In this document: positions 1-64,000 of the stretch, in pieces | How positions within the stretch are numbered: the stretch's first letter is position 1 | Layout: each line of letters opens with the position of its first letter | From: Bacteroidota bacterium | GTDB lineage: Bacteria; Bacteroidota; Bacteroidia; Bacteroidales; JAAUTT01 | Assembly (NCBI GenBank): GCA_021779665.1 | Contig: JAJYAG010000012.1 | Span: 1-64,000 of the forward strand | DNA length: 64,000 bases | Direction: 5' to 3' | Position numbers and translations under genes: made by a program | Notes under the pieces: generated by a model | The model's database searches: none | Told to the model about the DNA's origin: nothing | The model's input: only the letters and a program-made list of their open reading frames with translations

Positions 1-44
1 CGAAGATAAAAGCGCTGGAAGAACGGATAGCGATGTTAGGATAA
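1..44 (+). CDS. 3' end of a truncated upstream CDS (…KIKALEERIAMLG*)
   Basis: Open frame from the window start to TAA at 42-44, followed by a hairpin terminator. Confidence 0.4.
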   Translation, partial: KIKALEERIAMLG

Positions 45-49
45 AAAAG

Positions 50-84
50 TGAAAAGCCTCTAAATCGGAGGCTTTTTACTTTTT
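50..84. terminator. Possible bidirectional intrinsic terminator between the upstream + CDS and the - strand TA operon
   Basis: AAAAGCCTC-taaatcg-GAGGCTTTT stem with a T tract; also A-rich upstream for the opposite strand. Confidence 0.6.
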
Positions 85-381
85 AAAGGGTTTTGTATTT
101 GAAATCAACCTTGCACAATTATGAATAGTCAATATGTCAATCCGATTTTCATGGACAATACTGTAAACAATCCTGTAATTTCCTCTTACCAGTTGACGAA
201 TTAATTTGTTATCAAATTCTGGTACAACCATTCCGGCATGGGGGTGAGATTCTAAAATATCTACAGATTCGAACAACTCATTAACTGTAATCTCCGCATA
301 CTTTATAGAATTTTTTGCAATATATTCTCCAATATCATTCAAATCCTGTATAGCAGTATCCGTCCAGATTATTTTAACCAT
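76..381 (-). CDS. Type II toxin, RelE/ParE family
   Basis: ParE-like pattern (WTDTAIQDLNDIGEYI…HPHAGMVVPEF…IRQLVRGNYRIVYSI…ILTIHNCARL); overlaps a small upstream antitoxin-like ORF. Confidence 0.8.
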   Translation of the reverse strand: MVKIIWTDTAIQDLNDIGEYIAKNSIKYAEITVNELFESVDILESHPHAGMVVPEFDNKLIRQLVRGNYRIVYSIVHENRIDILTIHNCARLISNTKPFKK

Positions 382-569
382 TTCTTTAATTTTTCTTTTG
401 CCTCTTCCTTTGTATTTACGCGACCTTCAGCAGAGTCAGCAATACCTTTTTGAACTTTTTCAAGAAAAATTACATGGTCGATAACCTGATCAACAGATAA
501 GTCTTCAGGCAAGTTGTGAAGAGAATCAATGAGTTGCGCTTTTGTAATCATGGTGGAACTTTTAATCAA
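369..569 (-). CDS. Antitoxin of a RelE/ParE-type pair
   Basis: Small charged ORF immediately upstream of and overlapping the toxin ORF. Confidence 0.6.
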   Translation of the reverse strand: MIKSSTMITKAQLIDSLHNLPEDLSVDQVIDHVIFLEKVQKGIADSAEGRVNTKEEAKEKLKKWLK

Positions 570-623
570 AACTAAGAAATAGGGATATCATTTACAATTA
601 CATTTTTTAAAACTTCTCCCCAA

Positions 624-2216
624 CTACTTCTCAAACCCTCTTTTATACAGCGCAATAAAATCTTCGGAAGAGTTTACCGGTTCTTTCACTACTCTCATCC
701 GGAGTTTTTGCTTGTGCACTCCGGGTGCCAGATTTTTAAAGTCCTTATCGGTAAAAACAGCCAGCCGGTTATCGTATGTCACTATCCAGATGGAATTCCT
801 GGCTTTGGAGTTGAACCGCACGTCCTGCTCAGGATAGCATATTGTAAGAGAATTATTGGTTTCGTCGACCAAATGCGCTGTTTGCTGATATACCGTATCG
901 TTGATGTAAAAAACCGGCACAATGGCTCTTTCGTTGGGGATGGTCCTTATCCGGTCGCAATTCCAGATACCAAAATTTCCGATGCTGAAACTGCGGATGA
1001 TATTTTCCCGTGTCATTCCTGCAGCAAGAGTCATTTCCACAAGTCTGGATGAATCGGCCACCATCTGATCAAGTGTCACCACTTTTGGAACATCGTTTCT
1101 TTTCCTGATTTCAAGAGCATTCTGATATTCCTTGTAAAGACTGTCGTAACGCACTTTGGCTTTTGCATAATCCATACCCGACAATACAGGGCGCACGCGA
1201 TAACGGCACGAGTCCCTTCCCGCCCTGAAGCTCAGGTAATAACACATGGCATCGGAAGCCGGTGTTAACGTTACATCTTCCCAGGTTATGGCAGCATGCT
1301 TTTTATTTAATGACTTATAGGTATCGTCGATCTCGAAAACAGTTTTCCCGTAGAGCTCCAATTCAGGAAATTCGCCCTTTACAAGATCAAGTTTGATGTG
1401 AAACTTATCGTTTCGTGCCATGAGCGGCTGTTTAGGTTTTTCAGGTACAGGGAAGTCTTTAACTCTTTCGATGGTATCGACCACTGCTTTCTGCTTTTTG
1501 GACCGGGAAGCCGACCGATGCTCCTTTTTTATTCCTAGCTTGTCTTTTCCCCTGTATTGCCAGTTACGGGCCAGGGTATCCAGATAATAAAGATTATAAT
1601 TGTCTTCCTCCTTTGTCGAAACCAGAGAGATATCAATTTTACGTCCTTCTCTGATTTTTAAAGGTTTCCCATCCTTCATGGCATAAATTTCTATCATACC
1701 GGCCGACTCGAAAGTGGCCCTCACTCCTGCACTATCGTAAACCATCGGAATACCGGAAAGAAAGATTTCTGCAGGAGTTGGGAACTCGCGAAAAATAAAT
1801 TGAATGCCCGAAGTAACAGGATTACCTTTTTCATCTTCAAGGCAATTTTTAGGAATTTTTATAAACGAACCTAAAGAGGTACGGATTACAGTATCGTTGG
1901 CATTGGAAATTTCAGCCCGTTCAAAAGGAATGTCCCATGTCGTAACGGGCGGATTGATAAATGCTTCCTTTGCTACAATTTTTTTTCCTAAAATTGTATA
2001 ATCGATAGTTCTTTTTACCGGAAAAAAGGCAATAAAGATGATTACAATAACTGCTACTGCAGCAAGAGAGCTGATAAGAATGTTCCTTACTTTAAGTTTT
2101 GGAAAGCGTGGCTTTGTAGCCGAATACTTTTCCATAAGATTACTGAAGTTTTTATAGCCTTTAATTTCGCTATCGGAGATCTGAGGCCTGTTTATATGGA
2201 TTATCTTTTTCTTCAT
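624..2216 (-). CDS. Single-pass membrane-anchored extracytoplasmic protein, possible ECF-linked regulator/effector
   Basis: N-terminal cytoplasmic ~45 aa, one TM (ILISSLAAVAVIVIIFIAFF), large periplasmic region; directly downstream of an ECF sigma gene. Confidence 0.45.
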   Translation of the reverse strand: MKKKIIHINRPQISDSEIKGYKNFSNLMEKYSATKPRFPKLKVRNILISSLAAVAVIVIIFIAFFPVKRTIDYTILGKKIVAKEAFINPPVTTWDIPFERAEISNANDTVIRTSLGSFIKIPKNCLEDEKGNPVTSGIQFIFREFPTPAEIFLSGIPMVYDSAGVRATFESAGMIEIYAMKDGKPLKIREGRKIDISLVSTKEEDNYNLYYLDTLARNWQYRGKDKLGIKKEHRSASRSKKQKAVVDTIERVKDFPVPEKPKQPLMARNDKFHIKLDLVKGEFPELELYGKTVFEIDDTYKSLNKKHAAITWEDVTLTPASDAMCYYLSFRAGRDSCRYRVRPVLSGMDYAKAKVRYDSLYKEYQNALEIRKRNDVPKVVTLDQMVADSSRLVEMTLAAGMTRENIIRSFSIGNFGIWNCDRIRTIPNERAIVPVFYINDTVYQQTAHLVDETNNSLTICYPEQDVRFNSKARNSIWIVTYDNRLAVFTDKDFKNLAPGVHKQKLRMRVVKEPVNSSEDFIALYKRGFEK

Positions 2217-2219
2217 GAC

Positions 2220-2789
2220 TTAAGCGTTTTCGAGATTTACCAGCTTCTTTACCTTATCGAGCACACGGTAAAGCTTCACTTTGGCATTGTTTTCGGTGAT
2301 GTTGAGAATTTCTCCAATTTCCCGGAAGGGCCGCCCTTCGAAGTAGCGCATTTCGACGAGCAACAAATCCTGATCCTCAAGTTTCGTCTGCGCTTCGGCA
2401 ATGGCTTGGTGAAGCTCTTCCGAAATCTCCATTTCAAAATTTTCGGCCATTTCGGTGAGGCCGGAGCTTTCGATATTGAGAACCCTGAACTTCCGGGAAC
2501 GGGTGTAATAATTTGCTGTTTCGCTAATGGCAATACGACACAACCAGGCAAAAAACGGCAGTCCCCGGGGTTGAAACTTACGGATATTCGTCAGCGCTTT
2601 TAAAAAGACCTGGGAAACCACATCGGCAGTTGCATCTTTCGAATCCATGCGTTGATAAACGAACCGGAACACGGGTTCAAAATACCGGTTATACAATGGT
2701 TCGAAGTTGTTTGGGTCGGCCTTGGCTTTTTCGATCCAGGTCACTTCTTCACCGATTTCCACTGGAGATAAATAAATTAAAGAGCTCAT
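2220..2789 (-). CDS. RNA polymerase sigma factor, ECF type
   Basis: Sigma70 region 2 (YNRYFEPVFRFVYQRM…VVSQVFLKAL) and region 4 (LLLVEMRYFEGRPFREIGEILNITENNAKVKLYRVLDKVKK). Confidence 0.88.
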   Translation of the reverse strand: MSSLIYLSPVEIGEEVTWIEKAKADPNNFEPLYNRYFEPVFRFVYQRMDSKDATADVVSQVFLKALTNIRKFQPRGLPFFAWLCRIAISETANYYTRSRKFRVLNIESSGLTEMAENFEMEISEELHQAIAEAQTKLEDQDLLLVEMRYFEGRPFREIGEILNITENNAKVKLYRVLDKVKKLVNLENA

Positions 2790-3241
2790 TCCTGAAGTTT
2801 AAAGATGACTGGAAGTGTAAAAAGTTGTTTTACCTTTTTGCCTCCCTGTCTCGGAGGGGTCCAGAGCGGTGATGATGAAATAACCCGCACGGCTTCAGCA
2901 TCGAGGCTCGGATCGACACTTCGCAGCACTTTAACCTCATCCACTTTCCCGGTTTCATTTACCACAAACTGAATATACACTTTCCCTTCTATCTCATTCT
3001 CGACAGCAAATGGCGGATATTTCACATGTTGCATAACCCATGTGTTAAAATTGCTGAGATCGCCTCTCTGGAAAGTTGCAGGTTCTTCAACCACCAGAAA
3101 AGAGGCTGGAATATTTGCCTCTTTAACTATTACCCCAACAGGTTTTTTCCGAACCTTGAAAACTACCTGGTTGGAGATTGATTGTGAAAAGGAAAACTGA
3201 ACAAACAGAAACGTTGAAAACAAAACCAAAGCGACTTTCAT
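2786..3241 (-). CDS. Secreted TonB C-terminal-domain protein
   Basis: Signal peptide plus TonB-CTD pattern (EGKVYIQFVVNETGKVDEVKVLRSVDPSLDAEAVRVI). Confidence 0.75.
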   Translation of the reverse strand: MKVALVLFSTFLFVQFSFSQSISNQVVFKVRKKPVGVIVKEANIPASFLVVEEPATFQRGDLSNFNTWVMQHVKYPPFAVENEIEGKVYIQFVVNETGKVDEVKVLRSVDPSLDAEAVRVISSSPLWTPPRQGGKKVKQLFTLPVIFKLQE

Positions 3242-3347
3242 AAGCTGTGTTTTATTGGATAACCCAAAATGTATTCAAAAGATACAGGTGAGACTGAACT
3301 TTTTTCTGCCTTATAGCAAATTCTTTGCTAAACTTTTGGATTTTAAT

Positions 3348-5108
3348 TTATAAGGAAGGTTCCTTACTCACAGGAAGTGTAAAATGGAAGGTGGTTCCCG
3401 CTCCTACTTCACTTTCGACCCAGATGGAGCCGTTATGTTTCTCGATAAAGCTTTTGCAGAGAATCAGCCCTAAACCGCTGCTAGCTTCTCCTTCAGTACC
3501 CTTTCGACTTATATGGGCATCGATTTTAAAAATATTCGACAGAAGTTCAGGAGACATTCCAATTCCGGAATCCTGAACTATCACCTCAACCTGGTTTTCT
3601 GATTCAAAAGCAGTGATTGCTATTATTCCACCTTTGGGTGTAAACTTTATTGCATTGGAGATGAGGTTCCGGAGTATGGACAAAAGATAGTACCTGTCAG
3701 CATATACCTTTAGGTACGAAGGGACATTGGTTTCTATGGTAATGGATTTTACACGGGCCGATTCGATCAGCATAGAAAGGCTTTCATTCACAATCTGGTT
3801 TAATTCCGTTATTTCAGGTCGGAATGGAATTACGCCCTGTTCTATGCGCGACCATTCAAGAAGGTTCTCGAGCAACTGAAAAAGATTGGATGCCGAGAAG
3901 TTTAACTTGCCTAAAAGTTCTTTTAAACGAGCTTGTGAAAGTGCATGAAATTGTTCATTGATCATTTCAGTCAATCCCTGGAAAGATGCGAACGGACTTC
4001 TTAAATCGTGAGCCATAATGGAAAAGAACTTGTCTTTTTCTTTATTCAGCTTTTTGAGTTGCTCATTCTTGCTCTTAATCTCTTCCTCAGCAGCTTTTCT
4101 TTCACTAATATCGCGTACAACTCCTAACAGGTGAGTTTCTCCATTCAGTTTTAAAGTTCTTGCCGATAATAACCCTGTGCAGGTATATCCTTTTTTATGC
4201 CGAAAAAATAACTCGAAATTCTCGCAATAGCCCTTTTGAGTTACAATCTGCAACATTCTGTCTCTTTCAGCCGGATTTTCCCATAATGGTAGAGATAATG
4301 TGTCGTTACCAACAAATTCGTCCCTGGTGTATCCTGTTATCCTTGTGAAACCTTCGTTGCAATCGGTAATTTTGCCATCTTCAAAACGGGTGATGATAAT
4401 TGCATCGGGACTGGTTTTAAAAATGAGTTCGAAATGAGTTTTGGCTTCGGTTATTCCGGCATTTAACTTTTGATTCAGCATCATGATAAATCCGAAAGTC
4501 CACATTAAACTAACAATCAAAGCATCAAAATATGGAATATAATTGGCAAGGCTGGGGGAAAACACGTTGTCTACAGATGCGCCGTTTACTATAATTACAG
4601 CCCGTGCAATAAAAACACCTCCATGAATCAAAAATACCACAGCATTCAGATTAGCTGTAAGGCGAATGGCTTTTGTGTTGTATTTAATGATTTGGTAGGC
4701 AGTAAAAAAGGATATCAGGGCAAAAAACAAGCTTATATTGACAGAGCGGATTTCAATATTATCATCAACAAAAACATAATAGAAGTGAATGACCGAAAAA
4801 GTTAAAAATGTATATAGAATTAGCCTGTAATTGACTTTCCTTCCTAAAAACTTCACTATCCCGATGTAAATAAAAAAGGGGCCGATCAAAAGGACCAGAT
4901 TCTGAATGAGAATTATTGGAAAGGTAAGAAAAGGAATTGCTCTTAAAAGAATAATAATAAAACCGAGCATTTCTGCTGCACTCCATAGCAGCCACCATCC
5001 TGGACCTTCAACTTCCTTATTAGCTTTATACTGGTAAAAGAATACCACTATCTGCATTAAATGCGTAATGCCTAAAACAAGGGCCAGTGTCCGAAGGTCG
5101 ATATTCAT
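3348..5108 (-). CDS. Membrane PAS-domain sensor histidine kinase
   Basis: Multi-TM N-terminus, PAS/PAC, HisKA (SIMAHDLRSPFASF), HATPase N/G boxes (NLISNAIKFTPKGG, GSGIG-like, GLGLILCKSF). Confidence 0.9.
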   Translation of the reverse strand: MNIDLRTLALVLGITHLMQIVVFFYQYKANKEVEGPGWWLLWSAAEMLGFIIILLRAIPFLTFPIILIQNLVLLIGPFFIYIGIVKFLGRKVNYRLILYTFLTFSVIHFYYVFVDDNIEIRSVNISLFFALISFFTAYQIIKYNTKAIRLTANLNAVVFLIHGGVFIARAVIIVNGASVDNVFSPSLANYIPYFDALIVSLMWTFGFIMMLNQKLNAGITEAKTHFELIFKTSPDAIIITRFEDGKITDCNEGFTRITGYTRDEFVGNDTLSLPLWENPAERDRMLQIVTQKGYCENFELFFRHKKGYTCTGLLSARTLKLNGETHLLGVVRDISERKAAEEEIKSKNEQLKKLNKEKDKFFSIMAHDLRSPFASFQGLTEMINEQFHALSQARLKELLGKLNFSASNLFQLLENLLEWSRIEQGVIPFRPEITELNQIVNESLSMLIESARVKSITIETNVPSYLKVYADRYYLLSILRNLISNAIKFTPKGGIIAITAFESENQVEVIVQDSGIGMSPELLSNIFKIDAHISRKGTEGEASSGLGLILCKSFIEKHNGSIWVESEVGAGTTFHFTLPVSKEPSL

Positions 5109-5180
5109 TGATAAAACAATCCAATCATTTCTTAATAAAGATAGAAAAAATGATTGGAAACCCGCTTCAGCTAACAGATA

Positions 5181-5213
5181 AAAAAGGCCGAAGAGTTCAA
5201 TCTTCAGCCTTAA
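5181..5213 (-). terminator. Intrinsic terminator downstream of the GH109-like gene
   Basis: On the - strand: AAGGCTGAAGA-ttgaac-TCTTCGGCCTT followed by TTTTTT. Confidence 0.6.
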
Positions 5214-5234
5214 ATTATTGTCATACGAAGTTTC

Positions 5235-6575
5235 TTAATAATCGTCGCCCTGCGCAAAAATGCTCTTGCGGTTCATCCATTTGCCACGGGTAAAATCGGG
5301 GAACATCTGTGGCTGACTGCCTTGTGCAAGCGACATTTCCGATAAAGGAGTTACAGCACTCCAGGCAGCGGCATCGTAAGCATCGAGCGGAGCCTCAGTT
5401 TTACGTTTTACAATTTCAACAAAAGCACGATCCACAAAGAAGTCCATACCGCCATGACCGGCACCGGTGGCTTCAGGACCAAATTTTTTCCATAACGGAT
5501 GGTCGTATTGACTGAGCCAATTGTTGGCATCGTCCCATTTGTGCGGCTGACTTTTTCCTTCGATATAAAGTGTATCGCCATCGTCCATCCACAAACCTTG
5601 TGTTCCCTGAACACGGAAACCTAACGAATATGGGCGTGGCAGATTGGTGTCGTGAATAACTACAATGTTTTCGCCATTATAGGTGTTGATCACCGAAGTG
5701 ACAATATCTCCCAGTTTGAAGCGTACCTTGGCATTGGGATGGTTTTCACCTCCTTTTTCAACAATATATTTGTTCAATCCGCGGGTTTTTGTTGCAGTAG
5801 AAGTAATGCTTAAAAAGCGGTTACCGTAGTTAATATCCATCATGGTTGCTATAGGGCCAAGGCCATGGGTCGGATACAGGTCCGCATTCTGCATCACAGA
5901 GTGCTGTGTGCGCCAGTGAGCTTCGTGAACACCCTTTTCGCCGAATTCGACCCCCGGCTCAAACTTCACCTGGCGCAAATCGTGTTCATAACCGCAATGA
6001 GCGTACATCATCTCGCCAAACATACCCTGACGAACCATGTTCAGAACAGCCATCACATCGCGGCGGTAGCAAACATTCTCGAGAATCATCATCGGAACCC
6101 TGGTTTGCTCGTAGGTGTTAACCAGATCCCAGCATTCTTCCAAAGTTAAAGCTGCCGATACTTCCAGACCGGCATACTTTCCGGCCTTCATAGCGGCAAC
6201 AGCCATGGTGGTATGCCATATCCAGGGAGTAGCAATCACAACCCCTTCAATATCGGTGCGCTGAAGCATTTTCTCGAAAGCTCTGTCACCATCTTTATAC
6301 TCGGCAGCCTTGGGGCGTCCCGACTTTGTGATCATATTCTGGGCAATTTCGATCCGGGTGGGATCGATATCGCAGATGGCAGGAACTTCAACATCAGGAC
6401 GCTGAAGAATGTTATTCAAATGGTTACATCCGCGCAACCCAACTCCGATAAAGCCAATACGAACTTTATCCTTTAACTTTTCCTTGTCAAAAATCATGGA
6501 TGGTGCAAATGCTAACCCTGCTGCTGCCAAACCCGATGATTTTACGAAAGACCGACGATCAATAGTAGTGCTCAT
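5235..6575 (-). CDS. Gfo/Idh/MocA family oxidoreductase with Tat signal, GH109 (alpha-N-acetylgalactosaminidase)-like
   Basis: RRSFVKSSGLAAAG Tat signal; GxGxRG Rossmann motif; GH109-like segments (ENVCYRRDVMAVLNMVRQGMFGE, YPTHGLGPI). Confidence 0.78.
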   Translation of the reverse strand: MSTTIDRRSFVKSSGLAAAGLAFAPSMIFDKEKLKDKVRIGFIGVGLRGCNHLNNILQRPDVEVPAICDIDPTRIEIAQNMITKSGRPKAAEYKDGDRAFEKMLQRTDIEGVVIATPWIWHTTMAVAAMKAGKYAGLEVSAALTLEECWDLVNTYEQTRVPMMILENVCYRRDVMAVLNMVRQGMFGEMMYAHCGYEHDLRQVKFEPGVEFGEKGVHEAHWRTQHSVMQNADLYPTHGLGPIATMMDINYGNRFLSITSTATKTRGLNKYIVEKGGENHPNAKVRFKLGDIVTSVINTYNGENIVVIHDTNLPRPYSLGFRVQGTQGLWMDDGDTLYIEGKSQPHKWDDANNWLSQYDHPLWKKFGPEATGAGHGGMDFFVDRAFVEIVKRKTEAPLDAYDAAAWSAVTPLSEMSLAQGSQPQMFPDFTRGKWMNRKSIFAQGDDY

Positions 6576-6667
6576 TGTTTAGTAAATTAGATGCAGCAAT
6601 TTAAAAAATGATTTGAGTTTATCAGGTGAGAAAGATCAATTATTTCTTCCTGAAGTTATATCCATAC

Positions 6668-7069
6668 TTATCCTTGAACCTTTCTGAACAGTTCTTCTAC
6701 GGATACACCATTAATCTTCATTCCTTTAATATTGCAGTTTACAAGTTCCACACCTTCCATATTGCAGGCTGTATAGGTACTGCCGCCGAAATCACAATTA
6801 TCAAAAATCATGGGATAATGTTTATTTTCGGAACTGTATGCAGGATGTCCCGGAGGCGGATTTCCAATATTCCGAAAAGCAGCCCCGCTCAATCGCGCTC
6901 CGTTAATCTCCATTCCCGAAAGATTTGCGTTGGAAACTTTTGTTCCAACCATAGTGACATCATCCAAAACCAGATTTCTGAGACTTACGGTATTAAAAGT
7001 TGATCCGTCGAGTTGACTGTTTTTAACTTCCAATTTGTAGTGTGAGTTAGTTATTTTAAAATTTTCCAT
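6668..7069 (-). CDS. Pentapeptide-repeat-like protein
   Basis: A(N/D)LxG-type repeats (NANLSGMEINGARLSGAAFRN, CDFGGSTYTACNMEGVELVNCNIKGMKI). Confidence 0.65.
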   Translation of the reverse strand: MENFKITNSHYKLEVKNSQLDGSTFNTVSLRNLVLDDVTMVGTKVSNANLSGMEINGARLSGAAFRNIGNPPPGHPAYSSENKHYPMIFDNCDFGGSTYTACNMEGVELVNCNIKGMKINGVSVEELFRKVQG

Positions 7070-7182
7070 CCTGATAACATTGGTTTATGCAATATTACGG
7101 TTTTTATTGGTTGCAGACTGTTTTTGATTATTGAAATGATGGAAAGCCGGGTTCCATTCATGTAGAAAAAATAAAAATTGAG

Positions 7183-7210
7183 TAGGGGTATTCAATCTTT
7201 AACCTGTCTT
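7183..7210 (+). promoter_or_regulatory. Putative ECF-type promoter motif TAGGGGT-N14-CTGTCTT upstream of the sigma gene
   Basis: Same two boxes and identical 14-nt spacing at 10856-10883 upstream of the putative target operon. Confidence 0.5.
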
Positions 7211-7278
7211 AAGGTAAAAATAATATCACGCTTTGGATAGCTTATTGATTTTGGATATTTTAGCGGAAAGTTCAAATT

Positions 7279-7860
7279 GTGATATTAGCTGAGAAAGAAT
7301 TTAACGAAGCATTGCAACAGAGCAACATGATTGTTTTTGAACAGGTGTTCCGAAACTATTATGAGCGTCTGTGCAACTATGCTAACACATTTTTGAACGA
7401 TATGGACGAAGCGGAAGAAATAGTGCAGAGCACATTTCTGGGATTATGGGAAAAGCGTTCGGGTATACAGATTCACACAGCCTTGAAATCGTATCTGTAT
7501 CAGTCGGTGCACAACAGTTGCCTCAATCATCTGGATCATTTAAAAGTCCGGCGAGCGCACCGTGAATATTACATACACCACTCCGACATTGCTGTCGACT
7601 CGGGTTCTCAGGTAGCCGTAGCCAACGAGCTCGAAAAACAGATTGAAGAAGCTATATCTTCTCTGCCGCCGCAATGCCAAACAGTATTCCGGCTAAGCCG
7701 TTTCGAGCAGTTAACTTATGCCGAAATCGCTGAGCAATTGAATATCTCGGTAAAAACAATCGAAAACCACATGGGAAAAGCTTTGAAGATAATGAGAGAA
7801 AAGCTGAAGGATTATCTTCCACTTCTTTTGTGGCTTTTGTTCAGAAATAATATGAATTAA
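7279..7860 (+). CDS. RNA polymerase sigma-70 factor, ECF type (Bacteroidetes FecI-like)
   Basis: VFRNYYERLCNYANTFLNDMDEAEEIVQSTFLGLWEK; LPPQCQTVFRLSRFEQLTYAEIAEQLNISVKTIENHMGKAL. Confidence 0.92.
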   Translation: MILAEKEFNEALQQSNMIVFEQVFRNYYERLCNYANTFLNDMDEAEEIVQSTFLGLWEKRSGIQIHTALKSYLYQSVHNSCLNHLDHLKVRRAHREYYIHHSDIAVDSGSQVAVANELEKQIEEAISSLPPQCQTVFRLSRFEQLTYAEIAEQLNISVKTIENHMGKALKIMREKLKDYLPLLLWLLFRNNMN

Positions 7861-7861
7861 A

Positions 7862-8872
7862 TTGAATTACGACAGTACACATATCGACGACCTGATTGCC
7901 CGGTACCTTGCCGGTGAAGCTTCTGATAAAGAAAGGGAGGAGCTGTCGCTTTGGATGGAAAACTCGCCCGAAAATAAAAAGTATTTCGAGGGAATCAGGT
8001 TTGTGCATGATAAAGCAGTTGCCTCTCACAGGATTGTTAAGGTTGATGTGGACAAAGCCTGGTCGAAGCTGAGTTCGCAGATGACAGAAATTCCAGTAGC
8101 CGCCCCTTTAAAAAAAGTGATACCCCTTCACAAACAAACATGGTTCAGGGTAGCCGCCTCGTTTATTATTCTGATGGCAGTTTCGGCAGTACTGTATTTT
8201 GTGTCACGGCCTTCAGCTTCGCAAAGTACAATCTATGCAGCTGTTGACTCGGTAACCACCAGTACAATTGCCAATACCGAAATCACCCTGAACCGCTATT
8301 CAAAAATTATTTACAACACCAAAAAATCGGGACGACAGCAGGAGTTGGAACTGACAGGTGAAGCATTTATTCAGGTTAATCACAGCGACGATACCACGCT
8401 GATTGTTAAAGCCGGAGAAACCATGATCCGCGATATTGGCACCTCTTTCAACGTAAGAGCTTATTCGGACAGCGCCACCATTGAAGTTTTTGTACAAACC
8501 GGGGAAGTAGCTTTTTATACCGAACAGGACGCAGGAATAACAATAAAGGCAGGAGAATCGGGTATCTACAACAAACAGGAAAAGAAATTCTATAAACCCG
8601 ATGCGGTGGATATAAATGCCATTGCCTATAAGTCCAGGCTATTCGTTTTCAGAGGAATTCCTCTTGGAAAAGCAATTGCGGCCCTGAACAATGTCTACAA
8701 TCAAAAATTTGAGTTAGCATCTGCTAATATCGTAAACTGCACCATAACTGTTACTTTCGATAATGAAACGCCGGCTGGCATTGCCGAAATTATTGCCGAA
8801 ACTTTGGGCTTACAGGTAACCGAAACTGGTAACAGCTTTGTTTTATCGGGAGAATGTTCCCGCCAACCATAA
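7862..8872 (+). CDS. FecR-family anti-sigma factor
   Basis: Adjacent to the ECF sigma gene; TM region; FecR-like (GEAFIQV…IRDIGTSFNVRAY…VFVQTGEVAF) and C-terminal DUF4974-like domain. Confidence 0.9.
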   Translation: MNYDSTHIDDLIARYLAGEASDKEREELSLWMENSPENKKYFEGIRFVHDKAVASHRIVKVDVDKAWSKLSSQMTEIPVAAPLKKVIPLHKQTWFRVAASFIILMAVSAVLYFVSRPSASQSTIYAAVDSVTTSTIANTEITLNRYSKIIYNTKKSGRQQELELTGEAFIQVNHSDDTTLIVKAGETMIRDIGTSFNVRAYSDSATIEVFVQTGEVAFYTEQDAGITIKAGESGIYNKQEKKFYKPDAVDINAIAYKSRLFVFRGIPLGKAIAALNNVYNQKFELASANIVNCTITVTFDNETPAGIAEIIAETLGLQVTETGNSFVLSGECSRQP

Positions 8873-8876
8873 CATT

Positions 8877-10745
8877 ATGAGGCTATTCTTTATATTTCTG
8901 CTGCTGATTCTCATTGTTCCAACGTACTCACAGGAAAAAATTCCTGTTCTCGAACGTGAGGTAACCATGACCGCTGCCAGCCAAACCCTCGAGTCGGTTT
9001 TATATAATATGAGCTTTCAGGCCGACTTTATTTTTTCGTACAGTCCGGAAGCCATCAACCACAAGCGCATTGTGAACCTGAATGTGAAAGAGAAATCGGT
9101 TCGTTACACCCTCAACTATCTTTTTAAAGATGAGGACGTAGAATACAAAGTCCGTGGGAAATATATCATCCTGAAAAAGAAAAGCTCCCCCAAAGAAGAT
9201 GTTAGGGTTTACGAGGGGTATGTTTACGATTCCCAGACCGGCAAACGGCTGACCGAAGCAAGCGTTTACGACAAAAGTCTGTTGGCATCGGCCATTACCG
9301 ATAAATATGGATATTTTTCGATGGAAGTCCCGGCAAATGCTCCCATAAAATCGCTGCAGATAAGTAAACTTGGTTACGGCGACACACTGTTTGTTTCGGT
9401 GGATAGTATGGTTCGCCACCGTAACATCGAGATTAATATGCAGCAGGATGATACCATTAAAAAGCCTTTGATAGATTTTGAAAAAATAAAACCAGGATGG
9501 ATGGTATCGGAAAAGGTAAAAATAAATGCACGTAATATCACAGAGCCGGTTTTTAAAACCACCCAGTTTTCGCTTATTCCTTATCTGAGTACAAATAAAT
9601 TACTGAGCGGTGTTGCCATTAACGACATCTCTATTAATGCCACTGTTGGATATGTTCAGGGAATAAGAAAGTTTGAAGCCGGGGGAATTATGAACTTTGT
9701 AAGAGGCGATGTACGCTACTTTCAGGCTGCCGGAGTTGCCAATATGGTTGGTGGTAATGTTAAAGGGTTTCAAGCTGCTGGTATTTATAATATTACGAAC
9801 AATGTAACCGGATTCCAGGCAGCAGGAATCTTTAACGACATAAATAAAATTTCGGGAACTCAGGCGGCAGGTATATTCAATATGAGTCGTGACACAGCTA
9901 CCGTTCAGCTTGCAGGCATATTCAACAAAGCCACTAAAAATGTGGTACAGGTGGCAGGGCTTTACAACCAGGCAACCTGGAACAACTCGCAGACTGCAGG
10001 ATTCTTAAATATAAGTGATGAATCGGCCTTTCAGATTGCAGGATTTGCAAATATAACGCAAACCTTGCATGGAGGCCAGATTGCAGGTTTTATGAATACA
10101 ACAAAATCGGGCAGTGACCTGCAGATAGCCGGGGCTATAAACCACACCAAAGGCGATGCAAAAGTTCAGATTGCAGGGTTACTAAACAAAGCCAAAAATA
10201 TCAAAGGCTTTCAGCTGGCAGCCTTTAACTTTGCCGATACAGCATCAGGCACCGTTATTGGAATATTCTCCTTCATCCGAAAAGGTTACCATAAAGTAGA
10301 AATCTCGGCTGATGAATCATTCCCTTTCAATTTGGCTTACCGCACCGGAACTTATAAGTTCCATACTTTTATGGGAACAGGAGTTTCATCGCCAAACTTC
10401 AACAACCTCTGGAATTTACAGTATGGAATTGGCACATCCTTCGGAAATCCATCCCGGACGCTTTTCGATATGGAACTTTCGACGCAGGAAATTTTCTACA
10501 GAAACAACTTTACAGGAACGTATCACCTTTATAAACTCTATCTTGGCTTCGATAAAAAGCTTGCCGGTAAAATGAATATCGCCTACGGTCTCACTTACAA
10601 CTTCCTTCTATCGGATACCTATCAGCCCGATTACGGTGAAATTAATTCACGTATTCCCTTTTATTCGCTTACAAACACCGATTTTGCTAACGGCCATAAC
10701 TTAAAGAGCTGGATTGGTGGGAAAGTGGCTTTAAGGTTCTTTTAA
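8877..10745 (+). CDS. STN-domain / carboxypeptidase-regulatory-like / AGIxN-repeat (LA_2272-like) surface protein
   Basis: Signal peptide at MRLFF (ATG 8877); STN region (VTMTAASQTLESVLYNMSFQADFIFSYSP…); about 13 'QxAGIxN' repeats; C-terminal beta-rich domain. Confidence 0.7.
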   Translation: MRLFFIFLLLILIVPTYSQEKIPVLEREVTMTAASQTLESVLYNMSFQADFIFSYSPEAINHKRIVNLNVKEKSVRYTLNYLFKDEDVEYKVRGKYIILKKKSSPKEDVRVYEGYVYDSQTGKRLTEASVYDKSLLASAITDKYGYFSMEVPANAPIKSLQISKLGYGDTLFVSVDSMVRHRNIEINMQQDDTIKKPLIDFEKIKPGWMVSEKVKINARNITEPVFKTTQFSLIPYLSTNKLLSGVAINDISINATVGYVQGIRKFEAGGIMNFVRGDVRYFQAAGVANMVGGNVKGFQAAGIYNITNNVTGFQAAGIFNDINKISGTQAAGIFNMSRDTATVQLAGIFNKATKNVVQVAGLYNQATWNNSQTAGFLNISDESAFQIAGFANITQTLHGGQIAGFMNTTKSGSDLQIAGAINHTKGDAKVQIAGLLNKAKNIKGFQLAAFNFADTASGTVIGIFSFIRKGYHKVEISADESFPFNLAYRTGTYKFHTFMGTGVSSPNFNNLWNLQYGIGTSFGNPSRTLFDMELSTQEIFYRNNFTGTYHLYKLYLGFDKKLAGKMNIAYGLTYNFLLSDTYQPDYGEINSRIPFYSLTNTDFANGHNLKSWIGGKVALRFF

Positions 10746-10855
10746 AGGACACCGAAGGCCTGTGCGCAAGCCATTAACCATAATTTTCAAGATATTTAAG
10801 GCCCCAGGTTGCTTCAAGTGAATCGATAATAATCAAAAAAATATTTTTCTTCGAA

Positions 10856-10883
10856 TAGGGGTGCCAGTCAAGTAGCCTGTCAT
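10856..10883 (+). promoter_or_regulatory. Putative ECF-type promoter motif TAGGGGT-N14-CTGTCAT
   Basis: Matches 7183-7210; about 30 nt upstream of the ORF at 10912. Confidence 0.5.
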
Positions 10884-10911
10884 GAGACTATAACTTAAAA
10901 AATCAGTCCTT

Positions 10912-12081
10912 ATGAACAAGCTTATTTTTACCATTTTGACTATTACTCTTCTTCAGGGAAATATTAACTTATGGTCGCAGACATCAGAAATTTCTAATCC
11001 ATCCTCAACAATTTCTCCGCGTATTTTCCAGGTTTCGTTTATTCCATACTTCGGAACCAACGGCTTAAATTCGGAGAACTATATCAATAACATTTCTTTT
11101 AATATCCTTGCCGGCTATAACGGTGGCACTTCCGGCTTTGAGCTGGGCGGACTTGTAAACATCGATCGCTATGAGGTAAATGCAACGCAAATTGCTGGAA
11201 TTGGCAATCACGGTGGGAAAACTACAACCGGTGTCCAAATTGCAGGTATTTACAATATTTCCCGAATTATGAAGGGAACTCAGATTGCCGGCATTTCGAA
11301 CATAACAACCAGCATCAACGGAGTTCAGATTGCAGGACTCAGCAACCACACCATCAAAGGTAACAGCGTTCAGATTGCCGGTCTTGTAAACCTTACAGAA
11401 GAAAATGCCATTTTTCAATTGAGTGGATTAACCAATCATGCACGAAACTGCAAAGGAGCTCAGATTGCCGGTCTGGTAAATACAGCAACGGAATCAACGG
11501 GAAGCCAGATTTCGGGAATTGTAAACATTGCCCGCACAGTCCGCGGCTCGCAGATAGGTGTTATAAACATTGCCGACACCTGCAAAGGTATTCCCATTGG
11601 TGTAATCAATATCATTAAAAATGGCTACCAAAGGTTTGAACTCTCAGCCGATGAATTTTTCCAGGCAAACTTTGCGTATCGTTCGGGCGTTGAGAAATTT
11701 CATACAATACTTTCGGCAGGCATTCAACCCGGTAACCTTGGTGCTCCGCTGTGGATTTACGGCACTGGACTTGGCACTTCTCAGTCCGTTTCGCCAAAAA
11801 TGTTAATTGATTTTGATGCAAGTTTTAATCACATCCTTAAAAAAGGTGACGCCGGAAATAATTACCTCTATAAAATTTATCTCGGCTTAGACCGGAGCCT
11901 GAGTAATCATCTTTCGCTCGCGTTCGGACTGTCGTATAATTTTCTTACAACCGATATCCGCGATGTGGAATATGGCAGATATTACGCCGACATTGCTCCG
12001 TATTCCTTTTCAAACCAGACTTACCACCGCACAAATCTGAGAACCTGGGCCGGTGCTAAAATCGGTCTGCGTTTCCGCTAA
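10912..12081 (+). CDS. AGIxN-repeat (LA_2272-like) surface protein, paralogous to 8877-10745
   Basis: Signal peptide; about 10 'QIAGIxN' repeats; shared post-repeat motif GYxxxExSADExFxxNxAYRxGxxKFHT. Confidence 0.7.
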   Translation: MNKLIFTILTITLLQGNINLWSQTSEISNPSSTISPRIFQVSFIPYFGTNGLNSENYINNISFNILAGYNGGTSGFELGGLVNIDRYEVNATQIAGIGNHGGKTTTGVQIAGIYNISRIMKGTQIAGISNITTSINGVQIAGLSNHTIKGNSVQIAGLVNLTEENAIFQLSGLTNHARNCKGAQIAGLVNTATESTGSQISGIVNIARTVRGSQIGVINIADTCKGIPIGVINIIKNGYQRFELSADEFFQANFAYRSGVEKFHTILSAGIQPGNLGAPLWIYGTGLGTSQSVSPKMLIDFDASFNHILKKGDAGNNYLYKIYLGLDRSLSNHLSLAFGLSYNFLTTDIRDVEYGRYYADIAPYSFSNQTYHRTNLRTWAGAKIGLRFR

Positions 12082-12117
12082 TGTTACTTGAATTTATAAA
12101 CATAAAATTGATCAACC

Positions 12118-14466
12118 GTGAAAAAACAAATTTTTATAATATTTATATTATTGATCTCCATTGCTGTAAATCATAACACAAAGGCTCAAACACTTACTCA
12201 AACCCTGAGAGGTAAAATTATTGATGAGGATTCAAAATCCCCTGTCATCGGTGCAAATGTAATTCTTCCGGGGACAAACCCTGTGCATGGCGCTGTAACC
12301 GATGCCGACGGGAATTTCCGCTTCAGCGGAGTGCCTCTTGGTCGTATCGATATTCAGATTCGTTTTATTGGCTATGAGGAAAAAACTATTCCCAATATTC
12401 TTGTTGGTTCCGGCAAAGAGGTGATACTTGATGTTGAACTGAAAGAATCGGTGGTAAAGATGGACGAAGTGGTGGTAATAGGCAAAAAGAGCAAAGGTGA
12501 AGTACAGAACGAAATGGCAATTATTAGCTCCCGCTCCTTTTCGGTGGAAGAAACCAAGCGCTTTGCAGGTGCCGTGCAGGATCCGTCGAGAATGGTTTCG
12601 GCGTATGCCGGAGTGACCAGCGATCCCAGCGGCAATAACGATATTGTGGTTCGTGGCAACTCGCCCAAAGGAATCTTATGGCGCATGGAAGGCATCGAGA
12701 TTCCGAATCCTAACCACTTTGCCAACGAAGGTGCCACCGGAGGACCCATAAATGCGCTGAATAGTGAACTCTTGTCGAACTCCGACTTTTATACAGGGGC
12801 TTTCTCGCCAGAGTATGGCGATGTGCTGTCGGGCGTATTCGACATGAAAATGAGGGCAGGCAATAACGAAAAGCACGAATACTCCGTAGGTATTGGCGTT
12901 CTGGGAACTGATATCACTGCTGAAGGGCCGTTCAGGAAAGGATACGAGGGATCGTTTCTTTTCAACTACCGTTATTCGTCGCTTGCGTTACTGAGCGAGG
13001 CTGGTCTTGTCGATTTCGATGGTGTTCCAAAATACCAGGATGCCGCTTTTAAAATTGTTCTTCCTTCGAAAAAGAAAGGTACACTGTCTCTTTTTGGGAT
13101 GGGAGGCTTAAGCGAAATAAACAACAACGAAACCGAAAGCGAGGAAAGTGAGCGTATAGTTGAAAAAGGAATTTACAACGCAAAGCTGGGAGTAATCGGG
13201 ATGAATCATACACTTCCTCTTACACAGAATTCCTTTTTAAAAACTACTGTTTCGGCTTCGAATAACGGAAGTGCCTACGAATCGCTTAAAGCTGATGCTT
13301 CTGATAATTTTAGTTTCCAGGGGGAAGGAAATTGGGAGAAAAGTACCATCAGATCCTCGGTAATGTATAGCTCCAAACTCAATCCCAAACACCGGATGAT
13401 AGTCGGACTAAAATATACATTGCATAATTACGATATGATGGAAAATTATCTGAACGAAGACTACAACCGTGTTGAGAAAGTTATTGATATGAATAAGTCG
13501 GCCAGCGATGTGCAAGGATATGTAAGCTGGAAATACCGCATGAACGATGATATTACCTGGGTGGGCGGCCTGCATACAATGTATTTTTCGCTGAACAAAG
13601 ATTATACTGTTGAACCGCGATTAGCACTAAAATGGCAGATTACACCCAAACAATCCATCAATGCAGGTTTTGGACAGCATAGCAAAACCGAAAGCATCAT
13701 TTCGTATTATGCAAATGTTTATGCTCCCGATGGCAGCTACACCACTCCAAATAAAAACCTCGGGATTTCAAAAGCACGGCACTTTATCCTCGGTCATGAG
13801 TATCGCATTTCGAAGAACCTGAACTCGAAACTGGAATTCTATTACCAGGATCTATATAATATTCCGGTTGAAAATATCGATACCAGCAGCTTTACGGTCC
13901 TCAACAGCGACGAAGGTTATGTGAGTAAAGCCCTTTCGAACCAGGGAACAGGAAAGAACATTGGCATTGAATACACACTTGAAAGATACTTTGCGCAGAA
14001 CTTTTACTTTCTTTTAACAGCATCCGTTTACGATTCAAAATATAAGGCCCGTGAAGGAAAACTCCGTAACACCAAATACAACGGCAACTATGCATTCAAC
14101 TTTTTAACTGGTAAGGAATTCAAGGTTGGAAAATCTAATGCTCTTGGTGTGAACATCAAATTGTTCTTTAATGGCGGAAGACGATATATTCCGGTGGATT
14201 TAAACGCATCCAAAGTCAAAGGCGAAACGGTGTACGATTATTCCCGTGCGTGGGTGAATAAGCTCGACGATGTGAAACAGATAAATTTCTCGGTAAGCTA
14301 CAGGATTAACCGCCCAAAAACTTCGCACGAACTTATTCTTGACGTAATGAACCTTACTAACGAAAAAGCGCGTAACTGGGAATATTATAATAAATATACC
14401 GGTAAACTAGATTATTACCGCCAGTTAAATATGATTCCCAATATTATGTACAGGATTCATTTTTAA
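12118..14466 (+). CDS. TonB-dependent receptor with carboxypeptidase-regulatory-like domain
   Basis: LRGKIIDEDSKSPVIGANVILPGTNPVHGAVTDADGNFRFSGVP; plug domain (DIVVRGNSPKGILWRMEGIEIPNPNHF); long beta-barrel region. Confidence 0.9.
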   Translation: MKKQIFIIFILLISIAVNHNTKAQTLTQTLRGKIIDEDSKSPVIGANVILPGTNPVHGAVTDADGNFRFSGVPLGRIDIQIRFIGYEEKTIPNILVGSGKEVILDVELKESVVKMDEVVVIGKKSKGEVQNEMAIISSRSFSVEETKRFAGAVQDPSRMVSAYAGVTSDPSGNNDIVVRGNSPKGILWRMEGIEIPNPNHFANEGATGGPINALNSELLSNSDFYTGAFSPEYGDVLSGVFDMKMRAGNNEKHEYSVGIGVLGTDITAEGPFRKGYEGSFLFNYRYSSLALLSEAGLVDFDGVPKYQDAAFKIVLPSKKKGTLSLFGMGGLSEINNNETESEESERIVEKGIYNAKLGVIGMNHTLPLTQNSFLKTTVSASNNGSAYESLKADASDNFSFQGEGNWEKSTIRSSVMYSSKLNPKHRMIVGLKYTLHNYDMMENYLNEDYNRVEKVIDMNKSASDVQGYVSWKYRMNDDITWVGGLHTMYFSLNKDYTVEPRLALKWQITPKQSINAGFGQHSKTESIISYYANVYAPDGSYTTPNKNLGISKARHFILGHEYRISKNLNSKLEFYYQDLYNIPVENIDTSSFTVLNSDEGYVSKALSNQGTGKNIGIEYTLERYFAQNFYFLLTASVYDSKYKAREGKLRNTKYNGNYAFNFLTGKEFKVGKSNALGVNIKLFFNGGRRYIPVDLNASKVKGETVYDYSRAWVNKLDDVKQINFSVSYRINRPKTSHELILDVMNLTNEKARNWEYYNKYTGKLDYYRQLNMIPNIMYRIHF

Positions 14467-14521
14467 GGAGACGATAGCTATTAGACCATGGTCGAAAGCC
14501 ATTACAGCTATGGACTATGGA

Positions 14522-14730
14522 GGCTCTGTTGAAGATTATTGTTGATACTAAATAAGATCCCCAATTGCGGCGATGTTAAAAGTATAGTTCTTTTTAGGAC
14601 GTTCTCACGCCGCAAAAAAATCATTCTTTATTAAACCCAGGGCGCCGCTTCGCTTTGCCCTGGGCTGAATTATCGAAGGCCTTCAGCCTAAAAACAATAT
14701 ATCAAATCTACATTCTGGTGCAACAAAGCC
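14522..14730 (+). repeat. 209-bp interspersed element, copy 1 (TIR GGCTCTGTTG … CAACAAAGCC)
   Basis: Terminal inverted repeats; internal stems TTGCGGCG/CGCCGCAA, CCCAGGGC/GCCCTGGG, GGCTGAA/TTCAGCC; homologous to 47331-47539. Confidence 0.8.
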
Positions 14731-14842
14731 TCAATAGTCGATGGTCCATAGTCGATAGTAATGCAGCTAAACTGCCTGAAAGATTATTAGGAGTGTATTT
14801 CACTATGGACCATGGACTAAAAGCTCTGGACTAAAACAGTTC

Positions 14843-15328
14843 TCAACTCGCAGATTCTTCGCTCCTCTCGGCTACCTCGGTAATGGTATTCATCTCACTT
14901 TTTGTAAATACCTTATCTACATCAATCAGCAAAATAAACTGATCGTCGCGGCGAACTATGCCACTCAGGAACTCAGTACTGAATGAGGATGTCATAGGGG
15001 GCACAGGCAAAATTTCATCATCGCTGATGGTGATTACATCTTTCACTTTATCAACGGTTGCTCCAATTCGATACGGCTCGCCATTCTTAAGCATTTCGAG
15101 CACCACAACAGCAAACTTATCGTTTTCATCGTGCGATTTAAGACTGAATTTTAACCGCGTGTTAAACACAGGAACAACATCGCCGCGAAAATTGATAATT
15201 CCTAAAATATAATCGGGCGCTTTTGGAACTGGTGAAATGGTTTGTTTCTGCAGTACCTCCAGAACTTTAAGCACATTTATAGCAAAAAGCTCATTTCCAA
15301 TATTAAATGATAAATAAACCTGACTCAT
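14843..15328 (-). CDS. cheW: Chemotaxis coupling protein CheW
   Basis: CheW fold pattern (YLSFNIGNELFAINVLKVLEVLQ…YILGIINFRGDVVPVFNTRLKF…ILLIDVDKVF). Confidence 0.9.
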   Translation of the reverse strand: MSQVYLSFNIGNELFAINVLKVLEVLQKQTISPVPKAPDYILGIINFRGDVVPVFNTRLKFSLKSHDENDKFAVVVLEMLKNGEPYRIGATVDKVKDVITISDDEILPVPPMTSSFSTEFLSGIVRRDDQFILLIDVDKVFTKSEMNTITEVAERSEESAS

Positions 15329-15337
15329 AATTAACGA

Positions 15338-17122
15338 TTAATATTTGTTATAAGAAGAATCTACATCCGGATCTTCCACATCAATATTTATCCCCTTTTT
15401 AACCGGCTGCTCTTTAAACTCCTGCACCTTTTCCGGGCTTTTCTTTAACTCAACCCTTCCGTTCGATTTAACTGTTACCTCCTGAACTCTTTTACGCTGA
15501 GCAAGCAAAGCATTGAGCTTGTTAATTTCATTCTCCAGCTCCATATCTGACTGAATATCGATATCTTTTTGAGTTGTCTTGAAATAAGAAATTGTATCGA
15601 GCAACACCTTTGCCTGCGACGACAATTCTTCCGAACTCGATGCCAGTTCTTCTGAGAGCGCAGAGTTACTTTGTACAACGGCCGAAAGTTGCTGAATAGC
15701 CTGGCTGATCTGGCCAATTCCCGAATTCTGTTCCAGGCTGGTGGCCGATATTTCCTGCACCAACTGGGCTGTATTCTGAATCTGAGGAATAACTTCAGCA
15801 AGCATTTTACCCGAATGTTCAGCAGTAGCCACACTGGATATGGAAATATCGTCGATTTCCTTAGCCGCTTTCTGACTATGTTCGGCCAACTTGCGAACCT
15901 CGGATGCAACCACAGCAAAGCCCTTTCCGTACTCACCTGCTCTGGCTGATTCAATGGCCGCATTTACAGCAAGTAAATCTGTTTTTTCAGCAATTTCCTT
16001 AATAATAGAGATCTTCTGAATAATAGTACGCATCGCTTCAATGGTGCGGATAACTGAATCGTTGGCAATCTTAATACTTTCGGCTGCCTGAGTTGCAATT
16101 TTTTCAGTTTGAAGCGCATTTTCGGAAGTCTGGTTTACACTCGATAGCATCTCTTCAATTGAAGACGATATTTCTTCGCTCGATGCTGCCTGTTCGTTGG
16201 CTCCGGATGATATTTGCTGAGCCGAAAGACTTAACTCGCGACTACCTGCCACGAAGTTTTCAGAACTCATCATTACCCCGGTTATTACCTCCTTGATTTT
16301 GTCAACCATTGCGCGCATCGACTGTGATAACATACCAATCTCGTCGTTATTATCGTTCGTTATCTCCACAACAAGATTTCCTTCCGAGACCTTTTTTGTA
16401 ACATCAACAGCCTCGTTCAGCGGATTTTTAATACTTTGAACAAGAAGTATACTGCTGGCAATAATAATTCCTAGAATAACAATGAAAATGATAAGCGAAT
16501 TAATTACAATATACTTTAAAGCATCCTTACTTGAAAGATATTCAGTTTCAGCCTCAGCCAGACTAACGTCTGTGTAATTATTCAACATCTCCCGCATTTT
16601 CTCGAAACATTCCAGATATTCTCCATAATAAAGTTTGTCGGCTAGAGCAAACTTCCTGGTTTTGAGCAAGGTGTCAATTGATTTTGTATAGTCGCCCAAT
16701 TTCCTGTATTCGGCACGAAAAGTTGAATCATAATGCATATGTGTATCTGTGCCCGCCCCCTTGTATATTTCAAAAAACTTGGTGTAACGCTCGTCTATTT
16801 GCTTGAAGTTGGTGGTTATATCCGCCAGGCTGGTTTCAAACTTTTTAGGATCGTTATACATCATCGGGCTCAATGCATGGGTTATCGCCACATTCGACTG
16901 GTAAGCGTCCCTGTCGGCTTCAACCAGAAAGTTGATGCTCTTTAGCCGCACATTATATACATTGTCGATCATTTTATTCACCCCAATGAGATTGACGATA
17001 TTATAGCCAAGGCTCAATACATAAAGGAGTACAATTAAAGAGAAAATTAAAACCAAACGTCTGCTGATCTTAATGTTTTTTAATTTTTTAATCATATCTA
17101 TAAATTTTAAATATTTAAGCAA
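15338..17122 (-). CDS. Methyl-accepting chemotaxis protein
   Basis: Two TMs, HAMP, MCP signalling hairpin ([43 protein letters not shown]). Confidence 0.93.
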
Positions 17123-19196
17123 TTGAATTATTAATATTTTGAGTCGACTGCGATTTAAGCACCTGGTGGAGGTAATGCGGATTCAACATATATGCCCATT
17201 CTCCGTTGCCATGCTGACTAACAGCCGAAATACCCGTCTCATTTTCGAACGACTGCCCCAAAGGCTTTAATACTGCCTGCTGTTCACCCAGAATTTCATC
17301 GGACAAAAGACCAATGTATTGGTTACCTTCCTTCAGAATAAGGGTACGAACGGTTTTCGGATAGTTTCCGCCAAGTTCAAAGAAAGCCCTTAAATCAAGG
17401 AAAGGAATCATTCGGCCGTTAAAATCGATGGTTCCGGTGTTTTGATTGGCAATAAGAATTGACTTATCGATATGTACACAAATTTCGATATCCGTTAGCG
17501 GTAAAATGAAATAGGTTTTTTGAACCCTGAAAAGCAAGGTATCAATAATGGCAATTGATTGCTGAATTTTCAGGAGGAAGGAAGTACCCTTATCTTTTTC
17601 AGTATCAATCAGAATTTCGCCTCTGAGCTCGTTAATTTTTCGTTTTACCACGTCCATTCCAACCCCACGTCCTGAAACACTGGTAATATTCTCGGAGGTA
17701 GAAATGCCGGGATGGAAAATTAAATCGCATATTTCCGTTTTTGAAAGCTTTTCACCGGGCTTTACGATCCCCTTCGCAACCGCCTTATTCTGAATTTTTT
17801 CCAAAGCCAGCCCGGCTCCATCGTCTTCAATATTAATATTTATATAGTTGCCTACCTGACGTGCGCTTAAACTGATTTTCCCGGTTTCGGATTTTCCTTT
17901 TTTTATGCGCTCAGCAGGAAGCTCTATACCATGATCGACACAATTTCGAATAATATGGATGATCGGCTCTGAAATAAGATCGATTGTGTTTTTATCGAGC
18001 TCGGTATCGGTACCGTGGGTAACCAGCTCTATCTGCTTGCCCAGCTGTTTGCCCAAATCGCGTACCAGCCGCTGGAACTTAATAACCATATCGCCCAAAG
18101 GAACAAGCCTTATTTCCAAAGCATTGGACCGAAAGAGTTTTGTCAGGCCTTCCATTTGCTCTACTTCAGGGCGGATGCTCTCGAAATATTCATCTTTCGT
18201 TTTCTGGAGCAATTTGGAATTGAGTGTAATCAATTCACTTACCAGGTACATAAGATAATCGAGTTTGGTAGCATCTACGGAAACCCGCTTAAGGTTATGT
18301 TTAGCTGCTTCAGCTACCAGTAAGGATGTGCGCTGCTTCACTGAGGATTGAGATCCCTTTTCAACCTCCGGAAGCTTTTCCTTTTTCTCGACCTTCTCAA
18401 TCTTTTCTATTACCTCTTCAATTTTCGGTAAAGGTTTAGAAACAGCAGCTAAAGGAATCTGCGCCTCGCCAAAACGCTCAATTTCCTCAGTGCTTTGAAT
18501 ATCGCCTTCTTTAATGAGAACAAACTTGCAATAGTCCTCAATAAACATAAAAACATCCTTAACCTCATTGATGTCTTCGGATGTTACAAGCACTATTCCC
18601 CAAACTTCAGTTTCAGCGTTGCTCAGTGATGCAATACGATGAATTTTATAGGTACCCAGCATGGAGAGATCTGCAAAAATATTTACCAGGCTAATGCCTC
18701 GTTTATAAATCTGTTCATCAGCGCGAAGCAAGATGTACCATGATTGTGTAGCCTTTTTCTCCCTGGAATTTTTGTTCTCCCGAATATTTGCAGCTGGTTC
18801 ACTCCCCTGATCGGCAGAAAGATTGCTTATTTTATCCAGGAGAGCCTGATTTCTTGAGATGTTCGAAGCATCTTTAAGGAGTTCATCGTCCATTAATCGT
18901 TTTATATGATCGATAGAATCGAAAGTTATATCAATCATATTTTTTTCAATGGAAGCACCCGAATCGCGAATGGCTTGGTAAATGTTCTCGAGATGATGCG
19001 TAAAATCGCTGATATGAATACATCCATACATGGCACTGGTGCCTTTTATGGTATGCATTGCCCTGAAAACAGAATCGATAAGCTGAGGATCTGCCGGATC
19101 CTTTTCAAGCTTAAGCATGTCCGCTTCAATGGTCTCCAGCAATCCAAAAATCTCTTCGACAAACTGTTTCTTGAATTTTTGAAATAAATCTTCCAT
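17115..19196 (-). CDS. cheA: Chemotaxis histidine kinase CheA
   Basis: HPt ([15 protein letters not shown]), dimerisation, HATPase ([12 protein letters not shown]…[13 protein letters not shown]), C-terminal CheW-like domain. Confidence 0.93.
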
Positions 19197-19283
19197 AGAA
19201 ACTGATTTAGGTTTTGTGGCCTTCTGAAAGGAAGGCGGGTAAGATTTTGATAATCATTTAACCTGTATTTTAAGAGTTGTATA

Positions 19284-19928
19284 TTAAATGCCAGCGATTC
19301 TGTTTTTTATAGCATACATGATCAATCCTGCAGTATTAACCGATCCGGTTTTTTTTAGCAGATCCTTTCTTAACTCATCGAAAGCATCGGGTGTGACTCC
19401 CATATCGCGGATAATATCGGCATCGGATAAACTTGAGGTGAGTGCCTTTAACAACTCTGTTTCTGTTTTGGAAAGAGCTGATTGTTCGTATTGGGAAGTA
19501 TCGGTATTGATATTTGCTTTTACGATTTCGAGCAGCTCTTCCGAAAAGTAAGCGGAACCATCTGCAACCTGCCTGATGGAATATTCCAGCTCATCGATCC
19601 CCGCCGATTTCATTATAAAACCTTTAACTCCCGACTGGATCATCTTGTAATAATATTCTTCGTCGCCAAACATCGAAAGCGTAAGAATTTTAAGATGAGG
19701 CTTTATCTGAAGAGCCTGCCTGGTAGCTTCAATACCATCGAGTACCGGCATCGAGATGTCCATCAGCACAACATCGGGCTCTATCTCCCCGATAACATCC
19801 AGAAACTCCTTCCCGTTTGAGGCCTCTCCCACGATTTCAGTTTTATCACTTTTCCCCAGCAAAACCTTAACGCCCTGCCGGAACATGTCGTGATCATCAA
19901 CAATAAATACCTTAAGTTTTTTATCCAT
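19284..19928 (-). CDS. Response regulator, NarL-like receiver with a divergent C-terminal HTH region
   Basis: KVFIVDDHDMFRQGVKVLL…VVLMDISMPVLDGIEATRQ; C-terminus LuxR-like in position but divergent. Confidence 0.85.
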   Translation of the reverse strand: MDKKLKVFIVDDHDMFRQGVKVLLGKSDKTEIVGEASNGKEFLDVIGEIEPDVVLMDISMPVLDGIEATRQALQIKPHLKILTLSMFGDEEYYYKMIQSGVKGFIMKSAGIDELEYSIRQVADGSAYFSEELLEIVKANINTDTSQYEQSALSKTETELLKALTSSLSDADIIRDMGVTPDAFDELRKDLLKKTGSVNTAGLIMYAIKNRIAGI

Positions 19929-19931
19929 AAC

Positions 19932-21326
19932 CTACATAATTGGAATTTCGGAGTCGAGCCTGAATCCTGCCCCCGGAGCGGATTGAATTGAAACTTTACC
20001 TCCCATGGTTTTAATACGGCTGTTTATATTATGAATGCCCAGTCCTTTTGAGCCATTAATGCCTTCGGACATTAAAAAACCGCGGCCATTATCTTCATAG
20101 GTAAGAAAAATAAGCTGATCGTCCTGCCTTAAAGCCAGCTCTACTTCGCTTGCCTGAGCATGTTTGATTGTATTGGTAATACATTCGGTAATAATTCTGT
20201 ATAAAGAAATTTCGATGGTATGCGCAAAACGATCCTTCAGGTCGATAAATAAACAGAATTGAATCTCGGTGACTTTTTTGATGTTTTCGACAAACTTATT
20301 CAGCGCGGAAGGCAATCCAAATTTTTCAAGTACATGAGGACTCAGGTTGTTAGCCGTTCTTTTTAAAGTTATAATAGCCTCATTGATCGATTTGAGCGAC
20401 AAGTCAAGTATATCCGGATGATCGTTGATAAATTCCTGTTTATTTAACCACTCAAGATACATTTTCAAAGTACTCATGATGGGGCCTATTCCATCGTGAA
20501 TATCTTTGGCAATGCGGCTTCTTTCATTTTCCTCAGCTTGTATAACCGCATTCATCAATTCAATTTCGCTCAAACGCCTTTCGGTTATATCGCGGATTAT
20601 GATTAACACAGCATTGCTACCTTTGTAATAAATGGAGCTGGCACTCAATTCATAAAATCGTTTACCAAGAATGGAATGGTGATATTCAAACTCACTCCGG
20701 GATGAACCAAGCTCAAATAGTTCCTTTAGCTTGGCCCTGATATTCTTATGAAATTCCTGTGGAACCAGGTCGCTTAACTTTTTACCCCGAATGGTATCCG
20801 CAAGTTTATTCAGGTTTTGTTCTACCACTTTATTAGCTTCGAGAATACATTCCTCCTGATCGAGAATAACAATGCCGTCGCGACTGGATTGAAAAATATT
20901 ATAGAAATTCTGCCGGCTTTCTTCTATCTGTAAATGTAACTGGTACTTTTCGTTAAGTAAATCGTATTGTTGAATTGCCTGATCGAGAATTTCCTTTACC
21001 TGCTGACGGTCGAATGGTTTGGATATGTAACGGAAAATGCGCCCCTGGTTAAGAGCTTCGAGCAACAAACTGTCGTTAACATACGCTGTAAGAATGATAA
21101 ATATGGGCGACACTTCTTTTTGTGGCAACCTGCTAAAAAACTGAAGTCCTGTTTCGCGAGGCATGTTAATATCCGAAACTATTACTTTGAAACTGACTTC
21201 CTTAATTATTTTTTCGGCTTCATAGGTTGACTTGGCTAACGAAACTAAATAGTATTCCGAAAACATCTCTTCAAAGAGTTTCAGATTCACTAATTCATCA
21301 TCAATATAAAGTACCGAATTTTCCAT
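19932..21326 (-). CDS. Receiver-PAS-HisKA_3 hybrid sensor kinase
   Basis: N-terminal REC (VLYIDDE…VIVSDINMPRETG), PAS, HisKA_3 (ERSRIAKDIHDGIGPIMSTLKM), HATPase. Confidence 0.9.
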   Translation of the reverse strand: MENSVLYIDDELVNLKLFEEMFSEYYLVSLAKSTYEAEKIIKEVSFKVIVSDINMPRETGLQFFSRLPQKEVSPIFIILTAYVNDSLLLEALNQGRIFRYISKPFDRQQVKEILDQAIQQYDLLNEKYQLHLQIEESRQNFYNIFQSSRDGIVILDQEECILEANKVVEQNLNKLADTIRGKKLSDLVPQEFHKNIRAKLKELFELGSSRSEFEYHHSILGKRFYELSASSIYYKGSNAVLIIIRDITERRLSEIELMNAVIQAEENERSRIAKDIHDGIGPIMSTLKMYLEWLNKQEFINDHPDILDLSLKSINEAIITLKRTANNLSPHVLEKFGLPSALNKFVENIKKVTEIQFCLFIDLKDRFAHTIEISLYRIITECITNTIKHAQASEVELALRQDDQLIFLTYEDNGRGFLMSEGINGSKGLGIHNINSRIKTMGGKVSIQSAPGAGFRLDSEIPIM

Positions 21327-21538
21327 TATAACCCCTAGCTTTTCAACTCCCTATACTCAACAAAGTTCCTTATGATCATAAGGTTAAATACCTGTTATAT
21401 TAAATTTAAGCATTTTTTCTGAATTTTTTGTATAATGTGAACACTAACTTGATTAAGATTGGTGTAACTAAGGTTGCTGAGGCTCTTCAGAAATAAAAAG
21501 AAAAAATTATCTTTTTTTAAAGTGTATTTATAACCTTT

Positions 21539-21660
21539 TAAATAAAGTTGCGTAAACGCAAGTGTTTAAAATTTGAAATTTCTCATACAAAATATTAGTA
21601 GTAGTTAGTTAGTAGTTTAATAACAAAGGCGGACCTGTGAAGCTCCGCCTTTGTTGCTTT
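21539..21660 (+). ncRNA. Candidate small RNA A (terminator hairpin 21622-21655 with loop CCTGTGAAGC)
   Basis: 12-bp stem AACAAAGGCGGA/TCCGCCTTTGTT plus T tract, in a divergent intergenic region with no protein gene to terminate; 5' boundary is a guess. Confidence 0.5.
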
Positions 21661-21900
21661 TTATAAATGCCCTTATTCCGGCGTTCCGTTAACGTCTTTT
21701 TTCAAATTTTAAGCTTTGTTAACTTAATAATGAGGTACTTTTAACTTCAACTTCTTATTAGCCGCCAATGCCTTGAATTAAACCAAATCAAATTTTAAAC
21801 TACAAGCTGGTAGGGTAAAACAGAAATTGCCTGTAATGTTGATGCCGTTGACAGGAAAAAAAAATTTAATAGAGAAATAAAAGTATTTCGTCGTAATAAA

Positions 21901-23025
21901 ATGCCTGATCCTCTATCGCTTTATTTAAAGCAGAATCTTTCGTATACCTTTATTATCAAAACTACGCTGATGAAGGTTTACAGGAAATTATTCCCCATAA
22001 TTTTGCATGTACTGCTATGGGGTGTGCTGATTGGGGTTCCAAAGTTTTTTATGCCTGCCGGTTTTAAAATCTCGATAAAGAACGAACTGCTATTATGGGT
22101 TCCGATAGTTCTTTTCTTTTACATCAATTATTTTTTGCTTATACCTTTTCTTCTTACCAGGAAGAAAATCAGTCTTTACGCTGTTTCAATAGTTGCAATT
22201 CTTGGAATAAACTTAACAATAGGAGCATTGTCTCCTGCTCCGTTACCTCCGGGTTTACAAATGAAAACAGTCCAGTCTGTGCCCACGGAAATTCATAAAT
22301 ACAAAGCTGGTATGGACTTCCCTTTCAGGGGACTTCGCAACCTGACTTCCTGCTTCTTGTTTCTGGCAATAGGAACCAGCATCAGAGTGACCGAACAATG
22401 GTATTCGGATGACAAAAAACGAAAAGAAACTGAGAACCAGAAACTCATTGCGGAGCTTTCATTTCTGAAATCTCAAATAAATCCGCATTTCTTTTTTAAT
22501 ACACTCAACAGTATTTATTCCCTTGCGATCCGTAAATCGGATAAAACTCCTGAAGCTCTTATTAAACTTTCGGAATTGATGCGCTTTTTAATCTACGACT
22601 CCGAAAAGGAATTCGTTCCTTTAAAAAGAGAACTCGATTACATCAAAAACTACGTGGAGCTTCAGAAATTAAGGCTGATGACGAATGTTTCCGTTGAATA
22701 CCAGATTGAAGGAAATTACCAGGACCAGGAAGTTGAACCTTTGCTTTTACTCCCATTTATCGAAAATGCCTTTAAGCATGGAATCGACAGCGTTAAAAAG
22801 TGCCATATCAGCATTTTGGTCAGAATATGCGACTCGACTCTGACGCTTGTTGTTGAAAACCCGGTTGTGAAAAATGTCAAAACCTTACAGGTGAATTCAG
22901 GCGGACTTGGTCTGGTAAATTCAAGAAAGCGCCTCGATTTGCTTTACGGGCCAAACCACCAGCTAAATATTACTCAGAATAACGGCTTCTACAGAATTGA
23001 ACTTCAATTAAACTTTAAACAATGA
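21901..23025 (+). CDS. LytS/YehU-type sensor histidine kinase (start may be the internal ATG at 21970)
   Basis: ELSFLKSQINPHFFFNTLNSIYSLAI (His_kinase), HATPase (LLPFIENAFKHGID, GGLGLVNSRKRLDLLYG). Confidence 0.9.
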   Translation: MPDPLSLYLKQNLSYTFIIKTTLMKVYRKLFPIILHVLLWGVLIGVPKFFMPAGFKISIKNELLLWVPIVLFFYINYFLLIPFLLTRKKISLYAVSIVAILGINLTIGALSPAPLPPGLQMKTVQSVPTEIHKYKAGMDFPFRGLRNLTSCFLFLAIGTSIRVTEQWYSDDKKRKETENQKLIAELSFLKSQINPHFFFNTLNSIYSLAIRKSDKTPEALIKLSELMRFLIYDSEKEFVPLKRELDYIKNYVELQKLRLMTNVSVEYQIEGNYQDQEVEPLLLLPFIENAFKHGIDSVKKCHISILVRICDSTLTLVVENPVVKNVKTLQVNSGGLGLVNSRKRLDLLYGPNHQLNITQNNGFYRIELQLNFKQ

Positions 23026-23759
23026 ACTGTATCATAGTGGACGATGAGCCTCTTGCTCAGCAAGTAATGGAGGATTATATCAATACTATTCCTTTTCTGA
23101 ATTTGAAAAGCAAATGTTCTGGGGCATTCCAGGCTTACGATGTTTTGCGTTCGGAGCAAATAGATCTTATTTTTCTGGATATTCATATGCCTAATGTTTC
23201 GGGCATCGATTTTATCAACTCAATTCAAAACCGGCCAAACTTTATTTTTACCACAGCTTATAGTGAACATGCGTTGGATGGTTTCGATTTAAATGCGGTT
23301 GATTACCTGCTGAAGCCAGTTCCGTTTGAAAGGTTTTTGAAAGCTGTGAATAAAGCCTACGATCTCTATTTATCCAAAAACAATAAGAGTGAGGTTAAAA
23401 CAGAATCGCACGATAACAGTGTTGCCGAAGGCTTTATTCTTGTGAAATCCGATTATCAGACGCAGAAAATTGATTTAAGGGATATAACCCACATTGAAGG
23501 TTTAAAGGATTATGTTAAAATTTTCCTTACATCCGGAAAGTCGGTAATAACCCTCAATTCTCTCAAAAACATGACGGACAAATTGCCCTCCAATATTTTT
23601 GTAAGGGTTCACAAGTCGTATATTGTTTCGCTTCTCCGGATAAAATCCATTGTGCGAAACCGGATTGTAATCGGAGATAAATGGATACCCATTGGTGATA
23701 ACTATAAAGATTTGTTTACGGAAACGATAAAACGATATAACTTCAATCCAAAGAATTAA
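23022..23759 (+). CDS. LytTR-family response regulator
   Basis: REC (CIIVDDEPLAQQVMEDYI…LIFLDIHMPNVSGIDF) and LytTR (ITHIEGLKDYVKIFLTSGKSVITLNSLKNM…FVRVHKSYIV). Confidence 0.95.
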   Translation: MNCIIVDDEPLAQQVMEDYINTIPFLNLKSKCSGAFQAYDVLRSEQIDLIFLDIHMPNVSGIDFINSIQNRPNFIFTTAYSEHALDGFDLNAVDYLLKPVPFERFLKAVNKAYDLYLSKNNKSEVKTESHDNSVAEGFILVKSDYQTQKIDLRDITHIEGLKDYVKIFLTSGKSVITLNSLKNMTDKLPSNIFVRVHKSYIVSLLRIKSIVRNRIVIGDKWIPIGDNYKDLFTETIKRYNFNPKN

Positions 23760-24117
23760 CTTTTTTCAATAACGCTTTATCGATATTTACACCAACAAGC
23801 TGCAGATCCTTCAATGTAAGTATTGGCTGCTGGTTTCTGATTAATTTATGTACGATAATTCTGCCTGCTTTTTCAGCCATTAGTCTGGTTTCAAATCCTG
23901 CATGGGTTTCTATTACCGGCATAAATGGCTGGTAAATTTTAGTTGTATTATTGATATCAATTTTGTAGCCCCACCCTACAGCGGTTTGAAAAGTGCTCAG
24001 TTGAATCACGCTTTTGGTTCCTTTACGGGCAGCTCTGTAATGCAGCACCAAAAGTATTACTGCTGCTGATGTTAACAACAGCAGTAATATTGTCCGGAAC
24101 TTAATTTTTATCATCAT
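23743..24117 (-). CDS. DUF4907-like small membrane/periplasmic protein
   Basis: Single TM then WGYKIDINNTTKIYQPFMPVI…FETRLMAEKAGRIIVHKL; internal Met start chosen within ORF 23743..24150. Confidence 0.6.
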   Translation of the reverse strand: MMIKIKFRTILLLLLTSAAVILLVLHYRAARKGTKSVIQLSTFQTAVGWGYKIDINNTTKIYQPFMPVIETHAGFETRLMAEKAGRIIVHKLIRNQQPILTLKDLQLVGVNIDKALLKKVNSLD

Positions 24118-25129
24118 ATTCTTCCGAAGGTTTAAACTCCCAGGTATCATCCAGTTGATAGCCGCTACTGCGACCTGTTGTGATAAAGAATTTGTTTCTG
24201 GCGTAAAAGCCTACCGATCCTTCGCGCAAAGTACCTTCAAATCCTGTTCGTTCAGTCCATAAGTCTGTTACCGGATTGTACTCCCAAACATTGGAGCTAA
24301 GAGAACTTGAAGTTCCAAGGGCGATATACCCCTTGTCGCCGGAAGCAAAGGTGACCCCATTATACCTTGAAATTGTGGAATATTCATCGTCATAACTTTC
24401 GTCGCTGTAATTAGATATTTTACGGAGTTCGGTCCAGTTGCCGGTTTGATTATCATACCTCCAGAAATCATTTACGAGAGACCCGTTGTTTATTCCGGCA
24501 AGCAGATATGCCTTGTCGTTAATAACAAATGCAGATGCCTCGCGGCGTTTTGTACCACCCAGACTTACTTTCTGCGACCAGGTGTCGTTGGATGGGTCGT
24601 ATTCCCACAAATCCTTCAGATAATTTCCATCGTAACCAGTACTTATAAAGCCCTTATTTGTAAGTGAGAAGCCTACGGCTCCATAACGGGCCGACCCTCC
24701 AAATGCAGTCTTTTCGGTCCAGGTATTTGTGGCAGGGTTGTACTCCCAAAAATCCTTCATATAATTATCACCATCATACCCGGTTCCTATATAACCTTTG
24801 TTTCCGATGGCAAAACCAACAGCTGAGTAGCGGGCAGCTCCGGGAAAATCGGCAACCTGAGTCCAATATTTGTTTTCCACATCAAATTTCCAGAAATCGG
24901 CAAGCGACTTCTTCCCATTATACCCGGTTCCAACGAAAGCATAATCGTCAACAACAAAACTCACAGCCTCATTGCGGGCAATTCCTTCAAAGTCGGACGA
25001 TTTTGTCCAGTTCCCGATTAAATCAGTTTCATCTTCACTATCGGTACACGAAAACATGATAATACCCGACAAAAGCAAACCGATAAAACGGATTGAAATA
25101 TTTCTTTTCAAAAATTTATACTCGCTCAT
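24101..25129 (-). CDS. Kelch-repeat lipoprotein-like protein
   Basis: Start MSEYKFLKR at 25129; lipobox-like …IIMFSC; repeated 'GYIGTGYDG…KDFWEYNPATNTWTEK…GGSARYGAVGF' kelch units. Confidence 0.85.
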   Translation of the reverse strand: MSEYKFLKRNISIRFIGLLLSGIIMFSCTDSEDETDLIGNWTKSSDFEGIARNEAVSFVVDDYAFVGTGYNGKKSLADFWKFDVENKYWTQVADFPGAARYSAVGFAIGNKGYIGTGYDGDNYMKDFWEYNPATNTWTEKTAFGGSARYGAVGFSLTNKGFISTGYDGNYLKDLWEYDPSNDTWSQKVSLGGTKRREASAFVINDKAYLLAGINNGSLVNDFWRYDNQTGNWTELRKISNYSDESYDDEYSTISRYNGVTFASGDKGYIALGTSSSLSSNVWEYNPVTDLWTERTGFEGTLREGSVGFYARNKFFITTGRSSGYQLDDTWEFKPSEEYDDKN

Positions 25130-25377
25130 TTGAATTGATTTTAAATTGAAAATGACCAAACCTATCAAAAAGGCAATTTCACCACAAATAATATAGACTT
25201 GCAAGTTGTTAATACCGATAAACACGGAGAATATCCCGATTAAAATGGTTTTGGGTTCCCAATTGCTTTACGTACCAAAATTTCTCGTACATGTCGATAC
25301 AATTCACTCCATTGTATAATAGAATTTTAAATAGGTAGCCAACGGTTTATTTTTCGGGGAATTAAATCATACAATAC

Positions 25378-26721
25378 ATGTTTACAAAGTTTAACAGAGA
25401 TATAAGAACCGAAAATCAGAGCCCTTGCTATAGCCCTTTTGCTATTTTAATCGTTAGCATGCTTTTCTTTCTTTTTGCGTGTACTGAAGAACAAATATTT
25501 ACCGTGGGCGATAACCTTACTGAAATAAAAGGAGATGTAATAATGGTGGACACGGCTACTATCAACTCCTTTACAGTTAGGGCCGATTCGCTTCAAACTT
25601 CAGGGTACGATTATGCATTGGTAGGAAGTTACGATGATGGAGTTCTTGGGAAAATAACAGCCAGCTCGTATTTTAAATTATCACTGCCATCGGTTACGGG
25701 TCTTAGTGACAATGCAAAGTTAGATTCGGTATGCCTCATTCTAAAACCTACCGGCTATTGTTATGGAGACTCTACCAGGCCTTTCACGGTAGAGGTCCAT
25801 CAACTTACTGACGATCTTGAAAATGATGAATTTTCGGCATGGTACAATACATCCGAAATAAAATACAATTCGGAAATTTTAGGCTCCAAAACTTCCGTAA
25901 TAAAGCCCAACTCAGGAAAACTGTTGATGGTTAAACTGTCGGAGACATTCGGCAGGAATCTTTTTGATATTATCTACAAGGATGGTGAGGAACTTGAAAG
26001 TCAGGATAACTTCAGTAAATACCTGAAAGGGTTTGCATTAGTTCCCGGGGGCACATCTACAGGTTCTGTTATGCAATTCAGCACTGCCGATAGTATTGAG
26101 ATTATGCGCATGTATTATCATATTGGTCAGGAAGATTTTACAATAGATTTCAATGTGTATCAAACCACTGTACAATTCAACAAAATTACAGCCGATTACA
26201 CTAACAGCATTCTAAAAGAATTGACGAAACATGAAGATCAGTTACCATCATCGGTAACCGGAAATGTAACCTATTGCCAGGCAGGCACGGGCGTGATGAC
26301 CCGCCTGGAGTTTCCTTCATTAAAATCAATTTTTGAGGCTTATCCGGCTTATAAAATTTTAAGAGCCGATCTGGTAATCAAACCTGTGACAGGAAGTTAC
26401 AGTCTTATCCCTTTACCCGGAAATATCAACCTTTATTATACCAATACCCTAAACGACTTTGGCTCTTCACTGTCCGACGCTGATGACAATACAATCAATC
26501 CCACTTTAACAGTCGATAAAATGTACAATACCTCTGCTTATACATTCGACCTTACAAATTTTATAACTCAAAGCCTGAAAAATATCAAAGATGATGCGCC
26601 GTCGTTATTGCTCTCCATTAATTCCAATTACCTGGGTCATTCTCTTGACAGGCTGTGTTTGGGTGATTCAAAACACAGCTCTGATGCCATTCAGCTCAGG
26701 ATTGTCTTTTGGAAGTATTAG
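25378..26721 (+). CDS. DUF4270-domain lipoprotein
   Basis: LFFLFACTEEQIFTVGDNLTEIKGDVIMVDTATINSFTVRADSLQTSGYDYALVGSYDDGVLGKITASSYFKL. Confidence 0.75.
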   Translation: MFTKFNRDIRTENQSPCYSPFAILIVSMLFFLFACTEEQIFTVGDNLTEIKGDVIMVDTATINSFTVRADSLQTSGYDYALVGSYDDGVLGKITASSYFKLSLPSVTGLSDNAKLDSVCLILKPTGYCYGDSTRPFTVEVHQLTDDLENDEFSAWYNTSEIKYNSEILGSKTSVIKPNSGKLLMVKLSETFGRNLFDIIYKDGEELESQDNFSKYLKGFALVPGGTSTGSVMQFSTADSIEIMRMYYHIGQEDFTIDFNVYQTTVQFNKITADYTNSILKELTKHEDQLPSSVTGNVTYCQAGTGVMTRLEFPSLKSIFEAYPAYKILRADLVIKPVTGSYSLIPLPGNINLYYTNTLNDFGSSLSDADDNTINPTLTVDKMYNTSAYTFDLTNFITQSLKNIKDDAPSLLLSINSNYLGHSLDRLCLGDSKHSSDAIQLRIVFWKY

Positions 26722-26790
26722 TTAAGTTATGGGTTACGAGATGGGGGTTGAGAGAGAGATTACCCTTTAATGTTTAAAAATTAACTGAAC

Positions 26791-28038
26791 ATGAACATAA
26801 AAAATATTATTATAACAGCTGTTTTATTGCTATCAGGGCTGGCAGGCAATGCACAGAACAATGTTAACTCTCCTTATACAATGTTTGGCATTGGCTATAT
26901 GGAACAGGGCGGGTTTGGCAGAAATAAAGCTATGGGAGGAGCAGGAATTTCTCTTGCTTCGGAATACTCACTGAACAATTTAAATCCGGCCTCTTACTCA
27001 TCTATCGATAGCTTGCATTTCTTTCTCGAAACCGGAATCAACACCATTTATTCAAGATTTAACTACCGGGCGCAAAAGCAAAACAGGGTTAACGCCAATT
27101 TTTCGTACCTGGCACTGGGATTCCGGATTACGAAATGGTGGACAAACAGTATCGGGTTGGCTCCTTACAGTAATATCGGCTATAGCATTGATACCCGCAA
27201 ACAGATTGAGGGAACTTCGTACTTTTCGGATATCCGGATAGATGGATCGGGAGGTCTTAACCAGTTTTACTGGGGAAATTCCTTCAGACTTCACCCTAAT
27301 TTTTCCATTGGCATTAATGCATCGTACTTATTTGGTTCAATATCCCAGGTTCAGAAAACAACCAATGGTTACATGAGTGGCGAAATGAAAGTTGAAGACG
27401 AATCGACTCTCCGGAACTTTTACTTTAACTATGGCGCGCAATACCATTTCCGCTTAAGCGAAAATATAAAAGGCTCCCTGGGAGCGGTTTACAGCAATAA
27501 AACCAAATTAAACTCAGATCATAATATTACGATCACAGATTTTGATAACGACACCCTGAGTTCTGAACTGACCCGGAAAAGCAATTTTTATATCCCCAGA
27601 ACTTTTGGATTTGGAGCATCCCTGAAAATGAAAGATAAACTTTTGCTGACTGGCGATTATACCCGGAATTACTGGTCGGGAATTAATAATAGCGAAACCG
27701 GAGTTAAGATGGTAAATAGCAATAATTTTGCATTTGGAATTGAATTTTTACCTTCGGTAAAGTTGGGTGCCAGCTATCTGCAGTCGGTAAAATACCGAAT
27801 GGGCTTTTATAACGAGAATTCTTACCTGAAAATAAATGGTCAGCAATTAAAGGATTACGGCATTACAGCCGGAGTAGGATTGCCTGTAAAAAAATCGAAA
27901 GCCTTTTTCAATATTGCTTTCTCAGCAGGGCTCAAAGGGAATACAAGTTCAAACTCCATCATCAACGAAACTTATTACAAAGTCCATTTGAATTTTACAC
28001 TGCTCGATTATTGGTTTAACCGAACAAAGTATGAATAA
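26791..28038 (+). CDS. Outer-membrane beta-barrel-like protein
   Basis: Signal peptide; NVNSPYTMFGIGYMEQGGFGRNKAMGGAGISLASEYSLNNLNPASYSSID; alternating beta-strand C-terminus. Confidence 0.6.
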   Translation: MNIKNIIITAVLLLSGLAGNAQNNVNSPYTMFGIGYMEQGGFGRNKAMGGAGISLASEYSLNNLNPASYSSIDSLHFFLETGINTIYSRFNYRAQKQNRVNANFSYLALGFRITKWWTNSIGLAPYSNIGYSIDTRKQIEGTSYFSDIRIDGSGGLNQFYWGNSFRLHPNFSIGINASYLFGSISQVQKTTNGYMSGEMKVEDESTLRNFYFNYGAQYHFRLSENIKGSLGAVYSNKTKLNSDHNITITDFDNDTLSSELTRKSNFYIPRTFGFGASLKMKDKLLLTGDYTRNYWSGINNSETGVKMVNSNNFAFGIEFLPSVKLGASYLQSVKYRMGFYNENSYLKINGQQLKDYGITAGVGLPVKKSKAFFNIAFSAGLKGNTSSNSIINETYYKVHLNFTLLDYWFNRTKYE

Positions 28039-28081
28039 TCCGGTTGGTAAAATTCTGGTATTAAGAGATAAGTGAAAACAA

Positions 28082-29908
28082 CTACTTCCGGTTGTGATTC
28101 TGAACAAGAAGTTCCTGGATTCGATCAGATCCGGAATATCCAACTATAAAACTGTCGGAAACCTTACATGCTTCTGCGACGTTCTTTGCTTCGTCATAAG
28201 TTGAATATTCCCCGATAATATATTTATACCAGTTATCTTCAAATGATTCGGCAACTTTCATATTGCCTTTGTATTTACTGCGTATTTCCGGTCGAGTTGC
28301 TGGTCGTCGGCTTGCCATAATCTGCACCCTGTAAACAACCTGATTATGTTCCCGGGTGTTTGAATTGAAAGCATATGTGGCTTTCTTTCCGGCTTCCGGT
28401 TCACCAAGTCCAATGGTTGGAATTTCCAGATCGGAGGTTGTATTCAGCACCAGTTTTGCAGGTTCATAGTTTTCACGGGACAAGGATATTTCCAGAGAAT
28501 CCCGAATTGGAACAATTATTTCCAGAAATCCTTCCGAATCGGTTACCCCGGAATGCTCAGTTAAGGAATTGTCCCGATATACAATCATTGCTGAAGAAAC
28601 AGGAATTTCGTTCACTTCATCAACAATTCTGACACGAACTGATTTTTTTACCTGAGCAAAGCTATAGATGTCATCACCCGAAACGTCATTATTTCTGTTT
28701 GATGAAAAATAACCTTGCCTTCCGGTTTTATCCATAATAAATCCAAAATCGTCGAATGATGAATTCAAAGGAGCCCCTAAGTTTTTTAAGGATGTGCTAT
28801 CGTCCAGATTAATCCTGAATATATCGTGTTCCCCCAGACCGCCTCTCCCGTTCGATGAAAAAAACAAAACATTGTCCCTGAAAAATGGAAAAATTTCATC
28901 TTCAATGGTATTAACCGATGGGCCCAAATTTTTAGGAGTTCCCCATTCTCCTTTTGAAAGAGAAACTGAATAAATATCGTACCCGCCAAATCCACCCGGC
29001 ATATCTGATGCAAAAAATAATGTTCTGCCATCCGGAGTCATGCAGGGTTGCGTATATGAATATTCTTCCTTCTGAAACGAAAGCAACCCGGAATTATGCC
29101 ACCCTGAGCTGTCGCAAGAAGCCATAAATAACTTAAAAGGAACTGTTCTGACTGTTTTCCGGTTGGTGTTATCGGGTAAATAATTCTGACTGAAGATTAC
29201 TTTTCTTTCCTGGTCATAAAACGATACCACTCCCTCATTAAACTGAGTTTTTATGCCTGTTACCAATCTTAAAGGCTTTGAATCGGGTTCATTAGGATCT
29301 TTCAGGTAGTAACGGCATATCATCCTGTTTTGCTTATCGCTCATATCCGACAGGAAAATAATACCTTCTTTATAAAACCTTGGACCAATCTCAGTAAGTG
29401 GCGAATTAAAAGTTAAAGGTTTAACATCATAAAATACCGAATCGCGATATAGCCCCGACATATTTTCAAGACTTCGGATGGCTTGGATGGCTTTTGTATC
29501 AGAAGGCTTTATTTTACGATAATACCTATACCATCTTAAAGCCTCGGGATACTTTAAATTACAGGATAAGGTTTGAGCAAACTGAAAAATATAATCGGAT
29601 TCAACATTAACAGAATCGGAGTAAATAGCTTTCCTGTACCAACTCTCAGCTTCATTTGTCCGGTTTGATAACCGGTATGAATTAGCTATTTTACAGATTA
29701 TATTTACATTACCGGTATCCTTCCGAAGGACATCTTTGTATAAATCAATGGCTTCGCCGTAATTGAGAATCTGAAAGTTCTCATCGGCCTTCCTGATCTT
29801 CTCATTATTGTTTTTAGAAAAAGATGATGGAACCTGGGATATTGCTTCTGTTAAGAAAACAATAACCAGCACACAAATAAAAATAAAACGTGATGCGAAA
29901 TTCATCAA
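28082..29908 (-). CDS. TPR / PD40 (WD40-like) / carboxypeptidase-regulatory-like / SPOR-like secreted protein
   Basis: TPR region; PD40 motifs (TPDGRTLFFASDMPGGFGGYDIYSVSL, VLFFSSNGRGGLGEHDIFRI); C-terminal VVYRVQIMASRRPATRPEIRSKY… SPOR-like. Confidence 0.65.
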   Translation of the reverse strand: MMNFASRFIFICVLVIVFLTEAISQVPSSFSKNNNEKIRKADENFQILNYGEAIDLYKDVLRKDTGNVNIICKIANSYRLSNRTNEAESWYRKAIYSDSVNVESDYIFQFAQTLSCNLKYPEALRWYRYYRKIKPSDTKAIQAIRSLENMSGLYRDSVFYDVKPLTFNSPLTEIGPRFYKEGIIFLSDMSDKQNRMICRYYLKDPNEPDSKPLRLVTGIKTQFNEGVVSFYDQERKVIFSQNYLPDNTNRKTVRTVPFKLFMASCDSSGWHNSGLLSFQKEEYSYTQPCMTPDGRTLFFASDMPGGFGGYDIYSVSLSKGEWGTPKNLGPSVNTIEDEIFPFFRDNVLFFSSNGRGGLGEHDIFRINLDDSTSLKNLGAPLNSSFDDFGFIMDKTGRQGYFSSNRNNDVSGDDIYSFAQVKKSVRVRIVDEVNEIPVSSAMIVYRDNSLTEHSGVTDSEGFLEIIVPIRDSLEISLSRENYEPAKLVLNTTSDLEIPTIGLGEPEAGKKATYAFNSNTREHNQVVYRVQIMASRRPATRPEIRSKYKGNMKVAESFEDNWYKYIIGEYSTYDEAKNVAEACKVSDSFIVGYSGSDRIQELLVQNHNRK

Positions 29909-30197
29909 TCTCTATTCTTGTATTGAGAGAGGTTACGCAATATATCCAAAGAAGTTGAGATAACTAATTGTGATATTGATAAAAACTATTTAGAAGCGTT
30001 TTAAATTGTCTTATTCTTTGATAAATATTTAAAAGGACTGATTACTTTTTTACATAACTAAGATTAATGTTCAAATATCTGAGTGATTTTTAACCCGAAA
30101 GATGAGAGAATAGGATGATGCCAAACTATTTAAAAGCCAACTAAAAGAAACTCACCAATCATTTATAACTTTTATTTTTAACCTTAAATTTTACATT

Positions 30198-30926
30198 ATG
30201 GCAACACTTTTTCACCGGATTAAGGCTAACCTTTATGACAATTACCTTACTGAAAACCCAAATGATTTTGCTGCCCGTGTCATTTCCGAAAGGACACTAA
30301 ATATTTCGGAAATCTGTCAAGCGGCTGTAAGCCGCGGTAGTGCTGATGGTACTCCTCAGGAAATGGAACACAAAGTAAAGCTGTTTCTTAAAGAAATGGC
30401 TTACCAGCTATGCGACGGTTACTCGGTTAACACAGGGTACTTCACAGCCGGCGCACAAATAAGAGGCGTTTTCGATTCAGCAACAGAACAATTTAATCCT
30501 GAAAAACATTCCATTAATTTCCTTTTTAATCAAGGCGACCTTTTGAGAAAAGAAATTCCCGGCATCCAGGTTGAAATTCTTGGTGTGGCGGATAGCTCTC
30601 TTTTTATTGCTCAGGTAACAGATGTCAAAACCGGAGCAATTAACGATATTATCACACCTAACCGGAATCTGAAAATTAATGGCAGTAAGTTAAAAATACA
30701 AGGCAACTCAACTACCGGAATATACTTTATTAATCAGGCTTCGCAGGAAAGGATAATCATCGACCCTACTGATATTGTTACAAATAATCCTTCGGAAATT
30801 ATCATAATTGTACCACCTCTTACGGCAGGTACATATAAATTGCAAATAACAACCCAGTTTAGTGGAAATGTGCCTTTAAAAGAACCCAGAACCACAACAT
30901 TTGACAAAATTCTTACCGTTCAATAA
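30198..30926 (+). CDS. HU-like DNA-binding-domain / DUF4469 (Ig-like fold) protein
   Basis: HU-related N-terminus common to Bacteroidetes (…ISERTLNISEICQAAVSRGSADGTPQEMEHKVKLFLKEMAYQLCDGYSVNTGYFTA) and Ig-like C-terminus. Confidence 0.75.
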   Translation: MATLFHRIKANLYDNYLTENPNDFAARVISERTLNISEICQAAVSRGSADGTPQEMEHKVKLFLKEMAYQLCDGYSVNTGYFTAGAQIRGVFDSATEQFNPEKHSINFLFNQGDLLRKEIPGIQVEILGVADSSLFIAQVTDVKTGAINDIITPNRNLKINGSKLKIQGNSTTGIYFINQASQERIIIDPTDIVTNNPSEIIIIVPPLTAGTYKLQITTQFSGNVPLKEPRTTTFDKILTVQ

Positions 30927-31074
30927 TTGTGTTAGTGAGGCGATAATACTCTCGTGACCATTACACAACATCTGTTGTGCCGGTCGCGAGGGTACCTTCG
31001 CGACTGACACGAAAATGCCCTTGCAGGTAACACGATAATGAGATAAGCCAGTTCAGAAGGCTTTCCTCATATTG

Positions 31075-31190
31075 ATATTAAAACCTACTTTGAATTTTTA
31101 CGTAATATTGTACGCAAAACATTCACATAATCATACAAAATGCTTTGTTGAAGCATTAGAAAGACGAATCTGTGAAGCTTCGTCTTTTTT
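31075..31190 (+). ncRNA. Candidate small RNA B (terminator hairpin 31160-31187 with loop TCTGTGAAGC)
   Basis: 9-bp stem AAAGACGAA/TTCGTCTTT plus TTTTTT; preceding mini-hairpin ATGCTT-tgttg-AAGCAT; homologous to 31379-31482. Confidence 0.5.
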
Positions 31191-31378
31191 ATCACTTGTT
31201 TTTAGCGCCTCAACATCAAAAATTCCTTAAAAGATATGTTTTCTTTTACTCCTTGATATATGATTAGTCGTGATTGTAATTAAAAAATCCGGCAAAGTAA
31301 AAATGATTTTTATTGTGCAATTAAGCTTCCCTATTCAGGGATAACCTAGATTTACCAGGGAGTCTTTCCTTTCTAATA

Positions 31379-31482
31379 AAAAATAGAACCTATTCTGAAT
31401 TCCTACGTAGTAAGAATCACAATATTCAAACAACGCTTCTTTGAAGCAAAAAAAGACGAATCTGTGAAGCTTCGTCTTTTTT
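31379..31482 (+). ncRNA. Candidate small RNA C (terminator hairpin 31452-31479 with loop TCTGTGAAGC)
   Basis: Identical stem-loop to B; preceding mini-hairpin GCTTC-ttt-GAAGC; no ORF between the B and C terminators. Confidence 0.55.
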
Positions 31483-31668
31483 GTTATGACCCTAAAATCA
31501 AGAGTCGGCGCTTCTTATCGAAAAGAAAACCTAATTTATTACATATTAAATAAAAGAAATAAAATGAGATTTAATTAATACCAATCATTTATACACAATT
31601 AATTTATGGGAACAATTTCTATCGCTTAGCCGTTTAATATATTTAACTCAACCCAAAACTTATGTGAT

Positions 31669-32082
31669 TTGGAAGAGGAAGAGGTATTGATAGTAGAAGA
31701 TGACCCTGATATTCAGCTATTGCTTGAGTCGGTTTTTGATTTTTACAAAATTCATCATTTTTCGGTTGGTACAATAGCCTTAGCCAAGCAAAGACTGGAA
31801 AACTCAATACCCGAACTTATCGTTCTTGATAATTGCCTGCCAGATGGTAAGGGTTTGGATTTTATTGATTTTTTATATGAGAATTTCCCTTGTATCAGGA
31901 TTGTATTATACACCGGGGATTATGTGGATATTAATCAAAGAAACTTAGAGGGAAAAATCCTCCTGTATGCCCCAAAACCTTCACTTAACCCGATTTTTGA
32001 GACGATTGAAAACAGAAAGAATTGGCCTAGTTGTGCGGAACTATACAAATGTTTTCCTCAGTCCTGCCCTAAATTCGAATAA
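31669..32082 (+). CDS. Stand-alone response regulator receiver
   Basis: VLIVEDDPDIQLLLESVFDFY…LIVLDNCLPDGKGLDFIDFLY. Confidence 0.8.
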   Translation: MEEEEVLIVEDDPDIQLLLESVFDFYKIHHFSVGTIALAKQRLENSIPELIVLDNCLPDGKGLDFIDFLYENFPCIRIVLYTGDYVDINQRNLEGKILLYAPKPSLNPIFETIENRKNWPSCAELYKCFPQSCPKFE

Positions 32083-32092
32083 AAAGCCAACC

Positions 32093-35000
32093 TCACTTAA
32101 ATAGTTTTTTTAACAGAACATTCTTATCAACCGGCTTCGAAATGTAATCGTTACAACCGGCTTCAACAGCCAAAAGTTCATCACTATGCATCGCATAGGC
32201 AGTCTGTGCGATAATATGAACCTTGCGGTCCTCCTTTCTGATAGTTTTTACAACTTCGAGACCATTCATATCCGGCAGCCCTATATCCATCAGGATAACT
32301 TCAGGTCTGAAACTTCTGAATAAAAGAAGTGCTTCCTGGCCCGTTTGAGCCACTTTAAAATTCTCTCCCTGTATACCTATTATTTCTTTATACATTTGAA
32401 TACATACCTGGTCGTCTTCCACTAAAAGTATTTTCCTGGCTTTCTTGTCCCCAATTTTATAACTTCCAGGGTTATCCTGTTTAGGCAGTAGCCCTGTTTC
32501 GAAAGGTAAATAAAAAATAAAATGAGTTCCTTTTCCCTTTTCCGATTCGAAGTAAATATCACCGCCCATTGTGGTAACCAGCTTTTTTACAATAGAGAGC
32601 CCTAATCCTGTACCTCCGTAAATATTAGAAATATTTTCTTCAGCCTGAACAAAACGTTTAAACACTAAATTGTGTTTCTCAGGCGCAATGCCTATACCCG
32701 TATCGGATACAGTAAAAAATATTTTCCCATCCTTAATTTCGAGAAAACCAAAAGTAATACTACCCTCTGCTGTAAATTTAACCGCATTATCAAGCAGATT
32801 TATAAAAATCTGATTTAACCTGTTGCCATCGTGGTTCAGATATAAATTATCCGCTGAATTTTTAAGTTCCAGCAGGATAGAGTTTTTACCTTTGTCATCC
32901 AGCTTTTTTCTGAATAATTCAAACAATCCTGATAAATTATCATGTAAGCTAAACGGGACCTTGTACAAAGTAAGCTGATCTGTTTCTAATTTTGACAGAT
33001 CGAGAATATCGTTAATAATCTGCATCAGACTTTCTGCACTTTTATTGATGAGCCGGCCAAATTTCTCTTTTTCTTTATCAGAATACTCTTTTTCACTTAT
33101 AAGTAAACCTGTAAATCCAAGTATTCCGTTCAACGGAGTTCGAATTTCATGACTCATATTTGCCAGGAATGCCGATTTTAAGCGATCGTTTTCTTCTGCC
33201 TTTTCTTTTGCCTTAACCATTTCCCTGAAAAGCTCTTTTTTCTCAGTTATATCGTGCACAATAGAATAGAGATAATCCTTTCCGTTAAGTTCCACATTGT
33301 TGCTAAATATTTCAACATCTCTAATTGTACCGTCGGCAAGCCGGTGCTTAAACTCAAAATACCCTTTGCCCTGGCGCCTGGTATCATCCATGAATTTTTT
33401 TATTTCTTCACCCGGCATAATATTTATATCACTTACGAACAACCCTTTCAGTTGCTCAATTGAGTAACCGTAAAAATCGGCCGCTGCCTGATTTGCATTT
33501 ATGATAGCCCCGTCCTGGCCTGAAATCAATAAATGCACTACCGAATGGTTTTCAAAAAGTTTTCTGAATTGTTCTTCGCTTTCTCTCAGCAATTTTTCTG
33601 CTTCAACCTGCTCGGTCATGTCCATAACTGTGGATACCATTATATTCTGCTCGTAAAGAGGTATATTAACGGCATTTATAATAGCCTTTGAACCATCCTT
33701 TCGGGTTGCAGTTATATTCTCCCAATGCAATTTTTTAGGGTCGCCGGAATTCATATCATTTATTACCCTGGTCATTAACTCCTGTCGGTATACCGGGTCA
33801 GGATAAACGTGTTCGAAAAATGACGCAACATCTTTAATCTCATCGGAACTCCAACCGTAAATCTCTTCGAATTTACGATTCATATAGAAGGCCTTCCCTT
33901 CATCTATTTTATTAATTGCAACACCAATCGGAATAGAATCCAGCACTTTTTCAATAAATACGCTTTTCTCTCTTAATTCCAGTTCAATTAACTTTCGCTC
34001 GGTAATATCCATCATTATCCCCCGCAGCTTCACAGGGTTATCTCCCACAATTTCAACTGAAATAACATCTCTGAACCAGCGGTAGTTACCTTCCCGGTTA
34101 ATAATCCTGAACTCGGCGGTTTGAGTTTTCTTTTGTGAGATGGCATCAAGAAAGTGTTGATTTACAAAATCCCTGTCATCGGGATGAATTTTTTTTATTC
34201 TGAATTCTAAATTACGCCATTCCGCGGGAGACCAGCCTGTTTTGTTAGTCAACTGCGGAGCTATATATGTAGGTTCCTGGTTAATCACATCATATTCCCA
34301 TGCAACATTTTCAGTAGTTTCTACCATCTCCCGGTATCTGGATTCACTCCTTTCAAGTAGTTCCTGCTTAACTCTCTTTTCGGTTTCATCCCGAAAAACC
34401 ACAACAACTCCTATTATGTTCCCAACCTCATCAACTATGGGGGAAGCACTGTCGGAAATGGGAATTTGAAGGCCATCTCTCCTTAATAACATCGTGTGTT
34501 CTGCTAATCCTATTGTTGAACCAGAGCCTAACGCCTTTGAAATTAAGGACTCTGCAACCTTGTTTGATTCTTCATTAAAGATTTCGAAACAATCCTTAAA
34601 ATAGCGATTCCTGACCTCCGCTTCCCTCCATCCGGTGAGTCGTTCAGCTTCAGGGTTCATTTGCTTTACCTTTCCCTGGTTATCAGTTGTAATTACTGCA
34701 TCCCCAATACTGTAAAAGGTGGCCCTGAAAAGAGTTTCAGCATCTTTAATAGCCTGCAATGCTGCAAGCCTTTTCTCCGTGTTATCAAATAAGATAGCTA
34801 TTAAAACAAAGGTAAGGGGGAACACCAATATCACCGGAACCCAGATAGCCTTTATCACAGATAATCCGTGTGGCCAGGGAAATAACAGCTGGCACAACAG
34901 CATCAGTATATGCACTGATACTCCAATAATAAAGAAAACCGGAATATTAATACTCTCCGGGCTTCTGCTGTACAATCTTCTAAAAAACAGACCAGATAAG

Positions 35001-35329
35001 CAGCAAACAACAATTGTTGAGACTCCTGCCCATACTCCTGGCCCACCAATGATCAATCTATATGTTCCGGCAATGATCATTGAGATCAAAGCCGATATGC
35101 CTCCCCCGAAAAATCCTGAAAGCGTTAATATTACAGACCTGCCATCAAAGATAACTCCCGGTTCGAAAACAAAAGGAATCATCATTCCAAGAATGGCTGT
35201 TCCTCCAAACCAAAAGCCTGAAATATATCCGAAAATGAGGGGGTGCCTTCTGCGAATTCTTATTAATATCCCATAAAAAGCCGATAATGTAATAAGTAGT
35301 GCAGCATTATTAAAAAGGTCCACAAACAT
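32093..35329 (-). CDS. Multi-PAS hybrid histidine kinase with 5TMR-LYT-like sensor and C-terminal receiver
   Basis: N-terminal 5TM_5TMR_LYT-like TM domain, about 4 PAS/PAC, HisKA (FLANMSHEIRTPLNGILGFT), HATPase, REC (ILLVEDDQVCIQMY…VILMDIGLPDMNGLEVV). Confidence 0.92.
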   Translation of the reverse strand: MFVDLFNNAALLITLSAFYGILIRIRRRHPLIFGYISGFWFGGTAILGMMIPFVFEPGVIFDGRSVILTLSGFFGGGISALISMIIAGTYRLIIGGPGVWAGVSTIVVCCLSGLFFRRLYSRSPESINIPVFFIIGVSVHILMLLCQLLFPWPHGLSVIKAIWVPVILVFPLTFVLIAILFDNTEKRLAALQAIKDAETLFRATFYSIGDAVITTDNQGKVKQMNPEAERLTGWREAEVRNRYFKDCFEIFNEESNKVAESLISKALGSGSTIGLAEHTMLLRRDGLQIPISDSASPIVDEVGNIIGVVVVFRDETEKRVKQELLERSESRYREMVETTENVAWEYDVINQEPTYIAPQLTNKTGWSPAEWRNLEFRIKKIHPDDRDFVNQHFLDAISQKKTQTAEFRIINREGNYRWFRDVISVEIVGDNPVKLRGIMMDITERKLIELELREKSVFIEKVLDSIPIGVAINKIDEGKAFYMNRKFEEIYGWSSDEIKDVASFFEHVYPDPVYRQELMTRVINDMNSGDPKKLHWENITATRKDGSKAIINAVNIPLYEQNIMVSTVMDMTEQVEAEKLLRESEEQFRKLFENHSVVHLLISGQDGAIINANQAAADFYGYSIEQLKGLFVSDINIMPGEEIKKFMDDTRRQGKGYFEFKHRLADGTIRDVEIFSNNVELNGKDYLYSIVHDITEKKELFREMVKAKEKAEENDRLKSAFLANMSHEIRTPLNGILGFTGLLISEKEYSDKEKEKFGRLINKSAESLMQIINDILDLSKLETDQLTLYKVPFSLHDNLSGLFELFRKKLDDKGKNSILLELKNSADNLYLNHDGNRLNQIFINLLDNAVKFTAEGSITFGFLEIKDGKIFFTVSDTGIGIAPEKHNLVFKRFVQAEENISNIYGGTGLGLSIVKKLVTTMGGDIYFESEKGKGTHFIFYLPFETGLLPKQDNPGSYKIGDKKARKILLVEDDQVCIQMYKEIIGIQGENFKVAQTGQEALLLFRSFRPEVILMDIGLPDMNGLEVVKTIRKEDRKVHIIAQTAYAMHSDELLAVEAGCNDYISKPVDKNVLLKKLFK

Positions 35330-35580
35330 AGCGTCAACTTTTAGTTCGGATAACGAAGAAATACCTATAACTCTATATGTATTAACTTTTATGCTTATGG
35401 AAATTTACTATTTTCCATAGAAAGAAACAATGGTATATCTGGAAATAATTCGGTGTTAGTGAGTATTGGAAAAAGGAACGTCAATTAAGTTTTCACATGG
35501 GTATAAATTATAATCATTTACTATTCCCTGAACGAAACAGCATCTATACAAATTATTGATTTCTGTTTCAATTATTAAAC

Positions 35581-35620
35581 AAACAATTAACTGAGATTTT
35601 TTTCTCAGTTAATTGTTTGA
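35581..35620 (-). terminator. Perfect 16-bp inverted repeat, probable terminator of the DUF1987 gene
   Basis: CAAACAATTAACTGAG-attttttt-CTCAGTTAATTGTTTG just beyond the DUF1987 stop on the - strand. Confidence 0.55.
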
Positions 35621-35652
35621 ATTATTTTATATGTATGGATTTATTTCAGACC

Positions 35653-36042
35653 TTATAATTCACAATTGTTAGAAACCAATTTAACGGGAAAGGAGAGCAA
35701 AGTTTCAAAATCTTTACCGGTATTTATCATATCTTCATCATCTTTATCAAAATGCCACAAGATTTCGACTTTATGAGAAGCATCCGAAAGCATTGTTACA
35801 CGTTTAAGGAAGCTGTACAACCTTTTTGCCGAAGAAGAATTAAAATATTCCAGTTGAATTGAAACTTTAGTAACATCGTTAGGAGTTTTTTTGTATTCGT
35901 CAACCCATTCGATGAGTGGATTATAGAATTTAAAAGAATCTTCGGATATTGATCTGCCTTTTATTATTAGCGAACCTTCTTCTGGGTCAAACCTGACAGA
36001 CGGAGTCTTCAGGGTTTGTCCGATAACAAGAGAATTAAGCAT
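35653..36042 (-). CDS. DUF1987/SiaC-family regulatory phosphoprotein
   Basis: TPSVRFDPEEGSLIIKGRSISEDSFKFYNPLIEWVDEY…VSIQLEYFNSSSAKRLYSFLKRV. Confidence 0.85.
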   Translation of the reverse strand: MLNSLVIGQTLKTPSVRFDPEEGSLIIKGRSISEDSFKFYNPLIEWVDEYKKTPNDVTKVSIQLEYFNSSSAKRLYSFLKRVTMLSDASHKVEILWHFDKDDEDMINTGKDFETLLSFPVKLVSNNCEL

Positions 36043-36080
36043 TTTATTTATATAATGGTGTTAATACTATAAAAATCGCT

Positions 36081-39000
36081 TTAATTATTAGGTTTTCTGT
36101 ATAAGTCGCCGGTATTTGGACGGTGAGTTACAATAATTGCACCCGAAATATTGCTTTTTACCAGACCACATCCTCCTGTTACTTCACAATAATAGTACAA
36201 AGTTCCGTCGGAAGCTGAAGAGGGCGTATAAGAAGCGGATGTAGCTCCGGCAATGGGTGTACCTCCGGAATTGCTTGAAATTGCATTACTATACCATTGG
36301 TAAGTTAAGGTACCCTGTCCGGTAGCTGTAACACTCATAGCTGCAAAGGCATCGCCGTTACATTTTGTTTGTGTGAGGGTAGATTGGGAGGAGATGGAGG
36401 TAGCTGCATTCATTGCAATAACCATTGATCTTGCACTACTGGTTCCACAACCATTGGTTGCTTTAACGCTAAGAGTACCCGTTGTAGCATTATTTGCAAA
36501 ATCTATACTCACCGTATTGGTAGTTCCGGTAATAAATGCCCCGGTTCCTGAGTAAGTCCATTCATATGTTACCGAAGGATCATTAGGAACAGTATATACA
36601 ACATCATTTTGTCCCTGACAAACCGGACTGCTGCTTACAGTGAAATTGGCAGGCTGCTGTGCAAGTAAAGGAAATGTTATTATAACATCGTCAAATGATG
36701 AACACCCTCCGTTGGAAATTGTCCAACGCAATGTGTAAGTTGATCCGTTTGTACCACTAAAGTTACTATTATTAACAGTAGGATTGGATACAGTCCCTCC
36801 TGTTCCTGATACTACAGTCCACAATCCTGAATATGCTCCCGAATTATTCCCAGCAAGAACCGCACTTGTTCCACCACATAAGGATTGATCAGGCCCCGCA
36901 TTAGAAGTTGTTGGTACAGTGTAGCTTGTAACAGTAGTCACATCACATACCCCCGTATGCGAAACCCCTGCCGGATAATGATATGTAAAACCCGTAAGCT
37001 GATACACTCCACCTGTCGTTCCTGTTGGCAGATTGAAAGGAAATGATGCTGGAGATAATGGAGACTGAGCAACCCCATTGATTGTATAATTTACAGTGTA
37101 AGGTCCATAAATGGTATAGGCGGTGGAAAGAGTTACGGGTATACCCGCTGTTCCGCAAATTGCACCGGAAGGTGCTAACCTTATTCTTGGTTTCGGAGTA
37201 TTGATACAACCTAATGTATAACTGTTGGTGCCATCAGCGTCAATGACTATTCTCGCGTTTGTTTCAGCAGATCCGTTGTAATCATCACCGGAAGCAGAAG
37301 ATGACAATTCAATCCAGTTAGTCCCAGAGTACTCTGCCACTCTCATGTCGGATAAACCGAACTGAGTCATCAAAGGAGTTAAATTACTGGCAGGGTCCCA
37401 CTGAATATTTACTATTGCCTGACTTCCGGCAGGTGCACTTACATTCCAGTATTCGTCCTCATTTATTGCTGTTAAAGGTGTACTAAAGGAATTAAGAATG
37501 CTTGGATTAATATATTCTACAGTCCAGTCCTGGGTACCTGTTTGAGTGGCTCTAAGTGAAAACTTATTACCTGCTTCGGAAATATTTCCGACTGGGAACC
37601 TGAAATAAGTATCACCCTGATTTATCCTTTTAGTTAATGGTCCTGTTACATAAGAACTCGAACTTCCACCTTCGGGAAAAACGCAGTTTATCATCGTATT
37701 TGTTAAGTGCAAAGTGTTGGTGGAAGACGACTTAATTATACCATCAGTCAACAAAAGATTACCTTTAACATCAATAGGCGAATTCAGGGTAAGACCTGAA
37801 GCATTGGATATCTCCAGATTATTAAATGTATTAGTTCCTGAAAAACTGGAAATATTCTGAGGACTTGCACCAGAAAAGTTCACAGTTGCATTAGCTCCAG
37901 TACCCGCAACGAATGCCCCGGAACTAAGCTCCATAACTCCGTTTATATTCAACTTTCTGTTATATACGCTATTGTCAAGTATTGGCCCGTTAATAAGCAG
38001 CTGGTTACATATTGATAAATCTTTGTTAGGAAGTATCCTGCTACCAGTACCTGAAAAAATAATTGAAGGGATAACGTCTAATCTGTCAGCAATAAGAGTA
38101 TAAGTGCCAGCTCCCCCATACTCAAGTGTTCCTCCTCCTGATGCACAATCAAAAAATGAAGTAAACCTTCCCGCAGGCAAATCCCCATCTTCCATATATA
38201 GTTTACCAGCACCTAAAACTGTTCCCAAATTATGCCCATAATAAGGGGCCACGATTCTCAATAAGTTGTTTATTGTTGTTTGATATGAAAAACAATTATT
38301 TGAAACTACTGACACCTGATGATTTACATTAACAATAAAGCCATCCGGACCGCCTGTCAGAGTATAAGGATCACCTCCTGTCTGGAGCCAGGTGGCAGGA
38401 TCATTCCAGTTGCCATCCTTAATACTCGTAAACTCAGGAATATTGTTAGGAATTGCCGGATCGTTCCCGGCTGTATAGGCCCCACTTAGATTGACTGTTC
38501 CGGCAGGAAAATTAAAAGTGATCTTATGAGTTGTCTCATTAACGTTATCTGTTCCTGCCCCAGCAGCAGCTTTACTCCAGCTGGTTCCGGGTAAAATTAG
38601 TCGGGCAGCAACATAATTACTTTCTGGCCCTCCTTTAACATCAGAAGCACTGTAGTTTAACTGCAAAGATCCTGAAAAAGGCTGATCTCCCTGGCTTTCA
38701 ACTTCCCAATAATAACCAAGAACATTGTTGGGGTCCCAAACTGCCGGATGGTTTTCATTAATATTGTTTATACGAATACTTTTAGTGGCGCTGTTTGAAA
38801 CAACTGTAAGTAAAGCAGGTGTATACTTTCCACTTACCCCCAGAGGGAACAAGAAGGTTGCCCCACCCGAGGGGCCAAAAATCTTCTCAATACCCAAATT
38901 ACTAAGAACTCCATCGGAAATAATCATCTTGGTTAAACCATAACCACTACCTATGATATTACTTGCTTGCTGCAAAGTCAGCAAATTCTGATTAATATCG

Positions 39001-42000
39001 AGAATTCCCTGGGTTAGTAACAGATTTTTCTGAAGAGTTATATCATTTTCAATTCGAGCGCCAAAAGGGTCATTCAGCTCAAACTGTCCATAAGTTCCTG
39101 TACCTTTTATAATATGAAGTTCTGATCCTCCGGACAAGACTAATCCACCATTATTGTCGGTGTAAGTTCCATTATTTGTAACATCTCCATTTACGGTAAA
39201 TTTATTAGCACCAAGAATAAAAGATCCACCTGAAATAGTAAGATCATTTCTTACAAGACCTGATTTATTAACTGACAAACTTGTAACCGGACTTACATTA
39301 AGATTATAAAAGTCAATTGGCGATGTTCCAAGTATGCTCTGACTTCCGCCATTAAAAATGGTAGTATTGTTAAAATGGTTGTAGGATCCGTTATTATCCA
39401 GATTGCCTTTTATAGTAACATTGATGTTGTAATTAGTATTTGCATCAAAAATGCTGTTTGCATTAGAGAGTGTTAGATTACCATTCAAAACAAGTGGATT
39501 AACCATGAGTTTTACGGTTGAAGCAGCCGTAGACCCAGTTATAGTTAAGTTATTAAGAGCAATATTGGCATCCATCTGGTAATTCTGAGTTGCTGATGCA
39601 GCTGTTAACCCAGTTAATAATGATGCAGGAGTAGGTGTATAAATAATGGTTCCTCCTGTCACATTACTTGTTTCAGGCCTAAGGTAAAGATCGCCGTAGC
39701 TATTACCTCCACCGCCTCTAACAATTGCCAGGGTACTTGTTCCGGACATATTGAAGGAACTACCGGCATTAAATACTTCAAGCAAAGCACAATTAGGCAC
39801 CCCCGCCCTGTTCTGTCCATTAATAATTACAGCACTGTTACCACTTTGTGAATACTTTAAAACTCCGTCTGTAGTTGCAGGATTCCTGCGAATCATACCA
39901 TTCACAAACAAAGTTCCACCCTGAACATCTATTTCGGAGAATCCTCCACCTGAGTATTCGATATCATTATTAGCATTGTCAGAGCCAGATTCTCTTCCAA
40001 CAAATACCCTTCCATTAATTATAGTCAATTTACCTGAGAGGTATACATCATTATTATTTGAATTATTATTAGCAATATTTACATCCGAGGTAGTATTGAT
40101 ATATAAGCCGGCAGTGGAAGGAATGATAAATGGACTTGTTGTTGTAATCGGCAAGTCTCCTGTCCTTTGGTACTTCAATGTGCCATTCTGAAGAGTAAGC
40201 CAGTTATTAACCTGAAAATTAACGGTTCCCCCAATATTTATCGTTAAAGTAACATCCTGAGATGAACCTTTGTTAATGGTTACATTTCCTAAATCTGTTC
40301 TTGGCGTTCCAGAAGTATTGGTAAGAAAAGCATTACTATTTCCAAAGAAAGTAACAGGTGCTTTTGTCAGATTTACATAACTTCTTGTAGTTGTCCCTGA
40401 TTCAATTGCATTTGTCGAATTATTAATTAAACTACCTCCAATTGATAAACTCTGGCTTGTGTTAGATCCCCAAACATCAATTCCAGCTCTGGGAGCTACT
40501 ATTACATCACCAAAAACAACAACATTTTGAGCACCACCACCATTGCCGCCATACCATCCAAATGCGCCACCCTGAATGTCCATATTACCATGAATCGTTA
40601 TGGTTTTTGAAACTCGAACAATACTACCAGGATAGTCACCATTCCATGTCGGACAGAACCAGGAGTCCGCATTCTGACCTCTCATTATCAAATCACCATA
40701 AATTGTAAGGTCGTTATTTGGAAATATAATATTTGAACCTCCTAAAGGTGAGATAATTAAATTTCCATAGGATGCCACTCCATTTGGCAACCAATAGGTT
40801 GTACCAGGGTCAGGTTCAGTGGAATATAATTCTGTTGTCCCTAAGTTCTGATTGAAATCTGAAAAGTCTCCTGCAGGCATAACAAAATAACTTCCGCTTA
40901 AAGATGTGGTTGTTAACCTAAAATTACCATTACCATTAGGATGACTTGTTACTAATCCAAAACTTGAATTTGTGTTATAGCCAATATCTAGGCATGATCC
41001 CTTTTCTATTTGCAAAGTAGCACAACTTCTTGGATCAACATTATTCGTAATCCATGGATCAGTTCTGTCTCTGTCAAGATATATACTATCAAGACCGCCA
41101 ATTACAACTATATCATTAATGCCAGGAACCGCCCCGCCAGTATTTGCTAAACCGGTATTACTTGAGAATGACCAGTTATTTGCATTGCTCCACAGGCCGC
41201 TTCCTGCTGCAGCTCCATTAATCCTGCTATAAAAAACCAAAGGAGTGCCAAAGGGATTTTGTCCAACATTATCTCCAGCAGTATAATCGCCATCAATAAA
41301 ACTTACATTTTCAAGGAAAACTCCACTGCCGGGCTCACCAATGACATTATTATTTTCATCAACATCATTAAAATTCCCATTTGTCCAGCCATAGGCGCCA
41401 GAATTGTACCGAGCAGCAACATACTCAACCTCAGTACCAACAACATCACTCTGATTGTATGTATATCCATGTATAACAGTCGCGGTCCCGAGATTAAAAC
41501 CTGATGATTTTACACGCCAAAAATAGGTAAGACAAAAATTCTTAACTTGAGTGGCCGGATGTTCGTACCCCACTGGTACAATTGTAACTTCACCGTATGT
41601 TGTCGGAACGCCGTTAAGACTAATGCTTGCTGGGGTGTATTTCACAGCTCTCGCAGGAGTTATTGTAGGAGCACCTAAAGGAAAAGTAAACGAGGTTGAA
41701 GTTGATGAATAAGCTTTTGTTATACCACCATCCCCTGCACCACCACTTGTCTGGATGTATCTTGAGGCATTACTGTTAACAATAGACGCGGCAGTGTTTA
41801 GCTTTAAATTGTACGTGTTTATGTTAAACAGTTTATCCTGAGAGAAAGTTAAAGCTCCATTAATAGTCAGATTAGAAGACAATGAAACCGGAGCCGTAGC
41901 TGCATTCGTATTGTTTAACTCCAGATTGTTAAAAATACCATTGCCATTTCCTCCAATATCCTGAACAGAAGTACCGTTAAGCTGAATTTTACCAGTTCCC

Positions 42001-44849
42001 GGAGAACTAATATGGGTGCCTGAGTTTGTAATATTCCCTGCAACATAAACAACTTTTCCGCCATCGTCCAACACACCTTGTGCTAAACTAAGATTTCCCT
42101 GAACTGTTAGTGAGGTTTGAGTACCTGCAACTATTAACTTGTTAGAATTATCAAACGTAAGATTTCCAAGTCCTACAGAGCCATTGTCTATGGTACCATC
42201 TATTGTTAATGCCTGATCAGCAGATCCGTTCATTAAAGTTGTATTTGTTCCGGAGTTATAAACTCCGGAAGCTCCAATGGTAAAATTTCCACCAATGGCT
42301 ACATCCAGGTTATTAGCGATTAAACCTCCTGAACTTATTGTCAAATTTTTTAAAACATTTATTGGGTAGGTATTCAGCTGGATATTAGTTGATGAACCTG
42401 TGTTCCGGTTTATTACTAAATTCCCAAATGGAGCAGCAACACTTTGTATCAGATGCGGAGTAACATCTCCTGCAGCCGTAGCAGGCAACAACTCAAATGT
42501 ACCTCCTGTTACATTGGAATTTGAACTTGATGACTTTATTGCTATGGCATATGCAGGAACAGCTGTAGCACAAACATCATATATTTTGATGGTACCACCT
42601 GTCATTGAAAATATATTACTTGCGTTATTAATGTTAAATGTTGCGTAGCTCCCACTTGTCCCATTAGAAGCTCTTGTAGTTAACACTCCGGATGTAGAGG
42701 TTAAGGATGCAATGGAAGCATAAGAAACAGGCCGAACAAACCTGCCTCTAAGAATAGAAGTGCCTGCACTCTGCGAAAATGATGCTCCTGAACTGGTTGT
42801 TCCATTTTCCCTTAACTGCTTGGTATCAATAACACCACCATTTATGTCGATTTGACCTGGGGAAACATTGTCATACAAAATCCCGGCAGATTCACGTGTT
42901 GATAAATAACCATCATTTACAATTAATTTACCATATACAAGCAAAGCCTGGGGATTAGTATTTACTGCATTTACCCCGTTAACAGATCCGGTACCGCCTG
43001 AAACACCATAAGCTATATTTACTTCTCCATAATTATCTGCAGTTGTAAGAACAATCACATCCGGCCCATCCAATACCAATGCCCCATTTGCCGGGATAAT
43101 GTAATTACTTACGGGAGTTCCACCTGCACCTCCTTCAGTCAATGAAGGAATTACTGTTAAGCCTTTCAAAACAAGTGTACCGGTTTTAATCCACAATGCT
43201 TTCTTAAGATCAGGATTAGCACCTGCATTCTCACCACCCGAAATATTAGCACCAAATAATCTGAAATTCTGATAAGATGAGGATTGAACAGAAAGTTTAA
43301 AGGTTTGATCTATCCCTTTGTCAAGTATTAAATTATAAAAATCAGTTTGACCATTACACAATAATGTATTATCAGAAGAACCTTTGAAGTAAACCGTTGC
43401 AAATCCAGCACTTGCGCCAGACGGGAATAAGTTAAACACAGGATAACTGAGGTTTGTAAACCTAACAGAGCCGTTATTAATTAAATTCCCATTTAAAATG
43501 ATTCGATGAGAGGTATTCTCATAATAGTTCAGATACCCTCCTGTTGTACCTGCTAATCCTGCGGCTAAAGGATTAGTTGTTCCACTGGTTGATCCGGAAC
43601 CAACTCTTATACTCCCTCCGTTATCAACAGTTACATCTCCCTGAACAGTTAATTGTAACCGTTGAGCTGTATTATCATTAATCTGAAAGGTTCCTCCTTT
43701 TATCTGTAAGGTCCCATTTATCAATAAATTATTAACCTGAACAGCATTTGCTCCTGATTTATTTATAACAAGGTTATTATATGGAGTCTGGCTGGGAAGA
43801 TTGAAATTTGCTCCATTATAAAATTCAGTAGTACCTCCTCCTGAATTTACAAAAGTATTCATACCCGAAGTTACAGCAGGAAAATATGAGGAAGCAATTT
43901 TCATGGTTCCTTTGCCACTAAGCGCATATAAACTGGAATTAAACTTAAAAGTTGAAAGATCTAAAAACGCCCCCTCATTTATTGTTATGTCCAAATTAGT
44001 TGAAGCAATATTACCTGGAAGGGTAACCGTTCGTCCCGGGAGGATTACAACAAGATCGTAATTTCCAGGAATAGTAGTACCAATTTGAGTAGTTCCTCCC
44101 GGATCGGAAGTCCAGGTGGTAGGATTATCCCAGCTCCCGCTTTGATAAGAATAATATGTATCATAAAGCGATTTGACAAAAGTTGAAATAGGATCACTAA
44201 CCAAATCAACAGCGTTACCATAATTACAATCAGAACTGGCATGTTCCAAGGGAGCACTGCAATTGAAAACACCAGAACCAGTCGATGCCCAGGTTCCAGG
44301 GTATGTTACTGAGCCTCCGATAAAAACTTTGGAAGGACTGTCGTCACTTGTAAATGACCCCTGGTTGTCCGATCCTGTTTTGGTAAAATTACCTGATACG
44401 ATAATATAAGCATTTGCTGCAATATCTACCTGATTGTCAATGGTTAAATCACCTCTCACAATTAGTACACCACCATTATTAACAGTTATGTTATTTTTAT
44501 TTCCAAGTGTTAAGTTTCCAAGAATTACCAAGGTATCATTAACAATTAAATTTCCACCTCCTCCGCCAAAACTAACTGAACTGTTGGCAGTAATAAATCC
44601 ATTAACAGTTACATCAAAACTAATACCTGTATTTACCGGAGAGGGCCAAGATAACCAGCTGGCTGAGTTTTCCCAGTTTCCTGTATAATTATCTTTACTT
44701 ACTTCCTGTGAATAGGTAAAATCCGCAAAGACGAAAAGAGAGATTACTATCACACTTAGCTTAAAAAATACAAGCAAATCTCTCCTATTTTCCTTATACT
44801 TCGCGATATTTTCATTCCGTAATCCAGCCATATATAATAATTTCTTCAA
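36081..44849 (-). CDS. Giant secreted repeat protein / adhesin-like (2922 aa), beta-helix-like repeats plus Ig-like C-terminal region
   Basis: Signal-anchor N-terminus, GNWENSASW-type units, many 'GNLTNNGT…LNGTSVQDIGGNG…FNNLELNN' repeats, ends …HRPNTGDLYRKPNN*. Confidence 0.75.
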   Translation of the reverse strand: MKKLLYMAGLRNENIAKYKENRRDLLVFFKLSVIVISLFVFADFTYSQEVSKDNYTGNWENSASWLSWPSPVNTGISFDVTVNGFITANSSVSFGGGGGNLIVNDTLVILGNLTLGNKNNITVNNGGVLIVRGDLTIDNQVDIAANAYIIVSGNFTKTGSDNQGSFTSDDSPSKVFIGGSVTYPGTWASTGSGVFNCSAPLEHASSDCNYGNAVDLVSDPISTFVKSLYDTYYSYQSGSWDNPTTWTSDPGGTTQIGTTIPGNYDLVVILPGRTVTLPGNIASTNLDITINEGAFLDLSTFKFNSSLYALSGKGTMKIASSYFPAVTSGMNTFVNSGGGTTEFYNGANFNLPSQTPYNNLVINKSGANAVQVNNLLINGTLQIKGGTFQINDNTAQRLQLTVQGDVTVDNGGSIRVGSGSTSGTTNPLAAGLAGTTGGYLNYYENTSHRIILNGNLINNGSVRFTNLSYPVFNLFPSGASAGFATVYFKGSSDNTLLCNGQTDFYNLILDKGIDQTFKLSVQSSSYQNFRLFGANISGGENAGANPDLKKALWIKTGTLVLKGLTVIPSLTEGGAGGTPVSNYIIPANGALVLDGPDVIVLTTADNYGEVNIAYGVSGGTGSVNGVNAVNTNPQALLVYGKLIVNDGYLSTRESAGILYDNVSPGQIDINGGVIDTKQLRENGTTSSGASFSQSAGTSILRGRFVRPVSYASIASLTSTSGVLTTRASNGTSGSYATFNINNASNIFSMTGGTIKIYDVCATAVPAYAIAIKSSSSNSNVTGGTFELLPATAAGDVTPHLIQSVAAPFGNLVINRNTGSSTNIQLNTYPINVLKNLTISSGGLIANNLDVAIGGNFTIGASGVYNSGTNTTLMNGSADQALTIDGTIDNGSVGLGNLTFDNSNKLIVAGTQTSLTVQGNLSLAQGVLDDGGKVVYVAGNITNSGTHISSPGTGKIQLNGTSVQDIGGNGNGIFNNLELNNTNAATAPVSLSSNLTINGALTFSQDKLFNINTYNLKLNTAASIVNSNASRYIQTSGGAGDGGITKAYSSTSTSFTFPLGAPTITPARAVKYTPASISLNGVPTTYGEVTIVPVGYEHPATQVKNFCLTYFWRVKSSGFNLGTATVIHGYTYNQSDVVGTEVEYVAARYNSGAYGWTNGNFNDVDENNNVIGEPGSGVFLENVSFIDGDYTAGDNVGQNPFGTPLVFYSRINGAAAGSGLWSNANNWSFSSNTGLANTGGAVPGINDIVVIGGLDSIYLDRDRTDPWITNNVDPRSCATLQIEKGSCLDIGYNTNSSFGLVTSHPNGNGNFRLTTTSLSGSYFVMPAGDFSDFNQNLGTTELYSTEPDPGTTYWLPNGVASYGNLIISPLGGSNIIFPNNDLTIYGDLIMRGQNADSWFCPTWNGDYPGSIVRVSKTITIHGNMDIQGGAFGWYGGNGGGAQNVVVFGDVIVAPRAGIDVWGSNTSQSLSIGGSLINNSTNAIESGTTTRSYVNLTKAPVTFFGNSNAFLTNTSGTPRTDLGNVTINKGSSQDVTLTINIGGTVNFQVNNWLTLQNGTLKYQRTGDLPITTTSPFIIPSTAGLYINTTSDVNIANNNSNNNDVYLSGKLTIINGRVFVGRESGSDNANNDIEYSGGGFSEIDVQGGTLFVNGMIRRNPATTDGVLKYSQSGNSAVIINGQNRAGVPNCALLEVFNAGSSFNMSGTSTLAIVRGGGGNSYGDLYLRPETSNVTGGTIIYTPTPASLLTGLTAASATQNYQMDANIALNNLTITGSTAASTVKLMVNPLVLNGNLTLSNANSIFDANTNYNINVTIKGNLDNNGSYNHFNNTTIFNGGSQSILGTSPIDFYNLNVSPVTSLSVNKSGLVRNDLTISGGSFILGANKFTVNGDVTNNGTYTDNNGGLVLSGGSELHIIKGTGTYGQFELNDPFGARIENDITLQKNLLLTQGILDINQNLLTLQQASNIIGSGYGLTKMIISDGVLSNLGIEKIFGPSGGATFLFPLGVSGKYTPALLTVVSNSATKSIRINNINENHPAVWDPNNVLGYYWEVESQGDQPFSGSLQLNYSASDVKGGPESNYVAARLILPGTSWSKAAAGAGTDNVNETTHKITFNFPAGTVNLSGAYTAGNDPAIPNNIPEFTSIKDGNWNDPATWLQTGGDPYTLTGGPDGFIVNVNHQVSVVSNNCFSYQTTINNLLRIVAPYYGHNLGTVLGAGKLYMEDGDLPAGRFTSFFDCASGGGTLEYGGAGTYTLIADRLDVIPSIIFSGTGSRILPNKDLSICNQLLINGPILDNSVYNRKLNINGVMELSSGAFVAGTGANATVNFSGASPQNISSFSGTNTFNNLEISNASGLTLNSPIDVKGNLLLTDGIIKSSSTNTLHLTNTMINCVFPEGGSSSSYVTGPLTKRINQGDTYFRFPVGNISEAGNKFSLRATQTGTQDWTVEYINPSILNSFSTPLTAINEDEYWNVSAPAGSQAIVNIQWDPASNLTPLMTQFGLSDMRVAEYSGTNWIELSSSASGDDYNGSAETNARIVIDADGTNSYTLGCINTPKPRIRLAPSGAICGTAGIPVTLSTAYTIYGPYTVNYTINGVAQSPLSPASFPFNLPTGTTGGVYQLTGFTYHYPAGVSHTGVCDVTTVTSYTVPTTSNAGPDQSLCGGTSAVLAGNNSGAYSGLWTVVSGTGGTVSNPTVNNSNFSGTNGSTYTLRWTISNGGCSSFDDVIITFPLLAQQPANFTVSSSPVCQGQNDVVYTVPNDPSVTYEWTYSGTGAFITGTTNTVSIDFANNATTGTLSVKATNGCGTSSARSMVIAMNAATSISSQSTLTQTKCNGDAFAAMSVTATGQGTLTYQWYSNAISSNSGGTPIAGATSASYTPSSASDGTLYYYCEVTGGCGLVKSNISGAIIVTHRPNTGDLYRKPNN

Positions 44850-45172
44850 AGTTTCAATATAGGTCTTGTTATCATGAAGCCGATATCTAATTAATCTTTA
44901 ATATCGTCTCAGTTTACTCAGCTTAAACTTTTACGTATACATCTCCAATTGGTTATATATATTTACATCAACTGGAGGTAATTTTAAGCTATCTAACAAA
45001 AATCTTCCACGACTGTAAAAATCGCATAACTGAAAGTCTATAGATCGAGAAAAATACATCAAATAAATAATTATTCCAGATCTTTTAATAATATTCCCTT
45101 TTCCCACTTGTTATCTACACAGTTTATTATTGCTCAATACATAATTACCATTTTTAATTAATACTAACTCTT

Positions 45173-45676
45173 ATGCAGCAGTCAAATGTTTCTTATTCTT
45201 ACTCGGGAAGCCAGGTTACATTGCTGGTAGTTCTGAGAATACTCATCGGATGGCACTTTCTATACGAAGGGGTGACCAAACTTTTAAATCCCTCATGGTC
45301 GTCTTTAGGTTACCTTGCTGATTCTAAAGGTATTTTTGCTGATATGTTTCAAAACTGGGCCTCTAACCCTAACGCTGTAAGGACAATAGATTTTATGAAT
45401 GAATGGGGACTTACCCTCGTTGGTCTGGGTCTCATTATGGGTTGTTTAACGCGGATTTCAATTTTTGGAGGAATAGTTATGCTGGGATTCTATTACCTGT
45501 CGCACCCGCCAATGGTTGGCTATAAATATGCTTTACCAAGCGAAGGCTCTTACCTGTGGGTAAATAAAAACCTGATAGAGATTTTTGCACTGGCGGTGCT
45601 GTATGTATTCCCAACCCATCAAATAGTTGGCATCGACAGGCTTATCTTCAGCAAGAAGTACAATAAATCAATTTAA
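45173..45676 (+). CDS. DoxX family membrane protein
   Basis: VLRILIGWHFLYEGVTKLLNPSW…GLTLVGLGLIMGCLTRISIFGGIVMLGFYYL. Confidence 0.82.
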   Translation: MQQSNVSYSYSGSQVTLLVVLRILIGWHFLYEGVTKLLNPSWSSLGYLADSKGIFADMFQNWASNPNAVRTIDFMNEWGLTLVGLGLIMGCLTRISIFGGIVMLGFYYLSHPPMVGYKYALPSEGSYLWVNKNLIEIFALAVLYVFPTHQIVGIDRLIFSKKYNKSI

Positions 45677-45697
45677 TAACCTTTTATTCATACTGAA

Positions 45698-47275
45698 ATG
45701 TCGGATAGTAACAATATAAGCAGAAGAAATATTTTAAAAGCTTTTGCAGCAGTTCCCGTTTTGGGAGCTTTAGGATTTGGTGTTTTACGTAAGAAAAATT
45801 ACGACAACGATATACGCGACCAGATTGTAAAAGAATTGGGCATCAGCTACGACCCTCCGGTACTACCAACTATCGAAGGCGTTGATAAATCCAAACCTAT
45901 CCGGGTCGGAATTATTGGCTATGGCATTCGGGGAGAGCAACTAATGCGGGCAGCCGGCTTTGCCCATCCTAAAACAATCGATCAGTGGAGAGAAGCCGCT
46001 GAAAAAGATTCCAAAGATCACCGTCTGGAGGATTTCCTTGCACAGGAAGATCTTAACCTTCAATTTACCGGTGCCTGCGACTTATTTGATGTCAGGGCAC
46101 AGGAAGCTATGGAGGCTTGCAGTAACGTTAACCGCAAAGGATCAAAAGAACAAAATACTCTCACCTGCAAAAGATATCGTACATACCAGGAATTACTGGC
46201 GGCAACCGATATTGATGCGGTAATAATTGCAGCTCCTGACCACTGGCATGCCCAGATTGCCATTGATGCTGCTAAAGCAGGTAAGCATATTTATGTTGAA
46301 AAAGGAATGACCCGCACAATCGAGGAGGTTTTTCAACTTACCGATGCAATAAAAAAGTCAAATGTTATTTTTCAGTTGGGCCATCAGGGCCGTCAGACCG
46401 AGAGCTTTATCAAAGCCAAAGAGATTATTGACAAAGGACTTCTGGGGAAAATCAGCCTGATTGAAGTTTGCACCAACCGTAACTCTCCGAATGGAGCCTG
46501 GGTTTACGATATTCATCCCGATGCAAGTGAAAAGACTATCGACTGGGAACAATTTCAAAAACCTTCTCCCAATAAAGTCCCTTTCAGCAAAGAAAGATTT
46601 TTCCGTTGGAGATGCTGGTGGGATTATGGTACCGGCTTGGGCGGCGACCTGCTCACTCATGAGTACGACGCCATCAATCAGATAATGAACCTGGGCATTC
46701 CGCATTCGTGTGTTGCATCGGGTGGCGTTTATTTCTACAAGGATGGCCGTGAAGTTCCCGATGTATTTCAGGCTGTTTATGAATACCCCGAACGGGACCT
46801 CACTTTTATGTACAGTGCAACACTATCGAGCGACCGCGATCGCGGCAAAATGATTATGGGGCACGATGGGAATATTTCTATTGGCGGAGAATTGACAGTT
46901 TATGCTGATCAGGAATCGACACGATACAAACCACTTATTGATAAAGGAGTAATTGATCCGCAAATTCCCATTTTTCTGTATTCTCCCGGAAGCAAGCGAA
47001 TTGATGCCGTAACTTCGGCCACAGCAAAATATTTTGCCGGCCGTGGATTGTTATACACCTACCGGCAGGGAAAAAGAGTGGATACAACGCATCTTCACAT
47101 TAAAGAATGGACTGATTGTATCCGCACCAATCAGCAGCCCAGCTGCAACATCGATCAAGGCTTCCAGGAAGCAATAACAGCGCATATGGCTACGGTTTCT
47201 TACCGCGAAAATGTGAAAGTCTTTTGGGATCCCGATAAACAGCAAGTTTTAAAAGGAAAATCTCTAAAAAGTTAA
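45698..47275 (+). CDS. Gfo/Idh/MocA family oxidoreductase with Tat-like signal
   Basis: SRRNILKAFAAVPVLGALG; VGIIGYGIRG; IDAVIIAAPDHWHAQIAIDAAKAGKHIYVEKGMTRT. Confidence 0.88.
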   Translation: MSDSNNISRRNILKAFAAVPVLGALGFGVLRKKNYDNDIRDQIVKELGISYDPPVLPTIEGVDKSKPIRVGIIGYGIRGEQLMRAAGFAHPKTIDQWREAAEKDSKDHRLEDFLAQEDLNLQFTGACDLFDVRAQEAMEACSNVNRKGSKEQNTLTCKRYRTYQELLAATDIDAVIIAAPDHWHAQIAIDAAKAGKHIYVEKGMTRTIEEVFQLTDAIKKSNVIFQLGHQGRQTESFIKAKEIIDKGLLGKISLIEVCTNRNSPNGAWVYDIHPDASEKTIDWEQFQKPSPNKVPFSKERFFRWRCWWDYGTGLGGDLLTHEYDAINQIMNLGIPHSCVASGGVYFYKDGREVPDVFQAVYEYPERDLTFMYSATLSSDRDRGKMIMGHDGNISIGGELTVYADQESTRYKPLIDKGVIDPQIPIFLYSPGSKRIDAVTSATAKYFAGRGLLYTYRQGKRVDTTHLHIKEWTDCIRTNQQPSCNIDQGFQEAITAHMATVSYRENVKVFWDPDKQQVLKGKSLKS

Positions 47276-47330
47276 ATTAGTCTGCAGCTTTCAGATCACA
47301 GTCCACATAAATTTAACAATGGGCGGCGGT

Positions 47331-47539
47331 GGCTCTGTTGTATATTATTGTTGATATTAAATAGGAACTACAATTGCGGCGATAATAAAATTTAACCTCT
47401 TTTGAGACATTTTCACGCCGCCAAAATTAATTCTTAATATAACCCGGGGCGCCGTTTCACTTTGCCCCGGGCTGAATTATCCAAGGCTTTCAGCCTTAAA
47501 ATCCATAAAATCAAATCTACATTTCTGTGCAACAAAGCC
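47331..47539 (+). repeat. 209-bp interspersed element, copy 2
   Basis: Same length, termini and internal stems as 14522-14730; stem variant CCCGGGGC/GCCCCGGG is compensatory. Confidence 0.8.
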
Positions 47540-47547
47540 ACTGTGGT

Positions 47548-48129
47548 CTATAAGCTGAGGACTTGTTTATACACCTCCCAAAGCACTATCCCGGCACAAA
47601 CCGAGATGTTAAAGGAATGTTTTGTTCCAAACTGGGGAATTTCCAGGGTCGACTCGCACATATCTATCACCGCCTGACCAACTCCTTTTACTTCGTTACC
47701 AAAAATAAGTGCATATGCTTTATCCTTTTCAAATTCTGCTTCATCCAGCATTATGCTTTTCTCAGTTTGTTCAATAGCAACCGGAATGTATCCTGAGCTG
47801 ATAAGCTCCCTTACTGCATCTTCGGTATTTTCGAAATATTTCCAGTTTACAGTTTTTTCGGCCCCCAGAGCAGTTTTATGGATTTCCTGGTTAGGAGGAG
47901 TTGCACAAATACCACACAGGTAAATAGCTTCCACCAGAAATGCATCGCAGGAGCGGAATACCGACCCTATATTGTGCTGACTCCTGACATTGTCCAACAC
48001 CACAATAATCTTGTTTTTTCCGCTGGCTTTGAACTCCTCTTCAGTTTTTCTGTTTAACTCCGTAATATGTAATTTTCGTCTTAAAATCATAAAATATTGA
48101 ATTAGTGCCCTGCTGGACAATTTGTTCAT
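47548..48129 (-). CDS. TrmH/SpoU-family RNA methyltransferase
   Basis: IIVVLDNVRSQHNIGSVFRSCDAF…YALIFGNEVKGV…EIPQFGTKHSFNISVCAGIVLWEVYKQ (SPOUT motifs 1-3). Confidence 0.9.
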   Translation of the reverse strand: MNKLSSRALIQYFMILRRKLHITELNRKTEEEFKASGKNKIIVVLDNVRSQHNIGSVFRSCDAFLVEAIYLCGICATPPNQEIHKTALGAEKTVNWKYFENTEDAVRELISSGYIPVAIEQTEKSIMLDEAEFEKDKAYALIFGNEVKGVGQAVIDMCESTLEIPQFGTKHSFNISVCAGIVLWEVYKQVLSL

Positions 48130-48216
48130 CTACAAACTTATGTTTAACAACTTATTTCAGATTCGGCACAAAATAAATAAATTTAAGCGGCAGATTAATC
48201 TTTTATAACTTTTCTT

Positions 48217-49410
48217 ATGAACCTTCACGAATATCAATCGAAAGAGATTTTGCGCAAATTTGGCGTAGTTGTACCCGAAGGAAGGGTAACCGATAACGCT
48301 GAGAACGCAGCTGAAATAGCAGAACGGATTTCTGATATTGCCGGTAACGACACCTGGGTGGTAAAAGCACAGATTCATGCCGGAGGACGAGGAAAAGGTG
48401 GTGGTGTTAAAGTTGCAAAATCGCTATCGGAAGTAAGTTCCTATGCAAAACAAATTTTGGGAATGAATCTGGTAACGCATCAAACCGGTCCTGAAGGTAA
48501 GGTGGTTCATAAGGTATTGATAGAACAGGGGATCTATTATCCTGGAGAAAAACCAGTTCAGGAGTTTTACATAAGTGTATTGCTTAACCGTAATGCCGGC
48601 CGCAATATGATTTTATATTCCCCGCAGGGAGGAATGGATATTGAAGCCGTTGCCGAAAATACTCCTCATCTTGTATTCAGGGAAGAAATAGATCCAAAGG
48701 TTGGTATCCAGCAGTTTCAGGCACGAAGAATAGCTTTTAACCTGGGACTATCAGGTAAACCTTTCAAAGAAATGGTTTCGTTTGTAGGCCGGCTTACAGA
48801 AGCTTACATTAAGTCGGATGCATCCATGATCGAGATTAATCCGGTTATTAAAACATCCGACGATATTATTATGGCTGCCGACGCTAAGATTACGCTCGAT
48901 GACAACGCCCTATACCGCCACCCGGAATATGCCGCCATGCGCGACATTGAAGAAGAAGATCCTATTGAGGTTGAAGCTGGTAAATCGGATCTTAACTTTG
49001 TGAAACTTCCCGGTAACGTAGGGTGTATGGTAAATGGAGCTGGTCTCGCAATGGCTACCATGGATATTATTAAACTTTCGGGTGGAGAACCCGCAAACTT
49101 CCTGGATGTTGGCGGATCTGCCAATGCCAAGAGAGTAGAGAACGGATTTCGTATTATCCTCATGGATCCGAATGTAAAAGCAATCCTTATAAATATATTC
49201 GGAGGTATTGTCCGCTGCGACAGGGTAGCCCAGGGAGTAGTAGACGCCTATAAAGCCATGGGAAGCTTACCTGTGCCTGTTATAGTCCGGCTGCAAGGTA
49301 CCAATGCAATTGAAGGTAAAGAGCTGATTGACCAATCGGGCCTGAAAGTTTTTTCGGCCATAACGCTGAAAGAAACAGCAGATACAATAAAACGGGTTTT
49401 AGGATATTAG
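48217..49410 (+). CDS. sucC: Succinyl-CoA ligase (ADP-forming) beta subunit
   Basis: MNLHEYQSKEILRKFGVVVPEG…KAQIHAGGRGKGGGVKVAKS…GGEPANFLDVGGSANAKRVENGFRIILMDPNVKAILINIFGGIVRCDRVAQG. Confidence 0.97.
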   Translation: MNLHEYQSKEILRKFGVVVPEGRVTDNAENAAEIAERISDIAGNDTWVVKAQIHAGGRGKGGGVKVAKSLSEVSSYAKQILGMNLVTHQTGPEGKVVHKVLIEQGIYYPGEKPVQEFYISVLLNRNAGRNMILYSPQGGMDIEAVAENTPHLVFREEIDPKVGIQQFQARRIAFNLGLSGKPFKEMVSFVGRLTEAYIKSDASMIEINPVIKTSDDIIMAADAKITLDDNALYRHPEYAAMRDIEEEDPIEVEAGKSDLNFVKLPGNVGCMVNGAGLAMATMDIIKLSGGEPANFLDVGGSANAKRVENGFRIILMDPNVKAILINIFGGIVRCDRVAQGVVDAYKAMGSLPVPVIVRLQGTNAIEGKELIDQSGLKVFSAITLKETADTIKRVLGY

Positions 49411-49422
49411 TGCATTCATTCA

Positions 49423-49468
49423 CTTCTATAAGCTCTGTGACCTAACCCGGACACAGAGCTTATAGAAG
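49423..49468. repeat. Perfect 17-bp inverted repeat (hairpin) between sucC and rpmH
   Basis: CTTCTATAAGCTCTGTG-N12-CACAGAGCTTATAGAAG. Confidence 0.85.
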
Positions 49469-49472
49469 CGAC

Positions 49473-49513
49473 AAAAAACAAAAAAGGCAGGAACCGAAGC
49501 TCTTGCCTTGAAA
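49473..49513 (-). terminator. Intrinsic terminator of rpmH
   Basis: On the - strand: AAGGCAAGAGCTTCGGTTCCTGCCTT then TTTTGTTTTTTG. Confidence 0.65.
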
Positions 49514-49531
49514 ATATTCTAAGCCAAAATA

Positions 49532-49687
49532 TTATTTATGCGAAAATTCGTCAGAAACAGTTAATTTTTTTCTTCCTTTTGCGCGACGTGCAGCTAAAAC
49601 TTTTCTACCATTAGCCGTCGACATTCTTTCGCGGAAACCATGTTTGTTTTTTCTTTTTCTGTTCGATGGTTGAAATGTCCTTTTCAT
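49532..49687 (-). CDS. rpmH: 50S ribosomal protein L34 (missing from the ORF track, 51 aa)
   Basis: Own translation: [51 protein letters not shown]. Confidence 0.97.
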
Positions 49688-49781
49688 CGTATATAATTTT
49701 TATTCTGTTTCTACTTTTTAAAAATGAGAGTGCAAAGGTAACTTTTTTTTCATTTCTGCAAAACGATCATAAATTTTTATT

Positions 49782-50405
49782 TTATGATGAAGGCAGATAA
49801 ACAATCTTTTTTGTAATAAAATACTCCTCTTCAAAAAAATCAGAAATTGAAAACAAAGTAGCCCTATTCTTAAATGGTTCAATTTCACTGGTTAAATCGC
49901 CCCCTTTGAGGTAAAATATCCCGTTTTGCACCTTATTGTTTTTTTGCTTCGAAAATTTGCCCTGTACCCATGTATGAAACTCAGGCAAAGTGGTTACAGC
50001 GCGCGAAACAATAAAATCGTATTTGTTTTTTATCAACTCCACACGGGTTTGTTCTGCAGTTACATTGTCCAATCCAACAGCTGCCGAAACTTCTTTTACT
50101 ACTTTAATCTTCTTCCCGATAGAATCAACAAGATGAAACTCTACATCTGGGAACATTATTGCCAGAGGAATTCCGGGAAAACCTCCCCCAGTTCCAACAT
50201 CCATAATTTTTGACCCACCCTTAAAAGTAATGACTTTGGCAAGAGCAAGCGAATGCAAAATATGATGCAGATAAAGATTATCAATATCTTTTCGCGATAT
50301 CAGATTTATCTGAGCGTTCCAGAAACGATAAAGTTCTCCGAGCTGACCAAATTGTTGTTTCTGGTTTTCGGTAAGATTCGAAAAATACTTCGTTAGTAAT
50401 TCCAT
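49782..50405 (-). CDS. rsmG: 16S rRNA (guanine(527)-N7)-methyltransferase
   Basis: FWNAQINLISRKDIDNLYLHHILHSLAL…IMDVGTGGGFPGIPLAIMFPDVEFHLVDSIGKKIKVV. Confidence 0.95.
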   Translation of the reverse strand: MELLTKYFSNLTENQKQQFGQLGELYRFWNAQINLISRKDIDNLYLHHILHSLALAKVITFKGGSKIMDVGTGGGFPGIPLAIMFPDVEFHLVDSIGKKIKVVKEVSAAVGLDNVTAEQTRVELIKNKYDFIVSRAVTTLPEFHTWVQGKFSKQKNNKVQNGIFYLKGGDLTSEIEPFKNRATLFSISDFFEEEYFITKKIVYLPSS

Positions 50406-51004
50406 TAAAATTTATGGGTAGTATTTTTCAAGACATTATAAAGTAACTCCCTCGCACGAAACAACTGAGCTTTAACCGTACCAATTGGTAATTCCAGTTC
50501 GTCGCTGATTTCTTCGTACGAGAACTCATAAAAATACCTTAATTCGATAAGCTTTCGATAGCGTGGCTTTAACTTTGCCACAACCGAACGAAGTAAAATT
50601 ACTTTCTGCTGACTGATCAAATTTTCTTCAGGGTCTAAGCCATCTGATGGAATAGACATTGGCATAGAATCCTCATTATGAGAACTTTGATCTATGGAGA
50701 TGTTATTTAATTTCTTCTTACGAATGAAATCGATACAGTTATTAGTTGCGATCTTAAATAACCAGGTGCTGAATGCGTAATTTGGAGTGTATTGTTTTAT
50801 ATTTTTAAAAGCTTTACCAAATGCTTCAATTGTAAGGTCTTCCGCATCGCTGGGATTATTGACCATCTTTAAAAGCATAAAGTAAATTGCATCCCTGTAT
50901 CGGCCCAACAGCTCTCCGTAAGCTTTTTGATCCCCTTCCATTGCTTGAAGCACCAACTCGTAGTCGTACTGGGCTTTGTCTGAAAGATTAAGGTTTACTT
51001 CCAT
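50405..51004 (-). CDS. RNA polymerase sigma factor, ECF type
   Basis: LGRYRDAIYFMLLKMVNNPSDAEDLTIEAFGKAFKNIKQY…LKPRYRKLIELRYFYEFSYEEISDELELPIGTVKAQLFRARELL. Confidence 0.93.
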   Translation of the reverse strand: MEVNLNLSDKAQYDYELVLQAMEGDQKAYGELLGRYRDAIYFMLLKMVNNPSDAEDLTIEAFGKAFKNIKQYTPNYAFSTWLFKIATNNCIDFIRKKKLNNISIDQSSHNEDSMPMSIPSDGLDPEENLISQQKVILLRSVVAKLKPRYRKLIELRYFYEFSYEEISDELELPIGTVKAQLFRARELLYNVLKNTTHKF

Positions 51005-52128
51005 TTAGTTTTAGTAGTAAATAGGTTTAGGGTATATAAGTTCAAGTTAATAAATGGTAACAACAAATCAAATAGTGCCGAAAGAGGCAATATATGTTTT
51101 TCGTTGAATATTTTCAATGCTTTATAAAAAATAATCTGTTGTATTATTAACCGAATCAAAAATATTCCAATAGCAGCATAAAAATACTTACTTATAATGG
51201 CTAACGCAAGGCACAAAAAAATAAAAAGGATGCGGGTTAAAGGTTCCAGTAACAAATAATATTTATGTTTCGACTTATAAAATTTGGCTGTGGACATGTG
51301 TCTTTTTTTCTGACTTTTCCACGCAGTATAAGTGGTTTTGGGATTAGACCGTGTATGAGCATCAATTGAGTATTCGGCATCGGTGCTTGTACCCTGAGCG
51401 GCTTCATTTATAAATAAATCGTCGTCGCCCGATTGGATGTGGGAGTGTGAAGCAAATCCGCGATTCTTCAGAAATAATGATTTACGGTAAGCAAGGTTAC
51501 GTCCAACTCCCATATAAGGCATTCCGCATTTTGCAAAGCCAATATATTGAAGCGCAATAAAAAATGTGTCGAACCGTATCAGCTTATTAAGAAAGGTTTT
51601 CTGAGTTTTATAACCACCATAACCCAGTACAACCTGGTTCTTCTCGGTAAAATGTTTTTGCATGGTGGTTATCCACTGTCTGTTTTCAGGCATACAGTCG
51701 GCATCAGTAAAAAGGAGCCACTCATTTTTGGCAGCTTTTATGCCAATGGTCATTGCTAATTTCTTACCATGTGCAAATTTTTCGTCTTCCTTAATAGTAG
51801 TGACCCTTAAATGAGGATATAAGGCCGAAAAATGCTTAAGCACATCATCCGTGTCATCGGAGGAGCAATCGTTCACCACAACAACTTCGTAGTTCGAATA
51901 TTCCTGCTCTAAAATTATCGGTAAATGGGCTGAAAGATTGTCCGATTCGTTACGGGCACAAATAATAACAGAGACAGGTTGAGGTTTTGATGGTTCTTCA
52001 ACAGCTTTTAGTTTAATAACCTTAAGGTATACAAAGAAATAGTATATAATTTGAACAATAAATGTAAGCAGCAACAAACCCCACAGCACCAGCTCCCCTA
52101 TGGAAAAATAAAGTAAAAGTCCTTTCAC
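50995..52128 (-). CDS. Family 2 glycosyltransferase, membrane-associated
   Basis: PVSVIICARNESDNLSAHLPIILEQEYSNYEVVVVNDCSSDDTDDVL…LFTDADCMP; terminal TM segments. Confidence 0.9.
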   Translation of the reverse strand: MKGLLLYFSIGELVLWGLLLLTFIVQIIYYFFVYLKVIKLKAVEEPSKPQPVSVIICARNESDNLSAHLPIILEQEYSNYEVVVVNDCSSDDTDDVLKHFSALYPHLRVTTIKEDEKFAHGKKLAMTIGIKAAKNEWLLFTDADCMPENRQWITTMQKHFTEKNQVVLGYGGYKTQKTFLNKLIRFDTFFIALQYIGFAKCGMPYMGVGRNLAYRKSLFLKNRGFASHSHIQSGDDDLFINEAAQGTSTDAEYSIDAHTRSNPKTTYTAWKSQKKRHMSTAKFYKSKHKYYLLLEPLTRILFIFLCLALAIISKYFYAAIGIFLIRLIIQQIIFYKALKIFNEKHILPLSALFDLLLPFINLNLYTLNLFTTKTKWK

Positions 52129-52336
52129 ATTTTGAGTATTTAAAATCGCAACAAGTTTATTAATTTTTTTTTTCTAAAAGAACAGCAAAGAAAAAAGCTT
52201 TTGGCTGTTAGATACATTATTTTTTTTACCTTAATCAAATACCTCATTATCAATAAAAAATAATTTGGCTATTTTGACAAATTGTTAAATTATGTTGGGA
52301 ATGTTGGTATCAGTATGCAATCAACTCAATTCGTTA

Positions 52337-52344
52337 TATCTTTG
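52337..52344 (+). promoter_or_regulatory. Bacteroidetes-type -7 box (TAnnTTTG) upstream of tgt
   Basis: TATCTTTG about 15 nt before the GTG start; no convincing -33 TTTG at the expected spacing. Confidence 0.45.
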
Positions 52345-52359
52345 ACCTCAAAAAACTGA

Positions 52360-53490
52360 GTGAAATTTACAGTTGAACATATAGATCCTCAAAGCAAGGC
52401 ACGTACAGGTATCATTGAAACAGCACATGGTACAATTCTTACTCCTATTTTTATGCCGGTGGGCACTTTAGGAAGTGTTAAAGGTGTGCACTTCAGAGAA
52501 TTAAAAGATGATATTAATGCTCAGATAATTCTTGGTAATACTTACCATTTATACCTGCGTCCGGGTTTGGAAATTCTTCATCCTGCCGGAGGTTTGCACA
52601 AATTTATCGGATGGGACAAACCTATTTTAACCGACAGTGGCGGATATCAGGTTTTCTCGCTAGCAGATAACAGGAAGCTCACACAGGAAGGAGCAATTTT
52701 CCGATCTCATATTGACGGTTCGAAACATATTTTTACTCCTGAGAATATTGTTGAAACCCAAAGAGCTATAGGATCGGATATAATGATGGCGCTGGATGAA
52801 TGTGCTCCTTATCCGTCCGATTACAATTATGCCCGTAAATCGCTTGATTTAACGCATCATTGGCTGAAAAGAGGCTGGAAGAAATTCAACGAAACAGAGC
52901 CTTTGTACGGATTCGGGCAAACGTTTTTCCCGATAGTGCAGGGAAGCACCTACAGAGATTTAAGAACTGAATCGGCCGAGTTTGTTGCTTCTCTGAACTG
53001 TGAAGGAAATGCTATCGGAGGCCTTGCTGTCGGCGAACCTGCAGAAGTGATGTATGAATATATTGAACTTGTGAACTCAATCCTTCCCTTAAATAAACCC
53101 AGATATCTCATGGGAGTTGGAACTCCTGTAAATTTGCTGGAAGGAATTGAACGCGGGGTGGATATGTTCGACTGTGTTATGCCAACTCGTAATGGTCGCA
53201 ATGGCATGTTATTTACCCGCAATGGTATTATCAACATCAAAAATGAAAAATGGAAGAACGACTTTACAAGTATCGATCCGGAAAGCAGTTGCTTTGTCGA
53301 CACCGCTCACTCCAAAGCCTATCTTCGCCATTTGATAATTAACAGCGAAATGTTGGGAGCTCAGATTTGCAGTATTCATAACTTAGCATTCTATTTATGG
53401 TTAATGGGCGAAGCACGAAGTAAAATTGCTGAAGGCTCTTTTTCGGGCTGGAAAAGCCAAATGGTTAAGAATTTATCGAACAGATTATGA
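52360..53490 (+). CDS. tgt: tRNA-guanine transglycosylase (GTG start)
   Basis: TPIFMPVGTLGSVKG…LTDSGGYQVFSLADNRKLTQEGAIFRSHIDGSKHIFTPENIVETQRAIGSDIMMALDEC…CVMPTRNGRNG. Confidence 0.97.
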   Translation: MKFTVEHIDPQSKARTGIIETAHGTILTPIFMPVGTLGSVKGVHFRELKDDINAQIILGNTYHLYLRPGLEILHPAGGLHKFIGWDKPILTDSGGYQVFSLADNRKLTQEGAIFRSHIDGSKHIFTPENIVETQRAIGSDIMMALDECAPYPSDYNYARKSLDLTHHWLKRGWKKFNETEPLYGFGQTFFPIVQGSTYRDLRTESAEFVASLNCEGNAIGGLAVGEPAEVMYEYIELVNSILPLNKPRYLMGVGTPVNLLEGIERGVDMFDCVMPTRNGRNGMLFTRNGIINIKNEKWKNDFTSIDPESSCFVDTAHSKAYLRHLIINSEMLGAQICSIHNLAFYLWLMGEARSKIAEGSFSGWKSQMVKNLSNRL

Positions 53491-54581
53491 AAAACTTAAG
53501 GGTTAATACCATCGACCTCTACATTATCAGAAAGTTCCTTGGCACTTTTTTCTTTGCTCTCTTGCTGATTATTGTGGTTGCTGTTGTATTCGATATCTCT
53601 GAAAAAGTCGACGATTTTATCGAAAAAAATGCACCGATCCGGGCTATTATCTTCGATTACTATATGAATTTCATCCCTCACTTTGCTGTACTTTTCAGTT
53701 CACTTTTCACATTTATCTCGGTAATTTTCTTTACCTCCAAAATGGCCTATAACACGGAGATAATTGCCATTCTGGCAAGCGGACGGAGTTTCAGCAGAAT
53801 GATTTATCCATATATGATTTCTGCAGCAATCATTTCGGGATTTTCGTTTTTCCTCAGTAATTATGTGATTCCCGATGCCAATAAAACGCGTTTGGAGTTC
53901 GAAGAAGTTTACATTCGCAACCATCCTTACAATTTCGACAAACGAAATGTTCATAAACAAATCTCGCCTGGGGTCTATATTTTCATGGAATCCTTCAGCA
54001 ACTCATCCGACATGGGATACAAGTTTTCGCTTGAGAAATTTGAAGATGGCAGTCTGACATCCAAGTTAATGGCCGACTATATACGATGGGATACTGCTAA
54101 ACATAAGTGGAATCTTCAAAATTATTATATAAGAAATATCAATGGTTTGGATGAAACAATTATCAAGGGCGAATCGATGGACACTACCATCAACCTCGAC
54201 CCGGCAGAATTTAAACGCCGTGATGAATTTGTAGAAACCATGAACCTTTCAGATCTTAATAAATTCATCACCACGCTACGTACACAGGGATCTGATAACA
54301 TTAACACCTTCATCATCGAGAAACATAAAAGGATGGCTTACCCTGTATCAACCTTTATTTTAACAATGATAGGTGTTACCCTCTCATCGCGAAAAGTGAG
54401 GGGAGGAATTGGTATGCAGCTGGGAGTAGGTTTAGGTCTTAGTTTTGGATATATACTGTTTATGCAGTTCTCGTCTCAGTTTGCAATCAGCGGGGCTATG
54501 AGTCCATTTTTAGCAGCATGGGTCCCCAATTTCATCTTTATAGTTATTTCGGTGATTTTATACCGGATGGCCCCCAAATAA
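53487..54581 (+). CDS. LptF/LptG family permease
   Basis: IDLYIIRKFLGTFFFALLLIIVVAVVFDISEKVDDFIE…ILASGRSFSRMIYPYMISA; overlaps the tgt stop by 4 nt. Confidence 0.9.
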   Translation: MKNLRVNTIDLYIIRKFLGTFFFALLLIIVVAVVFDISEKVDDFIEKNAPIRAIIFDYYMNFIPHFAVLFSSLFTFISVIFFTSKMAYNTEIIAILASGRSFSRMIYPYMISAAIISGFSFFLSNYVIPDANKTRLEFEEVYIRNHPYNFDKRNVHKQISPGVYIFMESFSNSSDMGYKFSLEKFEDGSLTSKLMADYIRWDTAKHKWNLQNYYIRNINGLDETIIKGESMDTTINLDPAEFKRRDEFVETMNLSDLNKFITTLRTQGSDNINTFIIEKHKRMAYPVSTFILTMIGVTLSSRKVRGGIGMQLGVGLGLSFGYILFMQFSSQFAISGAMSPFLAAWVPNFIFIVISVILYRMAPK

Positions 54582-54722
54582 ATAACTACTTCAATATCAA
54601 TTCTGAAAGTTAAAAGCCATACCTTTAAGTGTGAAAATATTTTTCTTTCTTATAATGATTTTGTAACGTTGTACTCTTTTTTTTAATCTGAAAAAATCGA
54701 TTTTAAACTTAAAATCAGCATT

Positions 54723-56267
54723 ATGCCTATTAAAAACAAAATTCTGGAACTACAAAAACGCAGAGAGCTAGTTCAGCTTGGTGGTGGCGAAAAAGCCATC
54801 GAAAAGCAAATAGCTATGGGAAAACTTACTGCCCGGGATCGTATTGAATCAATTCTTGACAAGGAATCGTTTCACGAATACGACCTTTTTGTGCAGCACG
54901 ACGCCCGCGATTTCGGAATGGACAAGAAAGAACTTCATGGAGATGGCGTTATAACCGGAACTGGAACTGTATTTGGAAAGCCAATCAGCATTTTTGCCCA
55001 GGACTTCACCGTTGTTGGTGGCTCACTTGGCCGCATGCATGCAGGTAAAATCACAAAGATAATGGATCATGCCCTGAAAATGAAAATGCCCCTCATCGGT
55101 ATCAACGATTCAGGTGGCGCTCGTATTCAGGAAGGTGTTAACTCCCTTGCCGGATATGGCGAAATTTTCTTCCGCAATACCATTGCTTCAGGTGTTATTC
55201 CGCAAATTTCGGTTATTCTCGGTCCTTGTGCAGGTGGTGCCGTTTATTCTCCAGCCCTTACCGACTTCGTATTCGTTGTAAACAATATCTCCAAGATGTT
55301 TATTACAGGTCCCGAAGTTATCAAGAGTGTTCTTGGTGAAGAAATCAGCCAGGAAGACCTTGGCGGAGCAAAAGTTCACAGTCATATTACCGGTAACGCG
55401 CATTTCTATGCCGAAAGCGAAACTGAATGCTTCGAGCAAATCAAAAAACTTTTGAGCTTTATTCCATGGAGCAATGTTGAGAAGGCTCAGAAAATAGCTC
55501 CAAAACCTCCGAAAACCAAAGCTAAAATTGAGAATGTTGTACCCGAAGATCCTAAACAACCTTATGACGTTCGTGATGTTGTACGTTGTATTGTTGACGA
55601 TTCCGATTTCTTCGAAGTTCAGGAGAACTGGGCTGGTAATGCAGTTATCGGCTTTGGTCGCGTAAACGGCGAAACTGTTGGTTTTGTTTGCAACCAGCCA
55701 CTTGTGCTTGCCGGTGTGCTCGATGTTGACTCATCCGATAAAATTGCACGTTTTATCCGTTTCTGCGATGCATTCAATATTCCTTTGGTAACCCTTGTTG
55801 ACCTTCCTGGTTATTTACCGGGTGTTGACCAGGAACATGCCGGTGTGATCCGTCATGGTGCTAAAATTCTTTATGCTTACAGCGAAGCTACTGTTCCTAA
55901 AGTTTCGGTAGTACTCCGCAAAGCTTATGGTGGTGGTTACATTGCAATGAACTCGCGTCACCTTCGTGCCGATTTCTACTTTGCATGGCCAGGTGCCGAA
56001 ATTGCTGTTATGGGTGCCGAAGGAGCTGCCAAGATTATTTTCCGTAAGTAAATTACCGAAGCTGCCGATCCTGATGCAATGCGTAAAGAGAAAGTTAAAG
56101 AGTACGCTGAGAAATTTGCCAATCCGTTTGTTGCTGCTTCCAAAGGTTATATCGATTCTGTTATCGAACCTTCCGAAACCAGAAAATATATCATCCATGC
56201 CCTTGAAGTTTCAGGCCACAAAGATGCCGGAATGCCACGTAAGAAACATGGAATTCCTCCATTTTAA
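54723..56267 (+). pseudogene. Acyl-CoA carboxylase beta (carboxyltransferase) subunit interrupted by one in-frame TAA at 56049-56051
   Basis: 54723-56051 ends …GAAKIIFRK*; the same frame continues ITEAADPDAMRKEKVKEYAEKFANPFVAASKGYIDSVIEPSETRKYIIHALEVSGHKDAGMPRKKHGIPPF*; conserved family motif is FRKEI. Confidence 0.85.
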
Positions 56268-56292
56268 AATTAGGCTATAGACAATAGGCCAT

Positions 56293-56354
56293 AGGCTTTA
56301 GGAAGGTGCTTCGGTTACGAGCCTACAATCCTACAGCCTAAGTCCCTAAAGCCT
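56293..56354. repeat. Intergenic 10-bp perfect inverted repeat within TAGGC-rich sequence
   Basis: AGGCTTTAGG (56293-56302) / CCTAAAGCCT (56345-56354). Confidence 0.7.
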
Positions 56355-56378
56355 AACAACCTATATATTAACGTAAAA

Positions 56379-56723
56379 GTGGATGATATGCAAAAAGATA
56401 CCAAAAACGGCGAAAAGCCTCAGTATAAAAAATTAATCATAGAAGATTCAGTTTACAAAACTTTGTATACCGAAAAGTTTGAGAAAAAAACAAAATGGGA
56501 GAAGCCCGACGAAAGAAAGGTATATTCCTATCTCCCGGGAACTATCATCAAACTTCAAGTAAAACAAGGCGATAAAGTAAAAATTGGACAACCCCTCATG
56601 ATTTTCGAAGCAATGAAAATGATGAACACTGTAAAATCAACACAGGATGGGGTAGTTAAAGATATCCTGGTAAAACCGGGTGATAAATTTCCAAAGAACC
56701 ATTTATTAATGGAATTTGAATAA
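56379..56723 (+). CDS. Biotin carboxyl carrier-like protein
   Basis: PGTIIKLQVKQGDKVKIGQPLMIFEAMKMMNTVKSTQDGVVKDILVKPGDKF (EAMKM biotinylation motif). Confidence 0.9.
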   Translation: MDDMQKDTKNGEKPQYKKLIIEDSVYKTLYTEKFEKKTKWEKPDERKVYSYLPGTIIKLQVKQGDKVKIGQPLMIFEAMKMMNTVKSTQDGVVKDILVKPGDKFPKNHLLMEFE

Positions 56724-56727
56724 AGAG

Positions 56728-56749
56728 AGGCGCTTCGGCGCCTTTTTTT
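56728..56749 (+). terminator. Intrinsic terminator
   Basis: AGGCGC-ttcg-GCGCCT then TTTTTT. Confidence 0.8.
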
Positions 56750-56795
56750 ATTCAAATTTATCGGGAATTTGATCAATAATTCACGAGTCTGTAAT

Positions 56796-57131
56796 TTATA
56801 TTAACCCTTCTTCTTTTAGAATTCTCTCAACTTCCTCTTTTGAAATCGAGTCTTGCTCGCTTTTATCATAAATGGTAAGAAAAGTAATATCTTTCTCTTT
56901 TTCAAGAATAACCGCCTCTAATGTAATAATTCTCAAGCCTCCTCTTTTTCCTTTATTTTTTGACTTTACAGAAAGCCTGTACTTAAATACCCCACCTCCA
57001 AGATTATCGGGAGATTCTGAAGAAATATTTGAGATAAACTCCTTTAAGTCGCTATCTAATGAATTAAATTTCTTTTTATACCTTTTGAACTTGCGTTCAA
57101 ATACAAAGGTTTAAAAAATATTTATATTCAT
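56796..57131 (-). pseudogene. RelE/HigB-like toxin gene with a premature in-frame TAA at codon 7
   Basis: Own translation from ATG 57131: MNINIF*TFVFERKFKRYKKKFNSLDSDLKEF…FKYRLSVKSKNKGKRGGLRIITLEAVILEKEKDITFLTIYDKSEQDSISKEEVERILKEEGLI*. Confidence 0.7.
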
Positions 57132-57304
57132 ACAAATAGCTTTTCGATAGGCTTCCTTTTTCCAGCTTTAACTTCCTTAATAGCTGTCCTGATTTCATTA
57201 GAAACAGGCTTTTCCTTAACAATCTTTACAAAGGGAAGCTTCTTTGCATATTCCAAAAAAGCCTTTCCTTGTTGAGTATCCTCATTGATTATTAATGTTG
57301 TCAT
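57128..57304 (-). CDS. Small antitoxin of the RelE-type pair (58 aa, not in the ORF track)
   Basis: Own translation: MTTLIINEDTQQGKAFLEYAKKLPFVKIVKEKPVSNEIRTAIKEVKAGKRKPIEKLFV*; ATGA overlap with the toxin start. Confidence 0.7.
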   Translation of the reverse strand: MTTLIINEDTQQGKAFLEYAKKLPFVKIVKEKPVSNEIRTAIKEVKAGKRKPIEKLFV

Positions 57305-57366
57305 AAACTTTTTTTTGCAAATATATCAAAACCATACAAATCCATCTATTATACCCGACCGGAAAA

Positions 57367-58194
57367 TCAATACTCAACAACCCCTTCCCAATAAAAACAA
57401 CCGTTAAACTGCTCTTTAAGCATGGCCGGTTGTTCAAATATTCCAAAAACCGTTGAACCACTGCCCGACATGCAGGCGTACAAAGCTCCGGAACTGTATA
57501 GTTTTTCCTTTAAAGAGGCAATCTCAGGATGATTTGGGAATATATTTTCTTCAAAGTTATTTTTCATCAATGTCTTCCACTCGCTGACAGGGCGACTTAT
57601 TATTTCTGTCAGAGGCTGTTCTGGCTTTGCCAGTTTTACCCCCCGGTATGCTTCGGCAGTTCCTACATGTATTTCGGGTTTTACAAGAACAATTGAGCAT
57701 CCTTTTAAATTAACCCGGACAGGTTCCAGAATTTCACCACGGCCGGTGCCCAGCATAGGCGTATTGTAAATAAAGAAGGCACAGTCACTGCCAAGCTGCG
57801 AGGCATAGGAGGCCAATTGTTCCTGTGACAACCCAAGGCTGAACATCATGTTTAACAGAACCAGGGTATAAGCCGCATCGGCAGAACCACCTCCAAGGCC
57901 GGCCCCCATAGGAACAGCTTTATGCAGAATTATCTCAACAGATGGCAGGCTGAAATCACGGTCGAGCAACTGATATGCTTTTATGCACAGATTTTTATCA
58001 GCACTGCAGTCTACAGTAATGCCGGTATTAGTAAAAAGAACTTTTCCGGGCAAATGATCTTTAAGGGCAATTACTTCAACAATATCATTTAATGGAATGG
58101 GGAAAAAAATTGTTTCGAGGTTATGGAAGCCATCGGTACGCTTTTCAGTGACATAAAGCCCTAAATTGATTTTCGAATTTGGAAATACCAGCAT
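57367..58194 (-). CDS. ispE: 4-(cytidine 5'-diphospho)-2-C-methyl-D-erythritol kinase
   Basis: SKINLGLYVTEKRTDGFHNLETIFFPI…KAVPMGAGLGGGSADAAYTLVLLN…CMSGSGSTVFGIF. Confidence 0.96.
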   Translation of the reverse strand: MLVFPNSKINLGLYVTEKRTDGFHNLETIFFPIPLNDIVEVIALKDHLPGKVLFTNTGITVDCSADKNLCIKAYQLLDRDFSLPSVEIILHKAVPMGAGLGGGSADAAYTLVLLNMMFSLGLSQEQLASYASQLGSDCAFFIYNTPMLGTGRGEILEPVRVNLKGCSIVLVKPEIHVGTAEAYRGVKLAKPEQPLTEIISRPVSEWKTLMKNNFEENIFPNHPEIASLKEKLYSSGALYACMSGSGSTVFGIFEQPAMLKEQFNGCFYWEGVVEY

Positions 58195-58255
58195 TTTTTG
58201 TTGCGAAGATAACGATTATTGATGTTTTTGTAATTTTACAAAGAAAACCTGCAAT

Positions 58256-58816
58256 ATGACAAAAAGAACCTTTATTGCACTACCAATCCCGGTTACTGAG
58301 AAACTGAATGAGGAAATTGATTTCTACAAAAAGAATATTCACGGATTAAATATCAAATGGGTGGAGACCCACAATCTGCACCTTACTCTTGCATTTTTAG
58401 GCGACACTTCTGTTCAGCAAATTGAATTGGTAAAGAGTGGACTGCAAGAGATACTTGCCAAATATCAAAGATTCCATGTTAAATTAACTCATGCAGGTGC
58501 GTTCAAAAGTCTAGCTAATCCGCAGGTCCTGTGGTTGGGAATGGAAGCCGGAACTACCCTCCGGGAAATTTATAGCGATATTAGAGAAATGATACTAACT
58601 GCCGGTTTCGAACCTGAAAACCGGACTTTTAAGCCTCACCTTACCCTAGGCAGAATTAAAAGTTTTTCAAACACCCATAATCTTGCATCGGTGGTTCGCA
58701 GCAGGGAAGGTTTCAACGAGATTGTCCTAGCAGATAAAATTGTTTTTTATGAAAGCATTCTGATGCCGTCAGGTCCTGTTTATAAGTCTATTGAAAAGTA
58801 TGATTTAAAAAGATGA
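58256..58816 (+). CDS. thpR: RNA 2',3'-cyclic phosphodiesterase (2'-5' RNA ligase family)
   Basis: HNLHLTLAFLGDTS and FKPHLTLGRIK twin HxTx motifs. Confidence 0.93.
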   Translation: MTKRTFIALPIPVTEKLNEEIDFYKKNIHGLNIKWVETHNLHLTLAFLGDTSVQQIELVKSGLQEILAKYQRFHVKLTHAGAFKSLANPQVLWLGMEAGTTLREIYSDIREMILTAGFEPENRTFKPHLTLGRIKSFSNTHNLASVVRSREGFNEIVLADKIVFYESILMPSGPVYKSIEKYDLKR

Positions 58817-58854
58817 GAGGAACTTCGAGGCCATCCTGTATTGGCTATCATGGA

Positions 58855-60231
58855 CTAAACACCATGACCTTTCAGGATGATTCCGATAGTTTTTGTCAGA
58901 ATCCGGAAATCTGCAAAAAGCGACATGTTTTGGATGTACACCAGATCGTATCGCATCCGTCGAATCATTTCATCAACATTTTCGGCATATCCGTATTGAA
59001 CCTGGCCCCAAGAGGTAATGCCTGGCTTTACAAGATGCAACTTCGAATATTGAGGTGCTTTTACGAGTATCTGCTCAATATAGAATTTACGTTCGGGTCG
59101 TGGTCCTACCAGCGACATGTCGCCCTTGAAAACATTAATAAAGTTGGGAATTTCATCTAAACGCCGCTTCCTCATAAATTTCCCAACGGGAGTAATACGC
59201 TTATCGTCCCTGCTGGCAAGCTGAGGACCTCCTGGTTCCGAATTCAGGTACATGGACCGGAATTTTAAAATCCTGAATGGTTTCCCATTTTTCCCAATCC
59301 GCTCTTGCCTATAAATAAGCTGCCCTTTCGATGTTGATTTAATAGCAATTATGAGTATGACTATCAATGGGGACAATAAAATTATAGCTCCAACCGACAG
59401 CACAATGTCCAGAAATGTCTTTACACTTTGTTGCCATGCAGGCAAAATATCTTTCGAAAGCAACAACAGCGGGTCATTGAATATATCTACACTTCTTACG
59501 GGAATATTTATTGTTCCATAAATTTCAGGCAAAATCCGGATGTAAACATCGTGCCTGTAAAGATTCACCAGTATCGCCTCCAGCTTTTCTTTCTCGGAGG
59601 CATCTGTAAGTACAAATATTTCTTCCACCTTCAACGCTTCAATTGTTTTTCCCAGATTTTTCGTACTCTCAAAATCTTCAGAGAGGTTACCCACAACTTC
59701 AAAGTGACTATTTTTCAGCCAATTGTTGTTATTTGTAAGAAAATTGTTAATCACATCACTTTTCCCCAAAATCATCACCTTAAAGCAATCTTTGCCTTTT
59801 TTGAAATTCTGGTTCTTAAAATAAAGAACCACAAACCGCCCAAAAAATACCAGAGCGAACTGGGTCACAAGCAAAAGCCAGAACGATTGATAATAGTCAC
59901 GGTAACTGATGACGGTATCGTCGAGAATTAAGATGAAGAAAATTGCAAAAACTCCGACTATTGTTGATGTACCCAGGTTGAACAATAATTTACCAGACTG
60001 TTTTCTCCGGACATCTGCATAGGTGCCTGAGGAATAATAGATGATAAACCAAAATAACGGAACAAGTAAAAGTCCTGCAAAAAATTTTATATCTGCATGA
60101 AATGGAACATCAACGCCGAATTTAATTGTTTCAATATATATTTTCCGGTAAATAAAGAATATGCCCCAGGTTATTCCTGACGCCAGTAAATCGGCAATAA
60201 TGAAAGGTTTGCGGAAGTTGTGATTTGCCAT
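58855..60231 (-). CDS. Undecaprenyl-phosphate sugar phosphotransferase (WcaJ-like)
   Basis: Five TMs; bacterial sugar transferase domain (VKTFLDIVLSVGAIILLSPLIVILIIAIKSTSKGQLIYRQERIGKNGKPFRILKFRSM…RRLDEIPNFINVFKGDMSLVGPRPE). Confidence 0.93.
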   Translation of the reverse strand: MANHNFRKPFIIADLLASGITWGIFFIYRKIYIETIKFGVDVPFHADIKFFAGLLLVPLFWFIIYYSSGTYADVRRKQSGKLLFNLGTSTIVGVFAIFFILILDDTVISYRDYYQSFWLLLVTQFALVFFGRFVVLYFKNQNFKKGKDCFKVMILGKSDVINNFLTNNNNWLKNSHFEVVGNLSEDFESTKNLGKTIEALKVEEIFVLTDASEKEKLEAILVNLYRHDVYIRILPEIYGTINIPVRSVDIFNDPLLLLSKDILPAWQQSVKTFLDIVLSVGAIILLSPLIVILIIAIKSTSKGQLIYRQERIGKNGKPFRILKFRSMYLNSEPGGPQLASRDDKRITPVGKFMRKRRLDEIPNFINVFKGDMSLVGPRPERKFYIEQILVKAPQYSKLHLVKPGITSWGQVQYGYAENVDEMIRRMRYDLVYIQNMSLFADFRILTKTIGIILKGHGV

Positions 60232-60250
60232 TGTTCTTTAAAATCCCATG

Positions 60251-61159
60251 TTAATTCGGGAAATTTACAGCAAAATTCTGAACTGATTTTGACTTAATAC
60301 GGTGAGCCAGCTCAAGAGCCTGGAACATAATGTCGTTATGTACGGTTGACGAAAAGCTGTTTTTTATACTTTGTCGTAAATGGCGTAGTTCGTGTGAAAT
60401 TATTTCTTTAAAATCAGCGTCACTCTTAGTAAGATCGACCTGAAAAACAGATTCTCCTTTGGTGCTGAAAACATTGGCCTGTACCAGGTTCTTTTCTTCG
60501 AGCTGATTTACAAGCAGGCTGGCCACTGCGCCATTATCGAGTTCCATTCTCACAGAAACAACTCCTCTTTCATTATCCTTAACTTCCCACGAATTAATGC
60601 TGATTTTTTTGGGAATACCCTTTAACAGGATTAGCTGCAAAGAAATGTCATTCAGTAAATATTCCATGAATCTGGCACCGCACCATACATGATCGCAACT
60701 CCCGAAAGAATGCTTCAAATCGGCCAGAAAGCAGTTGCTGTCGCTAAACCGGTTTAATATTTCAAAAAACCTGAAGCCTCCGGCAATCTGCATCAGTACA
60801 CCCGATTCTTCAGAGAGTTTACGCAAATGTTGAATTTCGTCCAACCCTGCCAGAAAGGGATTGGTAATCAGAATATGCTTAAAACTTTTAATTGCCCTTT
60901 CGGTAGTTGACAGGAAATCGGGCGAAAAATCAGTGATTATTAATGCTTCGGTATAATTAAACAATGCTTCAACTGAAGGATATGATACCAGATTAAACTG
61001 AGCGGCAAATGTTTTTGTTTTAGAATAATCGGGAGAAAAACAGCCGGTAAGCTCAAATCCTTCGATCTGTGATAAAATATGAGCATAGAAGTTAGCAGTT
61101 TCAGAAGTTCCCAGAATTCCTGTTTTGATCATAAACAAGTATTTAAGCCTTACAAACAT
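60251..61159 (-). CDS. Gfo/Idh/MocA-like oxidoreductase family protein (start may be internal Met)
   Basis: IKTGILGTSETANFYAHILSQIEGFELTGCFSPDYSKTKTFAAQFNLVSYPSVEAL. Confidence 0.7.
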   Translation of the reverse strand: MFVRLKYLFMIKTGILGTSETANFYAHILSQIEGFELTGCFSPDYSKTKTFAAQFNLVSYPSVEALFNYTEALIITDFSPDFLSTTERAIKSFKHILITNPFLAGLDEIQHLRKLSEESGVLMQIAGGFRFFEILNRFSDSNCFLADLKHSFGSCDHVWCGARFMEYLLNDISLQLILLKGIPKKISINSWEVKDNERGVVSVRMELDNGAVASLLVNQLEEKNLVQANVFSTKGESVFQVDLTKSDADFKEIISHELRHLRQSIKNSFSSTVHNDIMFQALELAHRIKSKSVQNFAVNFPN

Positions 61160-61259
61160 ACTTTTTTTTATCTCAACTGTTGGTAAATTGTTGAAATACT
61201 TATTAACTGGTATTGTTCATAAAGTATAAATTTGCAGCGGAAAATATCTTGATTGGGTT

Positions 61260-61910
61260 ATGGGCATAAACGACACATACAGACATAAGGGATTGAGGCT
61301 TAAACTCATTCAGGAACTGGCGCAAAAAGGGATTAACGATGAAGAGGTGCTGAATGCCATGGCCAAAGTTCCCCGCCATCTTTTTATGGAAAGCAGCTTT
61401 ATCACCTTTGCTTACCGCGATCAGGCTTTCCCGATAGGTGCCGGACAAACCATATCGCAGCCATATACGGTTGCATTCCAAACCCAGTTGCTGCAGGTAA
61501 AAAAGCACGACAAAGTACTCGAAATCGGCACAGGATCGGGTTACCAGTCGGCCGTTCTGCTCGAAATGGGTGCCTATGTGTACACAATTGAGCGTCAACG
61601 CGAATTATTTGTTTCGACACAGAAAATGCTTTCGCAGCTTGGTTATAAGCCTCATATGTTTTTTGGCGATGGCTACGAAGGTCAGCCTGCATTTGCGCCT
61701 TTCGACAGGATTATAGTCACCGCTGCAGCTCCCGAGGTTCCCGAAAAACTGCTTCAGCAGCTTAAACCCGGTGGTAGGCTTGTAATTCCGGTAGGTGAAC
61801 CAAGTGCTCAGCGAATGCTCCTGGTAGAAAAAACAGGTGAAGATTCTTATAAAAAAACCGAACATGGAGCTTTTGTTTTTGTTCCCATGCTCAAAGGAAA
61901 AAATTTCTAA
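61260..61910 (+). CDS. pcm: Protein-L-isoaspartate O-methyltransferase
   Basis: IGAGQTISQPYTVAFQTQLLQVKKHDKVLEIGTGSGYQSAVL…FDRIIVTAAAPEVPEKLLQQLKPGGRLVIPVG. Confidence 0.96.
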   Translation: MGINDTYRHKGLRLKLIQELAQKGINDEEVLNAMAKVPRHLFMESSFITFAYRDQAFPIGAGQTISQPYTVAFQTQLLQVKKHDKVLEIGTGSGYQSAVLLEMGAYVYTIERQRELFVSTQKMLSQLGYKPHMFFGDGYEGQPAFAPFDRIIVTAAAPEVPEKLLQQLKPGGRLVIPVGEPSAQRMLLVEKTGEDSYKKTEHGAFVFVPMLKGKNF

Positions 61911-61911
61911 T

Positions 61912-62562
61912 ATGATACAAATCAAAACTCTCGTTTTCAATCCTTTTCAGGAAAACACGTATTTACTCTCCGACGAAACCAACGAATGCATCATTGTGGA
62001 TGCCGGTTGTTACACCGCTCAGGAGTTCGACTTACTTGTAAATTATCTTTCGAAAAATAACCTAAAGCCTGTGAAGCTTATCAACACTCATTGTCATGTG
62101 GATCATGTACTGGGTATTTCACGGCTCATGGAAAAGTATAACCTTCCTTTCGAAGCGCACAAAAACGAAGACCGCATTATTGGCGAAGCTGTTAAACACG
62201 GGAAAGTTTTTGGTTTCGAACTTGAGCAGCCTCCCTATCCTACCAATTATCTGAAAGAAGGTGATGAAATAAAGGTCGGTAATTCCACGCTTAAAGTTCT
62301 GGAAGTTCCGGGACATTCGCAGGGTCATATAGCTTTTCACAGCGAAGAGGGGAATTTTGTAGTTGTTGGCGATGTGCTTTTCAGAGGAAGTATTGGTCGC
62401 ACCGACCTTATAGGTGGGGATTACGATCAGCTTATCAACAGCATATACAAAAAACTGCTTGTGCTGGACCGTTCAACAGTTGTTTATCCAGGTCACGGAC
62501 CTTCTACAACCATTGGCGAAGAAATAATGACTAACCCTTTTCTTTCACAACTAGGGATATAA
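61912..62562 (+). CDS. MBL-fold metallo-hydrolase (glyoxalase II-like)
   Basis: INTHCHVDHVLG; GHSQGHIAFHSEEGNFVVVGDVLF; start ATG 61912 within ORF 61837..62562. Confidence 0.93.
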   Translation: MIQIKTLVFNPFQENTYLLSDETNECIIVDAGCYTAQEFDLLVNYLSKNNLKPVKLINTHCHVDHVLGISRLMEKYNLPFEAHKNEDRIIGEAVKHGKVFGFELEQPPYPTNYLKEGDEIKVGNSTLKVLEVPGHSQGHIAFHSEEGNFVVVGDVLFRGSIGRTDLIGGDYDQLINSIYKKLLVLDRSTVVYPGHGPSTTIGEEIMTNPFLSQLGI

Positions 62563-62715
62563 CTGACTGTCTAAACTCCCGGACAGATAATTAATAAGAA
62601 TCTTCTGCGTTTTGGTAGTTTATCAAACATAACAGAGAACTGAATTTTATCATATAATAAACTCAAGGTTTTCAAAACCTTTGCAAACATTTTTTAAGAA
62701 ACAGAAAAATACTTT

Positions 62716-64000
62716 ATGCAAACCAGTGATTTCTTATACAGGCACATAGGGCCTCGCAAAAACGATATCTCCGAAATGGTTAAAACCATTGGGGTAAACT
62801 CTCTCGACGAACTGATCGATAAAGTTGTTCCTGAAAGCATCCGCTTACGTGAGCCGCTCAAGCTCCCACCAGCAATGACTGAACACGAATACCTTAAAAA
62901 AATAAGTGAAATTTCCGGCAAAAACAAAATCTTCAGAACCTACATCGGACAAGGTTATTATAATACAATCTTTCCATCGGTAATCAAACGCAATATTCTG
63001 GAGAACCCAAGCTGGTATACCTCTTACACTCCATATCAGGCCGAAATATCGCAGGGACGACTTGAAGCGCTGCTCAACTTCCAAACCATGGTTACCGAGT
63101 TAACAGCAATGTCATTGGCCAATGCCTCCTTACTCGACGAAGCCACTGCTGCTTCTGAAGCCATGATCATGCTGTTCAACAGCCGCTCGCGCGAACAGGT
63201 AAAAGGCAATGCTTTGAAATTTGTTGCCGACACGCATGTTTTCCCGCAAACTCTTGATGTTCTGAAAACCCGTTCGGCTCCTCTCGGAATCGAACTGATT
63301 ATAACCGATGTATTAAATACCACTTTACCGGAAGGTACTTTTGGCGTTCTGGTGCAGTATCCGGATGCAAAAGGTGAAATAACCAATTTCAAAAAGTTAA
63401 CTGAAGATTGCCACGCCAAACAGGTTAAAGTTGCTGTTGCTTCCGATCTGCTCAGTCTCGTTTTATTGACACCTCCGGGCGAATGGGGCGCCGATGTTGT
63501 TGTTGGAACTACCCAACGTTTCGGTATTCCGATGGGTTTTGGCGGTCCTCATGCCGGATTTTTTGCCACCCGCGACGAATTCAAGCGTAACATGCCAGGC
63601 CGTATCATTGGTATTTCTGTGGATGCCCAGGGCAAAAGAGCCTTACGTATGGCGCTGCAGACTCGCGAACAGCATATCAAGCGCGAAAGAGCCACTTCAA
63701 ATATATGTACCGCTCAGGCTTTGCTTGCAACCATGGCCGGTATGTATGCCGTTTACCATGGCGCCGACGGACTGAAAAACATTGCCCGCCGAATCCATTC
63801 ATATGCCTCTTTTATAGCAAAAGAACTGGTTGCTTTAGGTTACGAAAACCTTAACAAAAACTTTTTCGACACCCTTCTTGTAAAAGGTTTGACTCAAAAG
63901 ATAAAGGAACTTGCACTGGTTAAGGAAATAAACTTCCTGTACAATGCTGATGGTACAATTGGTATCAGTCTGGACGAAACCACCAGCCTTGATGATGTGC
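62716..64000 (+). CDS. gcvP: Glycine dehydrogenase (glycine cleavage P-protein), truncated by the window end
   Basis: Own translation from ATG 62716: MQTSDFLYRHIGPRKNDISEMVKTIGVNSLDELIDKVVPESIRL…YTPYQAEISQGRLEALLNFQTMVTELTAMSLANASLLDEATAASEAM…. Confidence 0.96.
   Translation, partial: MQTSDFLYRHIGPRKNDISEMVKTIGVNSLDELIDKVVPESIRLREPLKLPPAMTEHEYLKKISEISGKNKIFRTYIGQGYYNTIFPSVIKRNILENPSWYTSYTPYQAEISQGRLEALLNFQTMVTELTAMSLANASLLDEATAASEAMIMLFNSRSREQVKGNALKFVADTHVFPQTLDVLKTRSAPLGIELIITDVLNTTLPEGTFGVLVQYPDAKGEITNFKKLTEDCHAKQVKVAVASDLLSLVLLTPPGEWGADVVVGTTQRFGIPMGFGGPHAGFFATRDEFKRNMPGRIIGISVDAQGKRALRMALQTREQHIKRERATSNICTAQALLATMAGMYAVYHGADGLKNIARRIHSYASFIAKELVALGYENLNKNFFDTLLVKGLTQKIKELALVKEINFLYNADGTIGISLDETTSLDDV

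Follow-up and report, generated by a model that had tools for sequence, protein, structure and literature searches.

A new MITE family of a known kind, with a modular twist, in a Bacteroidota genome

What is the short structured element found at positions 14522-14730 of the window, the whole 64,000-nucleotide stretch of Bacteroidota DNA analyzed here, and by what means did it come to be there? The sequence-only reading had described a MITE or REP-like element in two copies of 209 bp, and had suggested a BLASTN copy count, a check for target duplications, a search for an insertion sequence with matching ends and RNAalifold on all copies. Its coordinates, termini and stems are all confirmed, as is its placing of both copies in tail-to-tail intergenic regions, for each sits between convergent genes. 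The element, here called MITE1, represents a new MITE family of a known kind, with a modular twist. Copy 1 is very probably a MITE that is moved in trans by a DDE transposase and that descends from a likely IS6-like parent, the interior of which would have been replaced. The features of the locus and of the second copy are as follows.

14508-14521, + strand: degenerate heptamer array CTATGGA CTATGGA, abutting the left end of copy 1
14522-14730, + strand: MITE1 copy 1, full length, 209 bp
14522-14546, + strand: left terminal inverted repeat of copy 1, GGCTCTGTTGAAGATTATTGTTGAT
14567-14613, + strand: stem-loop 1, with a GCGGCG/CGCCGC stem, nearly invariant in 36 copies
14636-14690, + strand: two-hairpin block, CCCAGGGC/GCCCTGGG and then AAGGC/GCCT; RF01687 match of 25.8 bits (gathering score 37)
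14706-14730, - strand: right terminal inverted repeat of copy 1, reverse complement GGCTTTGTTGCACCAGAATGTAGAT
14738-14758, - strand: degenerate heptamer array CTATCGA CTATGGA CCATCGA, beside the right end and in the opposite orientation
47331-47539, + strand: MITE1 copy 2, full length, 209 bp, 81% identical to copy 1

The anatomy and stem statistics of MITE1 are taken from an alignment of 36 copies. The terminal inverted repeats extend over ~25 bp (GGCTCTGTTGYA.. / GGCTATGTTGCA..), and the alignment-derived ends read GGCTCTGTTGTATATTATTGTTGAT on the left and GGCTATGTTGCACAAAAATGTAGAT on the right, with the two consensus ends identical at 18 of 25 positions. In the interior, stem-loop 1 is followed by a GC hairpin, CCCRGGGC/GCCCYGGG, and a small hairpin, AAGGC/GCCTT.

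The host genome is represented by an incomplete assembly of 6.94 Mb in 305 contigs, with a completeness of 96.6%. Within it, the BLASTN count gives 43 places that match copy 1, at which the dispersed copies end at common, sharp boundaries, and a profile built from both window copies recovers 43 distinct copies from the fetched DNA of this genome. Their mean pairwise identity is 83% (at least 43 copies), and end-pattern matches expose further remnants of MITE1 and of a second element, MITE2. Genome-wide, the 38 copies that can be classified by gene context are found in convergent (15), co-directional (16) and divergent (7) positions. MITE1 was not found in the 98 relatives searched, four of the same genus among them; searches for its core motif in GTDB and viral contigs gave nothing, and plasmid and phage collections likewise yielded no copy of the element. 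MITE1 also occurs inside tandem repeats, which have a period of ~295 bp in L042 (C247:6043-6841) and ~438 bp in L038 (C89:22487-23677).

The flanks of these copies carry the mark of insertion. Over lengths from 2 to 12, the match between left and right flanks exceeds that of cross-paired flanks at 8 bp alone (z 8.5). As heptamer arrays alone could mimic such flank matching, a within-locus control was added, in which the flank match across the element is compared with neighboring units on the same side in 29 dispersed copies. A match of at least 7/8 is found across the element in 17 of the 29, and in 4 and 2 for the neighboring units. When the flanks of all 35 copies are set against adjacent units, the difference is borderline for the left-adjacent unit (Wilcoxon p 0.065) and clear for the right-adjacent one (p 0.0002). 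Perfect or 7/8 duplications are also present at the array-free loci L005, L007 and L012. Overall, an 8-bp duplication is recognizable in about half of the MITE1 copies, whereas about a third are without a recognizable direct duplication. The latter include both window copies, whose direct flank match is poor (4/8 for copy 1 and 5/8 for copy 2). The suggested check does find 8-bp duplications under controls, though they are unclear at the very copies that raised the question. The flanks of copy 1 instead show a 7/8 inverted match, an arrangement that recombination between copies or arrays could produce.

The target itself is WCYRTSGW. Among its left-hand copies, 33 of 35 have C at position 2 and 35 of 35 have G at position 7, so that its outer bases are symmetric. 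This symmetry accounts for the complementary 2-nt extensions beyond the inverted repeats that had been noticed earlier. They are indeed present in both window copies, but in only 13 of 35 intact copies, and their encoding by the element is not supported, as the outermost bases are complementary in 15 of 35, no better than chance between A and T; they are target bases. A paralogous empty site is found in contig C89, where a 112-bp tandem unit occurs both with and without MITE1. The empty unit corresponds to the filled unit without the element and about one base, not without eight, and is off by one heptamer; since one base rather than eight differs, the empty units are not the pre-insertion state that a simple 8-bp duplication would predict. 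Many copies, paired terminal repeats, the 8-bp duplication and, less clearly, these imperfect empty units uphold the earlier MITE assignment.

Insertions are mostly located inside degenerate heptamer arrays. For 29 of the 43 copies, an array of at least two units is found no more than 60 bp away, and array coverage amounts to 15.2% of bases up to 60 bp from copies versus 0.67% at more than 600 bp. Runs of three exact CYRTSGW units in a row number 126 in this genome, against 0 for the reversed pattern, and are rare in relatives. The window holds another degenerate CYRTSGW array at 14803-14816. Many arrays are found without an element, and perfect ones exist even in genomes where no ends were detected, so the arrays are at least partly independent of MITE1. 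As a preferred landing site, they provide a concrete, testable target rule. It is conceivable, although we regard it as unlikely, that the degenerate arrays are themselves footprints of a MITE1-type transposon. Insertion would duplicate WCYRTSGW, 8 bp that begin and end with W. If the element were then lost imprecisely, together with one base, two units with a common W would be left, forming a tandem repeat of 7 bp that is exactly in phase, and repeated cycles would build arrays that then attract more insertions. The C89 empty unit, which differs from the filled one by just the element and one base, fits this scheme; the arrays in end-less genomes, and the units within one site that often differ, speak against it. 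The arrays also bear on a further alternative, namely that recombination, and not transposition, has spread MITE1 and MITE2 passively inside larger array-bearing repeats, tandem or dispersed. This would be in keeping with the tandem copies in C89 and C247 and with the flanking units common to L019, L022 and L025, but beyond the arrays the flanks of most copies are unrelated and duplications are also found outside arrays, which leaves passive spread very improbable.

The end-pattern search of the host genome also uncovered MITE2, an element of ~334 bp. Its ends match those of MITE1 at 23 of 25 positions on the left and 23 of 25 on the right, whereas the interiors of the two elements are unrelated. 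The flanks of its best-preserved copy (L150) read TCTGAGGA and TCTGATGA. The MITE2 interior (query 68-294) also exists at no fewer than 12 loci without these ends, as a free-standing structured repeat of ~230 bp with a variable loop of ~80 bp (L155, L157-L159, L161-L164, L166-L168 and L170; alignment A2). Its neighbors there are unrelated genes, and no gene-associated role is apparent from them. The interior folds into a long stem with the variable loop, followed by a hairpin on the 3' side. Compensated changes are seen at 23 of its 53 pairs, and 97.8% of the cells are paired; 0 of 500 shuffles reach either value. CTTGAC/GTCAAG could, to judge by inspection of the sequence, add a pseudoknot. 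No convincing Rfam family was found for this interior. Its 3' motif appears in at least 99 stretches, mainly from Bacteroidota genomes. In GTDB contigs (L180-L259) the motif, CTTGAYYTTTKGGTMCYTTTGKRTCAAGMCAAARGKAC, which possibly forms an H-type pseudoknot, is widespread in Bacteroidota and present in a few other phyla, and in Cyclobacterium jeungdonense (L233) CTTGAYYTTTKGGTMCYTTTGKRTCAAGMCAAARGKAC lies within ~395-bp tandem repeats. The interior of MITE2 is thus a module with an existence of its own, and that of MITE1 is probably modular too. That one pair of ends encloses two structured interiors of unrelated sequence suggests that transposon shells in bacteria can acquire other dispersed structured repeats.

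Could MITE1 instead be a gene for a structured non-coding RNA, or a family of regulatory RNAs, that has become multicopy, with the terminal repeats acting as its closing stem? In folding against dinucleotide shuffles, the window copies give z values of -3.1 and -5.4 on the + strand, and a z of about -3 to -5 is what such an RNA might show. The stems are 97.5% conserved versus 80% for the remaining columns of the 36 copies, a level that 0 of 20000 random column sets reach, and the right half resembles Acido-Lenti-1, which is annotated as an sRNA in Rfam. From the conservation it follows that the stems are either constrained or homogenized. The earlier reading had pointed to a compensatory stem change between the window copies; this A-U to G-C change, in the CCCRGGG stem, does exist but does not generalize. 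RNAalifold retains 20 pairs among the 36 copies, and this pair is the single one of them that is compensated. Covariation therefore does not prove an RNA for MITE1. Moreover, the same ends enclose an unrelated interior, a fact that already disfavors the RNA interpretation, the flanks bear 8-bp duplications, and copies are found in all gene orientations. We consider an RNA origin improbable, and return to the transposon as the better description; the conserved stems, as DNA or RNA hairpins, may play a role in the persistence of MITE1.

The right half of the MITE1 interior resembles Rfam RF01687 (Acido-Lenti-1), with scores that stay under the gathering score. The alignment of copy 1 spans the whole model, with its two-hairpin layout and conserved linker, and sub-threshold matches occur at the same position in 9 of 20 further MITE1 loci; the best copy reaches 33.6 bits against a cut-off of 37, and a scan of the window at gathering scores yields no Rfam match. 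RF01687 itself is found in 38 of the 99 genomes of the order that were searched, with up to 54 reported copies in one, and since it often occurs in close direct or inverted pairs it appears to be REP-like in this order. The host genome contains 8 Y1_Tnp genes, several of which are flanked by repeats with the same two-hairpin layout as the MITE1 block. These resemblances bear out the earlier remark that the inner palindrome is REP-like, as a likeness. MITE1 itself was not found at the Y1 genes examined. Several of the host's Y1 genes carry the motif DHxH..WQ..YIxNQxEHH, as in subclass 1.2 (PMC6006769). Genes of the YIxNQxEHH type lie beside two-hairpin repeats at L044, L045 and L050, in L045 on both sides and inverted, and in other genomes the RF01687 loci L286 and L290 have such a gene within 1 kb. 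Through MITE1 and MITE2, Acido-Lenti-1, an orphan motif in Rfam, becomes connected with REP-like repeats of Bacteroidota.

It might accordingly be asked whether MITE1 is a REP composite of the REPIN or BIME kind, mobilized by a RAYT or Y1 enzyme, with terminal repeats of secondary importance. The Y1 genes with their flanking two-hairpin repeats and the abundance of RF01687-like repeats in the order are what such a composite would lead one to expect. IS200/IS605-type Y1 enzymes are not known to make a target duplication, whereas 8-bp duplications are seen here; MITE2 has the same ends without the two-hairpin block, and around the Y1 genes RF01687 scores weakly (one match, E 0.18). We give mobilization by Y1 enzymes hardly any credence.

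The 14-bp tips of MITE1 agree at 12 of 14 positions with the ends of IS6100 (GGCTCTGTTGCAAA), a member of the IS6 family. Members of this family have GG tips with a cTGTt motif and duplicate 8 bp of target, and MITEs 227 and 336 bp long are known from it (PMC7986276); MITE1 has the GG tips with the cTGTt motif as well as the 8-bp duplication. MITE1 works like an IS6-type MITE, and an IS6-like parent is likely but unproven. Another genome of the order (G347) harbors an IS6-type element with PF13610 (L132 1229-2010; 782 bp, ends GGTTCTGYCGCATTAA). The IS6 transposase (PF13610, IS240-type DDE) is absent from the host assembly, and membership of the IS6 family is for this reason not claimed. The suggested search for an insertion sequence with matching ends found none in the assembly, where the end-like matches inspected are MITE1, MITE2, remnants or chance, and a search for MITE1 ends with up to one mismatch in 392 further genomes from the order found no autonomous partner. 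Not every MITE has a surviving autonomous partner. Two 1-mismatch end matches elsewhere (L119 and L121) have no adjoining transposase gene. Four candidate autonomous copies were rejected (C156, C176, C286 and C158), two being in or beside ordinary coding sequence and two being MITE remnants, and an IS1595 parent was also set aside, DDE_Tnp_IS1595 (PF12762) being absent from the host genome.

The sequence-only reading had favored IS5/IS903-type ends, GGCTTTGTTG, and the right tip of copy 1 is indeed GGCTTTGTTG, a ten-base tip that presumably resembles the ends of IS5/IS903. IS903 makes 9-bp duplications. MITE1 duplicates 8 bp and shows no signal at 9, and its extended consensus, GGCTCTGTTGYA, agrees with IS6 ends in 12 of 14 positions. 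The IS5/IS903 assignment is thus less well supported, and such a derivation is distinctly unlikely. The wider MITE or REP-like interpretation proposed at the outset turns out to be mostly right, its covariation argument excepted.

MITE1 may then be pictured as a short, gene-less transposon derivative, whose two related ends would be recognized by a DDE transposase supplied in trans. The enzyme would cut its target with an 8-bp stagger at WCYRTSGW and join the GG..CC tips, and repair would duplicate the 8 bp of target. The parent was most likely IS6-family-like, and would now be lost or not assembled. Because the same ends also enclose MITE2, the interior of this parent has apparently been replaced at least twice by dispersed structured repeats, presumably through capture.

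Among known systems, the IS6/IS26-family MITEs (MITEBth2 and MITEHarch3; PMC7986276, PMC6807381) are similar in their GG tips with CTGTTG, 8-bp duplication, lack of genes and size range of about 200-340 bp. However, the ends of MITE1 are longer (~25 bp) and differ consistently between left and right, and it has a strong WCYRTSGW preference, a structured-repeat interior and no IS6 transposase in its assembly. Acido-Lenti-1 (RF01687) has the same GC-rich hairpin, a ~12-nt linker with a similar AUUUAU core and a second small hairpin with a CUUC-type loop, but MITE1 scores 23-34 bits against a cut-off of 37 and its block is embedded in a transposon-like element. The REP/BIME repeats of TnpA-REP and Y1 genes (PMC6006769) are likewise multicopy intergenic hairpins, and similar repeats are found at the host's own Y1 genes; REP/BIME are, in contrast, short palindromes without terminal inverted repeats or target duplications. 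IStrons, which combine a group I intron with an insertion sequence (PMC4227781), also consist of a transposon shell with structured cargo, whereas MITE1 is without ribozyme or transposase and gives no suggestion of self-splicing. Finally, BrickBuilt of Porphyromonas gingivalis (PMC4596501) is another Bacteroidota MITE tied to short tandem repeats; in BrickBuilt the minisatellite is found inside the MITE, whereas in MITE1 the degenerate heptamers lie outside, at the target.

Follow-up and report, generated by a model that had tools for sequence, protein, structure and literature searches.

A multicopy candidate small RNA family with a UAG-rich 5' arm, apparently a distant relative of FopS, in a Bacteroidales genome

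In a window of 64,000 nucleotides (the whole stretch of DNA that was analysed) we find a hairpin with an upstream UAG-rich segment, copy A, which belongs to a family with at least about eight copies in this Bacteroidales genome. On balance we lean towards the view that copy A is a stand-alone sRNA gene of ~80 nt from a multicopy, divergent FopS-like family, whose UAG-rich 5' arm would interact with an RRM protein, with the 5' ends of mRNAs or with both. The family, its structure, its orphan position and its conservation were demonstrated in this analysis. Two covariance models define the features given below: R1, made from eight hairpins with the same loop, and R2, made from alignment A3 with 14 training copies and describing the succession of UCAUA, UAG array and terminator. 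Copy A is itself an R2 training sequence, so that its score is partly by construction, and its 5' end (near 21578-21583) is a guess.

21583 to 21662, + strand: copy A, predicted small RNA of ~80 nt (R2 match 21583-21661, E 6.4e-11; also matched by R1)
21583 to 21587, + strand: UCAUA box, presumed 5' end of copy A (invariant in the 14 training copies; present in 7 of the 11 independent matches listed)
21596 to 21615, + strand: UAG/UUAG array TAGTAGTAGTTAGTTAGTAG, candidate seed or RRM-binding arm (unpaired in the fold; conserved in the genus)
21621 to 21662, + strand: intrinsic terminator with 13 bp, C.C mismatch (21634/21643), CU/AG, GUGA tetraloop and T run (from fold and covariation)
31131 to 31196, + strand: copy B, UCAUACAAAAU, terminator loop as in A, divergent member (R2 37.7 bits, E 0.015; also R1 and fold)
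31426 to 31488, + strand: copy C, next to B, with both hairpins of B but neither UCAUA nor UAG, doubtful member (R2 33.7 bits, E 0.08; fold)

The lower stem of the copy A hairpin has 13 bp, with 21621-21633 paired to 21644-21656 and a T run at 21658-21662, and its fold has a z-score of -3.2, none of 200 shuffles being equally stable. It stands in a 574-nt divergent gap, flanked by a hybrid kinase gene on the - strand (start 21326) and the gene of a LytS-type histidine kinase on the + strand (start 21901), and has no + strand gene to terminate; an earlier note on this DNA had placed the hairpin in this gap, and both its reading of the sequence and the neighbours were confirmed. The TAG array at 21596-21615, the GNRA loop and the C.C mismatch are features absent from that note. 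A perfect inverted repeat TTGCGTAAACGCAA, possibly an operator, is seen at 21549-21562, ~20 nt before the point where copy A presumably begins, and a fixed spacing of such a repeat was not found in the other copies.

The 9-mer loop of this hairpin, CTGTGAAGC, was counted 41 times in the 6.9 Mb of the genome and its reversed control 18 times; eight of the 41 sites are strong terminator hairpins, namely A, B, C and one each on C28, C80, C125, C227 and C266. Within the window the loop returns at 31170 and 31462 on a stem different from that of copy A, and what had been described as a three-copy family with a shared loop is indeed multicopy, with its number understated. The compensatory character of the stem changes, claimed at the same time, was borne out by five pairs that are altered on both sides and by a covariation score which 0 of 500 shuffles reach. 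An upstream segment common to A and B had also been suggested: CATACAAAAT is identical in A (21584-21593) and B (31132-31141), whereas the ACGCAA stretches stand at unequal distances from it. Having little or no UAG array, though they carry the loop CTGTGAAGC, B, C and C266 are to be considered divergent or doubtful members. Where the UAG array would be expected, B and C possess an extra small hairpin (GCUU...GAAGC; 31140-31170 and 31435-31455) immediately 5' of the terminator, and its GAAGC could alternatively pair with the GCUUC of the terminator.

According to the RNAfold prediction, CTGTGAAGC folds as CU-GUGA-AG: CU pairs with AG, GUGA is left as the tetraloop, and a C.C or U.C mismatch lies underneath. 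The GNRA cap is generally carried on 2-4 bp above this conserved mismatch. The tetraloop is GGGA, GCGA or GAGA elsewhere, with GGGA or GCGA at this position in the sister genome G003; the closing stem also differs in other copies, and further ones carry CTGGGAAGC, CTGCGAAGC, TTCGTGAGAA and other sequences as the loop while retaining UCAUA, the UAG array and the Y.C mismatch. As the loop varies across copies with the GNRA pattern alone constant, it is the GNRA fold that is kept and not the sequence. This does not agree with the earlier proposal of a conserved loop as the functional part, acting by base pairing or protein binding: CTGTGAAGC is indeed identical in the eight copies of the own genome, including B, C and C266 with little or no array, but it folds as CU-GUGA-AG and the rest of the family is retained where GGGA, GCGA, GAGA or another closing stem takes its place, which makes such a function extremely improbable. 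As a base-pairing seed the loop was ruled out by its variation within the GNRA pattern. The more widely conserved linear element is the single-stranded 5' UAG array, upstream of the hairpin. The Y.C mismatch is present in most copies, including ones outside model training, and most of the GNRA terminators with a single mismatch in the DNA examined, a sample biased towards family loci, are family members.

The search with R1 turned up copies beyond the eight hairpins, and in their alignment TCATA precedes arrays of the TAGTAGTAGTTAGTTAGTAG type, while the terminators behind these arrays differ in stem and loop. With <=3 mismatches allowed, the array was located 7 times in the own genome and 11 times in G003, in most cases with a terminator directly behind it, and in the window TAGTAGTAGTTAGTTAGTAG is the sole match at this threshold, with a mean expectation of 0; each copy holds 3-11 UAG. 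In the genus R2 finds, at E<=0.01, 8 matches in the own genome (G000), 9 in G003, 3 in G004, 2 in G001 and 1 in G002. With E<=0.001 as the limit, its search of 295 genomes from the order added G272, G181 and G076 (family f73) as well as two doubtful ones, G283 and G222. The matches in G001, G002, G004 and f73 are independent of training, and they retain the UUAG array, the Y.C mismatch and mostly UCAUA. Most weak R1 matches outside the genus (G013, G022 and others) proved to be plain terminators without a UAG array.

A point against our preferred explanation is the resemblance of the TAG array to simple repeats of unrelated genomes, which a 19-mer scan of genome contigs returned together with G003 (MAG bin_228). 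The family might be a TAG-rich simple repeat or a small mobile element that ends in a hairpin by chance, as similar TAG-rich tandem repeats exist in unrelated genomes and in G003 and four of the G003 copies have ~100 bp of upstream DNA in common; we hold this to be quite improbable, given that the differences between stems are compensatory rather than of a copy-paste kind, that the terminator usually stands directly 3' of the array, and that one locus is syntenic across three species. This locus, the C197-type copy, is found in G000, G003 and G004 at ~440-454 nt from the same divergent gene, a C69-type peptidase as read by eye and not by profile search, and its other flank, also read by eye, resembles an alcohol dehydrogenase in two genomes and AnmK in the third. 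Copy A shows no synteny with G003. When the C197-type sequence was searched against plasmids, phages and viruses, no meaningful match came up.

Genomic context bears on another alternative, that these elements are orphan or 3'-UTR terminators, which merely end longer or antisense transcripts and have a preferred sequence in front of them. Some copies do follow a co-directional gene closely (C80 at 19 nt, G003 C178 at 15 nt, G181 at 8 nt) and ordinary terminators also bear GNRA caps; nevertheless, 13 of 24 copies, among them A, have their nearest upstream ORF on the opposite strand (ORFs being picked mechanically for this count), same-loop hairpins number just eight in 6.9 Mb, and UCAUA and the UAG array are superfluous for termination, all of which renders this alternative unlikely. 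The earlier reading as a small RNA family is supported, as against a common gene-end terminator; copy A has no co-directional gene upstream. A consensus -7 box is situated immediately upstream of G004 C16 and of C283 in the own genome, and copy A has a -7 box at 5/6 with short spacing; a shared promoter is not recognisable in most copies, A included (enrichment p = 0.21). As a common upstream promoter or operator, ACG/CGTAA, TTTG and TAnnTTTG were rejected, as their spacing is not common to the copies (p = 0.21). A short frame, MKKVLITLLVALTATASAQKFISKNDQISFYSHTPLEDM*, that resembles a truncated YceI-type gene start lies directly in front of copy C125 (L025 ~2110-2240, - strand).

The Rfam comparison proposed earlier was run and gave no family for copy A, and the FopS model (RF04319) does not match it up to E 10. 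Throughout the genus this model stays below the Rfam gathering score of 56 bits, the best value being 34.4 bits at a locus other than A. Across the order, 55 of the 295 genomes sampled have a FopS match at or above the cut-off; they belong to many families, a wider range than the Bacteroidaceae of its original description. Two bridging loci in the genus, G002 C362 and G001 C23, score with both R2 and FopS models, and R2 sets UCAU on UCAU, in register and with weak scores, in ~13 of 30 FopS loci. FopS starts with GUGUUUUUCAUGGUAUUAG and the C197 type with GUGUUUUUCUCAUAAAUUAGGUAGUUAG; with the R1 seed of FopS, GUGUUUUUCAUGGUAUUAGAUUUAAGGUUAA, copy A has only UCAU and UUAG in common, and the C197 type and the two bridging loci have more.

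Like FopS, the family is multicopy, short (FopS is about 65-70 nt) and mostly intergenic (PMC11697453); it has UCAU...UUAG towards the 5' end, and its single-stranded 5' arm leads into a GNRA-capped intrinsic terminator. It differs in the expanded array, against one UAG in FopS, in the Y.C mismatch, which FopS copies and both bridging loci lack, in most copies having neither the GUGUUUUUC start nor a consensus promoter (copy A has no canonical sigma-ABfr promoter), and in scores below the Rfam cut-off. GibS of Bacteroides (RF04182) has UUUUUCAUAGUAUUAG near its 5' end in the model consensus, comparable to UCAUA...UUAG here, but its model extends over 142 positions with a second stem and a second seed (R2 of GibS), and no match at cut-off occurs in the window. 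BTnc231 of Bacteroides (RF04180) shares the C-GUGA-G terminator cap and has UUUCAUAGAG near its 5' end, whereas copy A scores 18 bits with its model, against a cut-off of 80.4, and the long internal hairpin of BTnc231 is missing in the family. The architecture, the UCAU...UUAG shared near the 5' end and the pair of bridging loci set the family beside FopS and GibS, both of which bind the RRM protein RbpB, and it looks like a distant FopS relative; copy A is not filed as a FopS member because the Rfam score is not reached. We found no prior account of an sRNA with a UAG array from this phylum in the openly accessible literature.

Two RRM_1 proteins are encoded in the own genome (G000 C11:19897 and C10:16791). 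Musashi-type RRMs recognise UAG-containing motifs, which we take as a lead only. We infer that copy A is transcribed, is bound by an RRM protein and has mRNA targets; a FopS-like mode of action is at best suggested by analogy. The active part would be the single-stranded 5' arm with UCAUA and the UAG/UUAG array, the 3' part being an intrinsic terminator with the conserved pyrimidine-C mismatch under its GNRA cap. A small RRM-1 protein may bind the 5' arm, by analogy with FopS and GibS of Bacteroides, the arm may pair with mRNA 5' regions and so tune translation, and several copies may add dosage. RbpB, an RRM protein, binds FopS, which acts by base pairing and represses susC translation, with RbpB as an antagonist (PMC11697453). 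Complementary 12-nt mRNA sites were not in excess over the reversed control, which counts against our preferred explanation, as do the missing shared promoter in most copies, the FopS scores below cut-off throughout the genus and the absence of synteny of copy A in G003. The candidate complementary mRNA site ACTAACTAACTA was dropped, as it showed no enrichment against the same type of control.

CsrB and RsmY titrate CsrA. The RNAs of the family resemble such sponges, by analogy, in their repeated short protein-binding motifs, and differ in offering UAG in single-stranded RNA rather than GGA in loops, in having an RRM protein as presumed partner and in carrying one array per short RNA. The UAG repeats could likewise titrate an RRM protein with no pairing of the RNA to mRNA, a reading which we consider rather unlikely: the 3-11 UAG in each of many copies, the two RRM proteins of the genome, the lack of excess of complementary sites and the binding of RbpB to GUAGGAUA, a GUAG-containing motif (PMC12119571), are in its favour, but FopS, the nearest relative, works by base pairing with RbpB as antagonist (PMC11697453), and RRM contact with a copy A-type RNA is itself presumed.

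More speculatively, and as a tentative possibility, this may be a new multicopy RNA family in which the UAG/UUAG array is a platform for bacterial RRM proteins with Musashi- or hnRNP-like UAG recognition, a sponge or a delivery RNA, with the Y.C-mismatch GNRA terminator as a second recognition mark. Hfq-, ProQ- and CsrA-type RNA chaperones are reportedly missing from Bacteroides (PMC12119571, PMC11697453), where RRM proteins are the leading candidates for this role. Should the FopS-like explanation preferred here be right, a FopS relative with an expanded UAG array, in a lineage without detected FopS, would supply studies of RRM specificity with a natural set of ligands that is easy to test, and the family would extend FopS-like control past the lineages of its description. 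As a separate observation, three cyanobacterial genomes (L148, L150, L163; Nostoc, Komarekiella) have the 19-mer TAGTAGTTAGTTAGTAGTT conserved just ahead, by a few bases, of the start of a putative NADPH-dependent FMN reductase gene.
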